Part shown: positions 1 through 64,000 of the stretch, piece after piece
How the letters are laid out: the number at the start of each line of letters is the position of its first letter
Position numbering within the stretch: the stretch's first letter is position 1
Source: Gillisia hiemivivida
Lineage (GTDB): Bacteria > Bacteroidota > Bacteroidia > Flavobacteriales > Flavobacteriaceae
Length of the DNA stretch: 64,000 nt
Assembly (NCBI RefSeq): GCF_007997295.1
Contig: NZ_VORY01000013.1
Location: 1-64,000, forward strand
Direction: 5' to 3'
Notes under the pieces: generated by a model
Seen by the model: the letters and a program-made list of their open reading frames with translations, nothing else
Databases searched by the model: none
What the model was told of the DNA's origin: nothing
Translations under genes and position numbers: made by a program

Positions 1-443
1 TCTTCATCTGAACAAGATCCATTTGCATCGTAGATCCATACTGTTTGAGTGCTAGTGATCGGTCCCGTGATTACAGTTCCACCATTTGCTTGACTGTTGT
101 TATAATATGCTTGAGTTCCACTTAGGTCACTTCCTGATATGGCTGGTAAAGTATAACTGTCACATTCAGATTGAGAACCTGGATTAGTTATAACCGGAGT
201 TTTAGTAATTGTTACCTCAAAGCTTTCTTCATCTGAACAAGATCCATTTGCATCGTAGATCCATACTGTTTGAGTGCTAGTGATCGGTCCCGTGATTACA
301 GTTCCACCATTTGCTTGACTGTTGTTATAATATGCCTGGGTTCCACTTAGGTCACTTCCTGATATGGCTGGTAAAGTATAACTGTCACATTCAGATTGAG
401 AACCTGGATTGGTAAGAACCGGAGTTTTAGTTATTGTTATTAC
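1..443 (-). repeat. 225-bp in-frame tandem repeat inside the adhesin gene
   Basis: The sequence at 1-180 recurs at 226-405 with only a few substitutions, a period of exactly 225 bases or 75 codons. Similarity fades after about 443, where the repeat grades into a diverged unit. More copies probably lie to the left of the window. The near identity of the units points to recent duplication or gene conversion. Confidence 0.9.
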
Positions 444-1637
444 TTGTGTATTCGAGTTTGTACAAGTTCCCGCATTAGCTGTTGAATATTTGATAGTATA
501 TGAACCTGCTATAGACGCATCTACGTCTATTATTCCGGAAGTAGAATTTATAATTAATCCTGAAGTAGAACTAAATGAACCGCCACTAACACCAGTAACG
601 GTTGGCGTTGGGTCATTATCATCACTACAATAAGAAGAAGCTGAATAACTAAAAGTAGCATTATCCAAAGTATTTATCGTAATAGTAGCACTTCCTGTTT
701 CAACTGTTTTATCAGGACAATTTGAATTCAAAATTATCGCCCGATAACTAGTTGTAACGTTAACATTAGAAGCTTCATAGGTAGTAGTAGTGTTAGCTAT
801 ATCAACCCATCCTGCACCTTCATCTTTTTGCCATTTCTCAACCGCGCCAAAATTACCTGTAAGAGTTAAAGTTGTGGAATTAGGACTACCTGAACAATAT
901 GTAGCCTCCCCAGAAATAGTTCCACTAACATTAATGTCTAAATCAATGCTCTCACCACCACATGGTGCAGAATTTAAATTACCACCCTTGAAAGATAAAT
1001 AGGAACCAAGGTTAATAACACCGCCTTCAGCCAGATCACATAAATCAATCACCGATCCACTACCAGATAAAGGCACCTTTATTTCAATAAATTTACCATC
1101 ATTTGGAGCAAAATCTCCTACTTCTGCTATAAGGCCGCTCACATTATTTAAAACTAAATTTGTCCCATTCCATTTATAAACCAATGTTGAAGAATCATTT
1201 GCATCAATCTGTAAAACAACATCAGCTCCTGGAAAAGGATAAACTTTCGATTTATATGTTTCAGAAACTAAGTCCAGACTAGGGTCAGTATCTAAATAAT
1301 ATCTGAAGATCGAACTACCATTATTTCCATTGAAAAGACCAAGTAATAAGTAAGGCCCATTAGTGTCAGATTTAACAACTGCATACACTTGCTGAACATC
1401 GCAAGTGTTATTGGAACCAAGCTTAATATCTTTCACTTGACCTGCTGCATATTCTGAAGCAGTATAATCACCATCAGGTACAAATACCTGTGAATAAGCA
1501 GTAGAAAAATTAAAAAAGCATCCAGAGAAAATTAATAGGACGATTAGAGTTTTAGAAAATGGAAGCGAAATGGAAGATAGTCCTCGAAAGGATCTTTTTG
1601 CATTTTCAAATTTTGGCGAAGTAGTTTTCCAAATCAT
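1..1637 (-). CDS. Large secreted repeat protein (SprB-like/Ig-like adhesin), 5' part only
   Basis: The minus strand is open from an ATG at 1637 to the window edge with no stop, giving at least 545 residues; the C-terminus lies outside. The N-terminus starts MIWKTTSPKFENAKRS, followed by a hydrophobic stretch at about residues 28-48 ending in AYSQ, which reads as a long signal peptide. A domain of about 220 residues follows. Then come Thr/Ser/Gly/Asn-rich beta-sandwich-like segments with spaced cysteines, and finally 75-residue repeats containing NPGSQSECDSYTLP and VWIYDANGSCSDEE. Such repeats are typical of gliding-motility-associated, type IX-secreted surface proteins of Flavobacteriia, which usually carry a C-terminal sorting domain that cannot be seen here. 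Secretion route and adhesive role are inferred. An FSGC motif inside the signal region resembles a lipobox, but the hydrophobic residues after it argue against lipidation. Confidence 0.75.
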   Translation of the reverse strand, partial: MIWKTTSPKFENAKRSFRGLSSISLPFSKTLIVLLIFSGCFFNFSTAYSQVFVPDGDYTASEYAAGQVKDIKLGSNNTCDVQQVYAVVKSDTNGPYLLLGLFNGNNGSSIFRYYLDTDPSLDLVSETYKSKVYPFPGADVVLQIDANDSSTLVYKWNGTNLVLNNVSGLIAEVGDFAPNDGKFIEIKVPLSGSGSVIDLCDLAEGGVINLGSYLSFKGGNLNSAPCGGESIDLDINVSGTISGEATYCSGSPNSTTLTLTGNFGAVEKWQKDEGAGWVDIANTTTTYEASNVNVTTSYRAIILNSNCPDKTVETGSATITINTLDNATFSYSASSYCSDDNDPTPTVTGVSGGSFSSTSGLIINSTSGIIDVDASIAGSYTIKYSTANAGTCTNSNTQVITITKTPVLTNPGSQSECDSYTLPAISGSDLSGTQAYYNNSQANGGTVITGPITSTQTVWIYDANGSCSDEESFEVTITKTPVITNPGSQSECDSYTLPAISGSDLSGTQAYYNNSQANGGTVITGPITSTQTVWIYDANGSCSDE

Positions 1638-2126
1638 AATGTACACTTTTGAATTAGTACTAAAATTTTATATGAATCCCCATAATCCAATTAAGAAATG
1701 GTTCATCAATAAATGATTAATTTAAATTTTGTAACTATAGAAGTGATTTTGCTTGGGGCTTAACCACAATTTGTCCTCTTTAGGGGAGCAACAAATTATA
1801 TTGAATACAGAAGATTTCGTGGGGGGAATCTTTTACAAATCGATTTGAGACAATTTGATATATGCACTAATATGAAGTAAATTTATTATAATAGGTTGTT
1901 AAAAAAAGAAATTCCCAATATTTTAGATTAAATACCAATTATACGGGATTAAATACATTAATTGATAACATAAAATACTAGTTTTCACCCATTTCTGAAG
2001 ACAAAACCTTTCATTTTGAAAGGGAAAATAAAATATACAATAAGGGATTTACCCCATTTTTGAGACTATTTAATCAAAAAATGCTAACCTTTTAGATTAT
2101 CATTTAATTATATAGTCTTTGTAAGA
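1638..2126. other. Intergenic region, upstream of the adhesin gene
   Basis: About 490 AT-rich bases without a supportable gene. A short inverted repeat AATTTGT...ACAAATT (1768-1774 with 1791-1797) encloses a CCTC/GGGG core and could fold into a hairpin, but it has no T-tract. I see no clear TAnnTTTG promoter for the adhesin. Nothing else stands out. Confidence 0.5.
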
Positions 2127-2627
2127 CTACTTTCTTTCATACATCAATAAGCGATGCATATTACCCTCAATTAATGGGAATTTCTTCAGATCTATCTCGT
2201 AAATCCATCCTTCTTCAACAGTATTGAAAACATCATATTCAGAATCTTCAGTATATCCCAATTCTTGTCTTGCATAATTTAACCAGGTTTGATAGGTTGG
2301 AACATCCATTGACTCGTCATTGGCCTGAACAATTAAAAAATCACCTTCTAATGTAATTTGAAATTTTGCAGCTGGATTATTTTTGATCTTCCCCATATCC
2401 GCCCAGTCACCTTCATTCATTTCATATAAGGTAATACTATTAAGGTCTTTTGGATTGAAATCTACAGCATATACATTATGATTTCTACCGTAATTATCTG
2501 AATCTAGCATGCCAGGAACAGAGCAACTGCTTAAAGAAAAGATAGAGATGACAATTAGTGTGAATTTGACAAGAGAGAGATTGGCTAATTTAGTTGGGGC
2601 TAAATTAGCAGCGCTTAGTGTAAACAT
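2127..2627 (-). CDS. Small lipoprotein of unknown function
   Basis: A 166-residue protein with a hydrophobic segment (VKFTLIVISIFSL) ending in a lipobox LSSC with the cysteine at about residue 35, so it is probably a lipid-anchored envelope protein. The mature part is acidic and rich in aromatic residues, with no domain I recognise. The N-terminal extension before the hydrophobic core (about 18 residues) is longer than usual for a signal peptide, but no internal ATG gives a better start. It stands alone between two long intergenic stretches, so no operon context helps with function. Confidence 0.65.
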   Translation of the reverse strand: MFTLSAANLAPTKLANLSLVKFTLIVISIFSLSSCSVPGMLDSDNYGRNHNVYAVDFNPKDLNSITLYEMNEGDWADMGKIKNNPAAKFQITLEGDFLIVQANDESMDVPTYQTWLNYARQELGYTEDSEYDVFNTVEEGWIYEIDLKKFPLIEGNMHRLLMYERK

Positions 2628-2948
2628 GTGGGGCTACTTTAAATTAATTGATTAACAAATAGTTTATTGTAGGTTAAAGAGCAAAATCCTTTGGGGAAAA
2701 TCTTGATCCTCGTCAAACATAGAGGAAGCAATGCTTACAAAATATTAATGAGCAATTTTTTAGACATAATCAATGGAAAAATAGATAAAAAACACTATGT
2801 TAACAAGGAGTTAAGCTAGGTTTTAGTTATCAAAAGGTTATTAACAATCTGTTTTTTTGTAAGTGATTAATTAAACTTTTTTTTAAACTTTTAATAGGAG
2901 TCTAATGTATTATCTGCAAAACTTGTAAATTGCGTAAAAGCGAAATGA
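2628..2948. other. Intergenic region between divergent genes
   Basis: About 320 AT-rich bases separating the lipoprotein gene (minus) from pdxH (plus). It must hold two divergent promoters, but neither is a clear match to TAnnTTTG. The nearest candidate for pdxH is TAAATTGC at about 2925-2932. No small gene or repeat was seen. Confidence 0.4.
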
Positions 2949-3593
2949 ATGAGTAAAAATTTAGCCGATTATCGTAAAAATTACGACAAGGGAGAATTGT
3001 TGGAAGAGCATATAGCTATCAATCCTTTTGTACAATTCAAAGTTTGGTTTGAAGAAATGGAGAATGCAGAAACTTCTTCAGAAGTTAATGCTATGAATAT
3101 CTCTAGTATTGGATTGGATGGGTTTCCTAAGAATAGAATTGTTCTTTTAAAGGAATATAATGAAGAAGGCTTTATTTTTTATACCAACTATGGGTCAGAA
3201 AAGGCTCAATCATTATTAGCTAATCCATATACCTGCTTGTCATTTTTTTGGCCAGAACTAGAGCGGCAAGTGATAATAAAAGGCATAGCAGAGAAGGATT
3301 CCGAAGAAAAAGCAATCGCATACTTTAATTCTAGACCAAGGGAAAGCCAGTTGGGAGCATGGGCATCTCATCAAAGCTCAGAAATTTCTTCAAGAGAAGT
3401 TTTAGATAAGACGCTGAGAGAATTAACTTTAGAATTTCAAGGTAAACCGGTTCCTAAACCCGAGTTTTGGGGTGGTTTTCTAGTGAAGCCTATAAGTTTT
3501 GAATTTTGGCAGGGAAGACCAAATAGATTACACGACCGGATAGTGTATACTAAAGAAAGAAAAAATTGGAGTTTTAAACGCTTAGCACCATAA
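2949..3593 (+). CDS. pdxH: Pyridoxamine 5'-phosphate oxidase
   Basis: This FMN enzyme oxidises pyridoxamine or pyridoxine 5'-phosphate to pyridoxal 5'-phosphate, the last step of vitamin B6 synthesis and salvage, in the cytosol. The 214-residue length and the blocks NRIVLLKEYNEEGFIFYTNYGSEKA, FFWPELERQVIIKG and the C-terminal FWQGRPNRLHDRI match the family; the last is the substrate/FMN-binding C-terminal motif. It is the first gene of a four-gene run (pdxH-sixA-ppk1-ppx) with gaps of 2 and 5 bases and one overlap, so co-transcription is very likely. The functional link between B6 and polyphosphate genes is not obvious from sequence. Confidence 0.95.
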   Translation: MSKNLADYRKNYDKGELLEEHIAINPFVQFKVWFEEMENAETSSEVNAMNISSIGLDGFPKNRIVLLKEYNEEGFIFYTNYGSEKAQSLLANPYTCLSFFWPELERQVIIKGIAEKDSEEKAIAYFNSRPRESQLGAWASHQSSEISSREVLDKTLRELTLEFQGKPVPKPEFWGGFLVKPISFEFWQGRPNRLHDRIVYTKERKNWSFKRLAP

Positions 3594-3595
3594 TT

Positions 3596-4081
3596 ATGAA
3601 AAGGCTAATACTTGTAAGACACGGAAAATCATCTTGGAAACATAATTTGCCAGATGATAAAAGACCTCTTAAGAAAAGAGGCGAAAGAGATGGTTTGCTT
3701 GTAGCGAAGTCTTTTTCATCATTTTTTCAGAAACCAGTAACTGTTTGGTCTAGCCCGGCAGTTAGAGCATTGTCTACTGCGAACATCTTTAAAAGTGAAT
3801 TAGCTATTGAAGATAAACACTTCAATATTATAACTTCACTCTACACTTTTGATAGTGGAGATTTATACTCTCAAATTAAGAATTGTGATCCAGGAATAGA
3901 TAAATTAATGGTCTTCGGACATAATCCTGCAATGACAAATCTGGTAAATAAGCTTGGAGATTCTTACGTAGATAATGTGCCTACAACAGGATTAACAGTT
4001 ATTGATTTTGAAACTAATAGTTGGGAAAACCTCAAAAACGGAAAAACTATTCTAAGTTTATTTCCTAAAAATTTACGATAA
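3596..4081 (+). CDS. sixA: SixA-like histidine phosphatase
   Basis: A 161-residue member of the histidine phosphatase (phosphoglycerate mutase-like) superfamily. The catalytic RHG motif is at residues 8-10 (LILVRHGKSSW) and the second histidine is in FGHNPAM (His109). The short form with KSSW after RHG is the SixA/YjhB type, which in E. coli removes phosphate from histidine on phosphotransfer proteins. It lies 2 bases after pdxH and 5 bases before ppk1. Its true substrate here is unknown; a phosphohistidine protein or a small phosphate ester are both possible. Placement beside ppk1 and ppx suggests a role in phosphate or polyphosphate balance (inference). Confidence 0.85.
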   Translation: MKRLILVRHGKSSWKHNLPDDKRPLKKRGERDGLLVAKSFSSFFQKPVTVWSSPAVRALSTANIFKSELAIEDKHFNIITSLYTFDSGDLYSQIKNCDPGIDKLMVFGHNPAMTNLVNKLGDSYVDNVPTTGLTVIDFETNSWENLKNGKTILSLFPKNLR

Positions 4082-4086
4082 AATTA

Positions 4087-6189
4087 ATGGGTAACAACCA
4101 ATACATCAATAGAGAGCTTAGCTGGCTTCAGTTTAACGCGCGTGTTCTTCAAGAAGCAGAAGATGAGTCTGTTCCACTTATTGAAAGACTGCGATTCTTA
4201 GGTATTTTTTCTAATAACTTAGATGAATTCTTTAAAGTGAGATATGCAACTATAAAACGAATAGATCTTGCAGGTAAAAGTGCCAAAAGTGTTTTGGGAG
4301 GGATCAAAGCTAGTAAACTTTTGGAAGAGATCACCCAAATTGTTATAGAACACCAGTCAGAAAGTTTAAAGGTGCTCCATAGTATTCAGGAAAAACTTAA
4401 GGATCATGATATTTATATCATCAACGAAAAACAAGTTTCAGAATCACAAGAAGATTTTATAAAGAATTATTTTCTATCAAAAGTAAGCCCTGCATTAGTT
4501 ACTATTATATTAAATGATCTGGTAGATATACCAAGCTTGAAGGATAGTGCTGCATATTTGGCGGTAAAAATGGTGATGAAGGAGGAGATTCCTCAACAAG
4601 GAATTTCTAAATTATTGAATCGGCATATCCATGAAAAGAAATACGTTTTAATTGAAATCCCTAGAAGTATAGATCGGTTTGTTGTACTTCCAATGGAAGA
4701 TGGAAAACAATATATTATTTTGTTAGACGATCTTATAAGATTTAATCTTAAAACCATCTTTAACATTTTTGAATATGAAAGCGTTACTGCCCATATGATA
4801 AAGATCACTAGAGATGCCGAATTGGATATAGATAGTGACTTAAGTAAGAGTTTTATAGAAAAGATAACTTTAAGCGTACAAGACAGATTAAAAGGGGATC
4901 CCGTTAGGTTTGTTTACGATATGAATATTGGAGAAGACACCCTCGCATTTTTAATGGGAAAAATGGGAATTGACTCTACTGATAGTATTATTCCCGGAGG
5001 TAGATACCATAACAGAAGGGATTATATGAACTTTCCAAATATTGGCGACGATAAATTACTTTATACTCCAATAGATCCACTTCCAATAAAAGGTTTAGTG
5101 CTTCAAGGAAGTTTGTTGGGAATGATCGCAAAAAAGGATTACTTGCTTTATGCGCCTTATCAAACCTTTGCGTATGTGGTTAAATTTTTACGGGAAGCTG
5201 CTTTAGATCCTAAAGTAAGATCTATTAAAATAACTATTTATAGACTGGCCAAGATCTCGCATATTGCCAGTTCTCTTATAAATGCCGTTAAGAATGGTAA
5301 AAAAGTAACTGTACAAATAGAGCTAAGAGCAAGATTTGATGAAGTTGCAAATATTAAGTACGCCGAGCAAATGCAGAAGGAAGGGGTGAAATTGATATTT
5401 GGGGTTACTGGTTTAAAAGTTCATTGTAAAACTTGTATAATAGAACGAGAAGAGAATGGTAAACTTCATAAATACGGCTTTATAAGTACAGGGAATTTTA
5501 ATGAGTCTACTTCCAGGATTTATACAGATTATACTTTGTTTACAGGAAATCAGGAAGTATTAAAAGAGATAAATAAGGTTTTTGATTTCTTTGAGATCAA
5601 TTATAAGGTGAGCAGGTATAAGCATTTATTGGTATCGCCACATTATACTAAAATGGCTTTGGTCAAACTTATCACCACAGAGATCGAAAATGCTCAAAGT
5701 GGTAAAAAATCGGGTATTAAATTAAAACTTAATAGTCTGTCTGATTATACACTTATAGATAAGCTATATGAAGCCAGCAGGGCAGGTGTTAAGATCCAAT
5801 TGATAATACGTGGAATTTGCTCCTTAATTCCCGGTGTTCCTGGAATGAGCGATAATATTGAAGCAATTAGTATTATAGATAAATTCTTAGAGCATCCAAG
5901 GGTTTTTATTTTTGAGAACAATGGCAAACCGAAGGTTTATATTTCATCTGCCGACTGGATGTCTAGAAATATGGATTATCGGGTAGAAGTCTCTTGTCCT
6001 ATATACGATGAGGACATAAAAAATGAGATCTTGGAGACTTTTATGATAAGTTGGAATGATAATGTAAAGGCTCGTGTTTTAAGTGCAAATCAGGATAATG
6101 CCTATAGGGAGAAGAAATTTCCTGCAGTGCGTTCCCAATATGCACTCTACGAGTATTATGAACAAAAATTAGAAGAAGTAAAAGTTTGA
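4087..6189 (+). CDS. ppk1: Polyphosphate kinase 1
   Basis: Polymerises the gamma-phosphate of ATP into inorganic polyphosphate and can run in reverse; usually membrane-associated. The 700 residues have the PPK1 order: N-terminal helical domain (NRELSWLQFNARVLQEA, LRFLGIFSNNLDEFFKVR), head domain, then two phospholipase-D-like catalytic domains. The autophosphorylated histidine is His446 in GLKVHCKTCIIE, and the conserved FISTGNFNESTSRIYTDY block follows. The stop codon overlaps the start of ppx by four bases, so the synthetic and degradative enzymes appear translationally coupled. Confidence 0.97.
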   Translation: MGNNQYINRELSWLQFNARVLQEAEDESVPLIERLRFLGIFSNNLDEFFKVRYATIKRIDLAGKSAKSVLGGIKASKLLEEITQIVIEHQSESLKVLHSIQEKLKDHDIYIINEKQVSESQEDFIKNYFLSKVSPALVTIILNDLVDIPSLKDSAAYLAVKMVMKEEIPQQGISKLLNRHIHEKKYVLIEIPRSIDRFVVLPMEDGKQYIILLDDLIRFNLKTIFNIFEYESVTAHMIKITRDAELDIDSDLSKSFIEKITLSVQDRLKGDPVRFVYDMNIGEDTLAFLMGKMGIDSTDSIIPGGRYHNRRDYMNFPNIGDDKLLYTPIDPLPIKGLVLQGSLLGMIAKKDYLLYAPYQTFAYVVKFLREAALDPKVRSIKITIYRLAKISHIASSLINAVKNGKKVTVQIELRARFDEVANIKYAEQMQKEGVKLIFGVTGLKVHCKTCIIEREENGKLHKYGFISTGNFNESTSRIYTDYTLFTGNQEVLKEINKVFDFFEINYKVSRYKHLLVSPHYTKMALVKLITTEIENAQSGKKSGIKLKLNSLSDYTLIDKLYEASRAGVKIQLIIRGICSLIPGVPGMSDNIEAISIIDKFLEHPRVFIFENNGKPKVYISSADWMSRNMDYRVEVSCPIYDEDIKNEILETFMISWNDNVKARVLSANQDNAYREKKFPAVRSQYALYEYYEQKLEEVKV

Positions 6190-7076
6190 TTACACAACAT
6201 AAATATGCAGCAATAGATATAGGTTCCAATGCGGTTCGGTTATTAATTTCAACAATAACAGAGCAAGAGGGAAAAGAGCCTATTTTTAAAAAAACATCAT
6301 TAGTAAGGGTGCCAATAAGGTTGGGAGCAGATGTTTTCATGACTAAAATGATCTCTGAAGAAAATCAGGTGAGAATGATAGATACCATGAAGGCTTTTCA
6401 ATTATTAATGAAATCTCATAAGATCGAAAGGTATAAAGCATGTGCAACTTCAGCAATGAGAGAAGCAGAAAATGGGGTACATGTTGCTAATGAAGTTTTA
6501 GAAAAAACTGGAATAGAAATTGAAATTATAGATGGCACCCATGAGGCAGCTATTATTGCTACTACAGATCTTAATCTTCTTATTCAGACTGATAAGACCT
6601 ATCTCTATGTAGATGTTGGGGGTGGTAGTACAGAATTTACCTTGTACTCTAATGGGGAGGCTATTACCTCAAGATCCTTTAAATTGGGGACGGTTAGGTT
6701 GCTTAAAAATATTACTGAGCCTAATATTTGGGAAGAGGTGGAAACATGGGTCAAAGCCGTTACTAAAGATTATCATAGAATAGATCTGGTAGGATCTGGT
6801 GGGAACATTAATAATATTTTTAAAAGTAGTGGGAAGGCAATTGGTAAACCTCTTAGTTATCTATATCTAAGTTCTTATTATCAACTCTTAAATTCCTTTA
6901 CTTACGAAGAAAGAATTACAGAATTGAATTTAAATGATGACCGTGCAGATGTTATTATACCTGCAACAAGAATCTATCTTTCTGCTATGAAATGGACCAA
7001 GGCAAGGCGCATTTACGTTCCTAAAATTGGATTGGCAGATGGGATCATAAAATCACTTTATCAGGAAAAGATATAA
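6186..7076 (+). CDS. ppx: Exopolyphosphatase / guanosine pentaphosphatase family protein
   Basis: Releases orthophosphate from polyphosphate ends, or hydrolyses pppGpp, in the cytosol. The fold is the ASKHA phosphatase type: phosphate-1 loop AIDIGSNAVRLLI at residues 8-20, acidic DGTHEAAI (catalytic Glu), and phosphate-2 loop VDVGGGSTEF. At 296 residues it has only the two N-terminal domains and lacks the C-terminal domains of the long E. coli enzyme. The start is a TTG at 6186-6188 that overlaps the ppk1 stop (TTGA). No ATG occurs in frame before the ATP-binding loop, and the first residues MITQHKYAAIDIGS fit the family, so the TTG start is well supported. Confidence 0.93.
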   Translation: MITQHKYAAIDIGSNAVRLLISTITEQEGKEPIFKKTSLVRVPIRLGADVFMTKMISEENQVRMIDTMKAFQLLMKSHKIERYKACATSAMREAENGVHVANEVLEKTGIEIEIIDGTHEAAIIATTDLNLLIQTDKTYLYVDVGGGSTEFTLYSNGEAITSRSFKLGTVRLLKNITEPNIWEEVETWVKAVTKDYHRIDLVGSGGNINNIFKSSGKAIGKPLSYLYLSSYYQLLNSFTYEERITELNLNDDRADVIIPATRIYLSAMKWTKARRIYVPKIGLADGIIKSLYQEKI

Positions 7077-7130
7077 TGTTTAATTGAGGGTCTATTTCAC
7101 CGTACGCATGGCTATCGAGAAGTCTCTAAC

Positions 7131-7198
7131 TTTATAAGTATTTTCCTCCCGAAGGATCGGCAGATAGCACGCGGGCTTGCCCTTGGGTTCTTGATTTG
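7131..7198 (-). repeat. Gene-end interspersed repeat, copy 1
   Basis: The block reading TATTTTCCTCCCGAAGG...GGGTTCTTGATT resembles 49203-49262 and the reverse complement of 10099-10160. It ends directly at the miaE stop codon (7199-7201). The left part (7077-7130) is diverged, with a trace of a TTGAGGG motif at 7083-7089. Confidence 0.75.
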
Positions 7199-7780
7199 CT
7201 AACCGTGAATACTTTGAGTTTTGCTTAAGCTTTTCATGACTTCGGCTTCAAATTCTAGTAAATCATTCCATTTTTGATCGACTTCTTTTCGGTCTCCATA
7301 TTGTCTGGCAAAGTTGAGAAAAAGTGTATAGTGATTAGCCTCACTTACCATTAAGTTCCTGTAAAAATCCCTTAACTCTTCTTCTTGTAATTTTTCTGAA
7401 AGCAATCTAAAACGTTCGCAACTTCTAGCTTCAATAAGGGCAGCTATCAATAATCTGTGTACCAACTGCGTACCACGAGAACCTCCTTTAGGGAAGAATT
7501 TGAGCAACTGAAGCACATATTCATCCTTACGATCCCGCCCCATTATATAGCCTCTTTTCAGCAATTTATCATGAACCATTTTAAAATGGCCCATCTCTTC
7601 TCTTGCTAAAGCTGTCATTTCTGAAACCAGATCGGAATATTCAGGAAAGGAAACGATTAGGGAGATTGCCGTAGAGGCAGCTTTTTGTTCGCAATAAGCA
7701 TGATCTGTTAGAATTTCTTCTAAATTTTTCTCTGCAATAGAAGCCCAACGTGGGTCTGTAGGTAGTTTTAAGCCAAGCAT
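7199..7780 (-). CDS. miaE: tRNA-(ms2io6A)-hydroxylase
   Basis: A ferritin-like di-iron monooxygenase that hydroxylates 2-methylthio-N6-isopentenyl-adenosine at tRNA position 37. The 193 residues start MLGLKLPTDPRWASIAEKNLEEILTDHAYCEQKAAS, characteristic of MiaE, and carry the iron-ligand helices with EEMGHFKMVH and EARSCERF, then EANHYTLF. The start lies 2 bases downstream of the dnaX stop, so the two are probably one transcript. Oxygen-dependent modification implies an aerobic lifestyle. The gene's 3' end abuts an interspersed repeat. Confidence 0.93.
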   Translation of the reverse strand: MLGLKLPTDPRWASIAEKNLEEILTDHAYCEQKAASTAISLIVSFPEYSDLVSEMTALAREEMGHFKMVHDKLLKRGYIMGRDRKDEYVLQLLKFFPKGGSRGTQLVHRLLIAALIEARSCERFRLLSEKLQEEELRDFYRNLMVSEANHYTLFLNFARQYGDRKEVDQKWNDLLEFEAEVMKSLSKTQSIHG

Positions 7781-7782
7781 AA

Positions 7783-9642
7783 TTATATATCTAGATCAAA
7801 AGTTTTACGGAGTTTCTCCAATAACGGATTTTGCTCTTTCAACTTATTAAATTTTTCCATGTCTGTAAAGGCATACTTCTTTGCTACCTGTTCGTTCACC
7901 TGTATGTCCAGGGTGATCAAAGTGTTTTGAAGTTTCTTTTTTAGAAAGCTCATCAAAGGATGAGTATGTCTTTCTAATTCATTTTTCATAGTATCCGCCG
8001 GTAACTCTATAGAAACCACCTTATCGGTTAGCTTTGGCATATCTGTTTCCATAATAGAAGCCAGAATTTTTTCACCTCTATGCTTTAGTCTTTGTATATA
8101 TTCATCCCAGGCGGCATGTAATTGCGTTTCATTTATGGCTTCGTCCAGTACCTCAGCTGTAACAACCTTTTCTCCATGCTTTTTGGCAAGGATCTCTTTT
8201 TTCTGCTTGATACTTTTTATAGATAGACCCGAAACTTTTTTAGGCATTGCCTGTTCAGAATTTGGCTTCACTTCTGTTGAAGATCGATCTTCCTGAGTTT
8301 TTTCCTTTGTGCTTGGTGTCTCTGGAGTAATTTGATTAGATGGAGTATCTAGTTCTAGTTCTTCTTTAGATTCACTGGTAGGTTTAGGAGTATCTATTGA
8401 TTTTGTATGCTCTTTCTTTTCTTCCGAAGGAATAATTGCAGAGGCTGTTGTGGTTTCTGCATTTTCAGAAAATTCATTTTCGGTGATCACTTTTTTTGCT
8501 TCCGTAGGAATTGAAACAGAAGCAACTTTCGCATCCTTAAAATGCTCTGGAGCGATTATGAATGGTTCAGACTTTTTTTTTTCTCCATCAAAATTGATAG
8601 AGGCAAGCTGCATAAGGCATAATTCAACTAATAACCTCTGATTTCGACTTGCTTTGTATTTGAGATCACAATCGTTAGCCATTTCTATTCCCTTCAATAA
8701 AAAGGAATGGGAAGTTTGCTGAGATTGTTTAAAATAATTGGCCTTAGCAGTTTCTCCAACTTCAAGAAGATCTATAGTTTTTTGATCCTTACAAACCATG
8801 AGGTCTCTAAAATGGGATGCTATTCCAGAAATAAAATGATGTCCATCAAATCCATTAGACAAAATAGTATTGAAATCTACCAGCAACTGTGGAATATCAT
8901 TATCCAATATTAACTGGGTAATATTTAGATAGGTTTCATAATCTAATACATTTAAATTCTCTGTAACTGCTTGTCTGGTTAATTTAGCGCCGCTATAACT
9001 AACTACTCTATCATAAATAGAAAGGGCATCTCGCATTGCGCCATCGGCTTTTTGAGCAATAATGTGCAAAGCTTCTTCTTCAGCTTCAATTCCTTGCTGC
9101 TCTGCGATGTATCCCAAATATTTTCTAGCATCGGTAACCGTGATCCGTTTAAAGTCGAATATTTGGCAACGAGAAAGAATGGTTGGAATTATTTTATGTT
9201 TCTCTGTAGTAGCAAGAATGAAAATGGCATGTTTTGGTGGTTCTTCCAAAGTCTTCAAAAAAGCATTGAAAGCAGAGGTAGATAACATATGTACCTCATC
9301 TATAATATACACCTTGTATTTTCCAACCTGTGGTGGGATCCGAACCTGATCTATCAGATTCCGAATATCATCTACAGAGTTATTGGAAGCTGCATCGAGT
9401 TCAAAAATATTGAAAGCAAAATCCTCATCTGGTTGTTGGGTGCCATCATGATTGATCATTTTGGCAAGTATACGCGCACAAGTAGTTTTTCCTACTCCTC
9501 GTGGCCCGGTAAAAAGTAATGCTTGTGCTAAGTGATTATGTTCTATAGCATTTAAAAGCGTGTTAGTAATGGCTTGCTGTCCCACAACGTCTTTAAAAGT
9601 TTGTGGGCGATATTTACGTGCCGATACAACAAAATGCTCCAT
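7783..9642 (-). CDS. dnaX: DNA polymerase III subunit gamma/tau
   Basis: The clamp-loader ATPase that links the replicative polymerases to the sliding-clamp loader. The 619 residues have Walker A GPRGVGKT (46-53), Walker B VYIIDEVHML (111-120), the sensor TTEKHKIIPTILSRCQ, and a collar domain ending near residue 350. A low-complexity, charged linker (about 354-490) and a C-terminal tau-type domain follow. The zinc-binding cysteines found between Walker A and B in E. coli DnaX are absent (the loop reads MINHDGTQQPDEDFAFNIFELDAAS). A run of ten A starts at codon 354, at the collar/linker boundary, and may allow a shortened gamma form. It shares an operon with miaE. Confidence 0.96.
   Translation of the reverse strand: MEHFVVSARKYRPQTFKDVVGQQAITNTLLNAIEHNHLAQALLFTGPRGVGKTTCARILAKMINHDGTQQPDEDFAFNIFELDAASNNSVDDIRNLIDQVRIPPQVGKYKVYIIDEVHMLSTSAFNAFLKTLEEPPKHAIFILATTEKHKIIPTILSRCQIFDFKRITVTDARKYLGYIAEQQGIEAEEEALHIIAQKADGAMRDALSIYDRVVSYSGAKLTRQAVTENLNVLDYETYLNITQLILDNDIPQLLVDFNTILSNGFDGHHFISGIASHFRDLMVCKDQKTIDLLEVGETAKANYFKQSQQTSHSFLLKGIEMANDCDLKYKASRNQRLLVELCLMQLASINFDGEKKKSEPFIIAPEHFKDAKVASVSIPTEAKKVITENEFSENAETTTASAIIPSEEKKEHTKSIDTPKPTSESKEELELDTPSNQITPETPSTKEKTQEDRSSTEVKPNSEQAMPKKVSGLSIKSIKQKKEILAKKHGEKVVTAEVLDEAINETQLHAAWDEYIQRLKHRGEKILASIMETDMPKLTDKVVSIELPADTMKNELERHTHPLMSFLKKKLQNTLITLDIQVNEQVAKKYAFTDMEKFNKLKEQNPLLEKLRKTFDLDI
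8573..8582 (-). promoter_or_regulatory. A10 homopolymer in dnaX, candidate slippage site for a gamma-like product
   Basis: On the coding strand codons 354-357 read GAA AAA AAA AAG, an uninterrupted run of ten A. With one extra A the next codons are GTC TGA, giving a 358-residue product. With one fewer A the frame reads AGT CTG AAC CAT TCA TAA, giving 361 residues. Either product would end just after the collar domain. Thermus thermophilus makes its gamma subunit by transcriptional slippage on an A-run in dnaX. That slippage occurs here is inference. Confidence 0.5.
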
Positions 9643-9770
9643 AGATAAATTTTGAAAAACAAATATAGAAATACCATCCCGAAGATGTAAATCTATTTCT
9701 TGTTTTTTATCAAGAATATTAATCTATAATTCTGCGGTGCTTTAATAATGCTAGATTTAAAATGCTGCTG

Positions 9771-9778
9771 TATATTTG
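9771..9778 (+). promoter_or_regulatory. -7 promoter element of rnpB
   Basis: TATATTTG matches the Bacteroidota -7 consensus TAnnTTTG and lies 7 bases before the predicted 5' end of the RNase P RNA. A convincing -33 TTTG is not seen at the usual distance. Confidence 0.7.
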
Positions 9779-9784
9779 CGTGAA

Positions 9785-10098
9785 AGTAGGCCACCTTATC
9801 GCCACACCCCCGGTGTGGAGGAAAGTCCGGACACCATAGAGCAGCATAGTGGATAACACCCACCAGTCGTGAGATTAGGACAAGTGCAACAGAAAGTATG
9901 TACAGGTTAAGCTGTAGTGAAACCAGGTAAACTCTATGCGGTGCAATGCCATGTATACCGGCATTTAAGGGTTGCTCGCCCGTTGTTGGAGGGTAGGCAG
10001 CTAAAGATTCTTGGTAACAAGAATATGAGATAAATGATAAGGATCACTTTCTCTTCGGAGATTGGGAAACAGAATCCGGCTTATCGGCCTACTTTTTT
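9785..10098 (+). ncRNA. rnpB: RNase P RNA (bacterial class A)
   Basis: The catalytic RNA that matures tRNA 5' ends. Universal blocks are present: GAGGAAAGTCCGGACACC near 9818-9835, ACAGAAAG near 9890, and the 3' block ACAGAATCCGGCTTAT near 10068-10084. The 5' segment AGTAGGCC (9785-9792) pairs with GGCCTACT (10086-10093) to form helix P1, which is followed by a T-tract. The length of about 310 nt is normal. A promoter -7 box precedes it, and an interspersed repeat starts immediately after the T-tract. Confidence 0.97.
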
Positions 10099-10199
10099 AA
10101 TCAAGAACCTCGAGGCAAATCCACGAGGGTTCGGCAATAAAATACTTTTAAAGATTCGAGGCAAGCCTAGAGGAATTAAACCCTCAATGAGGGAATAAA
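10099..10199 (+). repeat. Gene-end interspersed repeat, copy 2
   Basis: Starts AATCAAGAACC right after the rnpB T-tract and ends in the palindrome CCCTCAATGAGGG (10181-10193). Its reverse complement matches 49128-49262 (copy 3) and partly 32480-32530 (copy 4). It contains two GAGGCAA-type sub-blocks. The 3' end of the next gene, on the minus strand, is inside the palindrome. Confidence 0.8.
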
Positions 10200-10564
10200 T
10201 TTTCGGCCCATTCTGCGGCCTCATCTAATTCTAAAAAGATCTTGAAGTCTACTTTAGAAAAAGTTTTTTCGAACTCAGCCATGTTGATTGAAGAAACCTT
10301 ATTGCTTACTATGGCAATACCAATTAAATTTTTTCTAATCTCTTCGAGTTTTAAATACACTGTTGGATCTACACTATAATTATTTATCCTCCTTGAGATA
10401 TAAACAAACTTTTTTTCAACATAAAACTCCCTACATCTATTAACCACTTCCATAAATTGGGAATGACTAAAAACAGCCTCTTCATTTACCTCAGAAATCA
10501 CATAATTTTTGTAGAAGTCTAAGGTTGTAAAACCTAATTTCACAGATTTGATTAAATCACTCAT
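10184..10564 (-). CDS. Conserved hypothetical protein, possibly SpoIIAA/STAS-like
   Basis: A 126-residue soluble protein with alternating strands and helices (FVYISRRINNYSVDPTVY, NLIGIAIVSNK, FKIFLELDEAAEWAENLF), a pattern like small SpoIIAA/STAS-type domains, but I cannot assign it with certainty. Its start overlaps the rsmD stop by 4 bases, so it is translated from the rsmD transcript. The last codons and the TGA stop (10184-10186) fall inside the palindrome of an interspersed repeat, so the natural C-terminus may have been replaced by the repeat. Confidence 0.7.
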   Translation of the reverse strand: MSDLIKSVKLGFTTLDFYKNYVISEVNEEAVFSHSQFMEVVNRCREFYVEKKFVYISRRINNYSVDPTVYLKLEEIRKNLIGIAIVSNKVSSINMAEFEKTFSKVDFKIFLELDEAAEWAENLFPH

Positions 10565-11109
10565 TCTTCTAGATTAATTTTGAAAAAGCTGAAAACTGAG
10601 TTTCCATATCTTCTACCCACATCAAAATGTTCTACCTTATCCATTTTGGTATGCTTGGAATGTTCAATTATAAGAACTCCATCCTCGTTAAGTAATTGTT
10701 TCTCGAATACAAGATCTACAATTTTTTTAAATTGTGCATCATCAAAATCATAAGGAGGGTCTGCAAATATGATATCTGCTTTTATTGGAGCTCTTTCTAA
10801 ATATTTAAAAACATCACTTTTAATTGGAGTAATATCCATATCCAACTCTGCACTTGTTTTTTTGATGAATTTAATACAGTCTATGTTTTCATCTACAGAA
10901 GTTACAGTCAAAGCACCTCTAGAGGCAAACTCGTAAGAAATATTTCCAGAACCTGAGAATAATTCTAATACATGTAATTTATTAAAGTCAAAGCTATTGT
11001 TCAGAATATTAAACAAACCTTCTTTAGCCATATCGGTAGTTGGTCTTACGGGCAGTTTTTTAGGAGCCGTAATTCTTCTTCCTTTATGTTGGCCGGATAT
11101 TATTCGCAT
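10561..11109 (-). CDS. rsmD: 16S rRNA (guanine966-N2)-methyltransferase
   Basis: Methylates G966 of 16S rRNA using S-adenosylmethionine. The 182 residues begin MRIISGQHKGRRITAPKKLPVRPTTDMAKEGLFNIL, a strong RsmD signature, with the SAM loop VLELFSGSGNISYEFASRG at about 47-65 and the catalytic DPPY at 117-120. Its start overlaps the DUF3822 gene by 10 bases and its stop overlaps the next gene by 4, making a compact operon. Confidence 0.95.
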   Translation of the reverse strand: MRIISGQHKGRRITAPKKLPVRPTTDMAKEGLFNILNNSFDFNKLHVLELFSGSGNISYEFASRGALTVTSVDENIDCIKFIKKTSAELDMDITPIKSDVFKYLERAPIKADIIFADPPYDFDDAQFKKIVDLVFEKQLLNEDGVLIIEHSKHTKMDKVEHFDVGRRYGNSVFSFFKINLEE

Positions 11110-11927
11110 TTAAGAGTTTTTAAAAGAGAAAAAGCTTCTCTATGAAATGTTTCAGATTGTTCCAATTTAGATGTAAAATTAAAAGCGGGGATTAAGAAAT
11201 CTATATATTTAACATAAGTATAAGCTATGTTGAAGTTATCTGAATTTTTTGAAATATCTCCTAATAACCAAAGATTAAATTCTGAAGGATCTATTTGCAA
11301 TTGTTCTGCAGTAAACAACAAATAGTAAATAAAATCTTCTTTAGTATCGTACTGAAAAGTATTGGCGAGTAGTAATTTATTTTGCTTAACGATGACAAGA
11401 TCATAATAACTGGAATAATCATTTAAATAAACTTGAGCATTTTTACTCTCAGTATTTTTAGCTAATACAGCTTCAATAAGAACAGAAATGTTGTTTCTAA
11501 ATTCGAATTCCCCATATTTATCAAAAAAGTAATTATTGATATTGGTATATGGAATATAAACATTTACTAGCCCGTGAGCTAACATATCATGTGCTACGAC
11601 ATCTGTTTTTAAAATCTTGGTGTTGAATTTCAAATAAGTAGAGGCTTCTTCTTCAATAAAAAAGGATTCTGGAACTACGGTGTATAAATTGTTCGAGAAA
11701 AGAACAATTACCTCTAGAAACTCAGTTTGAAGATTAGTTTCTTCAGCATATAGCTTTTCAATTTCCTTTAAAATTTCGACAGGGCTTTGTTCTTTGCCTA
11801 GATCGATCTTTTTGTACCAAGTAATTTCGTTGTTGCTACAATTTAGGATACAAAAAGAAAATCCATTCAGGCGAACCTGAATGGACATCTTAAATATATC
11901 TTGTTTCTCGTTCTTAGTTATTATCAT
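11100..11927 (-). CDS. DUF3822 family protein
   Basis: A 275-residue protein of the flavobacterial DUF3822 family, routinely found next to rsmD. The family is thought to have an actin-like/ATPase-type fold, but no function is known. No signal peptide or membrane segment is visible. The start chosen overlaps the upstream gene by 14 bases; Met14 (MSIQVRLNGFSF, at 11888) is an alternative start. The conserved placement suggests a link to ribosome maturation (inference). Confidence 0.8.
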   Translation of the reverse strand: MIITKNEKQDIFKMSIQVRLNGFSFCILNCSNNEITWYKKIDLGKEQSPVEILKEIEKLYAEETNLQTEFLEVIVLFSNNLYTVVPESFFIEEEASTYLKFNTKILKTDVVAHDMLAHGLVNVYIPYTNINNYFFDKYGEFEFRNNISVLIEAVLAKNTESKNAQVYLNDYSSYYDLVIVKQNKLLLANTFQYDTKEDFIYYLLFTAEQLQIDPSEFNLWLLGDISKNSDNFNIAYTYVKYIDFLIPAFNFTSKLEQSETFHREAFSLLKTLKCE

Positions 11928-12561
11928 AAGCTGTTGGCCAGTTACCTTCAGTCTTAATCTCTGTCATAGAACCTAGACTGATGAATCGTCCATTTACACC
12001 TTCTACAGAAATCACTTGATTCTCTGCCATAAGCAGATCTTCATCTAGATCATGTAGTACCACTTTCTTCGCAACCTTTGCTTCGAAAACAGGGATTTTA
12101 TTGTCATTTTTAAGAACAGTACCAGCATCCATACTGAATTTGGCATCTACACCATCTACAGGCACCTTCATCATTTCTTTATACCGTGTAGAATTCTTAA
12201 ATAAAGAATCTTTTACTGAGGCTGTTCCCAAGGTATCTATGATTATAATATCCTTAAGTTTATCTACTCCGAAAGTTTTTCTGTACTCTTCATCCATAAT
12301 GGTAGAATCTCTTCTTTGTGTAAGAGTAAATTCTGCAGTATCAATAAATCTTATCAATTTATCGAAATCTTTTTCGAAATTTCCAGTAATTTCCTGATGC
12401 GCTAATTGTGCAGCACGAATATCTTTAAGTCGATCAACTACTTTGGCGTAACGTTTCTCTTTAACTTTATTAAATTGAATTGGCTCATACACTGCGTTAA
12501 ACACCATGTATCCCAAGAAGATGATCACAATCCAAAGGACTAATTGAATGACAAGTTTCAT
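11914..12561 (-). CDS. Membrane-anchored hypothetical protein
   Basis: About 215 residues from the preferred start MKLVIQLVLWIVIIFLGYMVF (ATG at 12561; a 12-residue N-terminal extension is possible). One N-terminal membrane helix is followed by a soluble periplasmic or cytoplasmic domain (ERYAKVVDRLKDIRAAQLAHQEITGNF...) of no family I can name. It contains many charged residues and ends with GNWPTAYDNN. It is the first gene of the operon leading to DUF3822 and rsmD. The start MKLV is preferred because the hydrophobic helix follows directly. Confidence 0.7.
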   Translation of the reverse strand: MKLVIQLVLWIVIIFLGYMVFNAVYEPIQFNKVKEKRYAKVVDRLKDIRAAQLAHQEITGNFEKDFDKLIRFIDTAEFTLTQRRDSTIMDEEYRKTFGVDKLKDIIIIDTLGTASVKDSLFKNSTRYKEMMKVPVDGVDAKFSMDAGTVLKNDNKIPVFEAKVAKKVVLHDLDEDLLMAENQVISVEGVNGRFISLGSMTEIKTEGNWPTAYDNN

Positions 12562-12625
12562 GCGGTTGACTTTTTTAGTTATTAGAGTTCCTCGCAAATC
12601 TACAATTTTTTTTTATTCGTAAAAG

Positions 12626-12656
12626 TTTCTGCCCTAAAAATCCATTGTTATCTTTG
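12626..12656 (+). promoter_or_regulatory. Promoter of the helicase gene
   Basis: TTTC (12626-12629), a 19-base spacer and TATCTTTG (12649-12656) fit the Bacteroidota -33/-7 pattern with one mismatch. The start codon is 18 bases downstream. Confidence 0.55.
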
Positions 12657-12674
12657 AGATTTGCAAGATAGCCT

Positions 12675-14111
12675 ATGGAAACCATTACAGCCGATAAATT
12701 TTATAAACTGCTAATCAAGGAGTTAGGATTTCAGGCAAAAATAAAACAAGATATTGCATTACAACAATTAGCTTCTTATGTGGTGAATCCCAAGCCAAAT
12801 TCGCTGTTTTTACTCAAAGGATTCGCCGGAACTGGTAAAACTACCATCATAAGTTCCCTTGTAAAGAACCTTTGGAAGATAAAAAGAGCGGGTATTTTAT
12901 TAGCTCCAACCGGAAGAGCTGCAAAGGTGATATCTTTATATTCAAACCAAGAAGCTCAGACTATTCACAAAAAGATATATTTTCCGAAGAAGACCGGTGG
13001 AGCAGGAGTCACATTCGTATTACAACCAAATAAGCATAAGAATGCAGTATTTATTGTAGATGAAGCTTCTATGATCCCAGATGAGGATCAAGATTCCAAG
13101 TTGTTCGAGAATAAAGGATTGCTTTCAGATCTTATTCAATATGTAGATTCAGGTCAAAATTGTCAGTTGATCTTTATTGGAGATACTGCGCAATTACCTC
13201 CAGTGAAGTTAGATCTAAGTCCTGCGCTTATGGAGCAATCTTTAGGTCGGGATTATGACAAGGAAGTGATACATATAGAACTGAATGAAGTGGTGAGGCA
13301 GAGCGAAGAAAGTGATATCCTTTTAAATGCTACTAGAATTAGGGAATCTCTGGCTGAAGAGTTTTATGAATCCTTCAAATTTAAGCTTACAGAAAAAGCA
13401 GATCTGGTTAGATTAATAGATGGAGATGAGATCTTGGATGCAATACAGGATTCGTATGATAATTTAGGGCATGAAGATACCAGTATCATTGTTCGTTCTA
13501 ATAAACGTGCTAATCAATACAACCAGCAAATTAGATCCAGAATTTTATTTCAGGAAGAAGAAATCTCTTCCGGAGATTATTTAATGGTGGTCAAGAATAA
13601 TTATTTCTGGGTAAAACCCACTTCCGAAGCTGGTTTTATTGCCAACGGGGATATTGTGAAGGTGTTAGAGATATTTGCTATTAAAGAATTGTACGGATTT
13701 CGTTTTGCTGAAGTCAAAGTGCAAATGGTAGATTATCCAAAAATGGCCGCTTTTGAAACTGTTGTAATCTTGGATACCTTAGAAAGCAATACGCCTTCTT
13801 TAACCTATGACGACAGCAATAGATTATATCAAGAAGTGATGAAGGACTATGAAGAAGAAACGTCCAAATACAAGAAGTTTTTGAAGGTGAAGAATAATAA
13901 GTTCTTTAATGCGCTTCAAATTAAGTTCTCTTATGCGATGACCTGTCATAAATCTCAGGGTGGACAATGGCATACCGTCTTTATAGAACAGCCATATTTG
14001 CCTAATGGAATAGATAAAGAGTATCTTAGATGGCTTTATACTGCGGTAACCCGAGCAACTGATAAACTCTACTTAATAGGGTTTAAGGATGATTTTTTTA
14101 CTGATAATTAG
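12675..14111 (+). CDS. RecD-like ATP-dependent DNA helicase (superfamily 1)
   Basis: A 478-residue SF1B helicase. Walker A GFAGTGKT is at residues 49-56, motif Ia at LAPTGRAAKV, Walker B at FIVDEASMIPD, motif III near IFIGDTAQLPPV, and the C-terminal UvrD-type motifs at FSYAMTCHKSQGGQW and WLYTAVTRATDKLYLIG. It lacks the N-terminal extension of RecD2 and no RecB/RecC genes are nearby, so it is probably a stand-alone repair or replication helicase. kdsB follows after 24 bases. Confidence 0.88.
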   Translation: METITADKFYKLLIKELGFQAKIKQDIALQQLASYVVNPKPNSLFLLKGFAGTGKTTIISSLVKNLWKIKRAGILLAPTGRAAKVISLYSNQEAQTIHKKIYFPKKTGGAGVTFVLQPNKHKNAVFIVDEASMIPDEDQDSKLFENKGLLSDLIQYVDSGQNCQLIFIGDTAQLPPVKLDLSPALMEQSLGRDYDKEVIHIELNEVVRQSEESDILLNATRIRESLAEEFYESFKFKLTEKADLVRLIDGDEILDAIQDSYDNLGHEDTSIIVRSNKRANQYNQQIRSRILFQEEEISSGDYLMVVKNNYFWVKPTSEAGFIANGDIVKVLEIFAIKELYGFRFAEVKVQMVDYPKMAAFETVVILDTLESNTPSLTYDDSNRLYQEVMKDYEEETSKYKKFLKVKNNKFFNALQIKFSYAMTCHKSQGGQWHTVFIEQPYLPNGIDKEYLRWLYTAVTRATDKLYLIGFKDDFFTDN

Positions 14112-14135
14112 AATTGAAACGAATTCATAAAAAGA

Positions 14136-14888
14136 ATGGAAAATAACAACTCACTACGAATAATAGCAATGATCCCAGCAAGATTTGAAGCATCTCGGTT
14201 TCCGGGTAAGTTAATGGAAGATCTTAATGGTAAAACGGTCATTAGAAGAACCTATGAAGCAGCACTAAATACTAATTTGTTTGATGAAGTGTATGTGGTT
14301 ACAGATAGCGATATTATTCACAATGAAATTGTAAGTAATCATGGCAAAAGTATAAAAAGCACTAAAGAACATGAATGTGGAAGTGATAGAATTGCCGAAG
14401 CTGTAATGAATATGGATGTGGATATTGTGGTTAATGTGCAAGGAGATGAACCACTTATAGATGAAGAAAGTTTACGTAAATTATTAGAGGTTTTTAGGAA
14501 CGATCCTGAAAAAACCATTGATCTGGCATCTCTAAAAACTCCGATGATGGATAGCGATGAGATCTCCAACCCAAATAATGTGAAGGTGATCACCAATAAA
14601 GATAATCTTGCACTTTACTTTTCAAGGTTCCCGCTCCCATATCCAAGAGAGACTACCTCTGGAGTCACCTATTTTAAACATATTGGAATATATGCCTTCA
14701 GGAAAGAGGCACTTATGGATTTTTATAGTTTACCAATGCTTGAATTAGAAGCTACAGAAAAGATTGAATGTATCAGATATCTGGAATATGGGAAAAGCAT
14801 AAAAATGGTGGAAACTAATTTTAAAGGGATTGGGATAGATACTCCTGAAGATCTTGAAAAAGCACGTAAATTATTTGATACCAATTAA
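14136..14888 (+). CDS. kdsB: 3-deoxy-manno-octulosonate cytidylyltransferase
   Basis: Activates Kdo with CTP to CMP-Kdo for lipopolysaccharide core synthesis, in the cytosol. The 250 residues contain the nucleotide loop [13 protein letters not shown] (residues 13-25), the [10 protein letters not shown] metal/nucleotide motif and [12 protein letters not shown], all diagnostic of KdsB. The partner kdsC is found in this window at 27809, in a different operon. Confidence 0.95.
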
Positions 14889-15104
14889 TTGCTTTCATAT
14901 AAATATCAACCCTAAGTTGTTATTTGAAGTTTTTTATTGGGTTATAATGAAATGCCTGTCTAGGTTTAAAGAAAAATGATAAACTGAGAAAAAAATCTGC
15001 GGAAATCTGCGAAATCTTCGGGAAAAAGACAAAACCAGATTTCTTAAAAAGTCCCATTTAAAAAGCAGTACGAAAAGAATAATTCAATATAAAAGATCCT
15101 TCGA
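14889..15104. other. Intergenic region downstream of kdsB
   Basis: About 215 AT-rich bases. A short imperfect repeat (ATCTGCGGAAATCTGCGAAATC, in two halves near 14996-15017) is present. No gene or clear terminator is visible; the interspersed repeat at 15105 follows directly. Confidence 0.4.
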
Positions 15105-15436
15105 CAGGCTACCATTGACTTAATTTCAAGAATCTGGAATACACTCCCTCTGGTCGGTAAAGATCTGTTTAATTTTTAAGATTGTTCATTTTTTTGCGTG
15201 TCCAAAAAAACGAACCAAAAAAAGGACACTTTTTTGTAGGTGTTTCCAATTATGCTAACGCATAATTAGAACCGTAGTTCCACGGCTAAATTTTCTCCAA
15301 GGCTTCGAAAATTTTACGCCGTGGAACTACTACACTTGCAAAAAAGAAGTTCTTAAGAAGATAAATCAGCTAGAAACAATTATACGTCAAAAACCTACGC
15401 TAGATAATTTTTTTTATCACGGGTCTCAGGATGACA
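15105..15436 (+). repeat. Three-hairpin interspersed element, copy A
   Basis: About 330 bases that match the reverse complement of 32889-33221 almost base for base. Three stem-loops follow one another: GTGTCC/GGACAC (15198-15203 with 15224-15229), CCAATTATGC/GCATAATTAG (15246-15255 with 15260-15269, one mismatch) and a 49-base hairpin TTCCACGGC/GCCGTGGAA (15278-15326). No supportable gene lies inside. It may be a non-autonomous mobile element or a structured RNA. Confidence 0.85.
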
Positions 15437-15606
15437 CTCACAAACTTGTCATACTGAGCAGTCAAAATTTGAGGATATACTAATTACTTCAATTATCCCA
15501 TTTGTAATTTGTTTCAAGGTTAGATAATATCTTTTTTAAATATTTTTAAAAAAAATCTAAGCCTTTAATTTTTAACTTATCGGGATAGTGTATTTATAGT
15601 TAACTT
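15437..15606. other. Intergenic stretch between repeat element and heptamer repeat
   Basis: AT-rich sequence with a fragment GTCATACTGAGC (15450-15461) that belongs to the TGTCAT hairpin repeat family. No gene is visible. Confidence 0.4.
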
Positions 15607-15655
15607 AACTACTAACTACTAACTATTAACTACTCACTACTCACTACTCACTACT
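15607..15655. repeat. 7-bp tandem repeat (seven units)
   Basis: Seven heptamers, alternately AACTACT and CACTACT (one AACTATT), sit 9 bases beyond the 3' end of the photolyase gene. A short repeat like this is prone to copy-number change. Confidence 0.85.
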
Positions 15656-15664
15656 CCCTGCAAA

Positions 15665-16969
15665 TTAAGCTGAAACAGCCTTTTTATATACGCTAAGCGC
15701 TCTTTCCCTTGCTTCTTTATGATCTACCATTTTTTCTGGATAATCGAATGATTCATACTCTGGAATCCATTTTCTAATATATTCTAAATCCTTGTCATAA
15801 TCCTTTATCTGAGTAGTTGGATTAAATATTCTGAAGTAAGGTGCGGCGTCCACGCCACTTCCAGCAATCCATTGCCAGTTACCAACGTTAGAAGACATTT
15901 CGTAATCCAGGAGTTTTTCAGCAAAATAAGCTTCTCCCCAGCGCCAATCTATTAAAAGGTGCTTGCATAAAAAACTGCCAACCAGCATTCTTACTCTATT
16001 ATGCATAAAACCAGATTCATTTAACTGTCTCATTCCTGCATCTACCATTGGATAGCCGGTGGTTCCGGTTTTCCATTTTTTAAACTCTTCTTTATTATTT
16101 CTCCACTCTATACGATCGTATTTTTTTTTGAAGGCATCTGTTGGTGTATCTGGAAAGTGATATAATATCTGCATAAAAAATTCACGCCATATGAGTTCCT
16201 GCCAAAAGATCTCATTCTTTTCAGAAATCGCCTTCTTCATAATTTTCCGGATCCCTACAGTTCCAAATCGTAGATGTGGCCCAAGATGGGAGGTAGCATC
16301 TTTAGCAGGGTAATTTCTCTTTGCTTCATAGTCTTGAATCAGGCTAGGAGTGACCTCATAATCTGGCACTTTCTGGGTGGAGGCTTCAAAACCAATATCA
16401 CCCAGACTTAAGTTTGGCAGCCTTGAATTTTGGATTAAATTATCTAAATATTGAGAGGTGTAATGCACTTCAAGCTCTATTTTTTTAAATTCGGCCTTCC
16501 ATAATTTCATATAAGGAGTATAGACCACATATGGATCTCCGTTACCTTTTACAACTTCATCTTTTTCGAAGATCACCTGATCCTTAAAAGTTAGAAATTC
16601 AACATTATTATCACTTGCTAATTTCTCGATCTTTTCATCGCGTTGTTTTGCATAGGGCTCATAGTCTCTATTGGTGTAGATCTTCTGAATGTCATACTGG
16701 TCAAATAATTCCTTGAAAATAGCCGCTGGCTTCCCAAAATACATAGCAAGAGAGCTTCCTTTTGTCTGAAGTTCTTTTCGCATTTTTTGCAGGGTATCGA
16801 ATATGAAATTGAGTCGCGCATCATTTTTAGGAAGATCATCCAATATTTCGGAATCAAAAATAAATATGGGCAGCACAGGAAATTCTCCTTTTAAAGCTTG
16901 AAGAAATCCAACATTATCATCTAGCCTAAGATCTCTTCGAAACCAAAATACAGCTGTTTTTTTATTCAT
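15665..16969 (-). CDS. phrB: Deoxyribodipyrimidine photolyase (cryptochrome/photolyase family)
   Basis: Uses blue light and FAD to split cyclobutane pyrimidine dimers. The 434 residues show the N-terminal antenna domain (VFWFRRDLRLDDNVG) and the C-terminal FAD domain with WQELIWREFFMQIL, GYPMVDAGMRQLNESGFMHNRVRM and WRWGEAYFAEKLLDYEMSSNVGNWQW, typical of class I CPD photolyases. It is the last gene of a three-gene operon; its ATG overlaps the SDR stop in TAATG. A heptamer tandem repeat follows the stop codon. Confidence 0.95.
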   Translation of the reverse strand: MNKKTAVFWFRRDLRLDDNVGFLQALKGEFPVLPIFIFDSEILDDLPKNDARLNFIFDTLQKMRKELQTKGSSLAMYFGKPAAIFKELFDQYDIQKIYTNRDYEPYAKQRDEKIEKLASDNNVEFLTFKDQVIFEKDEVVKGNGDPYVVYTPYMKLWKAEFKKIELEVHYTSQYLDNLIQNSRLPNLSLGDIGFEASTQKVPDYEVTPSLIQDYEAKRNYPAKDATSHLGPHLRFGTVGIRKIMKKAISEKNEIFWQELIWREFFMQILYHFPDTPTDAFKKKYDRIEWRNNKEEFKKWKTGTTGYPMVDAGMRQLNESGFMHNRVRMLVGSFLCKHLLIDWRWGEAYFAEKLLDYEMSSNVGNWQWIAGSGVDAAPYFRIFNPTTQIKDYDKDLEYIRKWIPEYESFDYPEKMVDHKEARERALSVYKKAVSA

Positions 16970-17667
16970 TAATTTACATTTATAGTAGAGAGACCACCGT
17001 CTATTCCTATGATTTGCCCTGTCATCCAGCTACTTTTTTCAGAAATCAAGAAATCAACTGCATTCGCAATGTCTTCTGGTGTCCCAACTCTTTTTAGAGG
17101 GTGACGATCTCCCATTTTCTCTCGTTTTGCATCGTTTGACAATAATTTTTCAGACAATTGTGTGTCCGTCAAAGAAGGGGAAATTACATTCACTCTAAAC
17201 GATGGAGCGTATTCTGCTGCCAGAGATTTTGCAAAGCCTTCAATAGCGCCTTTAGCTGCTGCGATGCTAGTATGAAATGGCATCCCAACTTTTACCGCTA
17301 CAGTACTAAAAAATACCAGGCTTGCTTGTTCAGATTTTTTAAGTTTAGGAAGTAAGCCTTGAACCACTTTTACCAAAGAGAAAAAATTTAAATTCATTTC
17401 CTCTTGAAAGCTTTCTGGAGATAACATTTTAAAAGGCTTTAAATTAATGCTTCCTGGGAAATAAACCAATCCGTCTATAGATTCTGGAAGTTCCAAATCT
17501 TTTATATCGTCTTTAGAAGCATCAAAGGTCAAATGTGTGGCATCTATATCTTTTAATTCCTCTGATGTTCTTGAGGCAATAATTAGGTTATTGTCTTTGG
17601 CCAATAATTTAGCCGCTTCAAGTCCAATTCCGTAAGAGCCGCCAATAAATAATATATTTTTCTTCAT
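16969..17667 (-). CDS. SDR family oxidoreductase
   Basis: A 232-residue short-chain dehydrogenase with the Rossmann loop GGSYGIG at about 9-15 and a C-terminal MTGQIIGIDGGL block. The usual catalytic YxxxK is replaced by HTSIAAAK: the segment VGMPFHTSIAAAKGAIEGFAKSL keeps the lysine but has His in place of Tyr at the expected spot. That makes the usual catalytic mechanism doubtful. The gene sits between an SRPBCC gene and phrB, 5 bases after the former and overlapping the latter by one base. The role in photorepair or pigment chemistry is unknown. Confidence 0.85.
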   Translation of the reverse strand: MKKNILFIGGSYGIGLEAAKLLAKDNNLIIASRTSEELKDIDATHLTFDASKDDIKDLELPESIDGLVYFPGSINLKPFKMLSPESFQEEMNLNFFSLVKVVQGLLPKLKKSEQASLVFFSTVAVKVGMPFHTSIAAAKGAIEGFAKSLAAEYAPSFRVNVISPSLTDTQLSEKLLSNDAKREKMGDRHPLKRVGTPEDIANAVDFLISEKSSWMTGQIIGIDGGLSTINVN

Positions 17668-17672
17668 GATTT

Positions 17673-18182
17673 CTAATTTAGTATATCTTGTTTAAGAGTT
17701 CCTTTATTTTGAGATGGATTTTTATATTCACCATAAAGCTCCGTTAACTTTTGTTTTCTATAATCGAATATTTCCTTCAATTTTGGTGCAACTAAAAAGG
17801 GCTGCACAAGTTGCCCAAGAAAACCAAAAGGTAATTTATAATCTATTATATCTTCCATTTCTACTCCACCTTCAATCTCTTTAATGAAGTGTTTATGATG
17901 CCATAAGGCATATGGCCCAAATCGCTGCTCATCTACAAAATAATTTAGGTCACTCACATGAGTGATTTCTGTTACCCATTTTGTTTTTATACCTGCAATA
18001 GGAGTAACTATGTATTGGATGATCTGACCTGCGAACATTGGTCTATCTGCGCCGGAAAGTATATTAAACCCCATATAATCTGGAGTAATGATCTTTAGAT
18101 TCTTAGGATCTGACAGGAAATTCCAAGCTTCTTTTAGTGTAATAGGTAATTTTTGCTTGGTATGCATTGTGTAAATTTTCAT
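17673..18182 (-). CDS. SRPBCC family (START-like) protein
   Basis: A 169-residue protein of the SRPBCC/polyketide-cyclase-like fold, starting MKIYTMHTKQKLPITLKEAWNFLSDPKNLKIITPDYMGF, the usual N-terminus of this group, with a hydrophobic-ligand cavity fold implied. Flavobacteria commonly carry such a gene next to photolyase and SDR genes. It is the promoter-proximal gene of the operon. Ligand and function are unknown. Confidence 0.8.
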   Translation of the reverse strand: MKIYTMHTKQKLPITLKEAWNFLSDPKNLKIITPDYMGFNILSGADRPMFAGQIIQYIVTPIAGIKTKWVTEITHVSDLNYFVDEQRFGPYALWHHKHFIKEIEGGVEMEDIIDYKLPFGFLGQLVQPFLVAPKLKEIFDYRKQKLTELYGEYKNPSQNKGTLKQDILN

Positions 18183-18216
18183 GGCTTCTAATTTCAGGAT
18201 AAAATTACACTATTTA

Positions 18217-18248
18217 TTGTTTAAGATAAAAGTTATACTGTTAAACAA
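18217..18248. promoter_or_regulatory. Inverted repeat upstream of the photolyase operon, possible operator
   Basis: TTGTTTAA (18217-18224) and TTAAACAA (18241-18248) form a perfect 8-bp inverted repeat with a 16-base spacer. It lies 35-66 bases before the SRPBCC start codon and 50-80 bases before the divergent -7 box. The position would suit a dimeric regulator of the photolyase operon; light control is a guess. Confidence 0.45.
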
Positions 18249-18298
18249 AATTTAATTTATGGAAATCTTATTCAGCTTATCCAACAGGAAAGTTTGTG

Positions 18299-18306
18299 TA
18301 TATTTG
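18299..18306 (+). promoter_or_regulatory. -7 promoter element of the DUF2911 gene
   Basis: TATATTTG matches TAnnTTTG and lies 23 bases before the ATG at 18330. No good -33 TTTG is seen. Confidence 0.55.
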
Positions 18307-18329
18307 AGGAATCAACAAACTGAAAAATT

Positions 18330-19172
18330 ATGAAAAAAGTATTTTTATTTATGTGTGCTGGATTATTCGCACTGAGCGCTTCTGCACAAATTGAAGCCCC
18401 ACAGCCTAGTCCATCTGCAAAAGTTGAACAAAAAGTAGGTCTTACAGATGTGACTTTAGAATATTCTCGTCCAGCAGTTCGAGGTCGTGAGATCTTTGGA
18501 GGACTAGTTCCTTTTGGGGAAGTTTGGCGTACGGGTGCAAATGCGAACACAAAGATCACTTTTAGCGATAGTGTTGAAATAGGTGGGAAGAAGTTAGCAA
18601 AAGGTACTTATGCTATCTATACTATTCCAAATAAAGATTCTTGGGAAGTAATGTTCTATAATGATGCAAGCAACTGGGGAAATCCACAAGAATGGGATGA
18701 TTCTAAGGTAGCTCTAAAAGCAACTGCTAAAGTAAAAACTATGCCTTCTTCTATGGAATCTTTTGGAATCTTTGTAAATGAAATATCCAATGATGGCGCA
18801 GTTTTAGACTTTGTATGGTCTAACACAACAGCAACATTAGCATTTAAAGTGCCAACCGATGTTAAAACTTTGGCAAGCATAGAAAAGGTTATGAATGGTC
18901 CTGGTGCTAACGATTATTATTCAGCTGCGAGTTTTTACATAGAGAGCGGTAAAGATTTAAAGAAAGCTCATGAATGGATCATGAAAGCAACTGCAATGCA
19001 AGAAGATGCATTTTGGATGTGGAGAAGAAGATCATTAATAGAAGCTGAATTAGGTATGAAAAAAGAAGCTATTGCTAGTGCTCAAAAATCTATGCAACTT
19101 GCCGAAAAAGCTAAAAATGCAGATTATGTTAAGATGAATAAAGATTCCTTAAAAGAATGGGGAGCGATGTAA
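18330..19172 (+). CDS. DUF2911 domain-containing secreted protein
   Basis: A 280-residue protein with a clear signal peptide (MKKVFLFMCAGLFALSASAQ). The DUF2911 domain at about residues 25-180 contains QKVGLTDVTLEYSRPAVRGREIFGGLVPFGEVWRTGANANT, the family signature. A helical TPR-like segment follows (residues 195-280). DUF2911 proteins are abundant in Bacteroidota and have no known function. It is transcribed alone, with its own promoter and a strong terminator. Confidence 0.9.
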   Translation: MKKVFLFMCAGLFALSASAQIEAPQPSPSAKVEQKVGLTDVTLEYSRPAVRGREIFGGLVPFGEVWRTGANANTKITFSDSVEIGGKKLAKGTYAIYTIPNKDSWEVMFYNDASNWGNPQEWDDSKVALKATAKVKTMPSSMESFGIFVNEISNDGAVLDFVWSNTTATLAFKVPTDVKTLASIEKVMNGPGANDYYSAASFYIESGKDLKKAHEWIMKATAMQEDAFWMWRRRSLIEAELGMKKEAIASAQKSMQLAEKAKNADYVKMNKDSLKEWGAM

Positions 19173-19193
19173 ATCACTTAAAATCTTATAATA

Positions 19194-19222
19194 AAAAACC
19201 CACTGAAGAGTGGGTTTTTTTT
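19194..19222. terminator. Bidirectional terminator between DUF2911 and dehydrogenase genes
   Basis: CCCACT-GAAG-AGTGGG stem-loop flanked by A and T tracts, between convergent genes. It can serve both strands. Confidence 0.9.
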
Positions 19223-19228
19223 ATTTGC

Positions 19229-20203
19229 CTAATATTCTAGGTTTATTTCCTTTCTAATGCGATCGAGCATTGAAATTAACTGTTTACTTTTTTCAAACGT
19301 CATTGAGTCACTTTCAGTCCTATTTTCTTCCAGCATTTTTTGAACATGAGCAGCTTCAAAATTATAACCATGAGTAGTTACCGGAAATTCTTTGGTTTCA
19401 AGCTCTCCATTAGTTTGAATACTCACAGAGGAGGGTTCATGGAACCTACCATTAATAATCACCGAAGCTTTTTCAAAACTTAAGGTTGCAGTTGTTGGTG
19501 TAGTTTCATTTATGGCGCTGTATAGTTTAGCTTTAACACCATTAGAATAGGAGAGCTGTATAGTACAATTTTCATCTACTCCAGTGCTGCCAATAGTTGC
19601 CTCGGCAACAATATTTTCAGGATTTCCTAATAAAGACAATGATAGAAAAACTGGATAAATACCCACATCCATCAAACTACCTCCACCGAGTTCTTTATTG
19701 TAGATACGCTTTTCTGGATCGAATGGAGCATTAAACCCAAAATCTGCTTTGAGCTCAAGTAATTCTCCATATTTTTTTGACTTAGTTAGATCCAACACAA
19801 ACAGGAAATGTGGGAGAAATTGAGTCCATAAGGCTTCCATAAGAAAGACGTTCTTCTGTTTGGCCATAGAGATCATAGTTTCCACCTGCCCTAAATTTAT
19901 ACCGAAGGGTTTTTCACAGAGAACGGCTTTTTTATGTTCTAAACAAAGTATAGAATGTTCAAAATGAAATGTATGTGGAGTTGCAACATAGATAATATCT
20001 ATGTTTTCATCTTCAACTAGTTCTAAATAACTGCCGTAAGAAACCTTTATTTCATGTTTTTCAGCAAATTCTTCGGCCTTATCAATAGATCTGCTGGCAA
20101 CTGCATATAGAACTGCTCCGGGGACTGTCGAGAGGTCTTGAACAAATTTTGCAGCGATTTTTCCTGCACCTAATATTCCCCAATTAAATGTTTTAGATCT
20201 CAT
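19229..20203 (-). CDS. Gfo/Idh/MocA family NAD(P)-dependent oxidoreductase
   Basis: A 324-residue sugar-type dehydrogenase. The nucleotide loop WGILGAGKIAAKF is at residues 8-20, CEKPFG at about 96-101 carries the conserved lysine, and GGGSLMDVGIYPVFL matches the substrate domain. It overlaps the end of the symporter gene by 11 bases. In the same operon are a sodium symporter and a PIG-L type deacetylase, which suggests uptake, deacetylation and oxidation of an amino sugar or glycoside (inference). Substrate unknown. Confidence 0.88.
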   Translation of the reverse strand: MRSKTFNWGILGAGKIAAKFVQDLSTVPGAVLYAVASRSIDKAEEFAEKHEIKVSYGSYLELVEDENIDIIYVATPHTFHFEHSILCLEHKKAVLCEKPFGINLGQVETMISMAKQKNVFLMEALWTQFLPHFLFVLDLTKSKKYGELLELKADFGFNAPFDPEKRIYNKELGGGSLMDVGIYPVFLSLSLLGNPENIVAEATIGSTGVDENCTIQLSYSNGVKAKLYSAINETTPTTATLSFEKASVIINGRFHEPSSVSIQTNGELETKEFPVTTHGYNFEAAHVQKMLEENRTESDSMTFEKSKQLISMLDRIRKEINLEY

Positions 20204-21902
20204 AATTACTTGTTTTATCCGGAGAGTGAATTATACGTTGTAGAATAAGTGCCAATATCATGACTAAGGCACATCCTACTAGATTAAGCCATAGATAAGG
20301 AAGCACTTCCAGATGATAAATTAATAATATTACGGCTTGGGTTATAAGGGCAGCTATAAATACAGCGTTACTATTTACATGTTTTATAAAAAATGCCAGC
20401 AGAAATATCCCTAAAACATTTCCGTAGAAAATAGAACCGATGATATTTACCAATTGTATAAGATTATCGAATAAATTTGCGAAACTTGCAAAAAGGATTG
20501 CCAACAGCCCCCATCCTAAAGTGAACCATTTAGACATTTTTACATAGTGTTCATCAGATTTCTCTTCAGAAACATTTCTCTTATAAAGATCTATTGTTGT
20601 GGTAGAGGCCAGCGCGTTTAATTCTGAAGCAGTGGATGACATGGCTGCTGATAATATTACAGCCAGCAATAAGCCAATAAGACCTCTTGGAAGATTATTA
20701 AGTATAAAATGGATAAAGACATAATCTTTATCATTTGTTTCCAGATCTTCACTTACAGAGCTTATAAGAGTCTTTGCTTCCTCTCTGTTGGCTTCTTCTA
20801 AAGAATTAAGTCTTAGAAGTTCAGATTTGTAAAGCTCTCGTTCTTGTTTAGAAGCACTCGTTAAACTGTTACCGTATCTAATACTGGTCTCTTGTCTTTT
20901 CTGCTGAATATCTTCATTTTTTACCATCAACTGTTGATATTCTTCGGAATATTCAGATTCCAATACAGCTTGCTGAGCGGCCGGATTAAAATTGAGGGGA
21001 GCTGTATTGAATTGATAGAAGACAAATACCATAACCCCTACAAGAAGAATAAAGAATTGCATAGGCACTTTTAAAATCCCGTTAAAGATGAGTCCCAGTT
21101 GCATTTCCCGTACCGAGCTCCCTGTTAAATAACGCTGCACCTGACTTTGATCTGTCCCGAAATAGGATAGTGCTAAAAAGCTTCCTCCAATAACTCCACT
21201 CCAAACTGTATATCTATTATCCAGATCGAAGGAGAAATCTAAAATATCCAGTTTTCCACTAGCACCTGCGATGTCCAAAGCAATAGAGAAACTGATATCT
21301 GCAGGGAGGTATTGAATAATAAGAAAAAATGCAGCGAACATTCCGGCAAAAATCACGGCCATTTGTTGCTTCTGAGTTACATTTACAGCCTTTGTACCGC
21401 CGGAAACAGTATAGATAATAACTAACACTCCAATAATTATATTAAGTGTAGTAAGGTTCCATCCTAATACTGCCGATAAAATAATAGCTGGTGCGAAAAT
21501 GGTAATTCCGGCAGATAATCCTCGCTGAATTAAAAATAGTAATGCCGTTAATGTTCTGGTTTTAAGATCGAATCTGGACTCCAGAAATTCATAAGCGGTA
21601 TAAACCTTTAACCTATGATAGATTGGTATAAAAACCATGCAGATAACCACCATGGCAATTGGAAGACCAAAATAGAATTGCACAAAGCCCATTCCATCAT
21701 GATAAGCCTGTCCTGGAGTTGAAAGAAATGTAATTGCACTGGCCTGTGTAGCCATAACGGAAAGTCCAATAGTCCACCATTGGGAATCCTTACCACCCCC
21801 AATATAATCTTTTACACTTTGACTTCCTCTTGTTTTGTAAACTCCATAAATTACTATAAAAGCAAGTGTTCCTATTAAAATGATCCAATCTATTAATTGC
21901 AT
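20193..21902 (-). CDS. Sodium:solute symporter (SSS family)
   Basis: A 569-residue inner-membrane symporter with about 13 predicted membrane helices. The SSS signature area GGGKDSQWWTIGLSVMATQASAITFLSTPGQAYHDGMGF is at about residues 36-75, and YFGTDQSQVQRYLTG follows. A hydrophilic insertion of about 90 residues (near 305-395, rich in Glu, Lys and Gln, likely coiled coil) is a feature of the sugar/sialic-acid-like subgroup in Bacteroidota. It is preceded by a 35-residue membrane peptide and followed by the dehydrogenase. The substrate is probably a sugar or amino sugar. Confidence 0.9.
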   Translation of the reverse strand: MQLIDWIILIGTLAFIVIYGVYKTRGSQSVKDYIGGGKDSQWWTIGLSVMATQASAITFLSTPGQAYHDGMGFVQFYFGLPIAMVVICMVFIPIYHRLKVYTAYEFLESRFDLKTRTLTALLFLIQRGLSAGITIFAPAIILSAVLGWNLTTLNIIIGVLVIIYTVSGGTKAVNVTQKQQMAVIFAGMFAAFFLIIQYLPADISFSIALDIAGASGKLDILDFSFDLDNRYTVWSGVIGGSFLALSYFGTDQSQVQRYLTGSSVREMQLGLIFNGILKVPMQFFILLVGVMVFVFYQFNTAPLNFNPAAQQAVLESEYSEEYQQLMVKNEDIQQKRQETSIRYGNSLTSASKQERELYKSELLRLNSLEEANREEAKTLISSVSEDLETNDKDYVFIHFILNNLPRGLIGLLLAVILSAAMSSTASELNALASTTTIDLYKRNVSEEKSDEHYVKMSKWFTLGWGLLAILFASFANLFDNLIQLVNIIGSIFYGNVLGIFLLAFFIKHVNSNAVFIAALITQAVILLIYHLEVLPYLWLNLVGCALVMILALILQRIIHSPDKTSNYEI

Positions 21903-21903
21903 A

Positions 21904-22011
21904 TCAGGAGAAGAGATTCATTAGATAATAGAATAAAATGATATAGCCCAGATTGGCTAGAAGCACTATAGAATAAGATTTTTTCCAGATATATTTTTTT
22001 GGAGTTTCCAT
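21904..22011 (-). CDS. Small single-span membrane protein, 35 residues
   Basis: An ATG at 22011 opens 35 codons (METPKKYIWKKSYSIVLLAN...) ending with TGA at 21904-21906. It has a basic N-terminus, one hydrophobic helix and a short tail, which predicts a single-span inner-membrane peptide with cytoplasmic N-terminus. It fills the gap exactly: its start is adjacent to the PIG-L stop and its stop is one base from the symporter start. That tight fit, together with the membrane-type composition, supports a real gene. It may be an accessory subunit of the symporter (inference). Confidence 0.7.
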   Translation of the reverse strand: METPKKYIWKKSYSIVLLANLGYIILFYYLMNLFS

Positions 22012-24501
22012 TTATTTTCCAATTGAGATAAGATTAGCAAATAACCTGAAAGCACCAGGAACAGCATCGGGAAATTGTCTAAAAAAGCTTAAACCTGTGT
22101 AGATATAATGCCCTTTTCCATATTTGGCAATAAGCAAGCTTCCTTTGCTATTTGCCTCGTTTTTATCATGCATTGCGAAGATAGGAGTAAATTCGGGAGC
22201 CCATGAATCTGAAAAATATAGACCACGCTCCTGTACCCAATTTTCAAAATCTTTCTGGGTGATCTTATTTGGACTATTTAAAACAGGGTGCTGCGGATCT
22301 AAAAACTCCACTTTTGCATCTTCTTCAGTCACTCTATCTCTGGAAAGTTCTAACTTATATGGTGCTAAATTATCTAATACCAGTCCGCGATTTGTGTTAT
22401 ACTGTGAGATTAGCGTTCCGCCATTCTCAACATATTTCATTAGTTCTTTTTGTTTGAATTTTAAAAGCTCTACCATGTTATATGCACGAATCCCTAATAC
22501 GATCGCATCAAATTTTGCAAGGGAGGTAGCATTTATGTCATTTGGGTTTATCCTAATTACTTTGTACCCAATTTGCTCTAAACTTTCGGGAATCACATCT
22601 CCTGCGCCATCTATATAGCCAACCAATTCTCCTTTTTTCTTGATATCTAATTTTACCAGTTTTGTTTTAGCGGGTAGGACTAAGGTTTGTAAAGGGATAT
22701 GCTCGTAATCTAATTTAATAATTTCATTCGAGTAAACCTGACCTTCAAAAGTGATCTCAGGAATTAAATTGGTCTCGCTTTGTTCTTTTGGGGGAGTTAC
22801 CATGAAGCTTAATGTGGCAGTACCACCATTATTCTTTATATCGAAATTTGTTTCCTTTGGTTCAATTTTCCAGGTCCCCGGAGCCTTTAAGCTCAATTTT
22901 CCCATGGCATCCTTTTGGTTTGCAGTTACCGTCAATTCAATTTGTTTTGCCTCCCCGTTTGTGTAAATAAGAACATTATCATTAAATGAGGCTGTTACGG
23001 GAGGAACTATTTCAAAAGGTTGATATACTTCACCTTTTACCGGATCTGTAGTTTTGTAAACCAGCTCTTTATCAAAAGAGATTATTTCATCGTAAAATTT
23101 AAGATTGAAGATCGCTTTGGTCAACCGTGGAGTCTCAGGTAACCCTACTATTTTTAGATCTTCTACAACATAAGTTCCCAAATTTGGTGTTTTATTAAGC
23201 CAATAAGGGGAGGTGTATTTTGCATCTTTTGGGATGGTATAGATTAGTTTTTCATTCCAATTCTCGTTGTTGCTAAGAACTTTGTTAGGCTCTAGAGAAG
23301 GACTTCCTGGTAAGACCGATACAGAAGAAAGTTCTACAGGAATATTGCTCCTGTTTATTGCTTCAAAATTAACTTCAATAGATTGATTGGTAGCCGAATA
23401 GGGAGTGTTGCTTAAAGCTTCAATATATAATCCACTACAAGCTAAAATAATATCTTTTATCTCTGAAGTTTTAATGTTTTTCCAGTAGCTATCTTCAAGA
23501 TCTTGCATCAATTTATAAGCTTCAATCAATTTAGGTAAACTCTCTGAAGGATCTCTGAAATTATAATTTTCTTCTACTTCTTTTAAAATTTCGCCAATAG
23601 CTGCTCCGCCTTTTAACCGATTCCAAGAAGTGTCAATTCCTGCGAAAATATCACCTTTTGTTTCCGGTACTTTTCCATCTATTAATTCTACATATTCTAT
23701 CTGACTACCTCTGCTTCCGCTACTACCAAAACCTTGGGATCTATGCTGACTTCGGCTTAATGCTGCAATTTCCGGATTGGATAATCCATTCCAAGGAAAA
23801 TAAACTCCTGTATCAAACTGAATAAAATTAGATTTATCTGCTTGATCAAAAGCTTCCTGACTTCCGTAGAACCATGGAGAAGTGTTAAAATAGAGTCGGG
23901 TAGGGGAAAAAGTTTCGGTGTAATCTAATTGTTCAGGATATGCGCTTTTATTATCCGCAAGCTTAAAAGCTTCCACACCTAACAAGGCTGAAGCTGTATG
24001 CTGCCCATGAGTTTCACCAGAAGTACGGTGATTGAATCTATTAATGATCACATCTGGTTTAAAAGTACGGATTGCCCATACCACATCTCCCAGAACCACT
24101 TCTTTATCCCATATTTCCATGGACTCTTCGGGGGTCTTTGTATAACCAAAATCTATAGCCCGGGTAAATCTTTGTTCACCACCATCTATTCTTCTGGCAG
24201 CTAATAGTTCTTGGGTTCTAATAACTCCTAAAAGTTCTTTTAGTTCAGGACCAATCAGGTTTTGTCCTCCATCACCGCGAGTGATAGAAAGATATCCCGT
24301 ACGGGCATTAACCTCATTAGATAAGTAGGAGATAAGTCTTGTATTCTCATCATCTGGATGAGCAGCAAGATAAAGAACAGAGCCTAAAAAGTTCAACTTT
24401 TTAAGAGCTTGATCTATTTCTGCTGAATTTAAATTTTTGGGAGCTTGTCCTTGTACAGAAATAATTACAAGAAAGAAAATAAACGGGAGAAATTTACGCA
24501 T
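22012..24501 (-). CDS. PIG-L family deacetylase, long secreted form
   Basis: An 829-residue secreted or periplasmic protein with a signal peptide (MRKFLPFIFFLVIISVQGQA). The N-terminal PIG-L/LmbE domain has the zinc motif AAHPDDENTRL (His48, Asp50, Asp51) and the downstream RFNHRTSGETHGQHTASA histidine motif. The C-terminal half carries beta-sandwich (NEW3-like) segments and a ThuA/glutamine-amidotransferase-like part (GYKVIRINPNDI...VLGIRAYNMVE). Family members remove N-acetyl groups from N-acetylglucosamine-type sugars. Operon with a small membrane protein, an SSS symporter and a Gfo/Idh/MocA dehydrogenase. Confidence 0.88.
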   Translation of the reverse strand: MRKFLPFIFFLVIISVQGQAPKNLNSAEIDQALKKLNFLGSVLYLAAHPDDENTRLISYLSNEVNARTGYLSITRGDGGQNLIGPELKELLGVIRTQELLAARRIDGGEQRFTRAIDFGYTKTPEESMEIWDKEVVLGDVVWAIRTFKPDVIINRFNHRTSGETHGQHTASALLGVEAFKLADNKSAYPEQLDYTETFSPTRLYFNTSPWFYGSQEAFDQADKSNFIQFDTGVYFPWNGLSNPEIAALSRSQHRSQGFGSSGSRGSQIEYVELIDGKVPETKGDIFAGIDTSWNRLKGGAAIGEILKEVEENYNFRDPSESLPKLIEAYKLMQDLEDSYWKNIKTSEIKDIILACSGLYIEALSNTPYSATNQSIEVNFEAINRSNIPVELSSVSVLPGSPSLEPNKVLSNNENWNEKLIYTIPKDAKYTSPYWLNKTPNLGTYVVEDLKIVGLPETPRLTKAIFNLKFYDEIISFDKELVYKTTDPVKGEVYQPFEIVPPVTASFNDNVLIYTNGEAKQIELTVTANQKDAMGKLSLKAPGTWKIEPKETNFDIKNNGGTATLSFMVTPPKEQSETNLIPEITFEGQVYSNEIIKLDYEHIPLQTLVLPAKTKLVKLDIKKKGELVGYIDGAGDVIPESLEQIGYKVIRINPNDINATSLAKFDAIVLGIRAYNMVELLKFKQKELMKYVENGGTLISQYNTNRGLVLDNLAPYKLELSRDRVTEEDAKVEFLDPQHPVLNSPNKITQKDFENWVQERGLYFSDSWAPEFTPIFAMHDKNEANSKGSLLIAKYGKGHYIYTGLSFFRQFPDAVPGAFRLFANLISIGK

Positions 24502-24574
24502 GAGAAAATATTGATTTCAATAGTTTCAAATATATAAATTTCTAAGGTGTTCTTAGCCTTTAATCCATCGCAAT

Positions 24575-25114
24575 CTAGAGGCTGTCTTTCCCTTCATCCA
24601 GATAAACATCTTTCTTTATAAGGGATACTGCCTTTTGTAAAATCAGGTTGTTTGGATAGGTCACCAATTCACCTTCATCATTTATAATATGTAAATGAAA
24701 GGCCTTGATGTCGTCTATCACACCAATAATAGGAGCGTCCTTATCATGTATTCTTATCTTATCTCCAATTTTATAAGGGAAGGAAAAGAAAAGAATTATT
24801 CCTGATGTGACATTGCTAAGTATTGACCAAATAGCAAACAATGCCACTCCAATAACAGCAAAAACAGAGGAGAATATTAGTGAAAGATCTTTGTATCCAA
24901 TTCCCCATGCGAACGCAAGTGCAAATACAGCAATTAAGGAGACTAGAATATTAATGTATTTGAGCATTAAGCGGGTGCGGCTAATGTGTATCTCACTTTG
25001 TTTCCCAACTCTGTGAGCTGCTTTTTTCATTGTGAATTGAATAATTAGCAGCGATACCACAATGATGGTGGTGTATATTATTTCGTTCTTGTATATTAAG
25101 AAAAGTTCTTTCAT
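24575..25114 (-). CDS. Small mechanosensitive ion channel (MscS family)
   Basis: A 179-residue protein with three hydrophobic helices, the last being the pore-type helix (GVALFAIWSILSNVTSGIILFFSFPYKIGDKIRI), followed by a short beta-domain. It lacks the large C-terminal domain of E. coli MscS, so it is a minimal form. Its start overlaps the stop of the upstream lipoprotein gene by one base, which suggests joint expression. Confidence 0.88.
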   Translation of the reverse strand: MKELFLIYKNEIIYTTIIVVSLLIIQFTMKKAAHRVGKQSEIHISRTRLMLKYINILVSLIAVFALAFAWGIGYKDLSLIFSSVFAVIGVALFAIWSILSNVTSGIILFFSFPYKIGDKIRIHDKDAPIIGVIDDIKAFHLHIINDEGELVTYPNNLILQKAVSLIKKDVYLDEGKDSL

Positions 25115-26010
25115 TAATTTAAATTCAGTTGCTCCCGCAAATGTAAATCTTTATTGGAATTTTTATTCCAGTAATCAGATTTTATCTCATTCATTTTTGT
25201 AGCAGTAGTAGTATATAGTTTTCCATTTACTTCTATTTCTTCCTGCCATTTTTCAATTTTAAAGGGTGCTATATTTGAATAATAGATTTTTAAATTTCTT
25301 TTAAGCTCAGGATAACTTATTTTATAAACACTCCAATCTCCATCTTGATAGAATTCGGCTAGCGCATTGTATGCCTTTATTTCCTGATGGGCCAGTCTCA
25401 AATATTCAAAAGATGGAATCATGCTGATGTCTCCCGTAGGTAAGAGCTCTGGGTTTATTCTTAGTTGAGTCCATACCTCATTTTCCAAATGTGTTTTGGA
25501 CAACTCAAGATCTTGATCTGCTTCTCCTTCAAAATAAGAGTGAGAATTAATCTTAAAAACATCTCTGTTATTAAGTTGCATATATACATGACCACACCAT
25601 TCTTGGATAGATGCAGAAATCTTTAACGCATGCGATTTCCCTTCCAAAGGATAAAAAGTGCTCTGCATAATTGAATATGGGTAGATCCCTGTGTTGAACT
25701 TCTTTGTACTGTTCAATTTAAGTATTGGGATCGTCTTATCGCTCTTGGCATTGGCTTTAACCTGAGCTTTTCTTAGGAATTCTTCTGTAACATATATTAG
25801 CACCGCAGTTCCTTCCCTAGATTCTCCATATCTGGACTGATCTAATTTGTAGGAAGTGATCTCTGCCTCACCATTGAACCAATACGATTTAAACTCTTCT
25901 GAAAGGTTTCGTTCGGGAAGTACAACTTCATCAGAAGAAGTATCTCTGCATCCAGATAAAAGGACCAGAAGGATAATTCCAGAAAAAAGTAGGTAATAAT
26001 TAGATCTCAT
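25114..26010 (-). CDS. Lipoprotein of unknown function
   Basis: A 298-residue protein with signal sequence and lipobox LLSGC (Cys21). The mature domain has aromatic and charged blocks (FKSYWFNGEAEITSYKLDQSRYGESREGTAVLIYVTEEF, IQEWCGHVYMQLNN). Related flavobacterial proteins are sometimes labelled as septum formation inhibitor Maf, apparently by neighbourhood, but no Maf motif is present here and the real maf gene is at 26251. It shares a one-base overlap with the MscS gene. Confidence 0.75.
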   Translation of the reverse strand: MRSNYYLLFSGIILLVLLSGCRDTSSDEVVLPERNLSEEFKSYWFNGEAEITSYKLDQSRYGESREGTAVLIYVTEEFLRKAQVKANAKSDKTIPILKLNSTKKFNTGIYPYSIMQSTFYPLEGKSHALKISASIQEWCGHVYMQLNNRDVFKINSHSYFEGEADQDLELSKTHLENEVWTQLRINPELLPTGDISMIPSFEYLRLAHQEIKAYNALAEFYQDGDWSVYKISYPELKRNLKIYYSNIAPFKIEKWQEEIEVNGKLYTTTATKMNEIKSDYWNKNSNKDLHLREQLNLN

Positions 26011-26250
26011 TATATGATTTTTATAGGAAAGTCGTTTAATGACTGAATTTTTATAAAGCTAACTAATTCTTTTATAATATAATAGCTATAGTTCTTTTGT
26101 CAATTCGCTCGCAGTCGGGAACTCCTTCTGCAAAATGATTAGATTTCGACTATAGTTTATTCTGAGCTTGACTAAGGACTACCTGACATTCCTTTGTCTA
26201 ACAATTTTTAAATATGAAACTAAATATTGAATTCAAACAAGTTTTATTTA
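26011..26250. other. Intergenic stretch
   Basis: AT-rich sequence of 240 bases. A segment at about 26158-26192 (TTCTGAGCTTGACTAAGG...CTGACATTC) looks like a degenerate member of the interspersed hairpin repeat family. No gene or clear promoter is visible. Confidence 0.35.
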
Positions 26251-26841
26251 TTATAAGCTAGCTATTTCCAATAAGGTTTCATAAACTAAATGCGTAGGCA
26301 GTCCAACTACATTGAAGTAACTTCCTTCTACCTTTGTTATTCCAATTAAACCAATCCATTCCTGAATTCCATAAGAGCCAGCTTTGTCCAAGGGATGGTA
26401 ATTCAAAATATAGAAATCGATCTCTTCTTTAGTTAATTCCTTAAATGTTACCATAGTAGAAGCGTTCACTGTTTTCTGAAACTCAGTTGTTGTAAAACTT
26501 ACAGAAGTAATTACCTCATGTTTTTTACCGGACATAGACTTTAACATTTCAAAGGCTTCCGTTGTGTTTTCGGCCTTTCCTAAAGCTTTGTTTTCATGCC
26601 AAACTATGGTGTCGCTTGTGATTAAGATGTCTTCTTTTTTTAATTCTCGCTTAAAAACCTCTGCTTTAAGTTCAGATAGGTAGTCGGTTATTTCTGAGCC
26701 TTTTAGGTTTTCAGGATATATCTCTTCTATATTTTTTACATCTATTATAAATGGGATCTTTAGATCTTTAAGGAACTGATGCCTTCTGGGAGATCCTGAT
26801 GCTAATATGATGTGATGATTCTTTAGTTTTTCCTTCAGCAT
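26251..26841 (-). CDS. maf: Maf-type nucleotide pyrophosphatase
   Basis: Hydrolyses non-canonical or modified nucleoside triphosphates to monophosphates, a house-cleaning role. The 196 residues show the loop ILASGSPRRHQFLKDL (13-28), ITSDTIVW with the catalytic aspartate (about 68-75), and the C-terminal GSYFNVVGLP. It is separated by 3 bases from the UbiA-type gene upstream, so it is in one operon with the prenyltransferase. Confidence 0.95.
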   Translation of the reverse strand: MLKEKLKNHHIILASGSPRRHQFLKDLKIPFIIDVKNIEEIYPENLKGSEITDYLSELKAEVFKRELKKEDILITSDTIVWHENKALGKAENTTEAFEMLKSMSGKKHEVITSVSFTTTEFQKTVNASTMVTFKELTKEEIDFYILNYHPLDKAGSYGIQEWIGLIGITKVEGSYFNVVGLPTHLVYETLLEIASL

Positions 26842-26844
26842 AAT

Positions 26845-27762
26845 TTAAAGTAATATGAATTTATAAAGCCCAAGGGATACTATCCCAAGAAGCATGATTA
26901 TTTTTAATAAGGAACTGAGTTTATAATAATCCTTTTTAGTTTCTGCAGTCCAGATATTTATCAAGAAGTAAAGTAAAGGAGCTACAATAAAGATTAAGGC
27001 ATATAAAACCGCCCATAAATTCTCGAATAAATAATTATATAGGTAATAGATTATCGCAGCTAAAGGTAATAATCCAACAAGGAAGATTGCCAAATTAGCT
27101 CGCTTTGATCCAATTGCTACGGGAAGTGTGTTTCTACCAGCCTTATAGTCCCCTTTAATATCTTCTTGGTCTTTCACCATTTCCCTAAGCCAATTCAGTA
27201 GAAAAGCAAATAGCGCATAATCTAAAATGATGGAGAAAATAGTGGATTGTGTTTGTTGATTTTCTGCAGTAATGGCTGGTAATAGGTCATAAAGTCCTAC
27301 GATAATGATCGAAAAAGCTACCAAAGCGCTAATCACCAGATTCCCAACAACCATAATGTATTTTAAATAGGTAGCGTAGAGATAAAGTAGCGCAGAGATA
27401 ATGATGAATATTGCGGAAAATCCGGGTTTGCCAATGACGTTGGAAAGATAAAAGCCTGAACCTACACCTACAATGCTCAATACAATATACAGCGTATTAG
27501 CAGTATTGATTGAAATTTTTGTGCCTATAAGCACTTTCTCGGGTTTATTAATTCTATCTGTTTCCAGGTCGTAGATATCATTGATAATATTTCCTGCAGC
27601 AGCAATACATATAGTTGCTAGAACTAATAAAGAAAAACCTAAGCCGCTAAGAGTAATGCTTATTCCAAAACTATTAAACAGAGCATATTTAATTAGGACT
27701 TGTGTGAAAAGTATCATTAATAGATTTGGAGCTCTCACCAATTTCAAAAATGCTAATAGCAT
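26845..27762 (-). CDS. UbiA family prenyltransferase
   Basis: A 305-residue integral membrane prenyltransferase with about eight helices. The first aspartate-rich motif is NIINDIYDLETDRINKP, the second is DQEDIKGDYKAGRNTLP. Flavobacterial homologues are often called geranylgeranylglycerol-phosphate geranylgeranyltransferase, but the acceptor cannot be read from sequence; a quinone or lipid acceptor is equally possible. It lies between kdsC and maf, with gaps of 46 and 3 bases. Confidence 0.85.
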   Translation of the reverse strand: MLLAFLKLVRAPNLLMILFTQVLIKYALFNSFGISITLSGLGFSLLVLATICIAAAGNIINDIYDLETDRINKPEKVLIGTKISINTANTLYIVLSIVGVGSGFYLSNVIGKPGFSAIFIIISALLYLYATYLKYIMVVGNLVISALVAFSIIIVGLYDLLPAITAENQQTQSTIFSIILDYALFAFLLNWLREMVKDQEDIKGDYKAGRNTLPVAIGSKRANLAIFLVGLLPLAAIIYYLYNYLFENLWAVLYALIFIVAPLLYFLINIWTAETKKDYYKLSSLLKIIMLLGIVSLGLYKFILL

Positions 27763-27808
27763 AGGATCATTTAAATTAAACCAATTTTAAATTGTAAAGT
27801 TTTATCTT

Positions 27809-28336
27809 CTAGCCTTTGGATGCGTCATGGTTTAGAAGCCATTTTCCCTGCACTTTTAAAACTTGTTCTATTACATCACGAACACAACCTTTCCCACCTT
27901 TTTTGTGAGATATATAGCGACTAATATCTTTGATCTCTGCAGCAGCATCTTGAGGACAGCAAGGCATTCCTACTAGTTTCATTACGTAGAGATCTGGAAT
28001 ATCATCGCCCATATAAAGAACGTGCTCTGGGTTTACATCGTAGATATCCATAAATTCTTTTAACTGCTCAACTTTATCTGCTACTCCAAGGAAAATATTA
28101 GTGATACCAAGATCTCTCAGGCGTTTTCTAACTCCTTCATTTTTGCCTCCAGAGATTATACATACATTGTACCCAGCCATTTCAGCCGTTTTTAAAGCAT
28201 AACCATCTTTAATGTTCATTGTCCGCAATAATTCGCCTGCAGTATTTACCTGAATGGTTCCGTCGGTGAGTACGCCATCTACGTCAAAAATGAACGTATT
28301 AACATGATTTAAATATTCTTTATAATTCTTTTCCAT
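27809..28336 (-). CDS. kdsC: 3-deoxy-manno-octulosonate-8-phosphate phosphatase (HAD family)
   Basis: Dephosphorylates Kdo 8-phosphate in LPS core synthesis. The 175 residues contain the HAD motif FIFDVDGVLTDGTI (about 14-27), the IKDGYALK loop, ISGG (motif II), and MGDDIPDL (motif III), all typical of the small, cap-less KdsC tetramer. It overlaps the DUF2520 gene by 17 bases. Its substrate partner gene kdsB is at 14136. Confidence 0.92.
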   Translation of the reverse strand: MEKNYKEYLNHVNTFIFDVDGVLTDGTIQVNTAGELLRTMNIKDGYALKTAEMAGYNVCIISGGKNEGVRKRLRDLGITNIFLGVADKVEQLKEFMDIYDVNPEHVLYMGDDIPDLYVMKLVGMPCCPQDAAAEIKDISRYISHKKGGKGCVRDVIEQVLKVQGKWLLNHDASKG

Positions 28337-29081
28337 GGAGGTTTTGAATAGATAGGGTTAAAAGTGAGTATATTTTTTGTTGTTCCTCATTAAGTAATTC
28401 TAAATGAGAATTTATAACATCTTGATCTTTTCTTTTTGCGGGTCCTGTTTGCGATTCCAAAGGACTCATTTTTGTTACTTTAGAAGCAGTTTCTAGAATT
28501 AATGGGTGCAATATTTCAAAAGGGATCAGATTATCTTGACATATTTTTTCTCCTTCTGTATAAAGGAAATTCACAAAATTGCTAACAAACACAGCAGCCA
28601 CATGCAGGGATTTCCTTTGTTGAGAAGAGATCTCAAATATTTTTTCTGAAATTTCTGAACCTAATTCTTTGAGCGAATTTGTGTTTGCTTTAGTATTAGC
28701 TTCAATACAAATAGGGATGTTAGAAAAATCTACTTCCTTGTTTTTAGAAAATGTTTGAAGCGGATAAAACACCCCGTGATTTTTGAATTTATTGAGTACT
28801 TCTTTAGAAACTGCACCAGAAGTGTGTAATACCAAAGCATCTGTCTCTTTTGTTTTTTTACTTAGCTCAGCTAATACATCGTCCTTTAAAGCAAAAATAT
28901 AAATATCTGCAGGAGCTATTTCATCAAGATTTGTAGTAATAGCTACCTGATCCTTGAAAGCTTGAAGTGTTTCTGAAGCATGATTATATACCTGAATGAT
29001 CTTAAAATTATCGGAATTTTTATAGGCCTCAAATAAATGAGTTGCTACATTTCCAGTGCCAAAAAGTACAATTCGCTTCAT
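28320..29081 (-). CDS. Rossmann-like and DUF2520 domain protein
   Basis: A 253-residue two-domain protein: an N-terminal Rossmann fold (RIVLFGTGNVATHLFEAY, residues 3-20) and a C-terminal helical DUF2520 domain (SLHVAAVFVSNFVNFLYTEGEKICQ). The family resembles ProC/ketopantoate-type reductases, but no substrate has been established. It is the first gene of the operon leading to kdsC, the prenyltransferase and maf. Confidence 0.88.
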   Translation of the reverse strand: MKRIVLFGTGNVATHLFEAYKNSDNFKIIQVYNHASETLQAFKDQVAITTNLDEIAPADIYIFALKDDVLAELSKKTKETDALVLHTSGAVSKEVLNKFKNHGVFYPLQTFSKNKEVDFSNIPICIEANTKANTNSLKELGSEISEKIFEISSQQRKSLHVAAVFVSNFVNFLYTEGEKICQDNLIPFEILHPLILETASKVTKMSPLESQTGPAKRKDQDVINSHLELLNEEQQKIYSLLTLSIQNLHGKEL

Positions 29082-29173
29082 TTTGCTAAAATACCAAAAT
29101 TTCCGGGTTTAAAATTAACAATTGATCAGTGGAATTGCTTGTCTTTAAAGCTCGCAAACTCCTTAAAAATAGT

Positions 29174-29181
29174 TAAATTTG
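29174..29181 (+). promoter_or_regulatory. -7 promoter element of the ccsBA gene
   Basis: TAAATTTG matches TAnnTTTG and lies 21 bases before the ATG at 29203. Because this box sits on the alternative TTG start at 29179, it supports ATG 29203 as the real start. Confidence 0.55.
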
Positions 29182-29202
29182 CATCGTTTTAAAGTACTCC
29201 AA

Positions 29203-32200
29203 ATGCAAAATAAAATAGCGTCTGTTATATTCTCTACCCGAATTATGGCAGTCTTGTTCATTGTCTTCGCCATATCAATGGCTCTGGGAACATTCATAGA
29301 AAGTTGGTACACCATAGAGACCGCTCGAGTATTGATTTATAATACCTGGTGGTTTGAGGGAATCATGGTTTTCTTTGTTATCAATTTCTGCGGAAATATC
29401 ATCCGATATGGGATGCATAAACGCGAAAAATGGTCTTCCCTATTAATTCACCTTTCATTTATTTTAATTTTAGTTGGTGCTTTTGTAACCAGATATATCA
29501 GTTACGAAGGTATTATGCCAATTCGTGAAGGAGAAACCACCAGTTCATTTCTTTCAGAAAGAACTTATTTAACCGTTTATTTAGACGGAGAAATAGATGG
29601 GGAACCACGAAGAAGAGTAGTGGAAGAAGCAGTTCTATTAGCGCCGGAAACAGAAAATGATATAGCTATTAATACTGATTTCAACAGTCAGGAAGTAGAT
29701 ATCGAGGTGATTAACTATATCCATGGAGCAGAGGAAGGATTAATTTTAGCCGAAAATGGTGATAATTATCTTAAGATTGTTGAAGCAGGTGATGGAGCCA
29801 GACACGATCACTATTTAAAAGAGGGTGAAATAGCCAATATTCATAATACGTTATTTACACTAAACAAACCTACTGAAGGCGCTATTAATATTGAAGTTGA
29901 TGAAGAACAGGGAACCTATCAATTAAGATCCCCATTTGAAGGAGATTTCATGAGAATGTCAGATCAATTTAAAGGAGAGGTAATAGCAGATAGTACACAA
30001 GCTTTAATGTTAAGGTCCTTATACAATATTGGTGGGATGCAGTTTGTAATTCCCGAACCAATGGCAAGGGGAAATTATGATATTATTCCTACAGAAGTAA
30101 AAGCAAAAAATCAGCTGAATGCAGTTACACTAAAAGTTACTTCTGGAGGGGAATCTAAGAATATTAGCATGTTGGGTGGAAAAGGAGTTGTGAGTCCTCC
30201 AAAGAATCTAAAGGTTGGGGGATTAGATATTTATCTCAATTATGGCTCTAAAGAAATGGAATTGCCATTTTCTATCAAATTAAATGACTTTATAGCCGAT
30301 AAATATCCTGGAACCGAAAATAACCCTACTCCAAGTTACGCAGCATTTAAAAGTAAGGTAGAGGTAATAGACGATAAAGGCACAGAACCCTACGAGATTT
30401 TTATGAACCATGTTTTGGATAAAGAAGGATATAGATTCTTCCAAGCCTCTTTTGATCCAGATGAAAAAGGAACCGTGCTCTCTGTAAATCACGATTTTTG
30501 GGGAACTTGGATCACTTATATCGGGTATTTTCTATTATACACTGGTCTTATGTTAATCCTATTTGATAGAGGAAGTAGATTCGGGAATTTGAAGGTCATG
30601 TTAGATAAAGTGAAGGAAAAGAAGGCAGCACTAAGCTTAATAGCTGTATTGTTTTTGAGTTTTAGTTCTGGATTTGCTCAGAATACTCAAGAAGATGATC
30701 ATGCCCATGTTACTTCTAATAAAGAAAGAGTAGACTCTATAATCCAGAGTACTGCTGTAGATGCAAAGCATGCGGCAAAGTTTGGGAAATTGGTTATTCA
30801 GGATGCAGGTGGAAGAATGAAGCCGGCAAATACTTTTTCTTCAGAATTATTAAGAAAACTTAGCAAGAAAGATTCTTACGAAGGGCTAAATGCCGATCAG
30901 ATTCTGATCTCCATGACCGAGAATCCGGCTTTATGGTATAATGTTCCTTTAATTTACGTGAAACCTAATAATGATAGTATTAGGCATATTGCAGGTGTAA
31001 ATGTAGATGAGGAATATCTTGCGCTAACAAATTTCTTTGATGCTTCAGGAACCTATAAGCTTTCTCCTTATTTAGAAGGTGCTTATAAGGCAAGTGTTCC
31101 TAATCAGTTTCAGAAAGATTTTATAGAAACCGACAGAAAAGTAAATCTACTTTATAATGCTTTACAAGGTAAAGTCTTAAGGATTTTCCCTATTCCAGAG
31201 GATGAGAATAATAAATGGATCTCTTTTCCTGAAGTACCAGAATCTAAGTTAACGGGGATGGATTCTGTGTATGCAAGACAGATCTTACCAATTTATATGA
31301 ATACCCTTCGGGATTCTAGAGTTTCAGGAGATTATACAAAGTCTGATGAGTTGCTTGGAAGTATAACAGGATATCAGAAAAAATTTGGAGCAGATGTTAT
31401 GCCATCAGAAGAAAAGATAAATGCAGAAGTGCTTTATAATAAATATGATATTTTCCGAAACCTCTATATGTGGTATATGTTCGCGGGTCTGATCATGTTA
31501 ATTCTGGTAGTTGCACAGATCTTTAAAGATTCTAAGATTATTAGAACTTTGATCAAAACCAGTGCAGTAGTGATCTTAATATTATTTATTGTACATACCT
31601 TGGGACTTGCTGCAAGATGGTATATTTCTGGTCATGCACCTTGGAGTGATGCTTATGAGTCTATGATCTACGTTGCCTGGGCTACAATGTTCTTTGGTTT
31701 GGCGTTCGGAAGAAAAAGCTTTTTGACAATCGCATCCACTTCCTTTGTAACCGCTATGATCCTAATGATCGCTCACTGGAACTGGATGGATCCTGCAATT
31801 GCAAATTTACAACCAGTTCTAGATTCATATTGGTTAATGATACACGTATCTGTTATTGTAGGTAGTTATGGTCCTTTCACCTTAGGAATGATCTTAGGTG
31901 CAGTTTCGCTTATACTTATGATTCTTACAACCGATAAGAATAAGGCAAAAATGAAACTGAATATTAAAGAGATCACTATAATTACTGAAATGGCCTTAAC
32001 CGTTGGATTGGTAATGCTAACCATTGGAAACTTTTTAGGTGGACAATGGGCCAATGAAAGTTGGGGAAGATATTGGGGCTGGGATCCAAAAGAGACTTGG
32101 GCGCTAGTGAGTATTATGGTATATGCCTTTGTGATACACATGCGTTTAGTGCCGGGATTAAGAAGCAGATGGTTCTTTAATTTAATGGCTATTATTGCGT

Positions 32201-32373
32201 TCTCCAGTATTATGATGACCTATTTTGGAGTTAACTTTTATTTAGCAGGTTTGCATTCTTATGCAAGCGGAGATAAAGTGATCACCCCAACATTTATTTA
32301 TTATGCAGTTGCCGGGGTAGCATTGTTAGGTGGTGTGTCTTATTGGAAATATAAAAAGTACTACGCTAAGTAG
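29203..32373 (+). CDS. ccsBA: Fused cytochrome c biogenesis protein (ResB-CcsA type)
   Basis: System II cytochrome c maturation, in which haem is exported and attached to apocytochromes at the periplasmic face. The protein of about 1,056 residues is a fusion: an N-terminal ResB/CcsB-like part (membrane helices, then a long periplasmic domain to about residue 470), a periplasmic linker starting after FSSGFAQ, and a C-terminal CcsA part with the tryptophan-rich haem motif WGRYWGWDPKETWALVS. Conserved histidines occur nearby (HIHVS-like MIHVSVIVGSYG, VIHMRLVPG, AGLHSYASGD). Fusion is the usual arrangement in Bacteroidota. ATG 29203 is chosen over the upstream TTG 29179, which falls in the promoter. 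Confidence 0.93.
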   Translation: MQNKIASVIFSTRIMAVLFIVFAISMALGTFIESWYTIETARVLIYNTWWFEGIMVFFVINFCGNIIRYGMHKREKWSSLLIHLSFILILVGAFVTRYISYEGIMPIREGETTSSFLSERTYLTVYLDGEIDGEPRRRVVEEAVLLAPETENDIAINTDFNSQEVDIEVINYIHGAEEGLILAENGDNYLKIVEAGDGARHDHYLKEGEIANIHNTLFTLNKPTEGAINIEVDEEQGTYQLRSPFEGDFMRMSDQFKGEVIADSTQALMLRSLYNIGGMQFVIPEPMARGNYDIIPTEVKAKNQLNAVTLKVTSGGESKNISMLGGKGVVSPPKNLKVGGLDIYLNYGSKEMELPFSIKLNDFIADKYPGTENNPTPSYAAFKSKVEVIDDKGTEPYEIFMNHVLDKEGYRFFQASFDPDEKGTVLSVNHDFWGTWITYIGYFLLYTGLMLILFDRGSRFGNLKVMLDKVKEKKAALSLIAVLFLSFSSGFAQNTQEDDHAHVTSNKERVDSIIQSTAVDAKHAAKFGKLVIQDAGGRMKPANTFSSELLRKLSKKDSYEGLNADQILISMTENPALWYNVPLIYVKPNNDSIRHIAGVNVDEEYLALTNFFDASGTYKLSPYLEGAYKASVPNQFQKDFIETDRKVNLLYNALQGKVLRIFPIPEDENNKWISFPEVPESKLTGMDSVYARQILPIYMNTLRDSRVSGDYTKSDELLGSITGYQKKFGADVMPSEEKINAEVLYNKYDIFRNLYMWYMFAGLIMLILVVAQIFKDSKIIRTLIKTSAVVILILFIVHTLGLAARWYISGHAPWSDAYESMIYVAWATMFFGLAFGRKSFLTIASTSFVTAMILMIAHWNWMDPAIANLQPVLDSYWLMIHVSVIVGSYGPFTLGMILGAVSLILMILTTDKNKAKMKLNIKEITIITEMALTVGLVMLTIGNFLGGQWANESWGRYWGWDPKETWALVSIMVYAFVIHMRLVPGLRSRWFFNLMAIIAFSSIMMTYFGVNFYLAGLHSYASGDKVITPTFIYYAVAGVALLGGVSYWKYKKYYAK

Positions 32374-32391
32374 CATTCAGAATTATAGATA

Positions 32392-32429
32392 TTAAAAAGC
32401 CTGCTTCAATTTGAAGCAGGCTTTTTTTA
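32392..32429 (+). terminator. Terminator of ccsBA
   Basis: A perfect 13-bp stem AAGCCTGCTTCAA/TTGAAGCAGGCTT with a single-base loop (32397-32423), followed by a T-tract, 23 bases after the stop codon. Confidence 0.92.
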
Positions 32430-32479
32430 TATTCCGCATTGAGATGAGAATTGAAAAGTATCGAAGAATTTCATTTTTT

Positions 32480-32530
32480 AATCCCTCATTGAGGGTTTAA
32501 TTCCCCGAGGCTTGCCTCCAGGTTATTGAT
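32480..32530 (+). repeat. Gene-end interspersed repeat, copy 4 (partial)
   Basis: Contains the palindrome CCCTCATTGAGGG (32483-32495) and the GAGGCTTGCCTC block, ending GGTTATTGAT. It matches the left part of copy 3 (49128-49262) and the reverse complement of copy 2, with the middle deleted. Confidence 0.75.
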
Positions 32531-32550
32531 TATGTGTCTGAAATTCAATG

Positions 32551-32847
32551 AGATTCCTCCTCCGTCGGAATGACAAATCTCTTCTTGTGTCATTCTGAAA
32601 GGAGTGTAACGGATTGAAGAATCTCAATGAAGTTCAAGTTTTTTTACGGAGATTCCTCCTCCGTCGGAATGACAAATCTCTCCTAATGTCATTCTGAAAG
32701 GAGTGAAACAGATTGAAGAATCTCAATGAAGTTCAAGTTTTTTTACGGAGATTCCTCCTCCGTCGGAATGACAAATCTCTTCTTGTGTCATTCTGAAAGG
32801 AGTGAAACAGATTGAAGAATCTCAATGAAGTTCAAATTTTTTATTGA
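32551..32847. repeat. Tandem repeat, 99-bp period, three copies
   Basis: AGATTCCTCCTCCGTCGGAA occurs at 32551, 32650 and 32749, a spacing of exactly 99 bases, and a degenerate fourth start is near 32847. Each period contains a TGTCATTCTGA...TCGGAATGACA hairpin unit (for example 32588-32674), related to the units at 55924-56119 and 62759-64000. The three copies differ at only a few positions, so the amplification is recent. There is no gene inside. Confidence 0.92.
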
Positions 32848-32888
32848 GACTCCTACTCTCTTGAAATGAAAACAACTTAATACTTAAC

Positions 32889-33221
32889 TGTCACACTGAG
32901 ACCCGTGATAAAAAAAATTATCTAGCGTAGGTTTTTTACGTATGATTGTTCCTAGTAGGTTTATCTTCTAAAGAAATTCTTTTTTGCAAGTGTAGTAGTT
33001 CCACGGCGTAAAATTTTCGAAGCCTTGGAGAAAATTTAGCCGTGGAAGTACGGTTCCAATTATGCGGTAGCATAATTGGAAACACCTACAAAAAAGTGTC
33101 CTTTTTTTGGTTCGTTTTTTTGGACACGCAAAAAAATGAACAATCTTAAAAATTAAACAGATCTTTACCGACCAGAGGGAGAGTATTCCAGATTCTTGAA
33201 ATTACGTCAATGGTAGCCTAT
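32889..33221 (-). repeat. Three-hairpin interspersed element, copy B (inverted)
   Basis: The reverse complement matches 15105-15436. The large hairpin is at 32999-33047. The second stem (CCAATTATGC/GCATAATTGG, near 33055-33082) is perfect here, whereas copy A has one mismatch. A CTTCGACAGGCTCAACCTGACA fragment (in two halves near 33249-33270) follows and is shared in part with the left border of copy A. Confidence 0.85.
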
Positions 33222-33337
33222 CGAAATGTGCTCAGCTCTAGAGCGGCTTCGACAGGCTCAACCTGACAAATTGCTAAAAAATAAAAGCCACCTCTTTCAA
33301 GGCAGCCTTTTGTATTGTATCGAATTGAAAAATCAAA
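33222..33337. other. Intergenic remainder before fumC 3' end
   Basis: Contains repeat-family debris (CTTCGACAGGCTC) and a short GC-poor stretch. A weak stem AAAGCCACC...GGCAGCC near 33286-33310 may act as terminator of fumC, but the match is poor. Confidence 0.35.
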
Positions 33338-34735
33338 TTACTTCAATCCTCCAACCATATCTTTTGGTTTAACCCATTCGTCAAACTCTTCTTCAGTAAC
33401 ATAACCTAAATTCACAGCTTCTTGTTTTAAGGTAGTTCCGTTAGCATGCGCTGTGTTTGCGATCTCTGCAGCTTTATAATATCCAATCTTAGTATTCAAA
33501 GCAGTTACTAACATTAAGGAATTGTCTAAAAGTTCTTTGATCCTTTTCTTGTTAGGCTCAATACCTTGAGCACAATGCTCATCGAAAGAGGCACAGGCAT
33601 CTCCAATTAATTGAGCACTTTGTAAGAAGTTAGCGGCCATAACTGGTTTAAAAACATTCAATTCAAACTGACCTTGCATTCCACCTACGCTTATTGCAAC
33701 ATCGTTCCCCATAACTTGTGCACAAACCATAGTTAATGCCTCACATTGCGTTGGATTCACTTTTCCAGGCATAATAGAAGAGCCAGGTTCGTTTGCAGGG
33801 ATACTTATTTCTCCAATTCCACTTCTAGGTCCGGAGGAAAGCATTCTAATATCATTTCCAATTTTATTCAAGGAAACTGCCAATTGTTTTAAAGCACCAT
33901 GAGATTCTACGAAAGCGTCGTGTGCAGCTAAGGCTTCAAACTTATTCGGGGCAGAAACAAAAGGAAGTCCAGTAAATTTTGCTATAAATTCAGACACTCT
34001 TTTAGAATATCCTTTTGGGGTATTCAATCCAGTTCCTACTGCAGTGCCACCTAGCGCAAGCTCAGCTAAATGAGGAAGTGTGTTTTCTAAAGCTTTAATT
34101 CCATGATCTAATTGCGCAACATACCCGCTAAATTCCTGTCCCAGGGTTAGGGGAGTGGCATCCATAAAATGGGTACGTCCAATCTTAACTACATCCTTAA
34201 ATTCTTCAGATTTCTTTTTTAAGGTATTTCTCAATTTCAGAATTCCTGGCAAAGTAACTTCACTCACTTTTTTATAGGCAGCAATGTGCATTCCGGTTGG
34301 AAAGGTATCGTTAGAAGATTGTGATTTATTCACATCATCGTTTGGCTGAAGTGTTTTTTCTCCTTCTCCAATAGTTTTACCAGCAAGTTGATGCGCACGA
34401 TTAGCGATCACTTCATTTAAATTCATATTACTCTGAGTACCACTTCCAGTTTGCCAGATCACCAAAGGAAATTGATCGTCGTGTTTTCCGGCTAGGATCT
34501 CCTCACATACTTGTGCTATATAATCTCTTTTTTCTACAGGTAGAGCTCCAAGTTCGCAGTTAGTAAAGGCTGCTGCCTTCTTTAAATAGGCAAAACCATA
34601 TACTATTTCTAAAGGCATACTGCCTGCTGCGCCAATTTTGAAATTATTTTTGGAACGTTCGGTTTGTGCTCCCCACAACTTATCTGAAGGGACTTTCACT
34701 TCCCCCATTGTATCTTTCTCTATTCTGTAGTCCAT
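33338..34735 (-). CDS. fumC: Class II fumarate hydratase
   Basis: Interconverts fumarate and malate in the TCA cycle; iron-independent. The 465 residues begin [32 protein letters not shown] and carry the superfamily signature [13 protein letters not shown] with flexible-loop serine, the active-site [15 protein letters not shown] and [16 protein letters not shown]. Length and motifs are normal. It is transcribed alone; a divergent small gene lies 208 bases upstream. Confidence 0.97.
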
Positions 34736-34883
34736 AATTTTTTTCGATTAGATTACAAATTTACAGTTTCAAGTTTTTTATTTCTTTAAATTTTATACAA
34801 AATTTTTAAGTTTTTATATAGAATCCTCTATTAAAGTTGGATTCATCAAAAAATTGAAGTTTAATCTAAAAAATCAAATTTTA

Positions 34884-34916
34884 TTTGGAAGACTGCAATA
34901 AGACTTACTATCTTTG
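34884..34916 (+). promoter_or_regulatory. Promoter of the 58-residue membrane protein gene
   Basis: TTTG (34884-34887), a 21-base spacer and TATCTTTG (34909-34916) match the Bacteroidota -33/-7 promoter fully. The ATG is 26 bases downstream. Confidence 0.8.
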
Positions 34917-34942
34917 CTTAGATTTAAAAATCTTTAGAAAAT

Positions 34943-35119
34943 ATGTTCGAATTTGATCAATACTTAGGCTTTATAGCTTTTTTAACTATTTTAACCATGG
35001 GATTTTGGCTAATGATTTTTTTAGTAGCAATTGTTCCTTATTGGATAGGCGGATCTGTTATGGAAATGCTTAAGGAAATGAGAGAAAAAAGAAAAAAGGA
35101 AAAAGAATTAAAGTCGTAA
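34943..35119 (+). CDS. Small membrane protein, 58 residues
   Basis: ATG at 34943 and TAA at 35117 enclose 58 codons: an acidic N-terminus (MFEFDQYLGF), a hydrophobic region of about 27 residues (IAFLTILTMGFWLMIFLVAIVPYW), a short linker and a very basic tail of Lys/Glu/Arg. It is predicted to cross the inner membrane once, with the charged tail in the cytoplasm. A full promoter precedes it and a strong terminator follows, so it is an independent transcription unit, which argues that it is real despite its size. Function unknown. Confidence 0.8.
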   Translation: MFEFDQYLGFIAFLTILTMGFWLMIFLVAIVPYWIGGSVMEMLKEMREKRKKEKELKS

Positions 35120-35172
35120 GATTTTTATTCTTTTCATTTTTACAGAGATAGTTATACTATAAATATATACCA

Positions 35173-35209
35173 CAAAAAAGGTTGCCAATTTTGGCAACCT
35201 TTTTTTTTA
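35173..35209. terminator. Bidirectional terminator
   Basis: AAAGGTTGCCAA-TT-TTGGCAACCTTT, a 12-bp stem with A and T tracts on the two sides, between the convergent small membrane protein and receptor genes. Confidence 0.92.
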
Positions 35210-35223
35210 ATATGTTTTAGAGA

Positions 35224-37722
35224 TTATCCTTCGAAGTCTCCTCCATCATCTTCTCCACCATTTTGTCTGTTTCTATTCTGATCTCTTTTCTTTTGATTGA
35301 ACCTATAGATCAATGTAAGTGTAAATTGTCTTTCTCTCCATTGAAATTCGCTTTCCTGTATAAAACGATCTGTAGTAGTTAAAGAATTTCTCTTTCTCGA
35401 ATTCAACAAATCTCTTACGTTAAAAGATAAAGTAGCACGTTCCTTGAATATTTCTTTACTTAACGCCAAGTCTAAAGAAAAGATACCATCAGATTGTGTT
35501 TGAGCGTTTTCTTGAGCGCCTCTATAAAAAGCATTTGTTTGAAAGTCTATATTTGCAGGCAAACTAACTTTAGAGCTAAATCTTCCAAACCAGCTGTTGT
35601 TTTTCGCGCCATAATCTATTCCATTAAAATCTCCTTCAGTTTTAAATTGAAAGAAATTCACACTTCCATTAAGTCTTAGCCATTTTGCAGGATTGTATAA
35701 TACTCCGGCTTCTGCTCCAATACGCTCATTGGTGGCAAGGTTAATTGGAATAGTTCTAATAATTTCTATTCCTTCAAAGAATTCTCCTGTTCCTTGTTGT
35801 ACTCTTTCAAAGGCATCTGTTTCGTATTGATAGTATACAGAAGAAGTTAGAGTTATTTTGTCCCATCGTTTTAGATATCCAAGATCAAAAGCGCTTGCAT
35901 AGGATGGATTTAGATTAGGATTTCCTTGAAAAACATTGGTTCTACTGGCACGTGATGGGAAAGGATTAATCAACCAACCTCTAGGTCTGTTTATCCTTCT
36001 GTTATAACCAAGCGTAACATTTTCGGTTTCAGCAAGTTCGTAAATTAAATTTACTGTAGGGAAAAGCCCTAAGTAGTTATTATCAAAATCGGTATCAATA
36101 TCAAAACCAAATGTATTTACCAGATCTTCTTCAGAAAACTCGGTATCTATAGTTCCTTTTAGTTGTGTGTTCTCTAATCTTAATCCTAGTAAAAATGAAA
36201 AGTCACCAAATTTGGTTCCGTATTGGGTATAAAGGGCATTGACATTTTCTGTATAATCAAAAATATTTGAAACCGTATCATTTCTAACTAATCTACCAGT
36301 AGCTTCATCTTCAATATTTAAATTGTAATCTGTTTCTTCATTTTCAAAATTCCCACGGAAACCTGCTTCAAATTGTGAATCTTCTCCAATTGGTAGCACG
36401 TAATCTGCTTGAATTAAATATTCATTTTGCTTCTCCTTAGTGAAAACTTCTTCTGAAGCTAAAAAAGGGTTTTCCTCAGCAGTATTATTTATTCTAACAT
36501 TTTCTGTAATAAAAGCAGGCTCTTCTTCTTCATCACGTGCGTATTGAAAATCCATAGTTAACTTATGTCCTTCCTCATTGAATCTATTTACATAATTCAA
36601 TGAAAACTGAAAACTTTTATCTTCTTCCGATTCTACTTCACGTCTTAGTGTTTCTTGAGCTAAAGCGTTATTCTGAAATTTCTGTGTGAGGTTGGTGGTG
36701 ATATCTTCTCCATCGCCATATCTAAAAAAGGTACTAGCTGTAATAGAAGATTTATCGTTTAAATAATATTCCATTCCCAGATTGGTGTTGAAACCTTTGT
36801 TGGAACGATCATAATCTCTGTTTTCTAAAACTCTACCGAAATCTCCTTGGAAATAACGAGTATCAAAATTTCCACCTCCCGGACCAGATCTATAATTATA
36901 TCCGGTAGTATTAAAAAGATTGTATTTATCTGTTCTTAAATTAACATTGGCAGTAATTCCATAGCTATCCGGATAACCAATATTAGTAGAAACAGAGCCA
37001 TTAAAACCTAAAGTTTTGTCCTTTCTTAGGATGATGTTTATTATCCCCGCAGTTCCTTCAGCATCATATCTTGCGGATGGAGAAGTAATAACTTCCACAC
37101 GGTCTATAGCCTCTGCTGGAAGTTGTCCTAATACATCTGTAGAACCAAAACCAGCCAAGGCAGATGGTTTTCCATTAATTAAAACACGAACGTTTTCATT
37201 TCCTCGAAGACTAATTGATCCTTCCACATCTACCGCCACAGATGGTACATTGCTCAATGCATCGCTTACAGTCCCTCCTTTGGTAGTAAGATCTTTCCCT
37301 ATGTTATAGATTTTTTTATCTAATCTAACCTCTACCTGAGTGGTTTCTGCACGAATAACCACTTCATCTAAACTAGAAGAACTTATCCCTAATTCGATAT
37401 TTCCAAGATCTAAATCGGATTCTACAGTTTGATTTTTAAAACTTTTTGGAGTATAGGATATGAACTCAATTGTGATGTTATAAACTCCAGGTGGAACTTT
37501 TATTGAAAATTCTCCGTTTATATCTGTAACCCCACCATCTAAGAATTCGGGATCACTGGGTCTGCTAATTGCAATCGTAGCATATTCTAAAGGAACATTT
37601 AAAGCATCATCTAATACTTTTCCTGAAATTGTATATTGTTTGGATTGAGAATAGCCCGAGTAAGGGCCGGAAATAAAAAAAATCAGCAAAAAGCTGAAAA
37701 GTATCATTCTTTTGAAGGTCAT
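35224..37722 (-). CDS. TonB-dependent receptor-like outer-membrane beta-barrel protein
   Basis: An 832-residue outer-membrane protein. A signal peptide (to about residue 25) is followed by a carboxypeptidase-regulatory-like domain (YTISGKVLDDALNVPLEYATIAI...), a plug domain (KGGTVSDALSNVPSVAVDVEGSISLRGNENVRVLINGKPSAL) and a barrel of the outer membrane beta-barrel type 3 family. The C-terminus ends in a low-complexity Asn/Gly/Asp tail (RNRQNGGEDDGGDFEG) rather than an aromatic residue. No SusD partner is nearby, so the substrate is unlikely to be a classic PUL glycan. The ligand is unknown. Confidence 0.88.
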   Translation of the reverse strand: MTFKRMILFSFLLIFFISGPYSGYSQSKQYTISGKVLDDALNVPLEYATIAISRPSDPEFLDGGVTDINGEFSIKVPPGVYNITIEFISYTPKSFKNQTVESDLDLGNIELGISSSSLDEVVIRAETTQVEVRLDKKIYNIGKDLTTKGGTVSDALSNVPSVAVDVEGSISLRGNENVRVLINGKPSALAGFGSTDVLGQLPAEAIDRVEVITSPSARYDAEGTAGIINIILRKDKTLGFNGSVSTNIGYPDSYGITANVNLRTDKYNLFNTTGYNYRSGPGGGNFDTRYFQGDFGRVLENRDYDRSNKGFNTNLGMEYYLNDKSSITASTFFRYGDGEDITTNLTQKFQNNALAQETLRREVESEEDKSFQFSLNYVNRFNEEGHKLTMDFQYARDEEEEPAFITENVRINNTAEENPFLASEEVFTKEKQNEYLIQADYVLPIGEDSQFEAGFRGNFENEETDYNLNIEDEATGRLVRNDTVSNIFDYTENVNALYTQYGTKFGDFSFLLGLRLENTQLKGTIDTEFSEEDLVNTFGFDIDTDFDNNYLGLFPTVNLIYELAETENVTLGYNRRINRPRGWLINPFPSRASRTNVFQGNPNLNPSYASAFDLGYLKRWDKITLTSSVYYQYETDAFERVQQGTGEFFEGIEIIRTIPINLATNERIGAEAGVLYNPAKWLRLNGSVNFFQFKTEGDFNGIDYGAKNNSWFGRFSSKVSLPANIDFQTNAFYRGAQENAQTQSDGIFSLDLALSKEIFKERATLSFNVRDLLNSRKRNSLTTTDRFIQESEFQWRERQFTLTLIYRFNQKKRDQNRNRQNGGEDDGGDFEG

Positions 37723-37805
37723 AACAATCTTTTCTTGTTAGACCTAATAAGAAAGAGAAGGTTTAAAAGACAATTGTTAAATAAGCCTTAAACTTTATAA
37801 CGCAT

Positions 37806-38192
37806 TTATGCATCCATTAATTCATTAGAGATTTTTTTGTTAACTCCTACATAGGCAGTGAATTGTGCACTTGTCAAGAATTTTCTTAACTTTTTATATT
37901 CTTTTTGCTGTGTGATTTTAAGATCTCTAATTATGAATTTTTGAGACCTATTTGAATTTATAATCTCATTTTTATGGATTGTATATTCAATAATAGTAGC
38001 CTCTAATTTTTTTGTTTGTTCTGGAGTAAGGCCCAATTTTTCTTTCCATTCTGAAGCAAGTTCAAAAGCGATCTCTCTAATCTCCTTAGAATTTTTATCG
38101 TGGAAATACATTTGTGCAAAAACAAAGCCTCCGACCAAAATAGTAGAAACCCCTAATAGTTGTATTCTATTTTTTAATTTCATGTTCAGCAT
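37806..38192 (-). CDS. Small Spy/CpxP-like membrane-anchored protein
   Basis: A 128-residue protein with one N-terminal hydrophobic helix and a mostly helical domain containing GLTPEQTKKLEATIIEYT, the LTPEQ motif seen in Spy/CpxP and related periplasmic helical proteins. Met4 (MKLKNRIQLLGVST, at 38183) is a plausible alternative start. It lies 84 bases upstream of the receptor gene on the same strand; a shared role is possible but not shown. Confidence 0.6.
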   Translation of the reverse strand: MLNMKLKNRIQLLGVSTILVGGFVFAQMYFHDKNSKEIREIAFELASEWKEKLGLTPEQTKKLEATIIEYTIHKNEIINSNRSQKFIIRDLKITQQKEYKKLRKFLTSAQFTAYVGVNKKISNELMDA

Positions 38193-38217
38193 TTTAAATA
38201 ATTATATAAAATCCCAA

Positions 38218-38562
38218 TTAGGATAATAGTTCACTTATTTTTGAGGAAGGCCTTCCTACAACTGCTTTTTCTTTATCTTCAACAATAGGCCTTTCAATTA
38301 ATTTAGGATATTTGATTAATGCCAGCATAATATCCTCGCTACTTAATTCTTTGTGTTTAAATTCTTTTTTCCAAATTTCTTCGTTAGCTCTTACCAATTC
38401 AAGGGGAGACATACCAAGCTTTGCAATTAATTTCTCCAGCTCTTCTTCAGATAATGGAGTTTTTAAATATTCCCTTACATAGAAATCTTTTCCTGAACTT
38501 TGAACTAATGCTAATCCTTCTCTAGATTTACTGCATCGGGGGTTATGATAAACTGTGATCAT
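38218..38562 (-). CDS. arsC: ArsC-family (glutaredoxin-dependent) reductase
   Basis: A 114-residue thioredoxin-fold protein with the N-terminal CxxS motif YHNPRCSKSREGL (Cys10) and C-terminal RPIVEDKEKAVVGRP. That is the arsenate reductase/YffB-YfgD family. No other arsenic gene is nearby, so true arsenate reduction is uncertain; a general disulphide or regulatory role is an alternative. Confidence 0.88.
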   Translation of the reverse strand: MITVYHNPRCSKSREGLALVQSSGKDFYVREYLKTPLSEEELEKLIAKLGMSPLELVRANEEIWKKEFKHKELSSEDIMLALIKYPKLIERPIVEDKEKAVVGRPSSKISELLS

Positions 38563-38619
38563 ACGTTGAGCTTAAAATACGCAATTAAAATTAATTTTTC
38601 AATAATAGGGAACAGAATA

Positions 38620-39718
38620 TCAATCTTCATGCCGTTGTCCCATCATCATAAGATAGGCCTTTAAAAATGGGTCTATAGCACCATCCATGACTGCATCTAC
38701 ATTTCCTGTCTCTTCTGCCGTGCGAACATCTTTCACTAATTTATAGGGATGCATCACATAATTTCTTATTTGTGATCCCCATTCTATTTTCATTTTGGAG
38801 TCTTCTATTTCCCTACGTTGCGCCTGTTGCTTTTGAAGCTCGATCTCGTACAGCTGACTCTTTAAAAGTTGCATCGCTTTTGTTTTGTTCTCTAATTGAG
38901 AACGGGTCTCAGAATTTTCTATAACGATCCCGGTAGGAGCGTGACGCAACCTAACTGCAGTTTCCACCTTATTTACGTTTTGTCCACCAGCACCAGAAGA
39001 GCGCATCGTTTCCCATGAGATCTCCGAAGGATTTACATCTATTTCTATGCTATCATCTACAAGAGGATACACATATACCGAGGCAAAAGAAGTGTGTCTT
39101 TTTGCATTACTATCAAATGGGGAGATTCGTACCAATCTATGCACGCCATTCTCACCTTTTAACCAACCAAAAGCATATTCACCTTCAATCTCTATAGTGA
39201 CTGTTTTAATTCCGGCAGATTCACCACTTTGATAATTTAGCTCTTTAAGTTTGAAACCTTTAGATTCAGCCCAACGAAGGTACATTCTCATGAGCATTTC
39301 CGCCCAATCGCAACTTTCTGTTCCTCCTGCACCCGCAGTAATTTGAAGCACTGCGCTTAAGTTATCACCTTCCTCAGAAAGCATATTTTTAAACTCGAGA
39401 TCTTCAATTAATCCCAGCGCTTTTTCATGTCTATTTTCTACATCCTCTGCACTGGCTTCTTTCTCCTTATAGAACTCGTAAATAACCTCTAGATCTTCAA
39501 CAAGCGTTTCACCAGCTAAATAATCGTCTACCCATTTTTTTTCAGCGTTAAGATCACGCATTAGGGTTTCTGCTTTTTTAGGATTGTCCCAAAAATCCGG
39601 GGCATATGTCTTCTCCTCTAAATTGGAGATTTCTATCTGTTTGGCATCAACGTCAAAGATACCTCCTTAACGCTACCAGGCGATCTCTAAGATCTTTTAT
39701 ATGTTCTGAAGTGATCAT
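38620..39718 (-). CDS. prfB: Peptide chain release factor 2, with programmed +1 frameshift
   Basis: Terminates translation at UGA and UAA. The main part (38620-39654) carries the GGQ motif in SSGAGGQNVNKVETAVRLRH and codes for 344 residues after the shift. The 5' part starts at ATG 39718, codes for 21 residues (MITSEHIKDLRDRLVALRRYL) and meets TGA at 39655-39653. The junction is AGG AGG TAT CTT TGA C, the classic prfB site: an internal Shine-Dalgarno-like AGGAGG, then CTT before the in-frame TGA. After a +1 shift reading continues GAC GTT GAT. Full length is 365 residues, the normal size. Without the shift the gene would be seen as two pieces. Confidence 0.95.
39650..39672 (-). promoter_or_regulatory. 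Programmed +1 frameshift site in prfB
   Basis: AGGAGG upstream, CTT slippery codon and TGA C stop context. Low RF2 levels allow slippage at CTT, so RF2 controls its own synthesis. AGGAGG here is notable, because most genes in the window have no comparable Shine-Dalgarno. Confidence 0.92.
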
Positions 39719-39815
39719 ATCTGTTATTAATTTCAGTAAAAATAGAATTAAACATAGGTTCTTGAAACTATTTTACAATAATTTTATAGTTTTAGACAAC
39801 TTTTAAAATCACTCT

Positions 39816-42215
39816 ATGAAGCCATTTTTAGCTATTTTCCTGTTCCTCAGTATTACAAGCTCTTTTTACAGCCAAACTTCATCAGATAAAGAAAATCTTC
39901 AGAAATACAAAGGTTTTTTCAACTTTGAATATTCCGAGAAAGAGGATAAGATCTTTTTAGAGGTAAAGGATCTGGATACTGAATTTTTATATGTTCATTC
40001 TCTAACCACAGGAATTGGATCTAATGATGTTGGATTGGATAGAGGGCAGTTAGGTAATGAAGCTGTTGTTAAATTTATTAAGGCAGGGAATAAATTGCTT
40101 TTAATACAGCCAAACCTAAGATATATAGCTATCACAGAAAATGCTTTGGAGAAAAAGAGTGTAGAGGAAGCTTTCGCCACCTCCGTGTTATATGGATTCG
40201 AAATTAAAGAGAAAAAAGGCAATACCTACATTATAGATTTTACTCCCTTTTTAATGGAAGATGCTCATGGAGTTTCTGATAGATTAAAAAGTGGGAACCA
40301 TGGGAGTTTTAGTTTAAATAAATCTAAGAGTGCATTATCTCTAGACCGAACCAAGGCTTTTCCAGAAAATGTGGAATTTGAAGCTTTATTAACTTTTGAT
40401 GGAGAAGCAACAAGCCAGACCCTTAAAGAAGTACTACCTAATAATAATTCTATAACTGTAACCCAACATCATTCCTTTGTAAAATTACCTGATGATAAAT
40501 ATAAAAAACGAGCATTCGATCCCAGAAGCGGAGCGATCTATATTTCTTATTTAGACTATTCCACACCTGTTTTTGAGCCTATAGAAAAGCGATATATTAC
40601 AAGGCATCGTTTAGCAAAGAAAGATCCTAGTAAAGAAATTAGTGAAGCGGTGGAGCCCATTATATATTATCTGGATCCCGGAACTCCAGAACCAGTAAAA
40701 TCTGCACTTTTAGATGGTGCCAGATGGTGGAATGAAGCTTATGAAGCAATAGGTTACAAAAATGCTTTTCAGGTCAAGATGTTGCCCGAAGGAGCAGATC
40801 CGTTAGATGTGAGATATAATGTAATACAATGGGTACATAGATCTACCAGAGGATGGAGCTATGGAGCTAGTGTTATAGACCCAAGAACTGGAGAGATCAT
40901 TAAAGGACATGTAAGTTTAGGGAGTTTAAGGATTCGTCAGGATTTTCTGATCGCTCAAGCACTGTTGAATAAACCTTTTGCTGAAAATGATAAAAATCAT
41001 AATAAAATGATGGAAATGGCAATTGCCAGAATTCGTCAGTTGTCTGCTCATGAAGTTGGACATACCTTGGGGTTTGCTCATAATTTTGCAGCGAGTACCA
41101 ATGAAAATTCTTCGGTTATGGATTACCCGCATCCTCAATTTAAACTTGAAAATGATGAGATCGTGGTTGATGATGCTTATAGTATTGGTGTTGGAGCATG
41201 GGATAAGATCACGGTAAAATATTCTTATGCAGATCTTCCTTCTGAAGTAAATGAAAGTGATTTTTTAAATGGAGTCTTAGCTGAGGCTGACGATCAAAAA
41301 CTTCGTTTTATAACAGATAGTGATGCAAGAGCTTCTGGAGGAGCTAATGCTTTCGGGCATTTATGGGATAATGGAAGTTCTCCTACTGAAGGTTTAAAAG
41401 ACTTGTTAGAAATAAGAAAGAAAGCCATTTCCAATTTTTCTGTAGATAATATAAGAACTGGAGAAGCTTATTCAACTTTAGAAGATGTGTTTGTTCCATT
41501 ATATTTTCTGCATAGGTATCAAACCGAAGCGGTTTCGAAAGTTATTGGAGGTTTGGATTATTCGTATGCTGTAAAAGGGGATACACAAAAACCCGTAAAA
41601 ACAGCTTCTGTTGAAGATCAAAGAAAGGCACTTTCTGTATATTTAAATACATTAAATGCTGAAGTTTTAGCTATTCCGAAAGATAAGTTGGAACTATTTC
41701 CACCAAGGGCTTATGGCTTTGGAAGGAGCAGGGAATCTTTCAAGAGTAATACTGGTGTTGCTTTTGATGCCTTTGGAGCTGCAGGAACGGCAAGTGTGCT
41801 TAGTTTGCAATATTTGCTTCATCCAGAAAGAGCCGCCAGACTAATTCAGCAAAAAACCTTAGATAATTCTCAATTGGGTTTAGACGAAGTATTGGAAGAA
41901 TTAATTAATAGCACCCTTAAAAAGACTTTTAAAGACTCATATTTGCAGCAAGTTCAAAACACGATAAATTACAATGTTTTACAGTATCTGTTTAATTTGG
42001 CTGTGAATAAGGGGTCTATTCCGCAAGTGAAGGCCGTTACTAATTCTGTTATTAACTCTTTACAATCTTGGTTAGAATCAAATTCAAACAACGAGGTGTT
42101 TAGATCGCAACTTTTAAGGGAAATTGAACAGTTTAAAAAAGACCCAGAATTATTTAAGCCAATGATTCAGGCACCAGAAATTCCTGATGGGTCGCCAATT
42201 GGAAGTTATAATTAG
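39816..42215 (+). CDS. Secreted zinc-dependent metalloprotease (metzincin type, DUF5117/DUF5118-like)
   Basis: A 799-residue protein with a signal peptide (MKPFLAIFLFLSITSSFYSQ). The zinc motif HEVGHTLGFAH (His412, His416, His422) is an HExxHxxGxxH metzincin site, and a Met-turn candidate is in SSVMDYPHPQF about 25 residues later. The N-terminal half is beta-rich, as in the DUF5117/DUF5118 families. It is probably exported or periplasmic. It lies divergent from prfB. Confidence 0.88.
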   Translation: MKPFLAIFLFLSITSSFYSQTSSDKENLQKYKGFFNFEYSEKEDKIFLEVKDLDTEFLYVHSLTTGIGSNDVGLDRGQLGNEAVVKFIKAGNKLLLIQPNLRYIAITENALEKKSVEEAFATSVLYGFEIKEKKGNTYIIDFTPFLMEDAHGVSDRLKSGNHGSFSLNKSKSALSLDRTKAFPENVEFEALLTFDGEATSQTLKEVLPNNNSITVTQHHSFVKLPDDKYKKRAFDPRSGAIYISYLDYSTPVFEPIEKRYITRHRLAKKDPSKEISEAVEPIIYYLDPGTPEPVKSALLDGARWWNEAYEAIGYKNAFQVKMLPEGADPLDVRYNVIQWVHRSTRGWSYGASVIDPRTGEIIKGHVSLGSLRIRQDFLIAQALLNKPFAENDKNHNKMMEMAIARIRQLSAHEVGHTLGFAHNFAASTNENSSVMDYPHPQFKLENDEIVVDDAYSIGVGAWDKITVKYSYADLPSEVNESDFLNGVLAEADDQKLRFITDSDARASGGANAFGHLWDNGSSPTEGLKDLLEIRKKAISNFSVDNIRTGEAYSTLEDVFVPLYFLHRYQTEAVSKVIGGLDYSYAVKGDTQKPVKTASVEDQRKALSVYLNTLNAEVLAIPKDKLELFPPRAYGFGRSRESFKSNTGVAFDAFGAAGTASVLSLQYLLHPERAARLIQQKTLDNSQLGLDEVLEELINSTLKKTFKDSYLQQVQNTINYNVLQYLFNLAVNKGSIPQVKAVTNSVINSLQSWLESNSNNEVFRSQLLREIEQFKKDPELFKPMIQAPEIPDGSPIGSYN

Positions 42216-42253
42216 AAAATTACAAGACTAAAAATTTATTCAGAAAAAAATAT

Positions 42254-43282
42254 ATGAAGGAAATAGATCTACGTAGCGATACAGTTACTCGTCCAACAAA
42301 AGAAATGTTGCAGGCTATTATGAGTGCAAAAGTTGGAGACGATGTTTATAAAGAAGATCCATCTGTAAATGAGTTAGAAAAGAAGTTAGCCACTATGTTT
42401 GGGAAAGATGAAGCTTTGTTTTTTCCAACAGGAAGTATGGCCAATCAGGCAGCAATTAAATTACATACACAACCAGCCGAGCAATTAATATGTGATAAAT
42501 GGGCTCACGTTTATAATTATGAAGGAGGAGGAGTTTCTTTTAATAGTGGCGTTTCCTGTAAATTGGTAGACGGAGATCGTGGAATGATCACTGCGGCACA
42601 AGTAGAAGAGAATATCAATCCGCCAGATTTTTACCATAGTCCGTTAACGAGTTTGGTTTGTTTGGAAAACACCACCAATAAAGGTGGGGGCGCATGTTAC
42701 GATCTGGAAGAGATCAAAAAGATTCGCAAGGTTTGTAATAAACATGGCCTAGGTTTACATCTAGATGGGGCAAGACTATTTAATGCATTGGTTGCAAAGG
42801 GAGAATCTCCTAAAGAATACGGGAAGTTGTTCGATACGATCTCTGTATGTCTTTCTAAAGGACTTGGAACTCCAATGGGATCTGTGTTAATTGGAAATTC
42901 AGATCTTATGAAAAACGCCATAAGAGTTAGAAAAGTGCTTGGAGGCGGGATGAGGCAAGTTGGATTTATGGCAGCAGCGGGTATCTACGCATTGGATAAC
43001 CACGTGGAACGATTAGCCGATGACAATAAACGGGCGAAAGAAATAGGAAATACTTTAGCTGTTTTACCTTATATTCTAAAGGTGGAAACTGTAGAAACTA
43101 ATATCGCGATCTTTTACTTAAAGGATGCTGCTAATGAGGAGAGTTTCATGAAGCAGCTTCAGAAGGAAAATATTAGAATTAGCAATATGGGCCACGGAAA
43201 GCTTAGAATTGTTACCCATTTAGATTATTCTGAAGAACAACATCAGAAATTTTTGAGAGTGCTGAGTGAGATTCAATTTTAG
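42254..43282 (+). CDS. ltaE: Low-specificity L-threonine aldolase
   Basis: PLP enzyme that cleaves threonine to glycine and acetaldehyde. The 342 residues start MKEIDLRSDTVTRPTKEMLQAIMSAKVGDDVYKEDPSVNELE, a firm signature. The PLP lysine is Lys202 in SVCLSKGLGTPMGSVL. It starts 38 bases after the protease gene on the same strand, so it may be co-transcribed. Confidence 0.95.
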   Translation: MKEIDLRSDTVTRPTKEMLQAIMSAKVGDDVYKEDPSVNELEKKLATMFGKDEALFFPTGSMANQAAIKLHTQPAEQLICDKWAHVYNYEGGGVSFNSGVSCKLVDGDRGMITAAQVEENINPPDFYHSPLTSLVCLENTTNKGGGACYDLEEIKKIRKVCNKHGLGLHLDGARLFNALVAKGESPKEYGKLFDTISVCLSKGLGTPMGSVLIGNSDLMKNAIRVRKVLGGGMRQVGFMAAAGIYALDNHVERLADDNKRAKEIGNTLAVLPYILKVETVETNIAIFYLKDAANEESFMKQLQKENIRISNMGHGKLRIVTHLDYSEEQHQKFLRVLSEIQF

Positions 43283-43374
43283 ATTATATAAAAGTTAACA
43301 GAAGATTATAAAAATGAAGGAGGCTTAAACCTTTTAATTTCTATATTTTTCAAACAAATAAAATTAGCTAGAAT

Positions 43375-43890
43375 ATGAAGAATTTGATACCAAGGCAAGA
43401 AGTTCCAGAACTTATAATAGATACGGTAAATGGAATGACATGGAATCTTCGTGATCAGCAACCTAAGAATTTTACGATGGTTGTTTTTTATAGAGGCTTA
43501 CATTGTCCAGTTTGTAAATCTTATTTAGAAGAATTGAATTCTAAAATAGATGAGTTTAGAGATAAAGGTGTAAATGTAGTATGTATAAGTTCCAATACGG
43601 GGTCACTAGCAGAAGAAACTACAACGAAATGGGATATTGAAAAATTAACTATTGGTTTTGATTTTTCTATTGAAAATGCAAGAAAATGGGATCTTTTTGT
43701 TTCTGAAGGAATCAGCGATAAAGAGCCAGATGTATTTTTTGAACCAGCTTTGTTTTTAATTAAACCAGATAGAACACTCTATGCGGCTTCAATACAAAGT
43801 ATGCCGTTTGCAAGACCAAAATTCGATGACCTTTTAAAATCTATTTCATTTATTTTAAATGAAGATTATCCAGCTAGGGGAGAAGCTTAG
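43375..43890 (+). CDS. Peroxiredoxin-like (AhpC/TSA) protein
   Basis: A 171-residue thioredoxin-fold protein with VVFYRGLHCPVCKSYLEEL: Cys44 and Cys47 form a CPVC motif in the usual position of the peroxidatic cysteine, more like thioredoxin than a classic peroxiredoxin. The family is annotated as redoxin or peroxiredoxin-like; the substrate is unknown. It is followed by a strong bidirectional terminator. Confidence 0.88.
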   Translation: MKNLIPRQEVPELIIDTVNGMTWNLRDQQPKNFTMVVFYRGLHCPVCKSYLEELNSKIDEFRDKGVNVVCISSNTGSLAEETTTKWDIEKLTIGFDFSIENARKWDLFVSEGISDKEPDVFFEPALFLIKPDRTLYAASIQSMPFARPKFDDLLKSISFILNEDYPARGEA

Positions 43891-43910
43891 TATTATAACA
43901 ATTTAATAAA

Positions 43911-43955
43911 AATGGAGTCAAATGAGATACTACTTGTATTTCATTTGGCTCCATT
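43911..43955. terminator. Bidirectional terminator between redoxin and ybaB genes
   Basis: AATGGAGTCAAATGA (43911-43925) pairs with TCATTTGGCTCCATT (43941-43955), a 15-bp stem with one G-T pair and a 15-base loop. It lies between convergent genes. Confidence 0.7.
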
Positions 43956-43990
43956 TCATAATAGGAAAAGGTTTCTTCTGAAGCCTTTAA

Positions 43991-44314
43991 TTATTTAAGC
44001 ATATCTAAACCAGGAATATCTGGCATTCCGTCTTTAGCAACAGCAGCAAGCTCAGCTTCATTGATATCTGAAGCTTTGGTAATTGCTTTGTTCAAAGTTA
44101 ATACCAGGTAATCTTCTAGTTGTTCTTTATCTTCTAATAGCTCATCTGCAATAGAAATATTTCTAATTTCTCTGGTTGCTGTAATAGTTACTTTTAAGAG
44201 ACCATCGCTAGATTGCTCACCTATCAATACAGTCTTAAGGCGCTCTTTTGTAGCTTCAACTTTCTCTTGGGTTTCTTTGATTTTATTCATCATCCCCATC
44301 ATATCTCCAAACAT
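43991..44314 (-). CDS. ybaB: YbaB/EbfC family nucleoid-associated protein
   Basis: A 107-residue DNA-binding protein with N-terminal coiled helix ([22 protein letters not shown]) and the beta-strand region [40 protein letters not shown], typical of YbaB. In many bacteria it is next to dnaX-recR, but here dnaX is 34 kb away. It binds DNA and organises the nucleoid. Confidence 0.93.
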
Positions 44315-44379
44315 AGTTTTTTGTTTTATTAATTAATAAATACAAATTTATTAATTTACGAGACGATATAATACTAAAA

Positions 44380-46518
44380 ATGAAAAGACTCATACTTTTT
44401 TTATTAGGAAGCCTTACCTTTGTGAATTCTAATATAATAGCACAAAATTACCCTGTATTGAAAACTGAAATTTATCCTCCAAAGGCTAAAAAGATTGCCA
44501 AAGAATTAAAAGCTCATAATACTATAAGAAACGACGATTACTATTGGATGAACGATAGAGAGAATCCAGAAGTTATTAGTTATCTCGAGCAGGAAAACGA
44601 ATATAATGAGCAAATGACTGCACATACCAAGCAGTTTCAGTCAGATCTTTTTGATGAAATGAAAGCTAGGATCAAAGAAGATGACTCATCTGTTCCATAC
44701 AAATTAAATGGATATTGGTATTTAACCCGATTTGAAAAAGGCAAAGACTATCCAATATATTCCAGAAAAAAAGAAAGTTTAGATGCCCCCGAGGAAATTT
44801 TATTCGATGTGAATGAGATGGCTAAAGGACATGAATATTACAGTTTGGGTGGATTAAATGTGAGTTCAGACAACAAATTGATAGCTTTTGGAGTAGATAC
44901 CGTAAGTAGAAGAAATTATACTATTCAGGTTAAAAATCTTCAAACAGGAGAGATCCTTAAAGAAAAAATAAAAACCACTACTGGAGGTTCTACTTGGGCC
45001 AACGATAATAAAACCCTTTTTTATACTAAAAAAGACGATAAAACTTTACGTTCCAATCAGATTTATAAACATGTATTGGGGACTAAATCCAACGAGGATC
45101 AGTTAGTGTTTGAAGAAAAAGATGAAACTTATAACACCTATATCTACAAATCTAAATCTAAAAAATATTTAATAATTGGATGTCATAGCACCTTAACCAG
45201 TGAATATAGAATATTAGAGGCAGACAATCCTCATGGCGAATTTAGAATAGTGCAGTCTAGAGAAAGAAACTTAGAGTATGGTATCATGCATTTTGAAGAT
45301 TCCTTTTATATTTTAACTAATAAAGATGGTGCAACTAATTTTAAATTAATGAAGACTCCGGAAGATAAAACCGGACAAGAAAATTGGGTTGAGGTAATCC
45401 CGCACAGGGAAGATTATTTATTGGAAGATATAGATATTTTTGAGCACTATCTTGTGATAAGCGAGAGAAATGATGGCTTAAATAAAATTAAGATCACCAA
45501 ATGGCACTCAGATGAAAGTTATTATCTACCCTTCAATAATGAAACATACACTGTTTATACCAGTATAAATCCAGATTTCGACACAGATATACTAAGATAT
45601 ACTTACAATTCCTTAAACAATCCCACCTCTGTTATAGATTTCAACATGGCTACTAAAGAGAAAGTTGTACTTAAGGAACAAGAAGTAATAGGAGGAAAAT
45701 TCAATAAAGAAAATTATAAATCAGAGCGTGTTTGGGCCACTGCCGAAGATGGAACAAAAATCCCTATTTCTCTTGTTTACAGGAAAGATCTAAAAATGGA
45801 TGGTTCTAATCCTTTATTACAATACGCTTATGGATCTTATGGTTCTACAATAGACCCTTATTTTTCTAGTGTGCGCTTGAGCTTGTTGGACAGAGGTTTT
45901 GTTTATGCTATTGCTCATATTCGAGGGGGAGAGTATCTTGGAAGAGCTTGGTATGAAGATGGAAAGTTGCTTAAAAAGATGAATACTTTTACAGATTTTA
46001 TAGATGTTTCAAAGTATTTAATAGACCAAAAATATACTTCAGAAGAACATTTGTACGCAATGGGCGGTTCCGCTGGTGGTTTATTGGTGGGAGCTGTTGT
46101 AAATATTGCTCCTGAACTTTATAATGGAATCATCGCTGCAGTACCATTTGTAGACGTAGTAACTACCATGCTAGATGATTCAATACCTCTTACTACTGGG
46201 GAGTATGATGAATGGGGGAACCCAAATGAGGAAGCATATTATAAGTATATGCTGACTTATTCGCCATACGATAATGTTGAGAAACAGTCTTATCCTAATA
46301 TGCTTATTACAACTGGTTTACATGATTCTCAGGTTCAATATTGGGAGCCAGCAAAATGGGTTGCTAAATTAAGAGAATTAAAAATTGATAATAATAAATT
46401 GTTATTTCATATAAATATGGATGCAGGACATGGAGGTGCATCTGGTAGATTTGAAGCATTAAAAGAAGTAGCAGAAGAATATGCCTTTTTATTAGACTTG
46501 GAAGGAATTACCGAGTAA
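44380..46518 (+). CDS. S9 family peptidase (oligopeptidase B / prolyl oligopeptidase-like)
   Basis: A 712-residue serine peptidase with a signal sequence ([22 protein letters not shown]), so probably periplasmic or secreted, unlike cytosolic E. coli PtrB. A beta-propeller occupies about residues 90-430. The alpha/beta-hydrolase domain has Ser564 in [10 protein letters not shown], the aspartate in [13 protein letters not shown], and His in DAGHGG. It cleaves short peptides after basic residues if it follows oligopeptidase B; the presence of [10 protein letters not shown] and [17 protein letters not shown] supports that group. Confidence 0.93.
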
Positions 46519-46533
46519 TTAAAAAATTTGCCT

Positions 46534-46541
46534 TAAATTTG
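46534..46541 (+). promoter_or_regulatory. -7 promoter element of the cysteine-synthase-like gene
   Basis: TAAATTTG matches TAnnTTTG, 78 bases before the ATG at 46620. It covers an alternative TTG start (46539), which supports the ATG. Confidence 0.5.
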
Positions 46542-46619
46542 GGCGTTTTTGGGATTAAGATTGTTTTAACATTTAAGAATAAATTTTTAATCCCTAAATT
46601 GGTTAAAGAATTTCATTTT

Positions 46620-47660
46620 ATGGTAGAAAAGAAAAAGGTATACGATAACATATTGCAATTAATTGGAGATACTCCTTTAGTTCGATTGAGTTCTATTACC
46701 AAAAAATTTAGTGGAGATTTTTTCGCTAAAATTGAATCTTTTAATCCTGGACACTCTTCTAAGGATAGAATTGCTTTATTTATTATTGAAGAAGCAGAAA
46801 GAAAGGGAATATTAAAACCTGGTGATACTATTATTGAAACTACATCTGGAAATACTGGATTTAGTATTGCAATGGTTAGTATTATTAAGGGCTATAAGTG
46901 TATTCTTGCAGTAAGTTCTAAATCTTCTAATGATAAAATAGACATGCTCAAAACAATGGGAGCCAAAGTTTATGTATGTCCAGCACATGTTCCTGCAGAT
47001 GATTCACGCTCTTATTATGAGGTTGCTAAAAGATTACATCAGGAAAATGAAGGTTCGGTGTATATCAACCAGTATTTTAATGAACTAAACATTGAAGCTC
47101 ATTACAAAACAACAGGGCCTGAGATCTGGAATCAGACAGAGGGGCAGCTAACTCATTTAATTGCTTGCAGTGGAACAGGAGGAACAATTTCTGGAACAGC
47201 AAAATTTCTAAAAGAACAAAACCCTAATATTCGTGTTATTGGAATAGATGCATTTGGATCTGTGTTGAAGAAATTTCATGAAACCAGAGCTTTTGATAAA
47301 GATGAAATATATCCATACAGGATTGAAGGTTTGGGTAAGAATTTAATACCATCTGCTACAGATTTCGATATTATAGACGAGTTTATAAAGGTAACCGATG
47401 AAGATAGTGCTCATACTGCTAGAGAACTCGCTAGAACCGAAGGATTGTTTCTTGGATATACAAGTGGAGCGGCAATGCAAGGAATAAAACAATTGCAGGA
47501 GCAAGGAGAATTCGATGAGAATAGTAAAGTAGTTGTTATTTTTCCAGATCACGGGTCTAGATATATGAGTAAAATTTATAGTGATGACTGGATGGAGGCA
47601 CAAGGCTTTTTTGATTCTAAAAGAGAAGCAGAATCGCAGCCAATTGAAATTATAAAATAA
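46620..47660 (+). CDS. PLP-dependent cysteine synthase-like enzyme, probable cysteate synthase
   Basis: A 346-residue fold-type II PLP enzyme of the cysteine synthase/cystathionine beta-synthase group: [19 protein letters not shown] lysine Lys48 in NPGHSSKDR, asparagine loop [11 protein letters not shown], and the phosphate-binding SGTGGTISG. The canonical NPGGSVKDR is altered to [12 protein letters not shown] 46620 is chosen over TTG 46539. It is followed within 150 bases by an alpha-oxoamine synthase. In flavobacteria, capnine (sulfonolipid) synthesis needs cysteate, and a cysteate-fatty acyl transferase of the same family as the next gene has been described (Flavobacterium johnsoniae). I infer a cysteate synthase; ordinary cysteine synthase remains possible. 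Confidence 0.75.
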
Positions 47661-47681
47661 GGATGCACCTTTTATAATATA

Positions 47682-47725
47682 TTAAACCTAAAAGCATCCT
47701 TTTTATAGGATGCTTTTAGGTTTAA
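47682..47725. terminator. Long perfect-stem terminator between the two PLP genes
   Basis: TTAAACCTAAAAGCATCC (47682-47699) and GGATGCTTTTAGGTTTAA (47708-47725) form a perfect 18-bp inverted repeat with an 8-base loop, 21 bases after the stop. A GGATGC copy also occurs at 47661-47666, which could compete for pairing (GGATGC with GCATCC), leaving room for alternative folding. Confidence 0.75.
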
Positions 47726-47778
47726 TAGTGGGAGGGAGTAGTTAAATATTATTATTGTAAAATTGAGTTGTATTTCAG

Positions 47779-47786
47779 TACTTTTG
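47779..47786 (+). promoter_or_regulatory. -7 promoter element of the alpha-oxoamine synthase gene
   Basis: TACTTTTG matches TAnnTTTG, 23 bases before the ATG. An ATTG lies near the expected -33 position. Confidence 0.55.
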
Positions 47787-47809
47787 CAACTTGTAAATAA
47801 AAAAAATCT

Positions 47810-49069
47810 ATGAGAGATTTATTTGATAAAATATATAAGGATAAGGGACCTTTAGGGAAGTGGGCGCAACAAGCTGAAGGGTATTTTGTATTCCCAAAGC
47901 TGGAAGGACCAATTTCTAATAGAATGAAATTCCGTGGTAAAGAAGTAATTACCTGGAGTATCAATGATTATTTAGGTCTAGCAAACCATCCTGAAGTACG
48001 AAAAGTAGATGCTGAAGCTGCAGCCGAATATGGTTCTGCTTACCCAATGGGTGCAAGAATGATGAGTGGACATACAGACCTTCATGAAAAGTTGCAAGAT
48101 GAACTTGCTTCTTTTGTAAATAAAGAAGCGTCTTATCTTTTAAACTTTGGATACCAAGGAATGGTATCTACTATTGATGCATTAGTATCTAAACAAGATG
48201 TTATTGTTTATGATGTAGATGCTCACGCTTGTATTATCGATGGAGTAAGATTGCATTTAGGTCAACGTTTTACCTATATGCATAATGATATGGATAGTAT
48301 CGAAAAGAATTTGCAACGCGCAACAAAAATATGTGAGCAAACAGGAGGTGGAATTCTTTTAATCTCTGAAGGTGTTTTTGGAATGCGTGGAGAGCAGGGA
48401 AGACTTAAAGAAATTGTTGAGCTTAAAAAGAAATATAACTTCAGACTTTTCGTAGATGATGCTCACGGATTTGGAACTTTAGGAGCTACTGGAGCAGGAG
48501 CAGGAGAAGAGCAAGGGGTTCAAGATGATATTGATGTATACTTTGCAACTTTTGCAAAATCTTTAGCAAGTACAGGTGCTTTTATCGCCGGAGATAAAGA
48601 GATCATGGATTATTTGAAATATAATCTACGTTCTCAAATGTTCGCAAAATCCTTACAAATGCAATTAGTTGTTGGGGCTTTAAAGCGTTTAGATATGCTT
48701 AGAACAATGCCTGAATTAAAGGCTAAATTGTGGGAAAATGTAAATGCATTACAAAGTGGATTAAAAGAAAATGGGTTCGATATAGGAACCACTCAAAGTT
48801 GTGTAACACCAGTTTATCTAAAAGGAAGTATTCCGGAAGCGATGGCTCTTGTTAGAGATCTTAGGGAAAATCATGGTGTTTTCTGTTCTATCGTGGTTTA
48901 TCCAGTAATCCCAAAAGGATTGATTTTATTGAGAATGATCCCAACTGCTACACATACATTGGAAGATATAGAGCTTACTTTAACTGCTTTCTCTGTTATT
49001 AGAGAAAGATTGGAGAACGGAACATACAAAAGACTATCTGCAGCAGTTACCGCTTCTTTAGAAGAGTAA
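47810..49069 (+). CDS. Alpha-oxoamine synthase, probable cysteate-fatty acyl transferase (or serine palmitoyltransferase)
   Basis: A 419-residue fold-type I PLP enzyme that joins an amino acid to an acyl thioester. Motifs: WSINDYLGLANHPEV, EYGSAYPMGARMMSGHTDLH, EGVFGMRGEQGRL, VDDAHGFGTLG (PLP aspartate) and the lysine Lys250 in ATFAKSLASTGAF. Family members include serine palmitoyltransferase, 2-amino-3-oxobutyrate CoA ligase, BioF and the flavobacterial cysteate-fatty acyl transferase that makes capnine. The residues GARMMSGHTDLH differ from the usual SPT-type loop. The cysteine-synthase-like gene just upstream favours the cysteate route, which leads to sulfonolipids in the outer membrane. 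The choice between serine and cysteate is inference. Confidence 0.85.
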   Translation: MRDLFDKIYKDKGPLGKWAQQAEGYFVFPKLEGPISNRMKFRGKEVITWSINDYLGLANHPEVRKVDAEAAAEYGSAYPMGARMMSGHTDLHEKLQDELASFVNKEASYLLNFGYQGMVSTIDALVSKQDVIVYDVDAHACIIDGVRLHLGQRFTYMHNDMDSIEKNLQRATKICEQTGGGILLISEGVFGMRGEQGRLKEIVELKKKYNFRLFVDDAHGFGTLGATGAGAGEEQGVQDDIDVYFATFAKSLASTGAFIAGDKEIMDYLKYNLRSQMFAKSLQMQLVVGALKRLDMLRTMPELKAKLWENVNALQSGLKENGFDIGTTQSCVTPVYLKGSIPEAMALVRDLRENHGVFCSIVVYPVIPKGLILLRMIPTATHTLEDIELTLTAFSVIRERLENGTYKRLSAAVTASLEE

Positions 49070-49089
49070 TTAGCTTTTAGGTTATGAAA

Positions 49090-49122
49090 CAAAAAAATCC
49101 GCTGTTATAGCGGATTTTTTTG
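49090..49122 (+). terminator. Terminator of the alpha-oxoamine synthase gene
   Basis: AAATCCGCT-GTTAT-AGCGGATTT stem with a T-tract, 21 bases after the stop codon. Confidence 0.92.
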
Positions 49123-49127
49123 TTTGT

Positions 49128-49262
49128 TTAATGCCTCATTGAGGGTTTAATTCCCCGAGGCCTGCCCGAAACATTCAGGCGGGCTTGCCTCGATTTTTTA
49201 AAAGTATTTTCCTCCCGAACCATCGGGACATACCTTGTGGGCTTGCCCCGAGGTTCTTGATT
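49128..49262 (-). repeat. Gene-end interspersed repeat, copy 3 (longest)
   Basis: About 135 bases from the CCTCATTGAGG palindrome (49134-49144) to GGTTCTTGATT. It ends within two bases of the transporter stop codon (49264-49266). It contains two GAGGC/GCCTC blocks and a CCCGA...TCGGG pair. It matches copy 2 along its length, and copies 1 and 4 in part. Confidence 0.85.
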
Positions 49263-49263
49263 T

Positions 49264-50235
49264 TTATTTTTGATCATCAATTTCAGGTTCAATATTTTCC
49301 CGTTTCTCAGTTCGTTTTCTCCTTCTGTCCCCTTCATAAGAATCGTCTAAATATTCCTCTTTTTTATGTAAATCCAATCTATATGAAACCCCGGCAGCTA
49401 ATTGCCATCTGTCTGGTGTATTCTTAAAGTTGATCAATCCAGAGATATCAAATTGAAGATCATCTGTTAACAAATAAGCCACTCCAGTTCTTGCAATATC
49501 ATCTGCATAAAAATCACTTACAATTCCCTGGTACTCCAGAAACCCTGCAAATTTTGGAGTGAAAGCATGCGTGAGGGTTACAATTCCAGTATAACTAGGG
49601 AATTCTTCAGTTATTTTATCTAAAATAAGGTTCATTACCAATACCCAACTTCCTGGCCAGTTATTTTGGGTTATTAACGCGATTTTAGGTGTTATAGACT
49701 TTTCTCCCTCATATAAAAATGGATTATCAGCCTGTGAAAAATTAGCTCCAGCATATAGAGATACAGCTGGGATCAAAGTTTTCCATTTAAATTTCTGATT
49801 AGCTTTCCAGCTATAAAGATTTGGTTTATCTGGTCTTATAGTTCTACTTGGGTCAAATATCAAGTATTTCGCACCCAATGTATTGGTCTTAAAATTACGG
49901 GTTTTGAACTCTACTTCATTTGCACCAATTCTAATGAATTTTGTTTCATCTTCAAAAGAACCTATTAAACTAATTTCTAAAGCTTCAAAGAACAATCCAT
50001 AACGCAGAGAATAATCGGCTCCTAAAATATCTGTACTCGTACGTAATAAGCTATGATCATCATTTCCATAGTATCCACCGGCCTCTATCTGTATAACTCC
50101 AGTTCCTACAGAAAATGCGCCTTGAGATGCTCCAGGTCTGTTGGAATTTATAGTTTCAGTATATTGCGCATAGGTTGAATAACCGGATGTGATAAATAAA
50201 ATGATTGTAAATATTTTGATCTGAAAGTATTTCAT
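49264..50235 (-). CDS. Outer-membrane transporter-like protein (phenol MetA pathway type)
   Basis: A protein of about 323 residues from the preferred start MKYFQIKIFTIILFITSGYSTYAQ (ATG 50235; eight extra residues are possible). Signal peptide, then a domain beginning YTETINSNRPGASQGAFSVGTGVIQIEAGGYYG, characteristic of the MetA-pathway/transporter family of outer-membrane barrels. A charged tail (KKEEYLDDSYEGDRRRKRTEKREN) is odd for a barrel end. Function in transport is inferred from the family only. The 3' end abuts an interspersed repeat. Confidence 0.75.
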   Translation of the reverse strand: MKYFQIKIFTIILFITSGYSTYAQYTETINSNRPGASQGAFSVGTGVIQIEAGGYYGNDDHSLLRTSTDILGADYSLRYGLFFEALEISLIGSFEDETKFIRIGANEVEFKTRNFKTNTLGAKYLIFDPSRTIRPDKPNLYSWKANQKFKWKTLIPAVSLYAGANFSQADNPFLYEGEKSITPKIALITQNNWPGSWVLVMNLILDKITEEFPSYTGIVTLTHAFTPKFAGFLEYQGIVSDFYADDIARTGVAYLLTDDLQFDISGLINFKNTPDRWQLAAGVSYRLDLHKKEEYLDDSYEGDRRRKRTEKRENIEPEIDDQK

Positions 50236-50344
50236 ACAAGTTGTTGTTAGTCCGGTCAAATATAGAAGATTTTATTATTTTTTTATGGATATAGATACCC
50301 AATTTGTCTCATCATAATAGTAATTTTGCATAAACTATATACAA

Positions 50345-50617
50345 ATGCACGAAGCATCATTCGAAAGTATTTTGAAAACCGTATTAATAATTCTGTTTAT
50401 ATATTTCGGTTTTAAAATTTTTATAAAATGGTTTGGACCATTGATCTTAAAATGGTTCCTTAAAAGAATTGGACAAAAGTTCCAACAACAATTCAATGGC
50501 CAAGCTGCTCCCAAAGCTCAAAAGAAGGGAAAAGTTAATTTAGATTCAGATAAACCAAAATCAAGTAATTCCAATAAAAAAGTAGGGGAGTACATCGATT
50601 TCGAAGAAATTGATTAA
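50345..50617 (+). CDS. DUF4834 family protein
   Basis: A 90-residue protein with an N-terminal membrane helix (ILKTVLIILFIYFGFKIFIKWF) and a charged tail ending VGEYIDFEEID. This is the DUF4834 pattern common in flavobacteria. A TAATTTTG -7 box at 50321-50328 precedes it. It is 25 bases upstream of the YfhO-like gene, and the same pairing is usual in the group. Function unknown. Confidence 0.85.
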   Translation: MHEASFESILKTVLIILFIYFGFKIFIKWFGPLILKWFLKRIGQKFQQQFNGQAAPKAQKKGKVNLDSDKPKSSNSNKKVGEYIDFEEID

Positions 50618-50642
50618 TTTTCGTTCCTATTAAATTCTATCT

Positions 50643-53063
50643 ATGATTAGATCCTTAAAAGGTTTTCTACCACATATTCTTGTGGTTTTTGGTTTTCTCA
50701 TTATTTCTCTAGCCTATTTTAGTCCTGTTCTCCAAGGTAAAGAAATTTATCAAAGTGATATAGTTCAGTATACCGGAATGGCAAAGGAGCAAAATGACTT
50801 TAGAGCCGAAACCGGAGAAGAACCTTACTGGACAGATTCAGCTTTTGGGGGAATGCCAACCTATCAATTAGGTGCTTATTATCCTCATAATTATATTAAA
50901 AAGTTAGATTCAGTTTTACGTTTTCTACCACGGCCTGCAGATTACCTGTTCTTATATTTTATAGGGTTTTACATACTTCTACTGGTCCTAAAACTAGATT
51001 ATAAAATTGCCTTTCTCGGCGCCTTAGCCTTCGGATTTTCAACATATCTTATTATAATTCTTGGAGTAGGACACAATGCCAAAGCACATGCTATTGCCTA
51101 TATGCCAATGGTTCTTGCTGGAATATTACTGTGCTTCAGAAATAAATATATCGGTGGATTTTTGCTCTTATCTTTTGCAATGGCATTGGAAATTGGAGCA
51201 AATCATTTCCAGATGACCTATTACTTACTACTGCTTGTTATAGTTTTGGGATTGGTTTATCTAATTGATGCCTTCAGAAAAAAACAATTACCACATTTCT
51301 TTAAAGCATTAGGAGTAATGGCGCTGGCTGTTTTATTAGCAATAGCAACCAATGCTACTAATTTATTAGCCACTCAAGAATACACTCAATATAGTACTAG
51401 GGGTGATACTGGATTAAGCATTACTTCGGAAGGAAAACAAAAGGAAACAGCGGGATTGAATTATGACTATATCACCGAATATAGCTACGGTATCACTGAA
51501 ACATTAAATCTATTTATTCCTAGATTTATGGGTGGTTCCAGTTCTGAAAAATTAGGTGAAGATTCAGAAATGTATGCTCAATTATTGCGCATGGGTGCAT
51601 CTCCTGTGCAGGCAAAGGATTTTGCAGAGAATGCTCCTACGTATTGGGGAAATCAACCCTTTGTCGGAGCACCGGCTTATATTGGGGCCAGTATTATTTT
51701 CTTATTTGTCTTTGCCTTATTCTTAATTAAAGGAAGATTAAAATGGTGGATCGTGGGAGGAACTATTTTATCAATCATCTTATCTTGGGGTAAGAATTTT
51801 GGATTTGTTACCGAGTTCTTTATCGATTATATACCGCTCTATAATAAGTTTCGCGCAGTTTCATCTATTCAGATTATTGCCGAACTGTGTATTCCTATTC
51901 TTGCTGTTTTTGGGTTGCACAAGCTCTTCAATAATTTTGACGGTGACAAAGAGAAGTTTTATGCACTTAATTGGGCAACCATAATTACAGCTGGTTTTGC
52001 TTTAATACTACTTGTTCTAAAATCTACTTTATTTAGTTTTAGTGGAGGAAGCGACTCGGTTTATATTGAGCAAATGGGAGTAGAGTTCGTTCGAGCCTTG
52101 AAAGAAGATAGAAAATCTATTTTTACAGCTGATGCTATTAGGTCTCTTATTTTAGTGTTGATCGCTGCTGGATTTATCTTTGCTTATTTAAAAAAGCTTG
52201 CGAATAAGAATTTAATAATTGTAGGTTTTATCTTTTTGATCTTATTTGACTTAGTTGGAGTAGATAGAAGATATGTGAACAATGAAGATTTTGTTGCTGC
52301 AAGAGTGATGAACAAACCTTTTCAGAAAACTACTGCAGATGAAATGATTCTAGAAGATAAAGGGCATTATCGTGTTTTCGATCTTGCTGAAAGTCCATTT
52401 AATACTGGTAGAACTTCTTATTTTCATAATTCTATTGGAGGTTATCACGCTGCCAAACCTGGAAGAATCCAGGACCTCTACGATTTCTACATTTCAAAAA
52501 ATAATATGTCGCTGCTTAATATGCTCAATGTAAAGTATATTATAGTTCCAACAGAGGAAGGACCAACTGCACAGCAAAACCCTAATGCAATGGGGAATGC
52601 ATGGTTTGTTGAAAATATTAAATGGGTAAATTCTGCAAATGAAGAGATTTTGAGTCTGGCAGATACAAATCTAAACGCTACTGCGATCATTAATTCTGAA
52701 TTCAAGGAATCTGAAATAGTAGTGAGCAAAGCACAAGATTCCACTGCAAGCATAAAGCTGATCTCTCAAGAACCAATTGAATTAGTTTATAAATCTAAAT
52801 CCTCTAAAGAGGAATTCGCTGTCTTCTCTGAAATGTATTATGAAAATGGATGGAATGCCTATGTGGATGGAAATGAAACACCTCATTACAATGTGAACTA
52901 TGTTTTGAGAGGAATGCAGATTCCGGCAGGAGAACACACAATTACCTTTAAATTTGAACCACAGGTTATTAAAACGGGAAGTAGTATTGCACTTGCCAGT
53001 TCAATTTTGCTTGGACTTCTAACGTTTGGAGGAATTTACTTTTCCTTTAGGAAAAAGGATTAG
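50643..53063 (+). CDS. YfhO family membrane protein
   Basis: An 806-residue polytopic membrane protein with about 12-13 helices and a C-terminal soluble/periplasmic domain. It matches the YfhO family: SDIVQYTGMAKEQNDFRAETGEEPYWTDSAFGGMPTYQLGAYYP in the first loop, and GHYRVFDLAESPFNTGRTSYFHNSIGGYHAAKPGRIQDLYDFYISKNN in the C-terminal domain. YfhO proteins are GT-C-like and are linked to sugar transfer on polymers such as teichoic acids in Firmicutes. It is followed by a glycosyltransferase and a flippase, so a role in surface glycan assembly is likely. Confidence 0.88.
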   Translation: MIRSLKGFLPHILVVFGFLIISLAYFSPVLQGKEIYQSDIVQYTGMAKEQNDFRAETGEEPYWTDSAFGGMPTYQLGAYYPHNYIKKLDSVLRFLPRPADYLFLYFIGFYILLLVLKLDYKIAFLGALAFGFSTYLIIILGVGHNAKAHAIAYMPMVLAGILLCFRNKYIGGFLLLSFAMALEIGANHFQMTYYLLLLVIVLGLVYLIDAFRKKQLPHFFKALGVMALAVLLAIATNATNLLATQEYTQYSTRGDTGLSITSEGKQKETAGLNYDYITEYSYGITETLNLFIPRFMGGSSSEKLGEDSEMYAQLLRMGASPVQAKDFAENAPTYWGNQPFVGAPAYIGASIIFLFVFALFLIKGRLKWWIVGGTILSIILSWGKNFGFVTEFFIDYIPLYNKFRAVSSIQIIAELCIPILAVFGLHKLFNNFDGDKEKFYALNWATIITAGFALILLVLKSTLFSFSGGSDSVYIEQMGVEFVRALKEDRKSIFTADAIRSLILVLIAAGFIFAYLKKLANKNLIIVGFIFLILFDLVGVDRRYVNNEDFVAARVMNKPFQKTTADEMILEDKGHYRVFDLAESPFNTGRTSYFHNSIGGYHAAKPGRIQDLYDFYISKNNMSLLNMLNVKYIIVPTEEGPTAQQNPNAMGNAWFVENIKWVNSANEEILSLADTNLNATAIINSEFKESEIVVSKAQDSTASIKLISQEPIELVYKSKSSKEEFAVFSEMYYENGWNAYVDGNETPHYNVNYVLRGMQIPAGEHTITFKFEPQVIKTGSSIALASSILLGLLTFGGIYFSFRKKD

Positions 53064-53096
53064 ACAATATTGATGTGTAGGTTCTAAAGTGCCACT

Positions 53097-54377
53097 ATGA
53101 AAAAAGTTTTAATTATAACTTATTATTGGCCACCAGCTGGGGGCCCTGGGGTGCAACGCTGGTTAAAATTTGTAAAATATTTACGGGATTTTGATATAGA
53201 GCCTATTGTTTATATTCCAGAAAATCCCGATTATCCAATTATAGATAAGAGCCTTTTAGAAGAGATTCCAAAAGGAATAATTATACTTAAAAAACGAATT
53301 TTTGAGCCTTATTTTTTAGCTAAGATCTTTTCCAAAAAAGAGACTTCTACTATAAGCAGCGGAATTATTCAAGAAGCGAAAAGTCAAAATTTTCTTCAAA
53401 AACTGTTCTTATATATCCGTGGAAATTTCTTCATTCCCGATGCTCGAAAATTTTGGATCAAGCCTTCGGTTAATTTTCTTTCTGAATACCTTTCAGAAAA
53501 TAAAATCGACACAATTATTAGCACCGGTCCACCTCATAGTTTACACCTTATTGGTCTTGGTTTAAAGAAAAAGCTTGAATTAAAATGGATTGCAGATTTT
53601 CGGGATCCTTGGACAGAAATAGGATATCATAAAAAATTGAAATTATCTGCTTCAACCGAAGCCAATCATATAGCTTTGGAAACGGAGGTTTTAACTTCAG
53701 CAGATCATATTATAACTACAAGTTTCGCAACCAAAATAGAATTTCAATCCAAAACCTTAAAACCAGTAACTGTAATTACTAATGGATATGATTCTATTGA
53801 AGATAATTCTTCAGAATTAGATCAGAAATTCAGTTTGGCACATATTGGATCATTACTCTCGGGTAGAAACCCTAAGAATTTGTGGAAAGTCCTGCAAGAG
53901 CTGACTTCAGAAAACAAAGATTTTAAGGAAGATCTTGTTTTAAAATTAGTTGGAACTTTAAGTAATGATGTATTAGATTCTATTAAAGAACATGATCTAG
54001 AGGCTTATTTAGAATTACCAGGATATGTTTCTCATAACAAAGCGAAAAAAATTCAGCAATCTTCTCAGGTATTGCTTTTAGTGGAAATTGATAGTATTGA
54101 AACCAAAGGAATTATCCCAGGGAAACTCTTTGAATATATGGCGGCAAAGCGCCCAATTTTAGCATTAGGTCCAAAAGATTGGGATGTGAAGAATATATTG
54201 GCAGAAACCAATTCGGGAACTTATTTTGGGTATCAGGAAGAAACCAGTTTAAAAGAGCATATTTTGAGTATGTATAAATCATACAAAAACCAGCAATTAA
54301 ATGTAAGCGCCATAAATACTGAAAAATATAGCCGAAAGAATCTTACTGGAGAATTGGCTAAACTTTTAAAAGACTAG
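53097..54377 (+). CDS. Glycosyltransferase (GT4-like)
   Basis: A 426-residue GT-B type glycosyltransferase. The N-terminus KKVLIITYYWPPAGGPGVQRWLKFVKYL is typical of flavobacterial GT4-like enzymes, ADFRDPWTE is conserved in the middle, and the C-terminal domain has AHIGSLLSGRNP, LPGYVSHNKAKKIQ and IIPGKLFEYMAAKRPILAL. It sits between YfhO and flippase genes with gaps of 33 and 9 bases. The sugar and acceptor are unknown. Confidence 0.92.
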   Translation: MKKVLIITYYWPPAGGPGVQRWLKFVKYLRDFDIEPIVYIPENPDYPIIDKSLLEEIPKGIIILKKRIFEPYFLAKIFSKKETSTISSGIIQEAKSQNFLQKLFLYIRGNFFIPDARKFWIKPSVNFLSEYLSENKIDTIISTGPPHSLHLIGLGLKKKLELKWIADFRDPWTEIGYHKKLKLSASTEANHIALETEVLTSADHIITTSFATKIEFQSKTLKPVTVITNGYDSIEDNSSELDQKFSLAHIGSLLSGRNPKNLWKVLQELTSENKDFKEDLVLKLVGTLSNDVLDSIKEHDLEAYLELPGYVSHNKAKKIQQSSQVLLLVEIDSIETKGIIPGKLFEYMAAKRPILALGPKDWDVKNILAETNSGTYFGYQEETSLKEHILSMYKSYKNQQLNVSAINTEKYSRKNLTGELAKLLKD

Positions 54378-54386
54378 ATTTAACTA

Positions 54387-55841
54387 ATGGGAGTTATAAT
54401 AAAGCAGTCTTTTAAAAACATGATAACTACCTACTTTGGGTTTGGGATCGGCGCAATTAACACGCTCTTTTTGTTTACCTACTTTCTGGAAAAGGAATAT
54501 TACGGACTTGTTAGTTTTTTATTATCTGCAGCAAATCTTGTTTGGCCATTTATGGCCTTTGGAGTTCATAACACCCTTGTGAAATTTTACACCTCCTATA
54601 AAACCAAAGACGAAAAAGATAAATTGTTGAACCTTATATTGCTTTTACCTATTGGAGTTTCTATTCTATTGGGTCTTGTTGGCTTCTTAAGTTATAAATG
54701 GTTGTTGGCTTACTTTGAAGAGGGTAATGAGCTGGTACAGCCTTATATCTGGCTCATCTTTATCATTGCATTTGCTACGGCCTATTTTGAGGTTTTCTTT
54801 GCATGGTCTAAAATTAACTATCAGAGTGTATTTGGTAATTTTATGAAAGAAGTGTTTCATAGACTTTGTATTACTGTATTATTGTTCTTGGTGTATTTTT
54901 CTATAATTAATGTGGAATATTTTATTTACGCCATGGTTATGGTTTTCGTATTGCGTGCTATCGCTATGCAAGTGTATGCTTTCTCATTATATAAGCCGAA
55001 ATTTAATTTCTCACTTCCAAGTAATTATAATACAGTTTTAAAATATTCAGCTTTGATTCTCATTGCGGGGTCTGTGGCAACTATTTTATTAGATCTGGAT
55101 AAAGTGATGATAGAGCATTATCTACCAATAGAAAATGTTGCTATCTACGGAATTGCAGTTTATATCGCTACAGTAATTTCTGTACCTCAAAAAGCGATGC
55201 ATCAAATTATTCATCCTCTTACAGCAAGTTTGCTAAATAGCAACGATAAGAAATCCTTAAAAGATCTATATAAGCGAAGCTCATTAACCTTGTTGGTGGT
55301 AAGTGCCATAATTTTTGTGCTAATAATTGTAAATATTAATCAGCTTTATTTATTGATTCCTCAGGAATACCAAATAAGCACATTGATTATTCTGCTTTTA
55401 GCTATAGTAAAGTTGTTTGATAATATGTTGGGTAATAATAATAGTATTCTTTTTAACTCAGATTACTATAGATTAGTGCTTGTATTTGGAGTTATACTCT
55501 CTATAATGGCGTTCGTTTTTAATTTAATTCTAATTCCTGCTTATGGAATACTTGGTGCTGCAATTGCAAGCTTTTTGGCATTTGCTGTGTACAATGTTTC
55601 AAAATTATTGATCGTACTCAATAAATTTAAGATGCAGCCTTTCACATTAAAAACGGTATATATATTATTCTTTACGGCAAGCTTAACTGCAATTTTCTAC
55701 TTTTGGGAGTTTCCATTTCACCCTATTTTAAATATCATTCTAAAATCTATAATAGTAACTGCTATTTATGGGTTTGTGGCGCTTAGATTTAGGTTTTCTG
55801 AAGATATTAATCTGTTGGTAAGAAAGTATATTAAGATATAG
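54387..55841 (+). CDS. Oligosaccharide flippase family protein (Wzx-like)
   Basis: A 484-residue membrane protein with about 14 helices (MATE/MVF-like polysaccharide transporter). The segment MITTYFGFGIGAINTLFLFTYFLEKEYYGLV and the C-terminal polysaccharide-biosynthesis domain support it. It probably flips a lipid-linked glycan across the inner membrane. It is last in the DUF4834-YfhO-GT-flippase run. Confidence 0.9.
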   Translation: MGVIIKQSFKNMITTYFGFGIGAINTLFLFTYFLEKEYYGLVSFLLSAANLVWPFMAFGVHNTLVKFYTSYKTKDEKDKLLNLILLLPIGVSILLGLVGFLSYKWLLAYFEEGNELVQPYIWLIFIIAFATAYFEVFFAWSKINYQSVFGNFMKEVFHRLCITVLLFLVYFSIINVEYFIYAMVMVFVLRAIAMQVYAFSLYKPKFNFSLPSNYNTVLKYSALILIAGSVATILLDLDKVMIEHYLPIENVAIYGIAVYIATVISVPQKAMHQIIHPLTASLLNSNDKKSLKDLYKRSSLTLLVVSAIIFVLIIVNINQLYLLIPQEYQISTLIILLLAIVKLFDNMLGNNNSILFNSDYYRLVLVFGVILSIMAFVFNLILIPAYGILGAAIASFLAFAVYNVSKLLIVLNKFKMQPFTLKTVYILFFTASLTAIFYFWEFPFHPILNIILKSIIVTAIYGFVALRFRFSEDINLLVRKYIKI

Positions 55842-55923
55842 GTTGACTTTAAATGAATTGAAGAAATTTGTCCAATAGGTCACTAGACTAGTCGTCTCCC
55901 TATTTCCTTATAGCCTATAGGAC
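55842..55923. other. Intergenic stretch after the flippase gene
   Basis: Short region with a CTAGACTAG palindrome (55883-55891) and no visible terminator. It runs into hairpin repeats. Confidence 0.35.
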
Positions 55924-56119
55924 TGTCATTCTGAACCAAGTGAAGAATCTCAATGAAGCAAGATTGAAGTTTAAAAGAGATCCCTCTTTCGTCGGGATGA
56001 CAAGAGTGAATGGTAAACCTAAACCGAGAACTATTCCACTTGTCATTCTGAGCATCGCGAAGGATCTCAAAGGAACAGAATTTCTTCGATGAGAGATCCC
56101 TCCTCACGTCGGGATGACA
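55924..56119. repeat. Two hairpin repeat units of the TGTCAT...ATGACA family
   Basis: Units at 55924-56002 and 56041-56119, each exactly 79 bases, begin TGTCATTCTGA and end TCGGGATGACA; as RNA these ends pair over 11 positions counting G-U. Inside are an ATCTCAA-like arm and a GAGATCCCTC arm. A minus-strand reading frame through the repeats encodes only repeat-derived peptide and is not a gene. Confidence 0.88.
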
Positions 56120-56196
56120 AGAGTGAAATATATAGCTGTGGATAGCTATTGGGAAATGTGGCTTAAATCAAGGCCAAATCGAGCCAAGCCTAAAAC

Positions 56197-56236
56197 GAAA
56201 ATCCCCACGACATTTTTCAATATCTGTGGAGATTTT
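56197..56236 (-). terminator. Likely terminator of the Arg/Ser-rich protein gene
   Basis: GAAAATCCCCAC and GTGGAGATTTTC form an imperfect stem about 27 bases downstream of the minus-strand stop, with short T-runs after it on that strand. Confidence 0.5.
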
Positions 56237-56262
56237 CTAACTAACCAACCAAAAACTTAACC

Positions 56263-57534
56263 TTATCTTTTCTTAACAGAACCTCTAGCATCATCTCTGG
56301 AAGAGGATGATCTTCCTGATCTTGTATTTTCTGTATTCTTAGTTTCTCTAACGCTATCTTTTCTGTTATTATTTTGTGACCCTTCTGCTGTTGCATTTCT
56401 TGAAGAACTATTTGTTGATCGTCCTCTTTGGGATGTCACTGTTCTAGTAGGGGAACTTGTTCTTCTTGCTTCAGTATTACTTGATCTATTTTGAGAAGCT
56501 CTGTTTACAGTTCTAGATTCCTGCGGTCTACTTGTAGCAGTGTTGGTACGAGCATTGGAACTTCTACTGTCTCTAGAAATAGTTCTTCCCTCACTGCTGG
56601 ATCTTTGTGTTGTTATTGCCACATCCGAAGAATTTCTATTAGATCTTACTGCAGCTTCATGTCTTTCATTATTAGAAATTTCTTTTCTGGAAGAAGCTCT
56701 TGAGTTTGAACTTCTGTCCATCACTCTATTTCGACTCGCATCTCTACTTGACCTTGCGGAAACATCATTACTTCTTCTTCCATCATTTGCTGAAGATCTT
56801 GATGATCTGCCAGATACGGATTCTAAATTTCTTTTTTGTGAAGTTCTTCTTCCACTGTTGTAGGCTACATTTTTATTACTTCTACCTGGTCTATAATAAT
56901 CATTCTTCTTTTTAGGATGGTATGTATTGCTATTATAGTAAGTATTATACTGTACATAATTCATACGTATTGGCTCATAATAAGCTCTATAAGGCTCGTA
57001 ATAAACTACTCTGTAAGAATTGTGAGGACGCGCATAATATTTATGCCAAGGTTGATATACATATCTAGAATTATACGCATTTATATATCCTGAATAATGT
57101 ACTGGTCTTTGGAAGCTATTATATTGAATGTGCAGGCCTCCTAATCTAGAAATATTTCCTTGTCTATTATAATCTATAAATATGTTTCCAGCTTGGATGA
57201 TTCTTCCGTAATAGTCATAATATACCGGTACATTCTCTATTTGAATTACAGCACCATAATCATCATATTGTACGTAAGGATCATAATTATAACCTGAATT
57301 ATAACTGATATTACCTGTTGGGGCAGATATATGAACTGAATTTCTTGAAAATTGTGGATCGTAATAAAAATCGAATTCTCCATTTGGATAAACTGCGAAT
57401 TCAACACCGCCTTCCACAAATATGAAAGACTCTCCATAATTATTAAATGGAAAAGAACTAGAATTATCAGTAGAACCGGCAGAAGCCGACCATCCAACGA
57501 ACAGCAGTGTAAATAAAAGTGCTAAATTTTTCAT
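56263..57534 (-). CDS. Secreted protein with Arg/Ser/Asn-rich low-complexity tail
   Basis: A 423-residue protein with signal peptide (MKNLALLFTLLFVGWSASAG). Residues about 20-215 are Tyr-rich with repeated YxxYGRII- and HxY-type segments (EFDFYYDPQFSRNS, YYDYYGRIIQAGNIFIDYNRQGNI). Residues 215-423 are dominated by Arg, Ser, Asn and Thr with RSS/RSSRS words, strongly basic and predicted disordered. I do not recognise a named family. The tail could bind polyanions such as DNA, polyphosphate or LPS at the cell surface (inference). It lies alone between a repeat cluster and uvrA. Confidence 0.75.
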   Translation of the reverse strand: MKNLALLFTLLFVGWSASAGSTDNSSSFPFNNYGESFIFVEGGVEFAVYPNGEFDFYYDPQFSRNSVHISAPTGNISYNSGYNYDPYVQYDDYGAVIQIENVPVYYDYYGRIIQAGNIFIDYNRQGNISRLGGLHIQYNSFQRPVHYSGYINAYNSRYVYQPWHKYYARPHNSYRVVYYEPYRAYYEPIRMNYVQYNTYYNSNTYHPKKKNDYYRPGRSNKNVAYNSGRRTSQKRNLESVSGRSSRSSANDGRRSNDVSARSSRDASRNRVMDRSSNSRASSRKEISNNERHEAAVRSNRNSSDVAITTQRSSSEGRTISRDSRSSNARTNTATSRPQESRTVNRASQNRSSNTEARRTSSPTRTVTSQRGRSTNSSSRNATAEGSQNNNRKDSVRETKNTENTRSGRSSSSRDDARGSVKKR

Positions 57535-57713
57535 AGGTGGCGATTTTAGGTTAATACAGATTAATTTTAGTTGGTCGTTATCGGTATAACTAATACAAAC
57601 TGCGTGCCAAAATCTGGGTGTTTTCCCCTATACTATTGATTAAACCGAAATATTAAGCGACTTGAATGTTTTTTATAAATTGATTACCACTTAAATATAA
57701 AAGCATTTGTTCT

Positions 57714-60500
57714 CTATAATTTTTCTTTAAGAAAAGGAGCTGTATAAGATTTCTTATTCTTGGAAACCTCTTCAGGTGTTCCTTCAGCAATTAGATATCC
57801 TCCATTTTCGCCTCCATCCAATCCAAGATCTATAATATGATCGGCGCATTTTACTAGATCCATATTGTGTTCTACAACAATTACTGAATGCCCTTTTTCT
57901 ATCAAGGCATTAAAGGATTTCAATAATTTCTGAATATCATGAAAATGTAAGCCAGTAGTAGGTTCATCAAATATAAATAGCGCCTTGTCTTTGGTAGTTC
58001 CTTTTACAAGAAATGAAGCTAATTTAATTCGCTGTGCTTCTCCTCCAGAGAGAGTAGAACTGCTCTGCCCCAGTTGTACATATCCTAAACCAACATCTTG
58101 CAAAGGCTGAAGCTTTTTAGTGATTTTTGGAATATCGTTATCAGAAAAGAAGTCAATCGCCTCATTAATGGTCATTTTAAGAACGTCATCTATATTCTTA
58201 TCTGCAAACTGAACTTCTAAAACTTCTTTTTTAAATCGTTTTCCTTTACAAGTTTCACATTCCAAATGAACATCGGCCATAAATTGCATTTCTATGGTAA
58301 CTTCTCCTTCTCCTTTACAAGTTTCGCATCTTCCGCCATCTACATTAAAAGAAAAATACTTCGCTTTGAATCCGCGAATAACAGATAATTTCTGATTAGC
58401 AAAAAGATTCCTAATATCATCGTAAGCCTTGATATAAGTAACAGGATTGGATCTAGAAGATCTTCCAATAGGATTTTGATCTACAAATTCTATAGATTTA
58501 GTGTTTTTATATTCCCCTTCAATATCTGTAAACTGCCCTGCTTTTTCTCCATATCCACCTATACTTTTTTGTAGTGCAGGATATAGTATTTGCTTGACCA
58601 GGGTGCTTTTACCACTTCCAGAGACGCCAGTAACCGCGGTAAATACACCTAAAGGAAATGTTACATCTATATTTTTTAGGTTATTTTCTCTGGCTCCAAT
58701 AAGCTTCACGAACTGTTTAGAGGTTCTTCTTTTCTTCGGAACTTCAATTCGCATGGTATCATTTAAATATTGGGAGGTTAATGAATTGGCTTTCAAAATA
58801 TCTTTAAATGATCCCGTCGCGACTACTTCGCCACCATGTGTTCCAGCTTCGGGTCCTATATCTATTATTTCATCGGCCTCTCGCATAATATCTTCATCAT
58901 GCTCCACGACAATTACTGTATTCCCAAGATCTCTTAGATTTTTGAGTACTTCAATCAATTTCTTGGTATCTCTGGGATGTAAGCCAATAGAAGGTTCATC
59001 TAAAATATACATAGATCCTACTAAGCTACTTCCTAAAGAGGTTGCTAAGTTTATTCGTTGAGACTCTCCTCCAGATAAGCTATTCGATTTTCTATTTAAT
59101 GTTAGGTAATCTAGTCCAACATTAGAAAGAAATAGCAAACGATTATTAATTTCAACTAATAGACGCTTTGCGATTTGGGTATCATATTCATTAAGTTGAA
59201 GTGTACTGAAAAACTCCCGTACCTTATCTATAGGTTTTTCTACAAGATCTGTTATGGTAGCTCCACCAACTTTCACGTAATTAACCTCTGGTCTTAGTCT
59301 CTTTCCTTTACAAACAGTACATCTAGTTTTTCCTCTATATCTTGAAAGCATTACCCTATTCTGAATCTTATAAGCTTTAGATTCTAAATATTCAAAAAAG
59401 GTATTCAGTCCTTCAAAATGGGAATTTCCATTCCAGATAAGATCTTTTTGATCTTGAGTTAGTTCAAAATATGGCTTATGGATTGGGAAATTAAATTTGT
59501 GCGAATTGTTAACCAATTGATCCCTGTACCAACTCATACTTTCACCTCTCCAAGGAAATATAGCATTTTCGTATACAGATAAAGCTGTGTTAGGAATAAC
59601 AAGATCTTCATCTATTCCAATAACATCTCCATAACCTTCACATTTAGGACAAGCGCCATACGGGTTATTAAAGCTGAAAAGATGTACATTAGGTTCTAAA
59701 AACAAGATTCCGTCTAGTTCAAATTTATTACTGAAATGGCGAAGTTTATTATCAGATAAACTTTGAAGATAAATTTCACCTTTTCCTTCAAAAAATGCAG
59801 CCTGCGTAGCATCGGCTAATCTATTCTGAAAATCTTCATCATCCTTTGTTACAATTCTATCTACCACCAAGGAAACATCTTCAGCATTTAATTTATCTAA
59901 ATCGGTTTCATCTATTCGTACAACATCTTCCTTAACTTTTATTCGGCTATAGCCTTGTTGTAAAAGTACATTCAGTTTTTCCTTAAGTATTCTTCCATTT
60001 TCTAGATGAATAGGGGAGAGCAGTAACATTTTTTCGCCTTCAGGAAAGGACTTCACATAATTTATAACATCTGTAACCGTGTCTTTTTTAACTTCATCTC
60101 CAGAAACAGGCGAATACGTTCTGCCTATTCGGGCAAATAATAATTTTAAATAATCATAGATCTCTGTAGAAGTCCCCACAGTAGAGCGAGGGTTGGTAGA
60201 ATTTACCTTTTGTTCTATTGCAATGGCTGGAGCAATTCCTTTTATATAATCTACTTTTGGTTTATTTAGTCTTCCAAGAAATTGTCTTGCATAAGAGGAT
60301 AAACTTTCTACATACCTGCGTTGTCCTTCAGCATAAAGCGTATCAAATGCTAAACTTGATTTCCCAGAACCAGAAAGTCCAGTAATTACAACTAATTTAT
60401 TTCTAGGGATTACAACATCAATATTCTTTAAATTATGGAGTTTTGCTCCTTTAATTATTATGTTTTCTTTGGGGTTAAGCTTTGAAATATCTACTGCCAT
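57714..60500 (-). CDS. uvrA: Excinuclease ABC subunit A
   Basis: Damage-recognition ATPase of nucleotide excision repair. The 928 residues have two ABC ATPase modules: Walker A GLSGSGKS at 41-48 and GVSGSGKS in the second half, with signatures SGGESQRINLA and SGGEAQRIKLA. Zinc CxxC pairs appear as CPKCEGYG and CTVCKGKRL, and CETCKGEGE with CETCKGKRF in the second module. The first CxxC pair of the E. coli zinc-1 module (CPICG) is missing; this part reads NKFELDGILFLEPNVHLFSFNNP. The insertion domain is otherwise normal. It is divergent from the sigma factor gene. Confidence 0.97.
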   Translation of the reverse strand: MAVDISKLNPKENIIIKGAKLHNLKNIDVVIPRNKLVVITGLSGSGKSSLAFDTLYAEGQRRYVESLSSYARQFLGRLNKPKVDYIKGIAPAIAIEQKVNSTNPRSTVGTSTEIYDYLKLLFARIGRTYSPVSGDEVKKDTVTDVINYVKSFPEGEKMLLLSPIHLENGRILKEKLNVLLQQGYSRIKVKEDVVRIDETDLDKLNAEDVSLVVDRIVTKDDEDFQNRLADATQAAFFEGKGEIYLQSLSDNKLRHFSNKFELDGILFLEPNVHLFSFNNPYGACPKCEGYGDVIGIDEDLVIPNTALSVYENAIFPWRGESMSWYRDQLVNNSHKFNFPIHKPYFELTQDQKDLIWNGNSHFEGLNTFFEYLESKAYKIQNRVMLSRYRGKTRCTVCKGKRLRPEVNYVKVGGATITDLVEKPIDKVREFFSTLQLNEYDTQIAKRLLVEINNRLLFLSNVGLDYLTLNRKSNSLSGGESQRINLATSLGSSLVGSMYILDEPSIGLHPRDTKKLIEVLKNLRDLGNTVIVVEHDEDIMREADEIIDIGPEAGTHGGEVVATGSFKDILKANSLTSQYLNDTMRIEVPKKRRTSKQFVKLIGARENNLKNIDVTFPLGVFTAVTGVSGSGKSTLVKQILYPALQKSIGGYGEKAGQFTDIEGEYKNTKSIEFVDQNPIGRSSRSNPVTYIKAYDDIRNLFANQKLSVIRGFKAKYFSFNVDGGRCETCKGEGEVTIEMQFMADVHLECETCKGKRFKKEVLEVQFADKNIDDVLKMTINEAIDFFSDNDIPKITKKLQPLQDVGLGYVQLGQSSSTLSGGEAQRIKLASFLVKGTTKDKALFIFDEPTTGLHFHDIQKLLKSFNALIEKGHSVIVVEHNMDLVKCADHIIDLGLDGGENGGYLIAEGTPEEVSKNKKSYTAPFLKEKL

Positions 60501-60598
60501 GGATTTGTCTTATCGAAATAAAAAGCAAAGGTACTCAATAAGAAGCAGTGTAAAAAGTGAACATATTCTATATGATTTGTTAAAAAATAAGCTTTAAG

Positions 60599-60631
60599 TT
60601 TGCTTATGTAAAATATATGTTGCTATATTTG
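60599..60631 (+). promoter_or_regulatory. Promoter of the sigma factor gene
   Basis: TTTG (60599-60602), a 21-base spacer and TATATTTG (60624-60631) match the Bacteroidota vegetative promoter exactly. The predicted transcript starts near 60638, leaving a leader of about 105 bases. Confidence 0.85.
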
Positions 60632-60674
60632 GAGCATCAACGAACATTCTAAAAATCTATTGCCTATTGCATAA

Positions 60675-60739
60675 AGTTACTTTTTAAGTTAAAAAAACTA
60701 ACCTGACGGTATTCTTATATACCCGAAAATAAAGTAACT
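60675..60739 (+). promoter_or_regulatory. Inverted repeat in the leader of the sigma factor gene
   Basis: AGTTACTTT (60675-60683) and AAAGTAACT (60731-60739) are a perfect 9-bp inverted repeat enclosing a 47-base loop. The right arm ends 3 bases before the ATG (60743), so pairing would cover the ribosome-binding region. Confidence 0.5.
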
Positions 60740-60742
60740 ACT

Positions 60743-61327
60743 ATGGATTACATTAAGGCAACTGATGCTGCGCTAGTGCAAGATTATATTCAAGGGAATG
60801 AAAAAGCACTTTCCACTTTAATAAATAGACATCAACAACGTATATATAGTTTCATATATTCGAAGGTATTTGATAAAGATGTTTCTGACGATGTTTTTCA
60901 GGATACTTTTATAAAAGTCATAAATACCCTTAAAAGAGGAAAATATAATGAAGAAGGTAAATTTTTACCTTGGGTGATGCGGATTGCGCATAATTTGGTG
61001 ATAGATCACTTCAGAAGGAATAAAAGAATGCCAATGTTCCAGAACAATGGGGATTTTAATATTTTCTCTGTGTTGAGTGACGGGGATTTAAATATTGAAA
61101 AACAAATAATTAAAGATCAAATTGAATCTGATGTTCAGGAATTAATCAAAGAGCTACCAGAAGATCAGTTGGAAGTATTAACTATGCGTATCTATAAGGA
61201 CATGAGTTTTAAAGAGATCTCCGAAAGCACGGGGGTTAGTATCAACACTGCTTTAGGAAGAATGCGCTATGCGTTGATTAATTTGAGAAAATTAATTGAA
61301 AAACATAACTTGATTTTAACAAATTAA
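60743..61327 (+). CDS. RNA polymerase sigma factor, ECF type
   Basis: A 194-residue sigma-70 family factor with region 2 (YSKVFDKDVSDDVFQDTFIKVINTLKRGKYNEEGKFLPWVMRIAHNLVIDHFRR) and region 4 (LPEDQLEVLTMRIYKDMSFKEISESTGVSINTALGRMRYALINLRKLI). The region 2 sequence is that of extracytoplasmic-function factors. No anti-sigma gene follows; instead a 49-residue protein does. Control may be through leader structure or the small protein (inference). Confidence 0.93.
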   Translation: MDYIKATDAALVQDYIQGNEKALSTLINRHQQRIYSFIYSKVFDKDVSDDVFQDTFIKVINTLKRGKYNEEGKFLPWVMRIAHNLVIDHFRRNKRMPMFQNNGDFNIFSVLSDGDLNIEKQIIKDQIESDVQELIKELPEDQLEVLTMRIYKDMSFKEISESTGVSINTALGRMRYALINLRKLIEKHNLILTN

Positions 61328-61385
61328 TTTACAATAAGAGTGCTTTAAATACGTTCTTCATTTAAACTAACTAAAAGTTAAGCAA

Positions 61386-61535
61386 ATGAAGCACCTTTAC
61401 ACTAAACCTTCGAAAGGAGAACAATTGAACACATTAAACCCTAAAAAGGAAACCCTGCAGTTCCTTTTAAATTATTCTAAAGCTCTGCGTATTACTAAGT
61501 ATAAGCAGTTGAGCTTCGAGACAATTTTAAATTAG
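61386..61535 (+). CDS. Small protein of 49 residues downstream of the sigma factor
   Basis: ATG 61386 to TAG 61533-61535 gives 49 residues: a Lys-rich N-terminus (MKHLYTKPSKGEQLNTLNPKKETLQFLLNYSKALRITKYK) and an acidic end. It is predicted helical and soluble, not a membrane protein. It starts 59 bases after the sigma stop and is followed directly by a strong terminator, so the sigma gene and this peptide share one transcript. It could modulate the sigma factor, although it has no anti-sigma zinc motif. No homologue is known to me. Confidence 0.65.
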   Translation: MKHLYTKPSKGEQLNTLNPKKETLQFLLNYSKALRITKYKQLSFETILN

Positions 61536-61536
61536 A

Positions 61537-61572
61537 TAAAAAAAGACCTGCTTTATAGCGGGTCTTTTTTTT
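61537..61572 (+). terminator. Terminator after the sigma factor operon
   Basis: GACCTGCT-TTAT-AGCGGGTC stem with one G-T pair and flanking A and T tracts, starting 2 bases after the small gene's stop. Confidence 0.9.
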
Positions 61573-61609
61573 ATAAAAAAGTCGAATTGCTTTTGGGAAT
61601 TTCAAATTC

Positions 61610-62269
61610 TCACTTTAATTTCCTCTTGTAATACTCATCAAGAACTTGCTTTCTTCCTATGGTTTTTGTGATAATATCCTTTTCTAAATTCCATGCTCTA
61701 GCAGGGGAATATTGCCTTCCATAATAAATAATTTGAAGATGTAGTTTATTCCAATGTTCTCTAGGGAATAATCTTTTAGCATCCTTTTCAGTTTGAACCA
61801 CATTTTTACCGTTGGTTAAATTCCACCTGTACATTAGCCTATGAATATGAGTATCTACAGGAAAGGCGGGTATCCCGAAGGCTTGAGACATCACTACACT
61901 TGCAGTCTTATGGCCTACTGCTGGTAATGACTCTAAAGCTTCAAAACTTTTTGGAACTTCTCCGTTGTATTTATCTATTAGAATATGGGAAAGTCCATAA
62001 ATTCCTTTTGCCTTCATAGGGGATAATCCAACAGGTTTTATAATCTCCCGAATCTCCTCTGCAGATAATTTTATCATAGCATAAGGATTGTCTGCTCTTT
62101 CAAATAACAAAGGAGTGATTTGGTTCACTTTTACATCTGTAGATTGTGCAGACATAAGTACAGCGATCAATAAAGTATAAGGATCTTTATGATCCAATGG
62201 GATAGGAACTTCCGTATAAATTTCATTTAACGTATCTATAACGAACTGAACCTTTTCCTTCTTATTCAT
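61610..62269 (-). CDS. nth: Endonuclease III-like DNA glycosylase without [4Fe-4S] cysteines
   Basis: A base-excision repair glycosylase/AP lyase for oxidised pyrimidines. The 219 residues have the helix-hairpin-helix LESLPAVGHKTASVVM (about 112-127), catalytic Lys121 and Asp139 (FPVDTHIHRL). E. coli Nth ends with four cysteines that bind a [4Fe-4S] cluster; this protein has none anywhere, and the expected region reads YYGRQYSPARAWNLEKDIITKTIG. The HhH core is intact, so activity is likely but cluster-free. It is divergent from bcp. Confidence 0.93.
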   Translation of the reverse strand: MNKKEKVQFVIDTLNEIYTEVPIPLDHKDPYTLLIAVLMSAQSTDVKVNQITPLLFERADNPYAMIKLSAEEIREIIKPVGLSPMKAKGIYGLSHILIDKYNGEVPKSFEALESLPAVGHKTASVVMSQAFGIPAFPVDTHIHRLMYRWNLTNGKNVVQTEKDAKRLFPREHWNKLHLQIIYYGRQYSPARAWNLEKDIITKTIGRKQVLDEYYKRKLK

Positions 62270-62300
62270 AATGCTTAAATTTATAGCTAAAATAAGAATA

Positions 62301-62750
62301 ATGATAAAATTAAAAGTAGGAGATTCCGCTCCGCAGTTTTCAGTAAAAGATCAGGATGGAAATGTTATAAACCTGAAGGACTTTAAAGGAAAAAAAGTTG
62401 TTTTGTTTTTTTATCCAAAAGCCAGTACTCCGGGTTGTACGGCAGAAGCTTGTAATTTAAGGGATAATTGGGAACAGTTTCAGGAAAAGGGATATCAGAT
62501 ATTAGGCGTGAGTGCCGATACTGAAAAGAAACAGTCTAATTTTAAAAATAAATATGAATTGCCATTTCCATTGCTTGCAGATCAAGACAAGGAAGTGATA
62601 GAAGCTTATGGAGTTTGGGGACCAAAGAAATTTATGGGAAAAGAATATGATGGTATTCATAGAACCACATTTGTGATAGATGAAAAGGGACTGATAGAAG
62701 AAATTATTACCAAGGTAAAAACTAAAGATCACGCAGCGCAGATTCTTTAA
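62301..62750 (+). CDS. bcp: Thioredoxin-dependent thiol peroxidase (peroxiredoxin Q/BCP)
   Basis: Reduces peroxides with thioredoxin as electron donor. 149 residues from ATG 62301; a ten-residue N-terminal extension from ATG 62271 is possible but less likely, since family members start at MxxLKVGDxAP. The peroxidatic Cys46 and resolving Cys51 are in STPGCTAEACNLRD. It is divergent from nth, with both starts close together, so the two repair/stress genes may share a control region. Confidence 0.95.
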   Translation: MIKLKVGDSAPQFSVKDQDGNVINLKDFKGKKVVLFFYPKASTPGCTAEACNLRDNWEQFQEKGYQILGVSADTEKKQSNFKNKYELPFPLLADQDKEVIEAYGVWGPKKFMGKEYDGIHRTTFVIDEKGLIEEIITKVKTKDHAAQIL

Positions 62751-62758
62751 GTTTCGTT

Positions 62759-64000
62759 GTCATCCCGACAGTAGGAGGGATCTCTTTTTTAAAGAGATTC
62801 CGGCTCCATTGAGATTCTTCACTTCGTTCAGAAAGACAGTTTGTTTTTGTCATCCCGATCTGAGTAGGGATCTCTAGTTAAAGAGGATTGAGTTTGTTGA
62901 GATTCTTCACTCCACTGCGTTGCGTTCTGAATGACAGTTTGTTTTGTCATTCCGACGATAGGAGGAATCTCATTTTACTAAAAGATTCCTGCTCCATTGA
63001 GATTCTTCACTTCGTTCTGAATGACAGCTTTTTTTTGTCATCCCGACCTGAGGAGAAATCTCTTATTGATTTGAATTTTGCTTCGTTGAGATCTTCGCTC
63101 CACTGCGTTGCGCTCTGAATGACAAATCGCACTATTACGTCATCCTGAATTTATTTCAGGATCTCATGGTGAATGACTATTAAATAAAATAGAAGCTGAA
63201 ACGAGTTCAGCTTGACGATAGCTTGTCATCCCGACTTGAGGAGGGATCTCATATTGAGTTGAATTTTGCTTCATTGAGATTCTTCGCTCCACTGCGTTGC
63301 GCTCTGAATGACAAAGTATGTCATCCCGACGATAGGAGGGATCTCAAATTAAAGTTGGATTTTGCTTCGTTGAGATTCTTCGTTCCACTGCGTTGCGCTC
63401 TAAATGACAAAGTATTGTCATCCCGACCTGAGGAGGAATTTCTTGTAAAGTTGAATTTTGCTTCGTTGAGATTCTTCGCTCCACTGCGTTGCGCTCTGAA
63501 TGACAAAGTATGTCATCCCGACGTGCGGATGGATCTCATTTAAAGTTGGATTTTGCATCGTTGAGATTCTTCGCTTCACTGCGTTGCGCTCTGAATGACA
63601 AAGTATGTCATCCCGACGTGAGGAGGGATCTCTTATTGAGTTTTATTTTGCTTCGTTGAGATTCTTCACTTTGTTCTGAATGAAAGTTTATTCTTGTCAT
63701 CCCGACGCGAGGAGGGACCTCTTTTTAAGTTGGATTTTGCTCCGTTGAGATTCTTCGCTTCACTGCGTTGCGCTCTGAATGACAAAGTATTGTCATCCCG
63801 AAGCTATGAGGGATCTCTAGTTAAAGAGCATTGAGTTTGTTGAGATTTTTCACTTTGTTCTGAATGAAAGTTTATTCTTGTCATCCCGACCTGAGGAGGG
63901 ATCTCTTATTGATTTGAATTTTGCTTCGTTGAGATTCTTCGCTCCACTGCGTTGCGATCTGAATGACAGTTTTTTCTTGTCATCCCGACGCTAGGAGGGA
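62759..64000. repeat. Array of 14 hairpin repeat units, TGTCATCCCGA...TGAATGACA family
   Basis: GTCATCCCGA or a close variant occurs at 62759, 62849, 62946, 63037, 63139, 63225, 63320, 63417, 63512, 63607, 63696, 63792, 63880 and 63979 (window edge), spacing 86-102 bases. Each unit has a first arm ending GGGATCTC, a variable AT-rich middle, then GAGATTCTTCGCT...TCTGAATGACA. The unit at 63139 is a variant with TCAGGATCTC. No gene is visible; reading frames here encode only the repeat. The array runs off the right edge. Confidence 0.95.

Follow-up and report, generated by a model that had tools for sequence, protein, structure and literature searches.

A conserved run of ten adenines behind the DnaX collar as a probable slip site in Gillisia hiemivivida and other Bacteroidota

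The window that we analysed, a stretch of 64,000 nucleotides from Gillisia hiemivivida (assembly GCF_007997295.1, contig NZ_VORY01000013.1, positions 1 to 64,000), carries a dnaX gene, for DNA polymerase III subunit gamma/tau, whose features are collected in Table 1. Its product matches the Pfam clamp-loader domains PF13177, AAA and DNAX_ATPase_lid, as well as the NCBIfam equivalog NF011531 over residues 1-619 (701.7 bits against a cut-off of 685). The TIGR02397 model dnaX_nterm covers residues 6-346, corresponding to model positions 3-354 of 355, and residues 4-266 can be aligned with the solved chains of E. coli gamma and tau. At 9418-9453 on the minus strand, an alignment gap marks the place after the P-loop where the window DnaX is without the cysteine-cluster stretch (CGVCDNC) of E. 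coli gamma/tau. A miaE-like gene (7199-7780, minus strand; PF06175, E 2.7e-44) starts two bases past the dnaX stop and may be co-transcribed with dnaX.

Table 1. Features of dnaX in the analysed window
Feature	Position	Strand	Basis
dnaX, DNA polymerase III subunit gamma/tau; unslipped product tau, 619 aa	7783..9642	minus	ORF
AAA+ and collar, residues 1-346, common to tau and gamma	8605..9642	minus	TIGR02397
A10 putative slip site in codons 354-357, GAA AAA AAA AAG	8573..8582	minus	sequence
A_AAA_AAG, the E. coli dnaX -1 heptamer, in the correct frame at the 3' end of A10	8572..8578	minus	sequence
TGA met with +1A or a -1 ribosomal shift; predicted gamma of 358 aa	8567..8569	minus	sequence
TAA met with -1A or two extra A; predicted gamma of 361 aa	8556..8558	minus	sequence
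Linker and tau-specific C-terminus, residues 358-619, not in gamma	7786..8571	minus	sequence

Because dnaX lies on the minus strand, the T10 that the plus strand shows at 8573-8582 becomes A10 in the dnaX mRNA. An earlier note on this DNA had pointed to this run, to the four codons that make it up and to a stop in each shifted frame, and all of these stand in the sequence. Read without a slip, the gene encodes 619 residues with a predicted mass of 70.1 kDa. One additional A leads through ...EKKKV to TGA one codon on (358 residues, predicted 40.5 kDa), and one A fewer leads through ...EKKSLNHS to TAA after five residues (361 residues, predicted 40.8 kDa), a stop that arises from the synonymous ATA spelling of an isoleucine. 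The note had also placed the run at the boundary of collar and linker, in agreement with a collar model that ends at residue 346, eight residues ahead of codon 354. Since TIGR02397 ends there, the predicted products of 358 and 361 residues would correspond to the AAA+ domain plus the collar.

From a single genome, it is not clear that A10 in dnaX exceeds chance; across genomes, it is clear. In the 3.73-Mb genome of this species, ten or more A in a row occur at 14 distinct sites (16 overlapping matches). Among the 13 sites other than dnaX, two are interior to long ORFs, encoding a GH3 glycosidase and a family 2 glycosyltransferase (L400 2017-2026 and L408 2078-2087), and are possible further slip sites. 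Two more come within ten codons of the end of an open stretch; all the others are located ahead of a start or in stretches that stay open for no more than 64 codons. When genes were resampled with fixed amino acids and their own codon usage, about 44% contained a run of at least nine A, a figure drawn from a null that took in only in-frame genes already carrying the run.

We therefore give the comparison across genomes the greater weight. Genes for DnaX were drawn from the genus, family, order, class and phylum, together with 80 named GTDB loci; 378 loci were examined and nine duplicates dropped, leaving 369 distinct loci, with some loci found by the phylum search contained in the family and order sets. 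There was no match at threshold in G114, G152, G178, G254 and four of the 21 genomes of genus g19, and three further genomes were not counted: G258 gave a partial match and no locus, and G293 and G298 gave matches whose loci were not taken. The run was scored as the longest stretch of A in an interval that opens 20 codons ahead of the end of the collar alignment and closes 100 codons past it. By this measure, a run of A9-A13 lies behind the collar in 319 of the 369 loci, with exactly A10 in 248. Runs of at least nine A are present in 15/16 loci of the genus, 21/23 of the order set, 34/41 of the class set, 71/80 of the named set and 57/87 from other classes. Within Flavobacteriaceae, where the earlier note had proposed to look for the run and had regarded its loss in close relatives as evidence against slippage, 121 of 122 loci carry A9-A13. 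The distance from the end of the collar alignment to the start of the run has a median of 2 codons, is at most 30 codons in 309/319 loci and reaches 90 at the maximum. All three codon phases are used, any base may follow the run, and the run is kept in 35 of the 59 loci whose fetched stretch has a GC content of 0.5 or more.

Close relatives preserve the stops as well as the run. In each of the 15 genus loci with A10, the +1A frame meets a stop one codon on and the -1A frame 4-5 codons on; one of these loci, L010, is without a long frame after the run. The sixteenth, L019 (genome G011), has A8 followed by an in-frame TGA, and additional breaks within its dnaX suggest indel errors of assembly, although it could also be a true split gene. 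At the other end of the comparison, 50 of the 369 loci are without a run of nine, including the Bacteroidaceae-type named loci L060, L098, L099 and L111; 41 of the 50 stay open in one frame for at least 169 codons past the collar.

Synonymous sites in and behind the run indicate that the nucleotide sequence itself is under selection. Across the three columns of the run, one of Glu and two of Lys, in all 138 genus and family loci, taken with no filter for the run, 390 of 390 Glu or Lys codons end in A, whereas in 21 other columns, where K or E is conserved in 80% or more of the loci, A-ending codons average 72% for K and 70% for E, and no column exceeds 87%. Such counts are not independent given shared ancestry, but the comparison columns share that ancestry too and nevertheless vary. 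Elsewhere in the same set of loci, 70 of 136 Lys-Lys pairs are spelled AAAAAA. An earlier silent-site count of 298/298 was discarded as circular, its 100 loci having been chosen for A10 in that phase. The isoleucine that creates the -1A stop is a second such site: among 100 in-frame A10 loci of the genus and family, 68 had the motif [FYH]I[IV][PAS], and in 68/68 this isoleucine is ATA, against 698 of 3023 Ile codons in the same loci, a background that includes the 68 codons themselves.

The shifted frames are closed far more often than elsewhere in the same genes. Of the 223 in-frame genes, 193 (86.5%) close both within 6 codons, counted from the codon boundary as for the controls, and 191 do so when the count starts at the run end; at control positions the figure is 16%. 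Within 10 codons, the corresponding values are 95% and 32%. When the frames are taken singly and set against control positions in the AAA+/collar part, a stop within 6 codons ends the +1A frame in 219/223 loci (control 47%) and the -1A frame in 194/223 (control 35%).

In other loci, the gene is split at the run. The 319 loci with a run divide into 223 in-frame ones, 81 that encode tau only with +1A (or -2), nine that do so only with -1A (or +2), five cut by the fetched stretch and one without a long frame. Tau thus requires a shift at the run in 90 of the 319 loci, and there gamma is the predicted default product and tau the one that would need the slip. A10 prevails in either arrangement (176/223 in-frame and 69/90 split loci). 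A tblastn query with window residues 466-619, from the tau C-terminus, matched all 25 split loci of the family in the shifted frame that was predicted. Beyond the family, 28 of 65 split loci gave a match, each time in the frame expected; the 37 without one include 21 of other classes, and in those classes the same query matched none of the 36 in-frame loci. For a single in-frame named locus, the match lay in a different frame.

Split and in-frame forms occur side by side. Named examples of the former come from Flavobacterium species, Chryseobacterium, Halpernia, a Myroides MAG, Flavicella and Aquimarina sp. RZ0, and of the latter from Aquimarina mytili, an uncultured Maribacter, Flagellimonas, Aequorivita, Pedobacter and Hymenobacter. 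The two Aquimarina genes both have A10 and differ in the sequence downstream of it. Loci that need -1A are rare, and one of the nine, L047, has A9 against A10 in its Flavobacterium relatives, which may be a sequence error. A FastTree tree of the DnaX N-terminal part requires at least 48 changes between in-frame and split forms, and at least 16 between run and no run when loci with 7 or 8 A are left out; the use of a one-gene tree and assembly errors may inflate these counts.

These observations make slippage at the dnaX run, whether by polymerase or by ribosome, very probable. Given the conserved run and stops, the selection at synonymous sites and the relatives in which tau needs a shift at the same place, it is likely that A10 is a programmed slip site with RNA polymerase as its main agent. 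In this mechanism, RNA polymerase would slip on A10, so that part of the dnaX mRNA would carry 11 or 9 (or 8, 12 and so on) A. Transcripts of templated length would yield tau, and those with one A more or fewer would run into the early TGA or TAA and yield gamma, which would retain the AAA+ ATPase and collar and lack the linker and the tau C-terminus. We infer that the rate of slipping is high enough to matter in this species, that polymerase rather than ribosome is the agent, and that gamma has a function within the clamp loader. The production of gamma by slippage, which the earlier note had suggested for this flavobacterium, thus gains support from the phylum-wide run, the closed frames, the silent sites and the split genes.

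The polymerase is favored because the length of the run stays near ten where A7 already makes the heptamer, because every codon phase and any next base occur, because shifts in both directions are needed and both frames are closed, and because a downstream hairpin is absent as a rule. In 120 in-frame loci of the genus, family and order, the region downstream of the run folds with a mean z of -0.28, five loci falling below -2, and the 70 nt downstream of the run in the window contain no stem-loop stimulator (MFE -8.5, z +0.5). According to the available portion of PMC3711429, mixed shift directions among orthologues are a mark of transcriptional realignment, to which the A10 dnaX genes found there are attributed. 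The corresponding portion of PMC1088944 states that a large share of genomes avoid runs of nine in their coding regions, and that of PMC6260861 reports no slippage by E. coli polymerase on fewer than eight A.

That the ribosome slips instead, either by programmed -1 frameshifting at A_AAA_AAG or by unstimulated sliding along the run until it meets the TGA, is in our view unlikely, even though several features of the window fit it. The heptamer lies in frame and the -1 stop follows one codon on, as in E. coli, and a pattern search of the genome found two genes for tRNA-Lys(UUU) and none for tRNA-Lys(CUU); the CUU pattern does match one gene in G279, and a divergent tRNA could escape it. The heptamer is also more frequent in loci split in the +1A direction (38/81) than in in-frame loci (52/223; Fisher p 1e-4, kinship ignored), and a locus of the same order, discussed below, looks E. 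coli-like. Ribosomes are able to slide on A-runs, as stated in the available part of PMC4363877, and such sliding would likewise use more than one frame. Nevertheless, most in-frame loci do without the heptamer, seven A would be enough to form it, and a -1 shift explains neither the closure of the -1A frame nor the nine loci that need the -1A direction. Stimulators are not general either. A Shine-Dalgarno-like motif precedes the run in every one of the 14 genus loci tested and in 87 of 120 from the family, yet 135 of 313 loci overall are without it. In E. coli, the Shine-Dalgarno sequence is spaced about 10 nt ahead of the heptamer; in the window, GGAG immediately precedes the run and is thus closer. 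Frameshifting at prfB is low in Flavobacterium johnsoniae (cited in PMC12421855, of which a part was available), which argues weakly against shifting stimulated by such a motif. Shine-Dalgarno-stimulated shifting and a general downstream stem-loop were both sought and found unsupported, with exceptions such as L235 (z -6.7). This locus (genome G145, same order) is an A11 split dnaX in which the 70 nt downstream of the run fold stably (MFE -20.2), perhaps as a stimulator. Beyond what the earlier note had proposed, then, the analysis adds the phylum-wide reach of the run, gamma as the predicted default in 90/319 loci, and a heptamer and tRNA-Lys(UUU) that leave room for a ribosomal share alongside polymerase slippage.

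It is improbable that the run is incidental, that is, that an E-K-K-K linker happens to be written in A-rich codons and any slipping is noise, with gamma having no role. The resampled genes and the two interior A10 runs described above would be in keeping with such an origin, but the uniform A-ending codons in loci unfiltered for the run, the invariant ATA, closure of both frames far above control and 90 split loci in which tau needs a shift all speak against it. Still less credible is phase variation, in which changes of run length in the DNA would turn tau on and off in a population. Long A-runs are mutable and L019 has A8, but this gene has the other breaks expected of an indel-prone assembly, and the length is almost fixed (248 of 319 exactly 10). 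The clamp loader is moreover essential, which counts against a tau that is switched on and off. Finally, the idea that gamma, if made, is cut from tau as in Caulobacter (PMC5009743, in the part available) and that the run serves something else is hardly tenable, for it leaves the shifted-frame stops and the split genes unexplained, although the 50 loci without a run of nine may need another route.

Some lineages appear to use other devices. In G287 (L393), a member of the same order, A_AAA_AAG is followed by TAG, tau can be read on in the -1 frame over 210 codons, and a hairpin of 14 pairs begins six bases past the heptamer (MFE -26.5, z -6.2); the run scored for this locus is a second, downstream A8, and its shift site is the upstream heptamer. 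L377 and L380, of the same family code (f61), have in-frame A10, and in L393 heptamer and hairpin have apparently replaced the A-run. Genus g19, which belongs to the family of the window, gave a dnaX locus in 17 of 21 genomes (L409-L425). In all 17, a zero-frame TAA or TAG follows AAA or AAG (G-GAA-AAG or similar), tau lies in the -1 frame and a FIIPxxHF-like linker stands directly behind the shift, with neither a long A-run at the shift site nor a consistent hairpin. A candidate pairing of the purine tract with ATTCCC was spotted in g19 by eye. L394 comes from G285, also of this order, whose genome measures about 0.3 Mb. Its DnaX frame stops after 346 residues, at the collar, and a T11, not an A-run, lies just past the stop; this is possibly the gamma-only DnaX of a reduced genome.

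We lean towards a broader reading, in which A10 of dnaX acts in this phylum as a switch indifferent to frame and maintained across deep divergence. The slippery run of fixed length and the closed frames would be under selection, the default product would have flipped repeatedly between tau and gamma, and the device itself would have been swapped in some lineages, so that the making of both DnaX forms, rather than the mechanism or the default, would be what is conserved. The need for gamma has long been debated, mostly from E. coli, and our data would imply a short DnaX form in most of the loci examined across a large phylum. Both arrangements exist in close relatives within Aquimarina, so that the need for two forms of DnaX can be put directly to the test. 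In practical terms, split dnaX genes such as those of the Flavobacterium and Chryseobacterium loci should not be annotated as broken.

Transcriptional slippage in dnaX of Thermus thermophilus was reportedly described by Larsen et al. in 2000, and it is treated in the available portions of PMC1088944, PMC3711429 and PMC5009743. As in Thermus, tau of the window occupies one open frame of 619 residues through a run of at least nine A, stops lie near the run in both other frames, and the truncated product would be the AAA+ domain plus collar, the gamma that Thermus makes from slipped mRNA. Unlike in Thermus, the run is A10 rather than A9, slippage in the window is a prediction from sequence, and only the UUU isoacceptor was found where Thermus has two tRNA-Lys (PMC5009743, accessible part). 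Antonov et al. (2013) listed two-ORF dnaX genes, 17 from 12 genera and nine of them with 10 A's, and the portion of their paper available (PMC3711429) names three members, Chlorobi with 9, 8 and 7 A's; Bacteroidota may be among the nine. These genes share with the window an A-run in dnaX, and their arrangement, as far as that portion describes it, is that of our 90 split loci, while the window gene is in-frame and has no zero-frame stop at the run. A literature search, with subscription journals mostly outside its scope, yielded no description that we recognised of the run across Bacteroidota or of the in-frame form there. Thermus-type slippage and two-ORF dnaX with A10 are known, and the phylum-wide breadth, the flipping of the default and the swapping of devices look new. 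With E. coli dnaX, the window shares the identically framed heptamer A_AAA_AAG, a -1 stop one codon later and tRNA-Lys(UUU) as the only isoacceptor found, but it differs from E. coli in its A10, in the closure of both shifted frames and in being without the downstream stem-loop.
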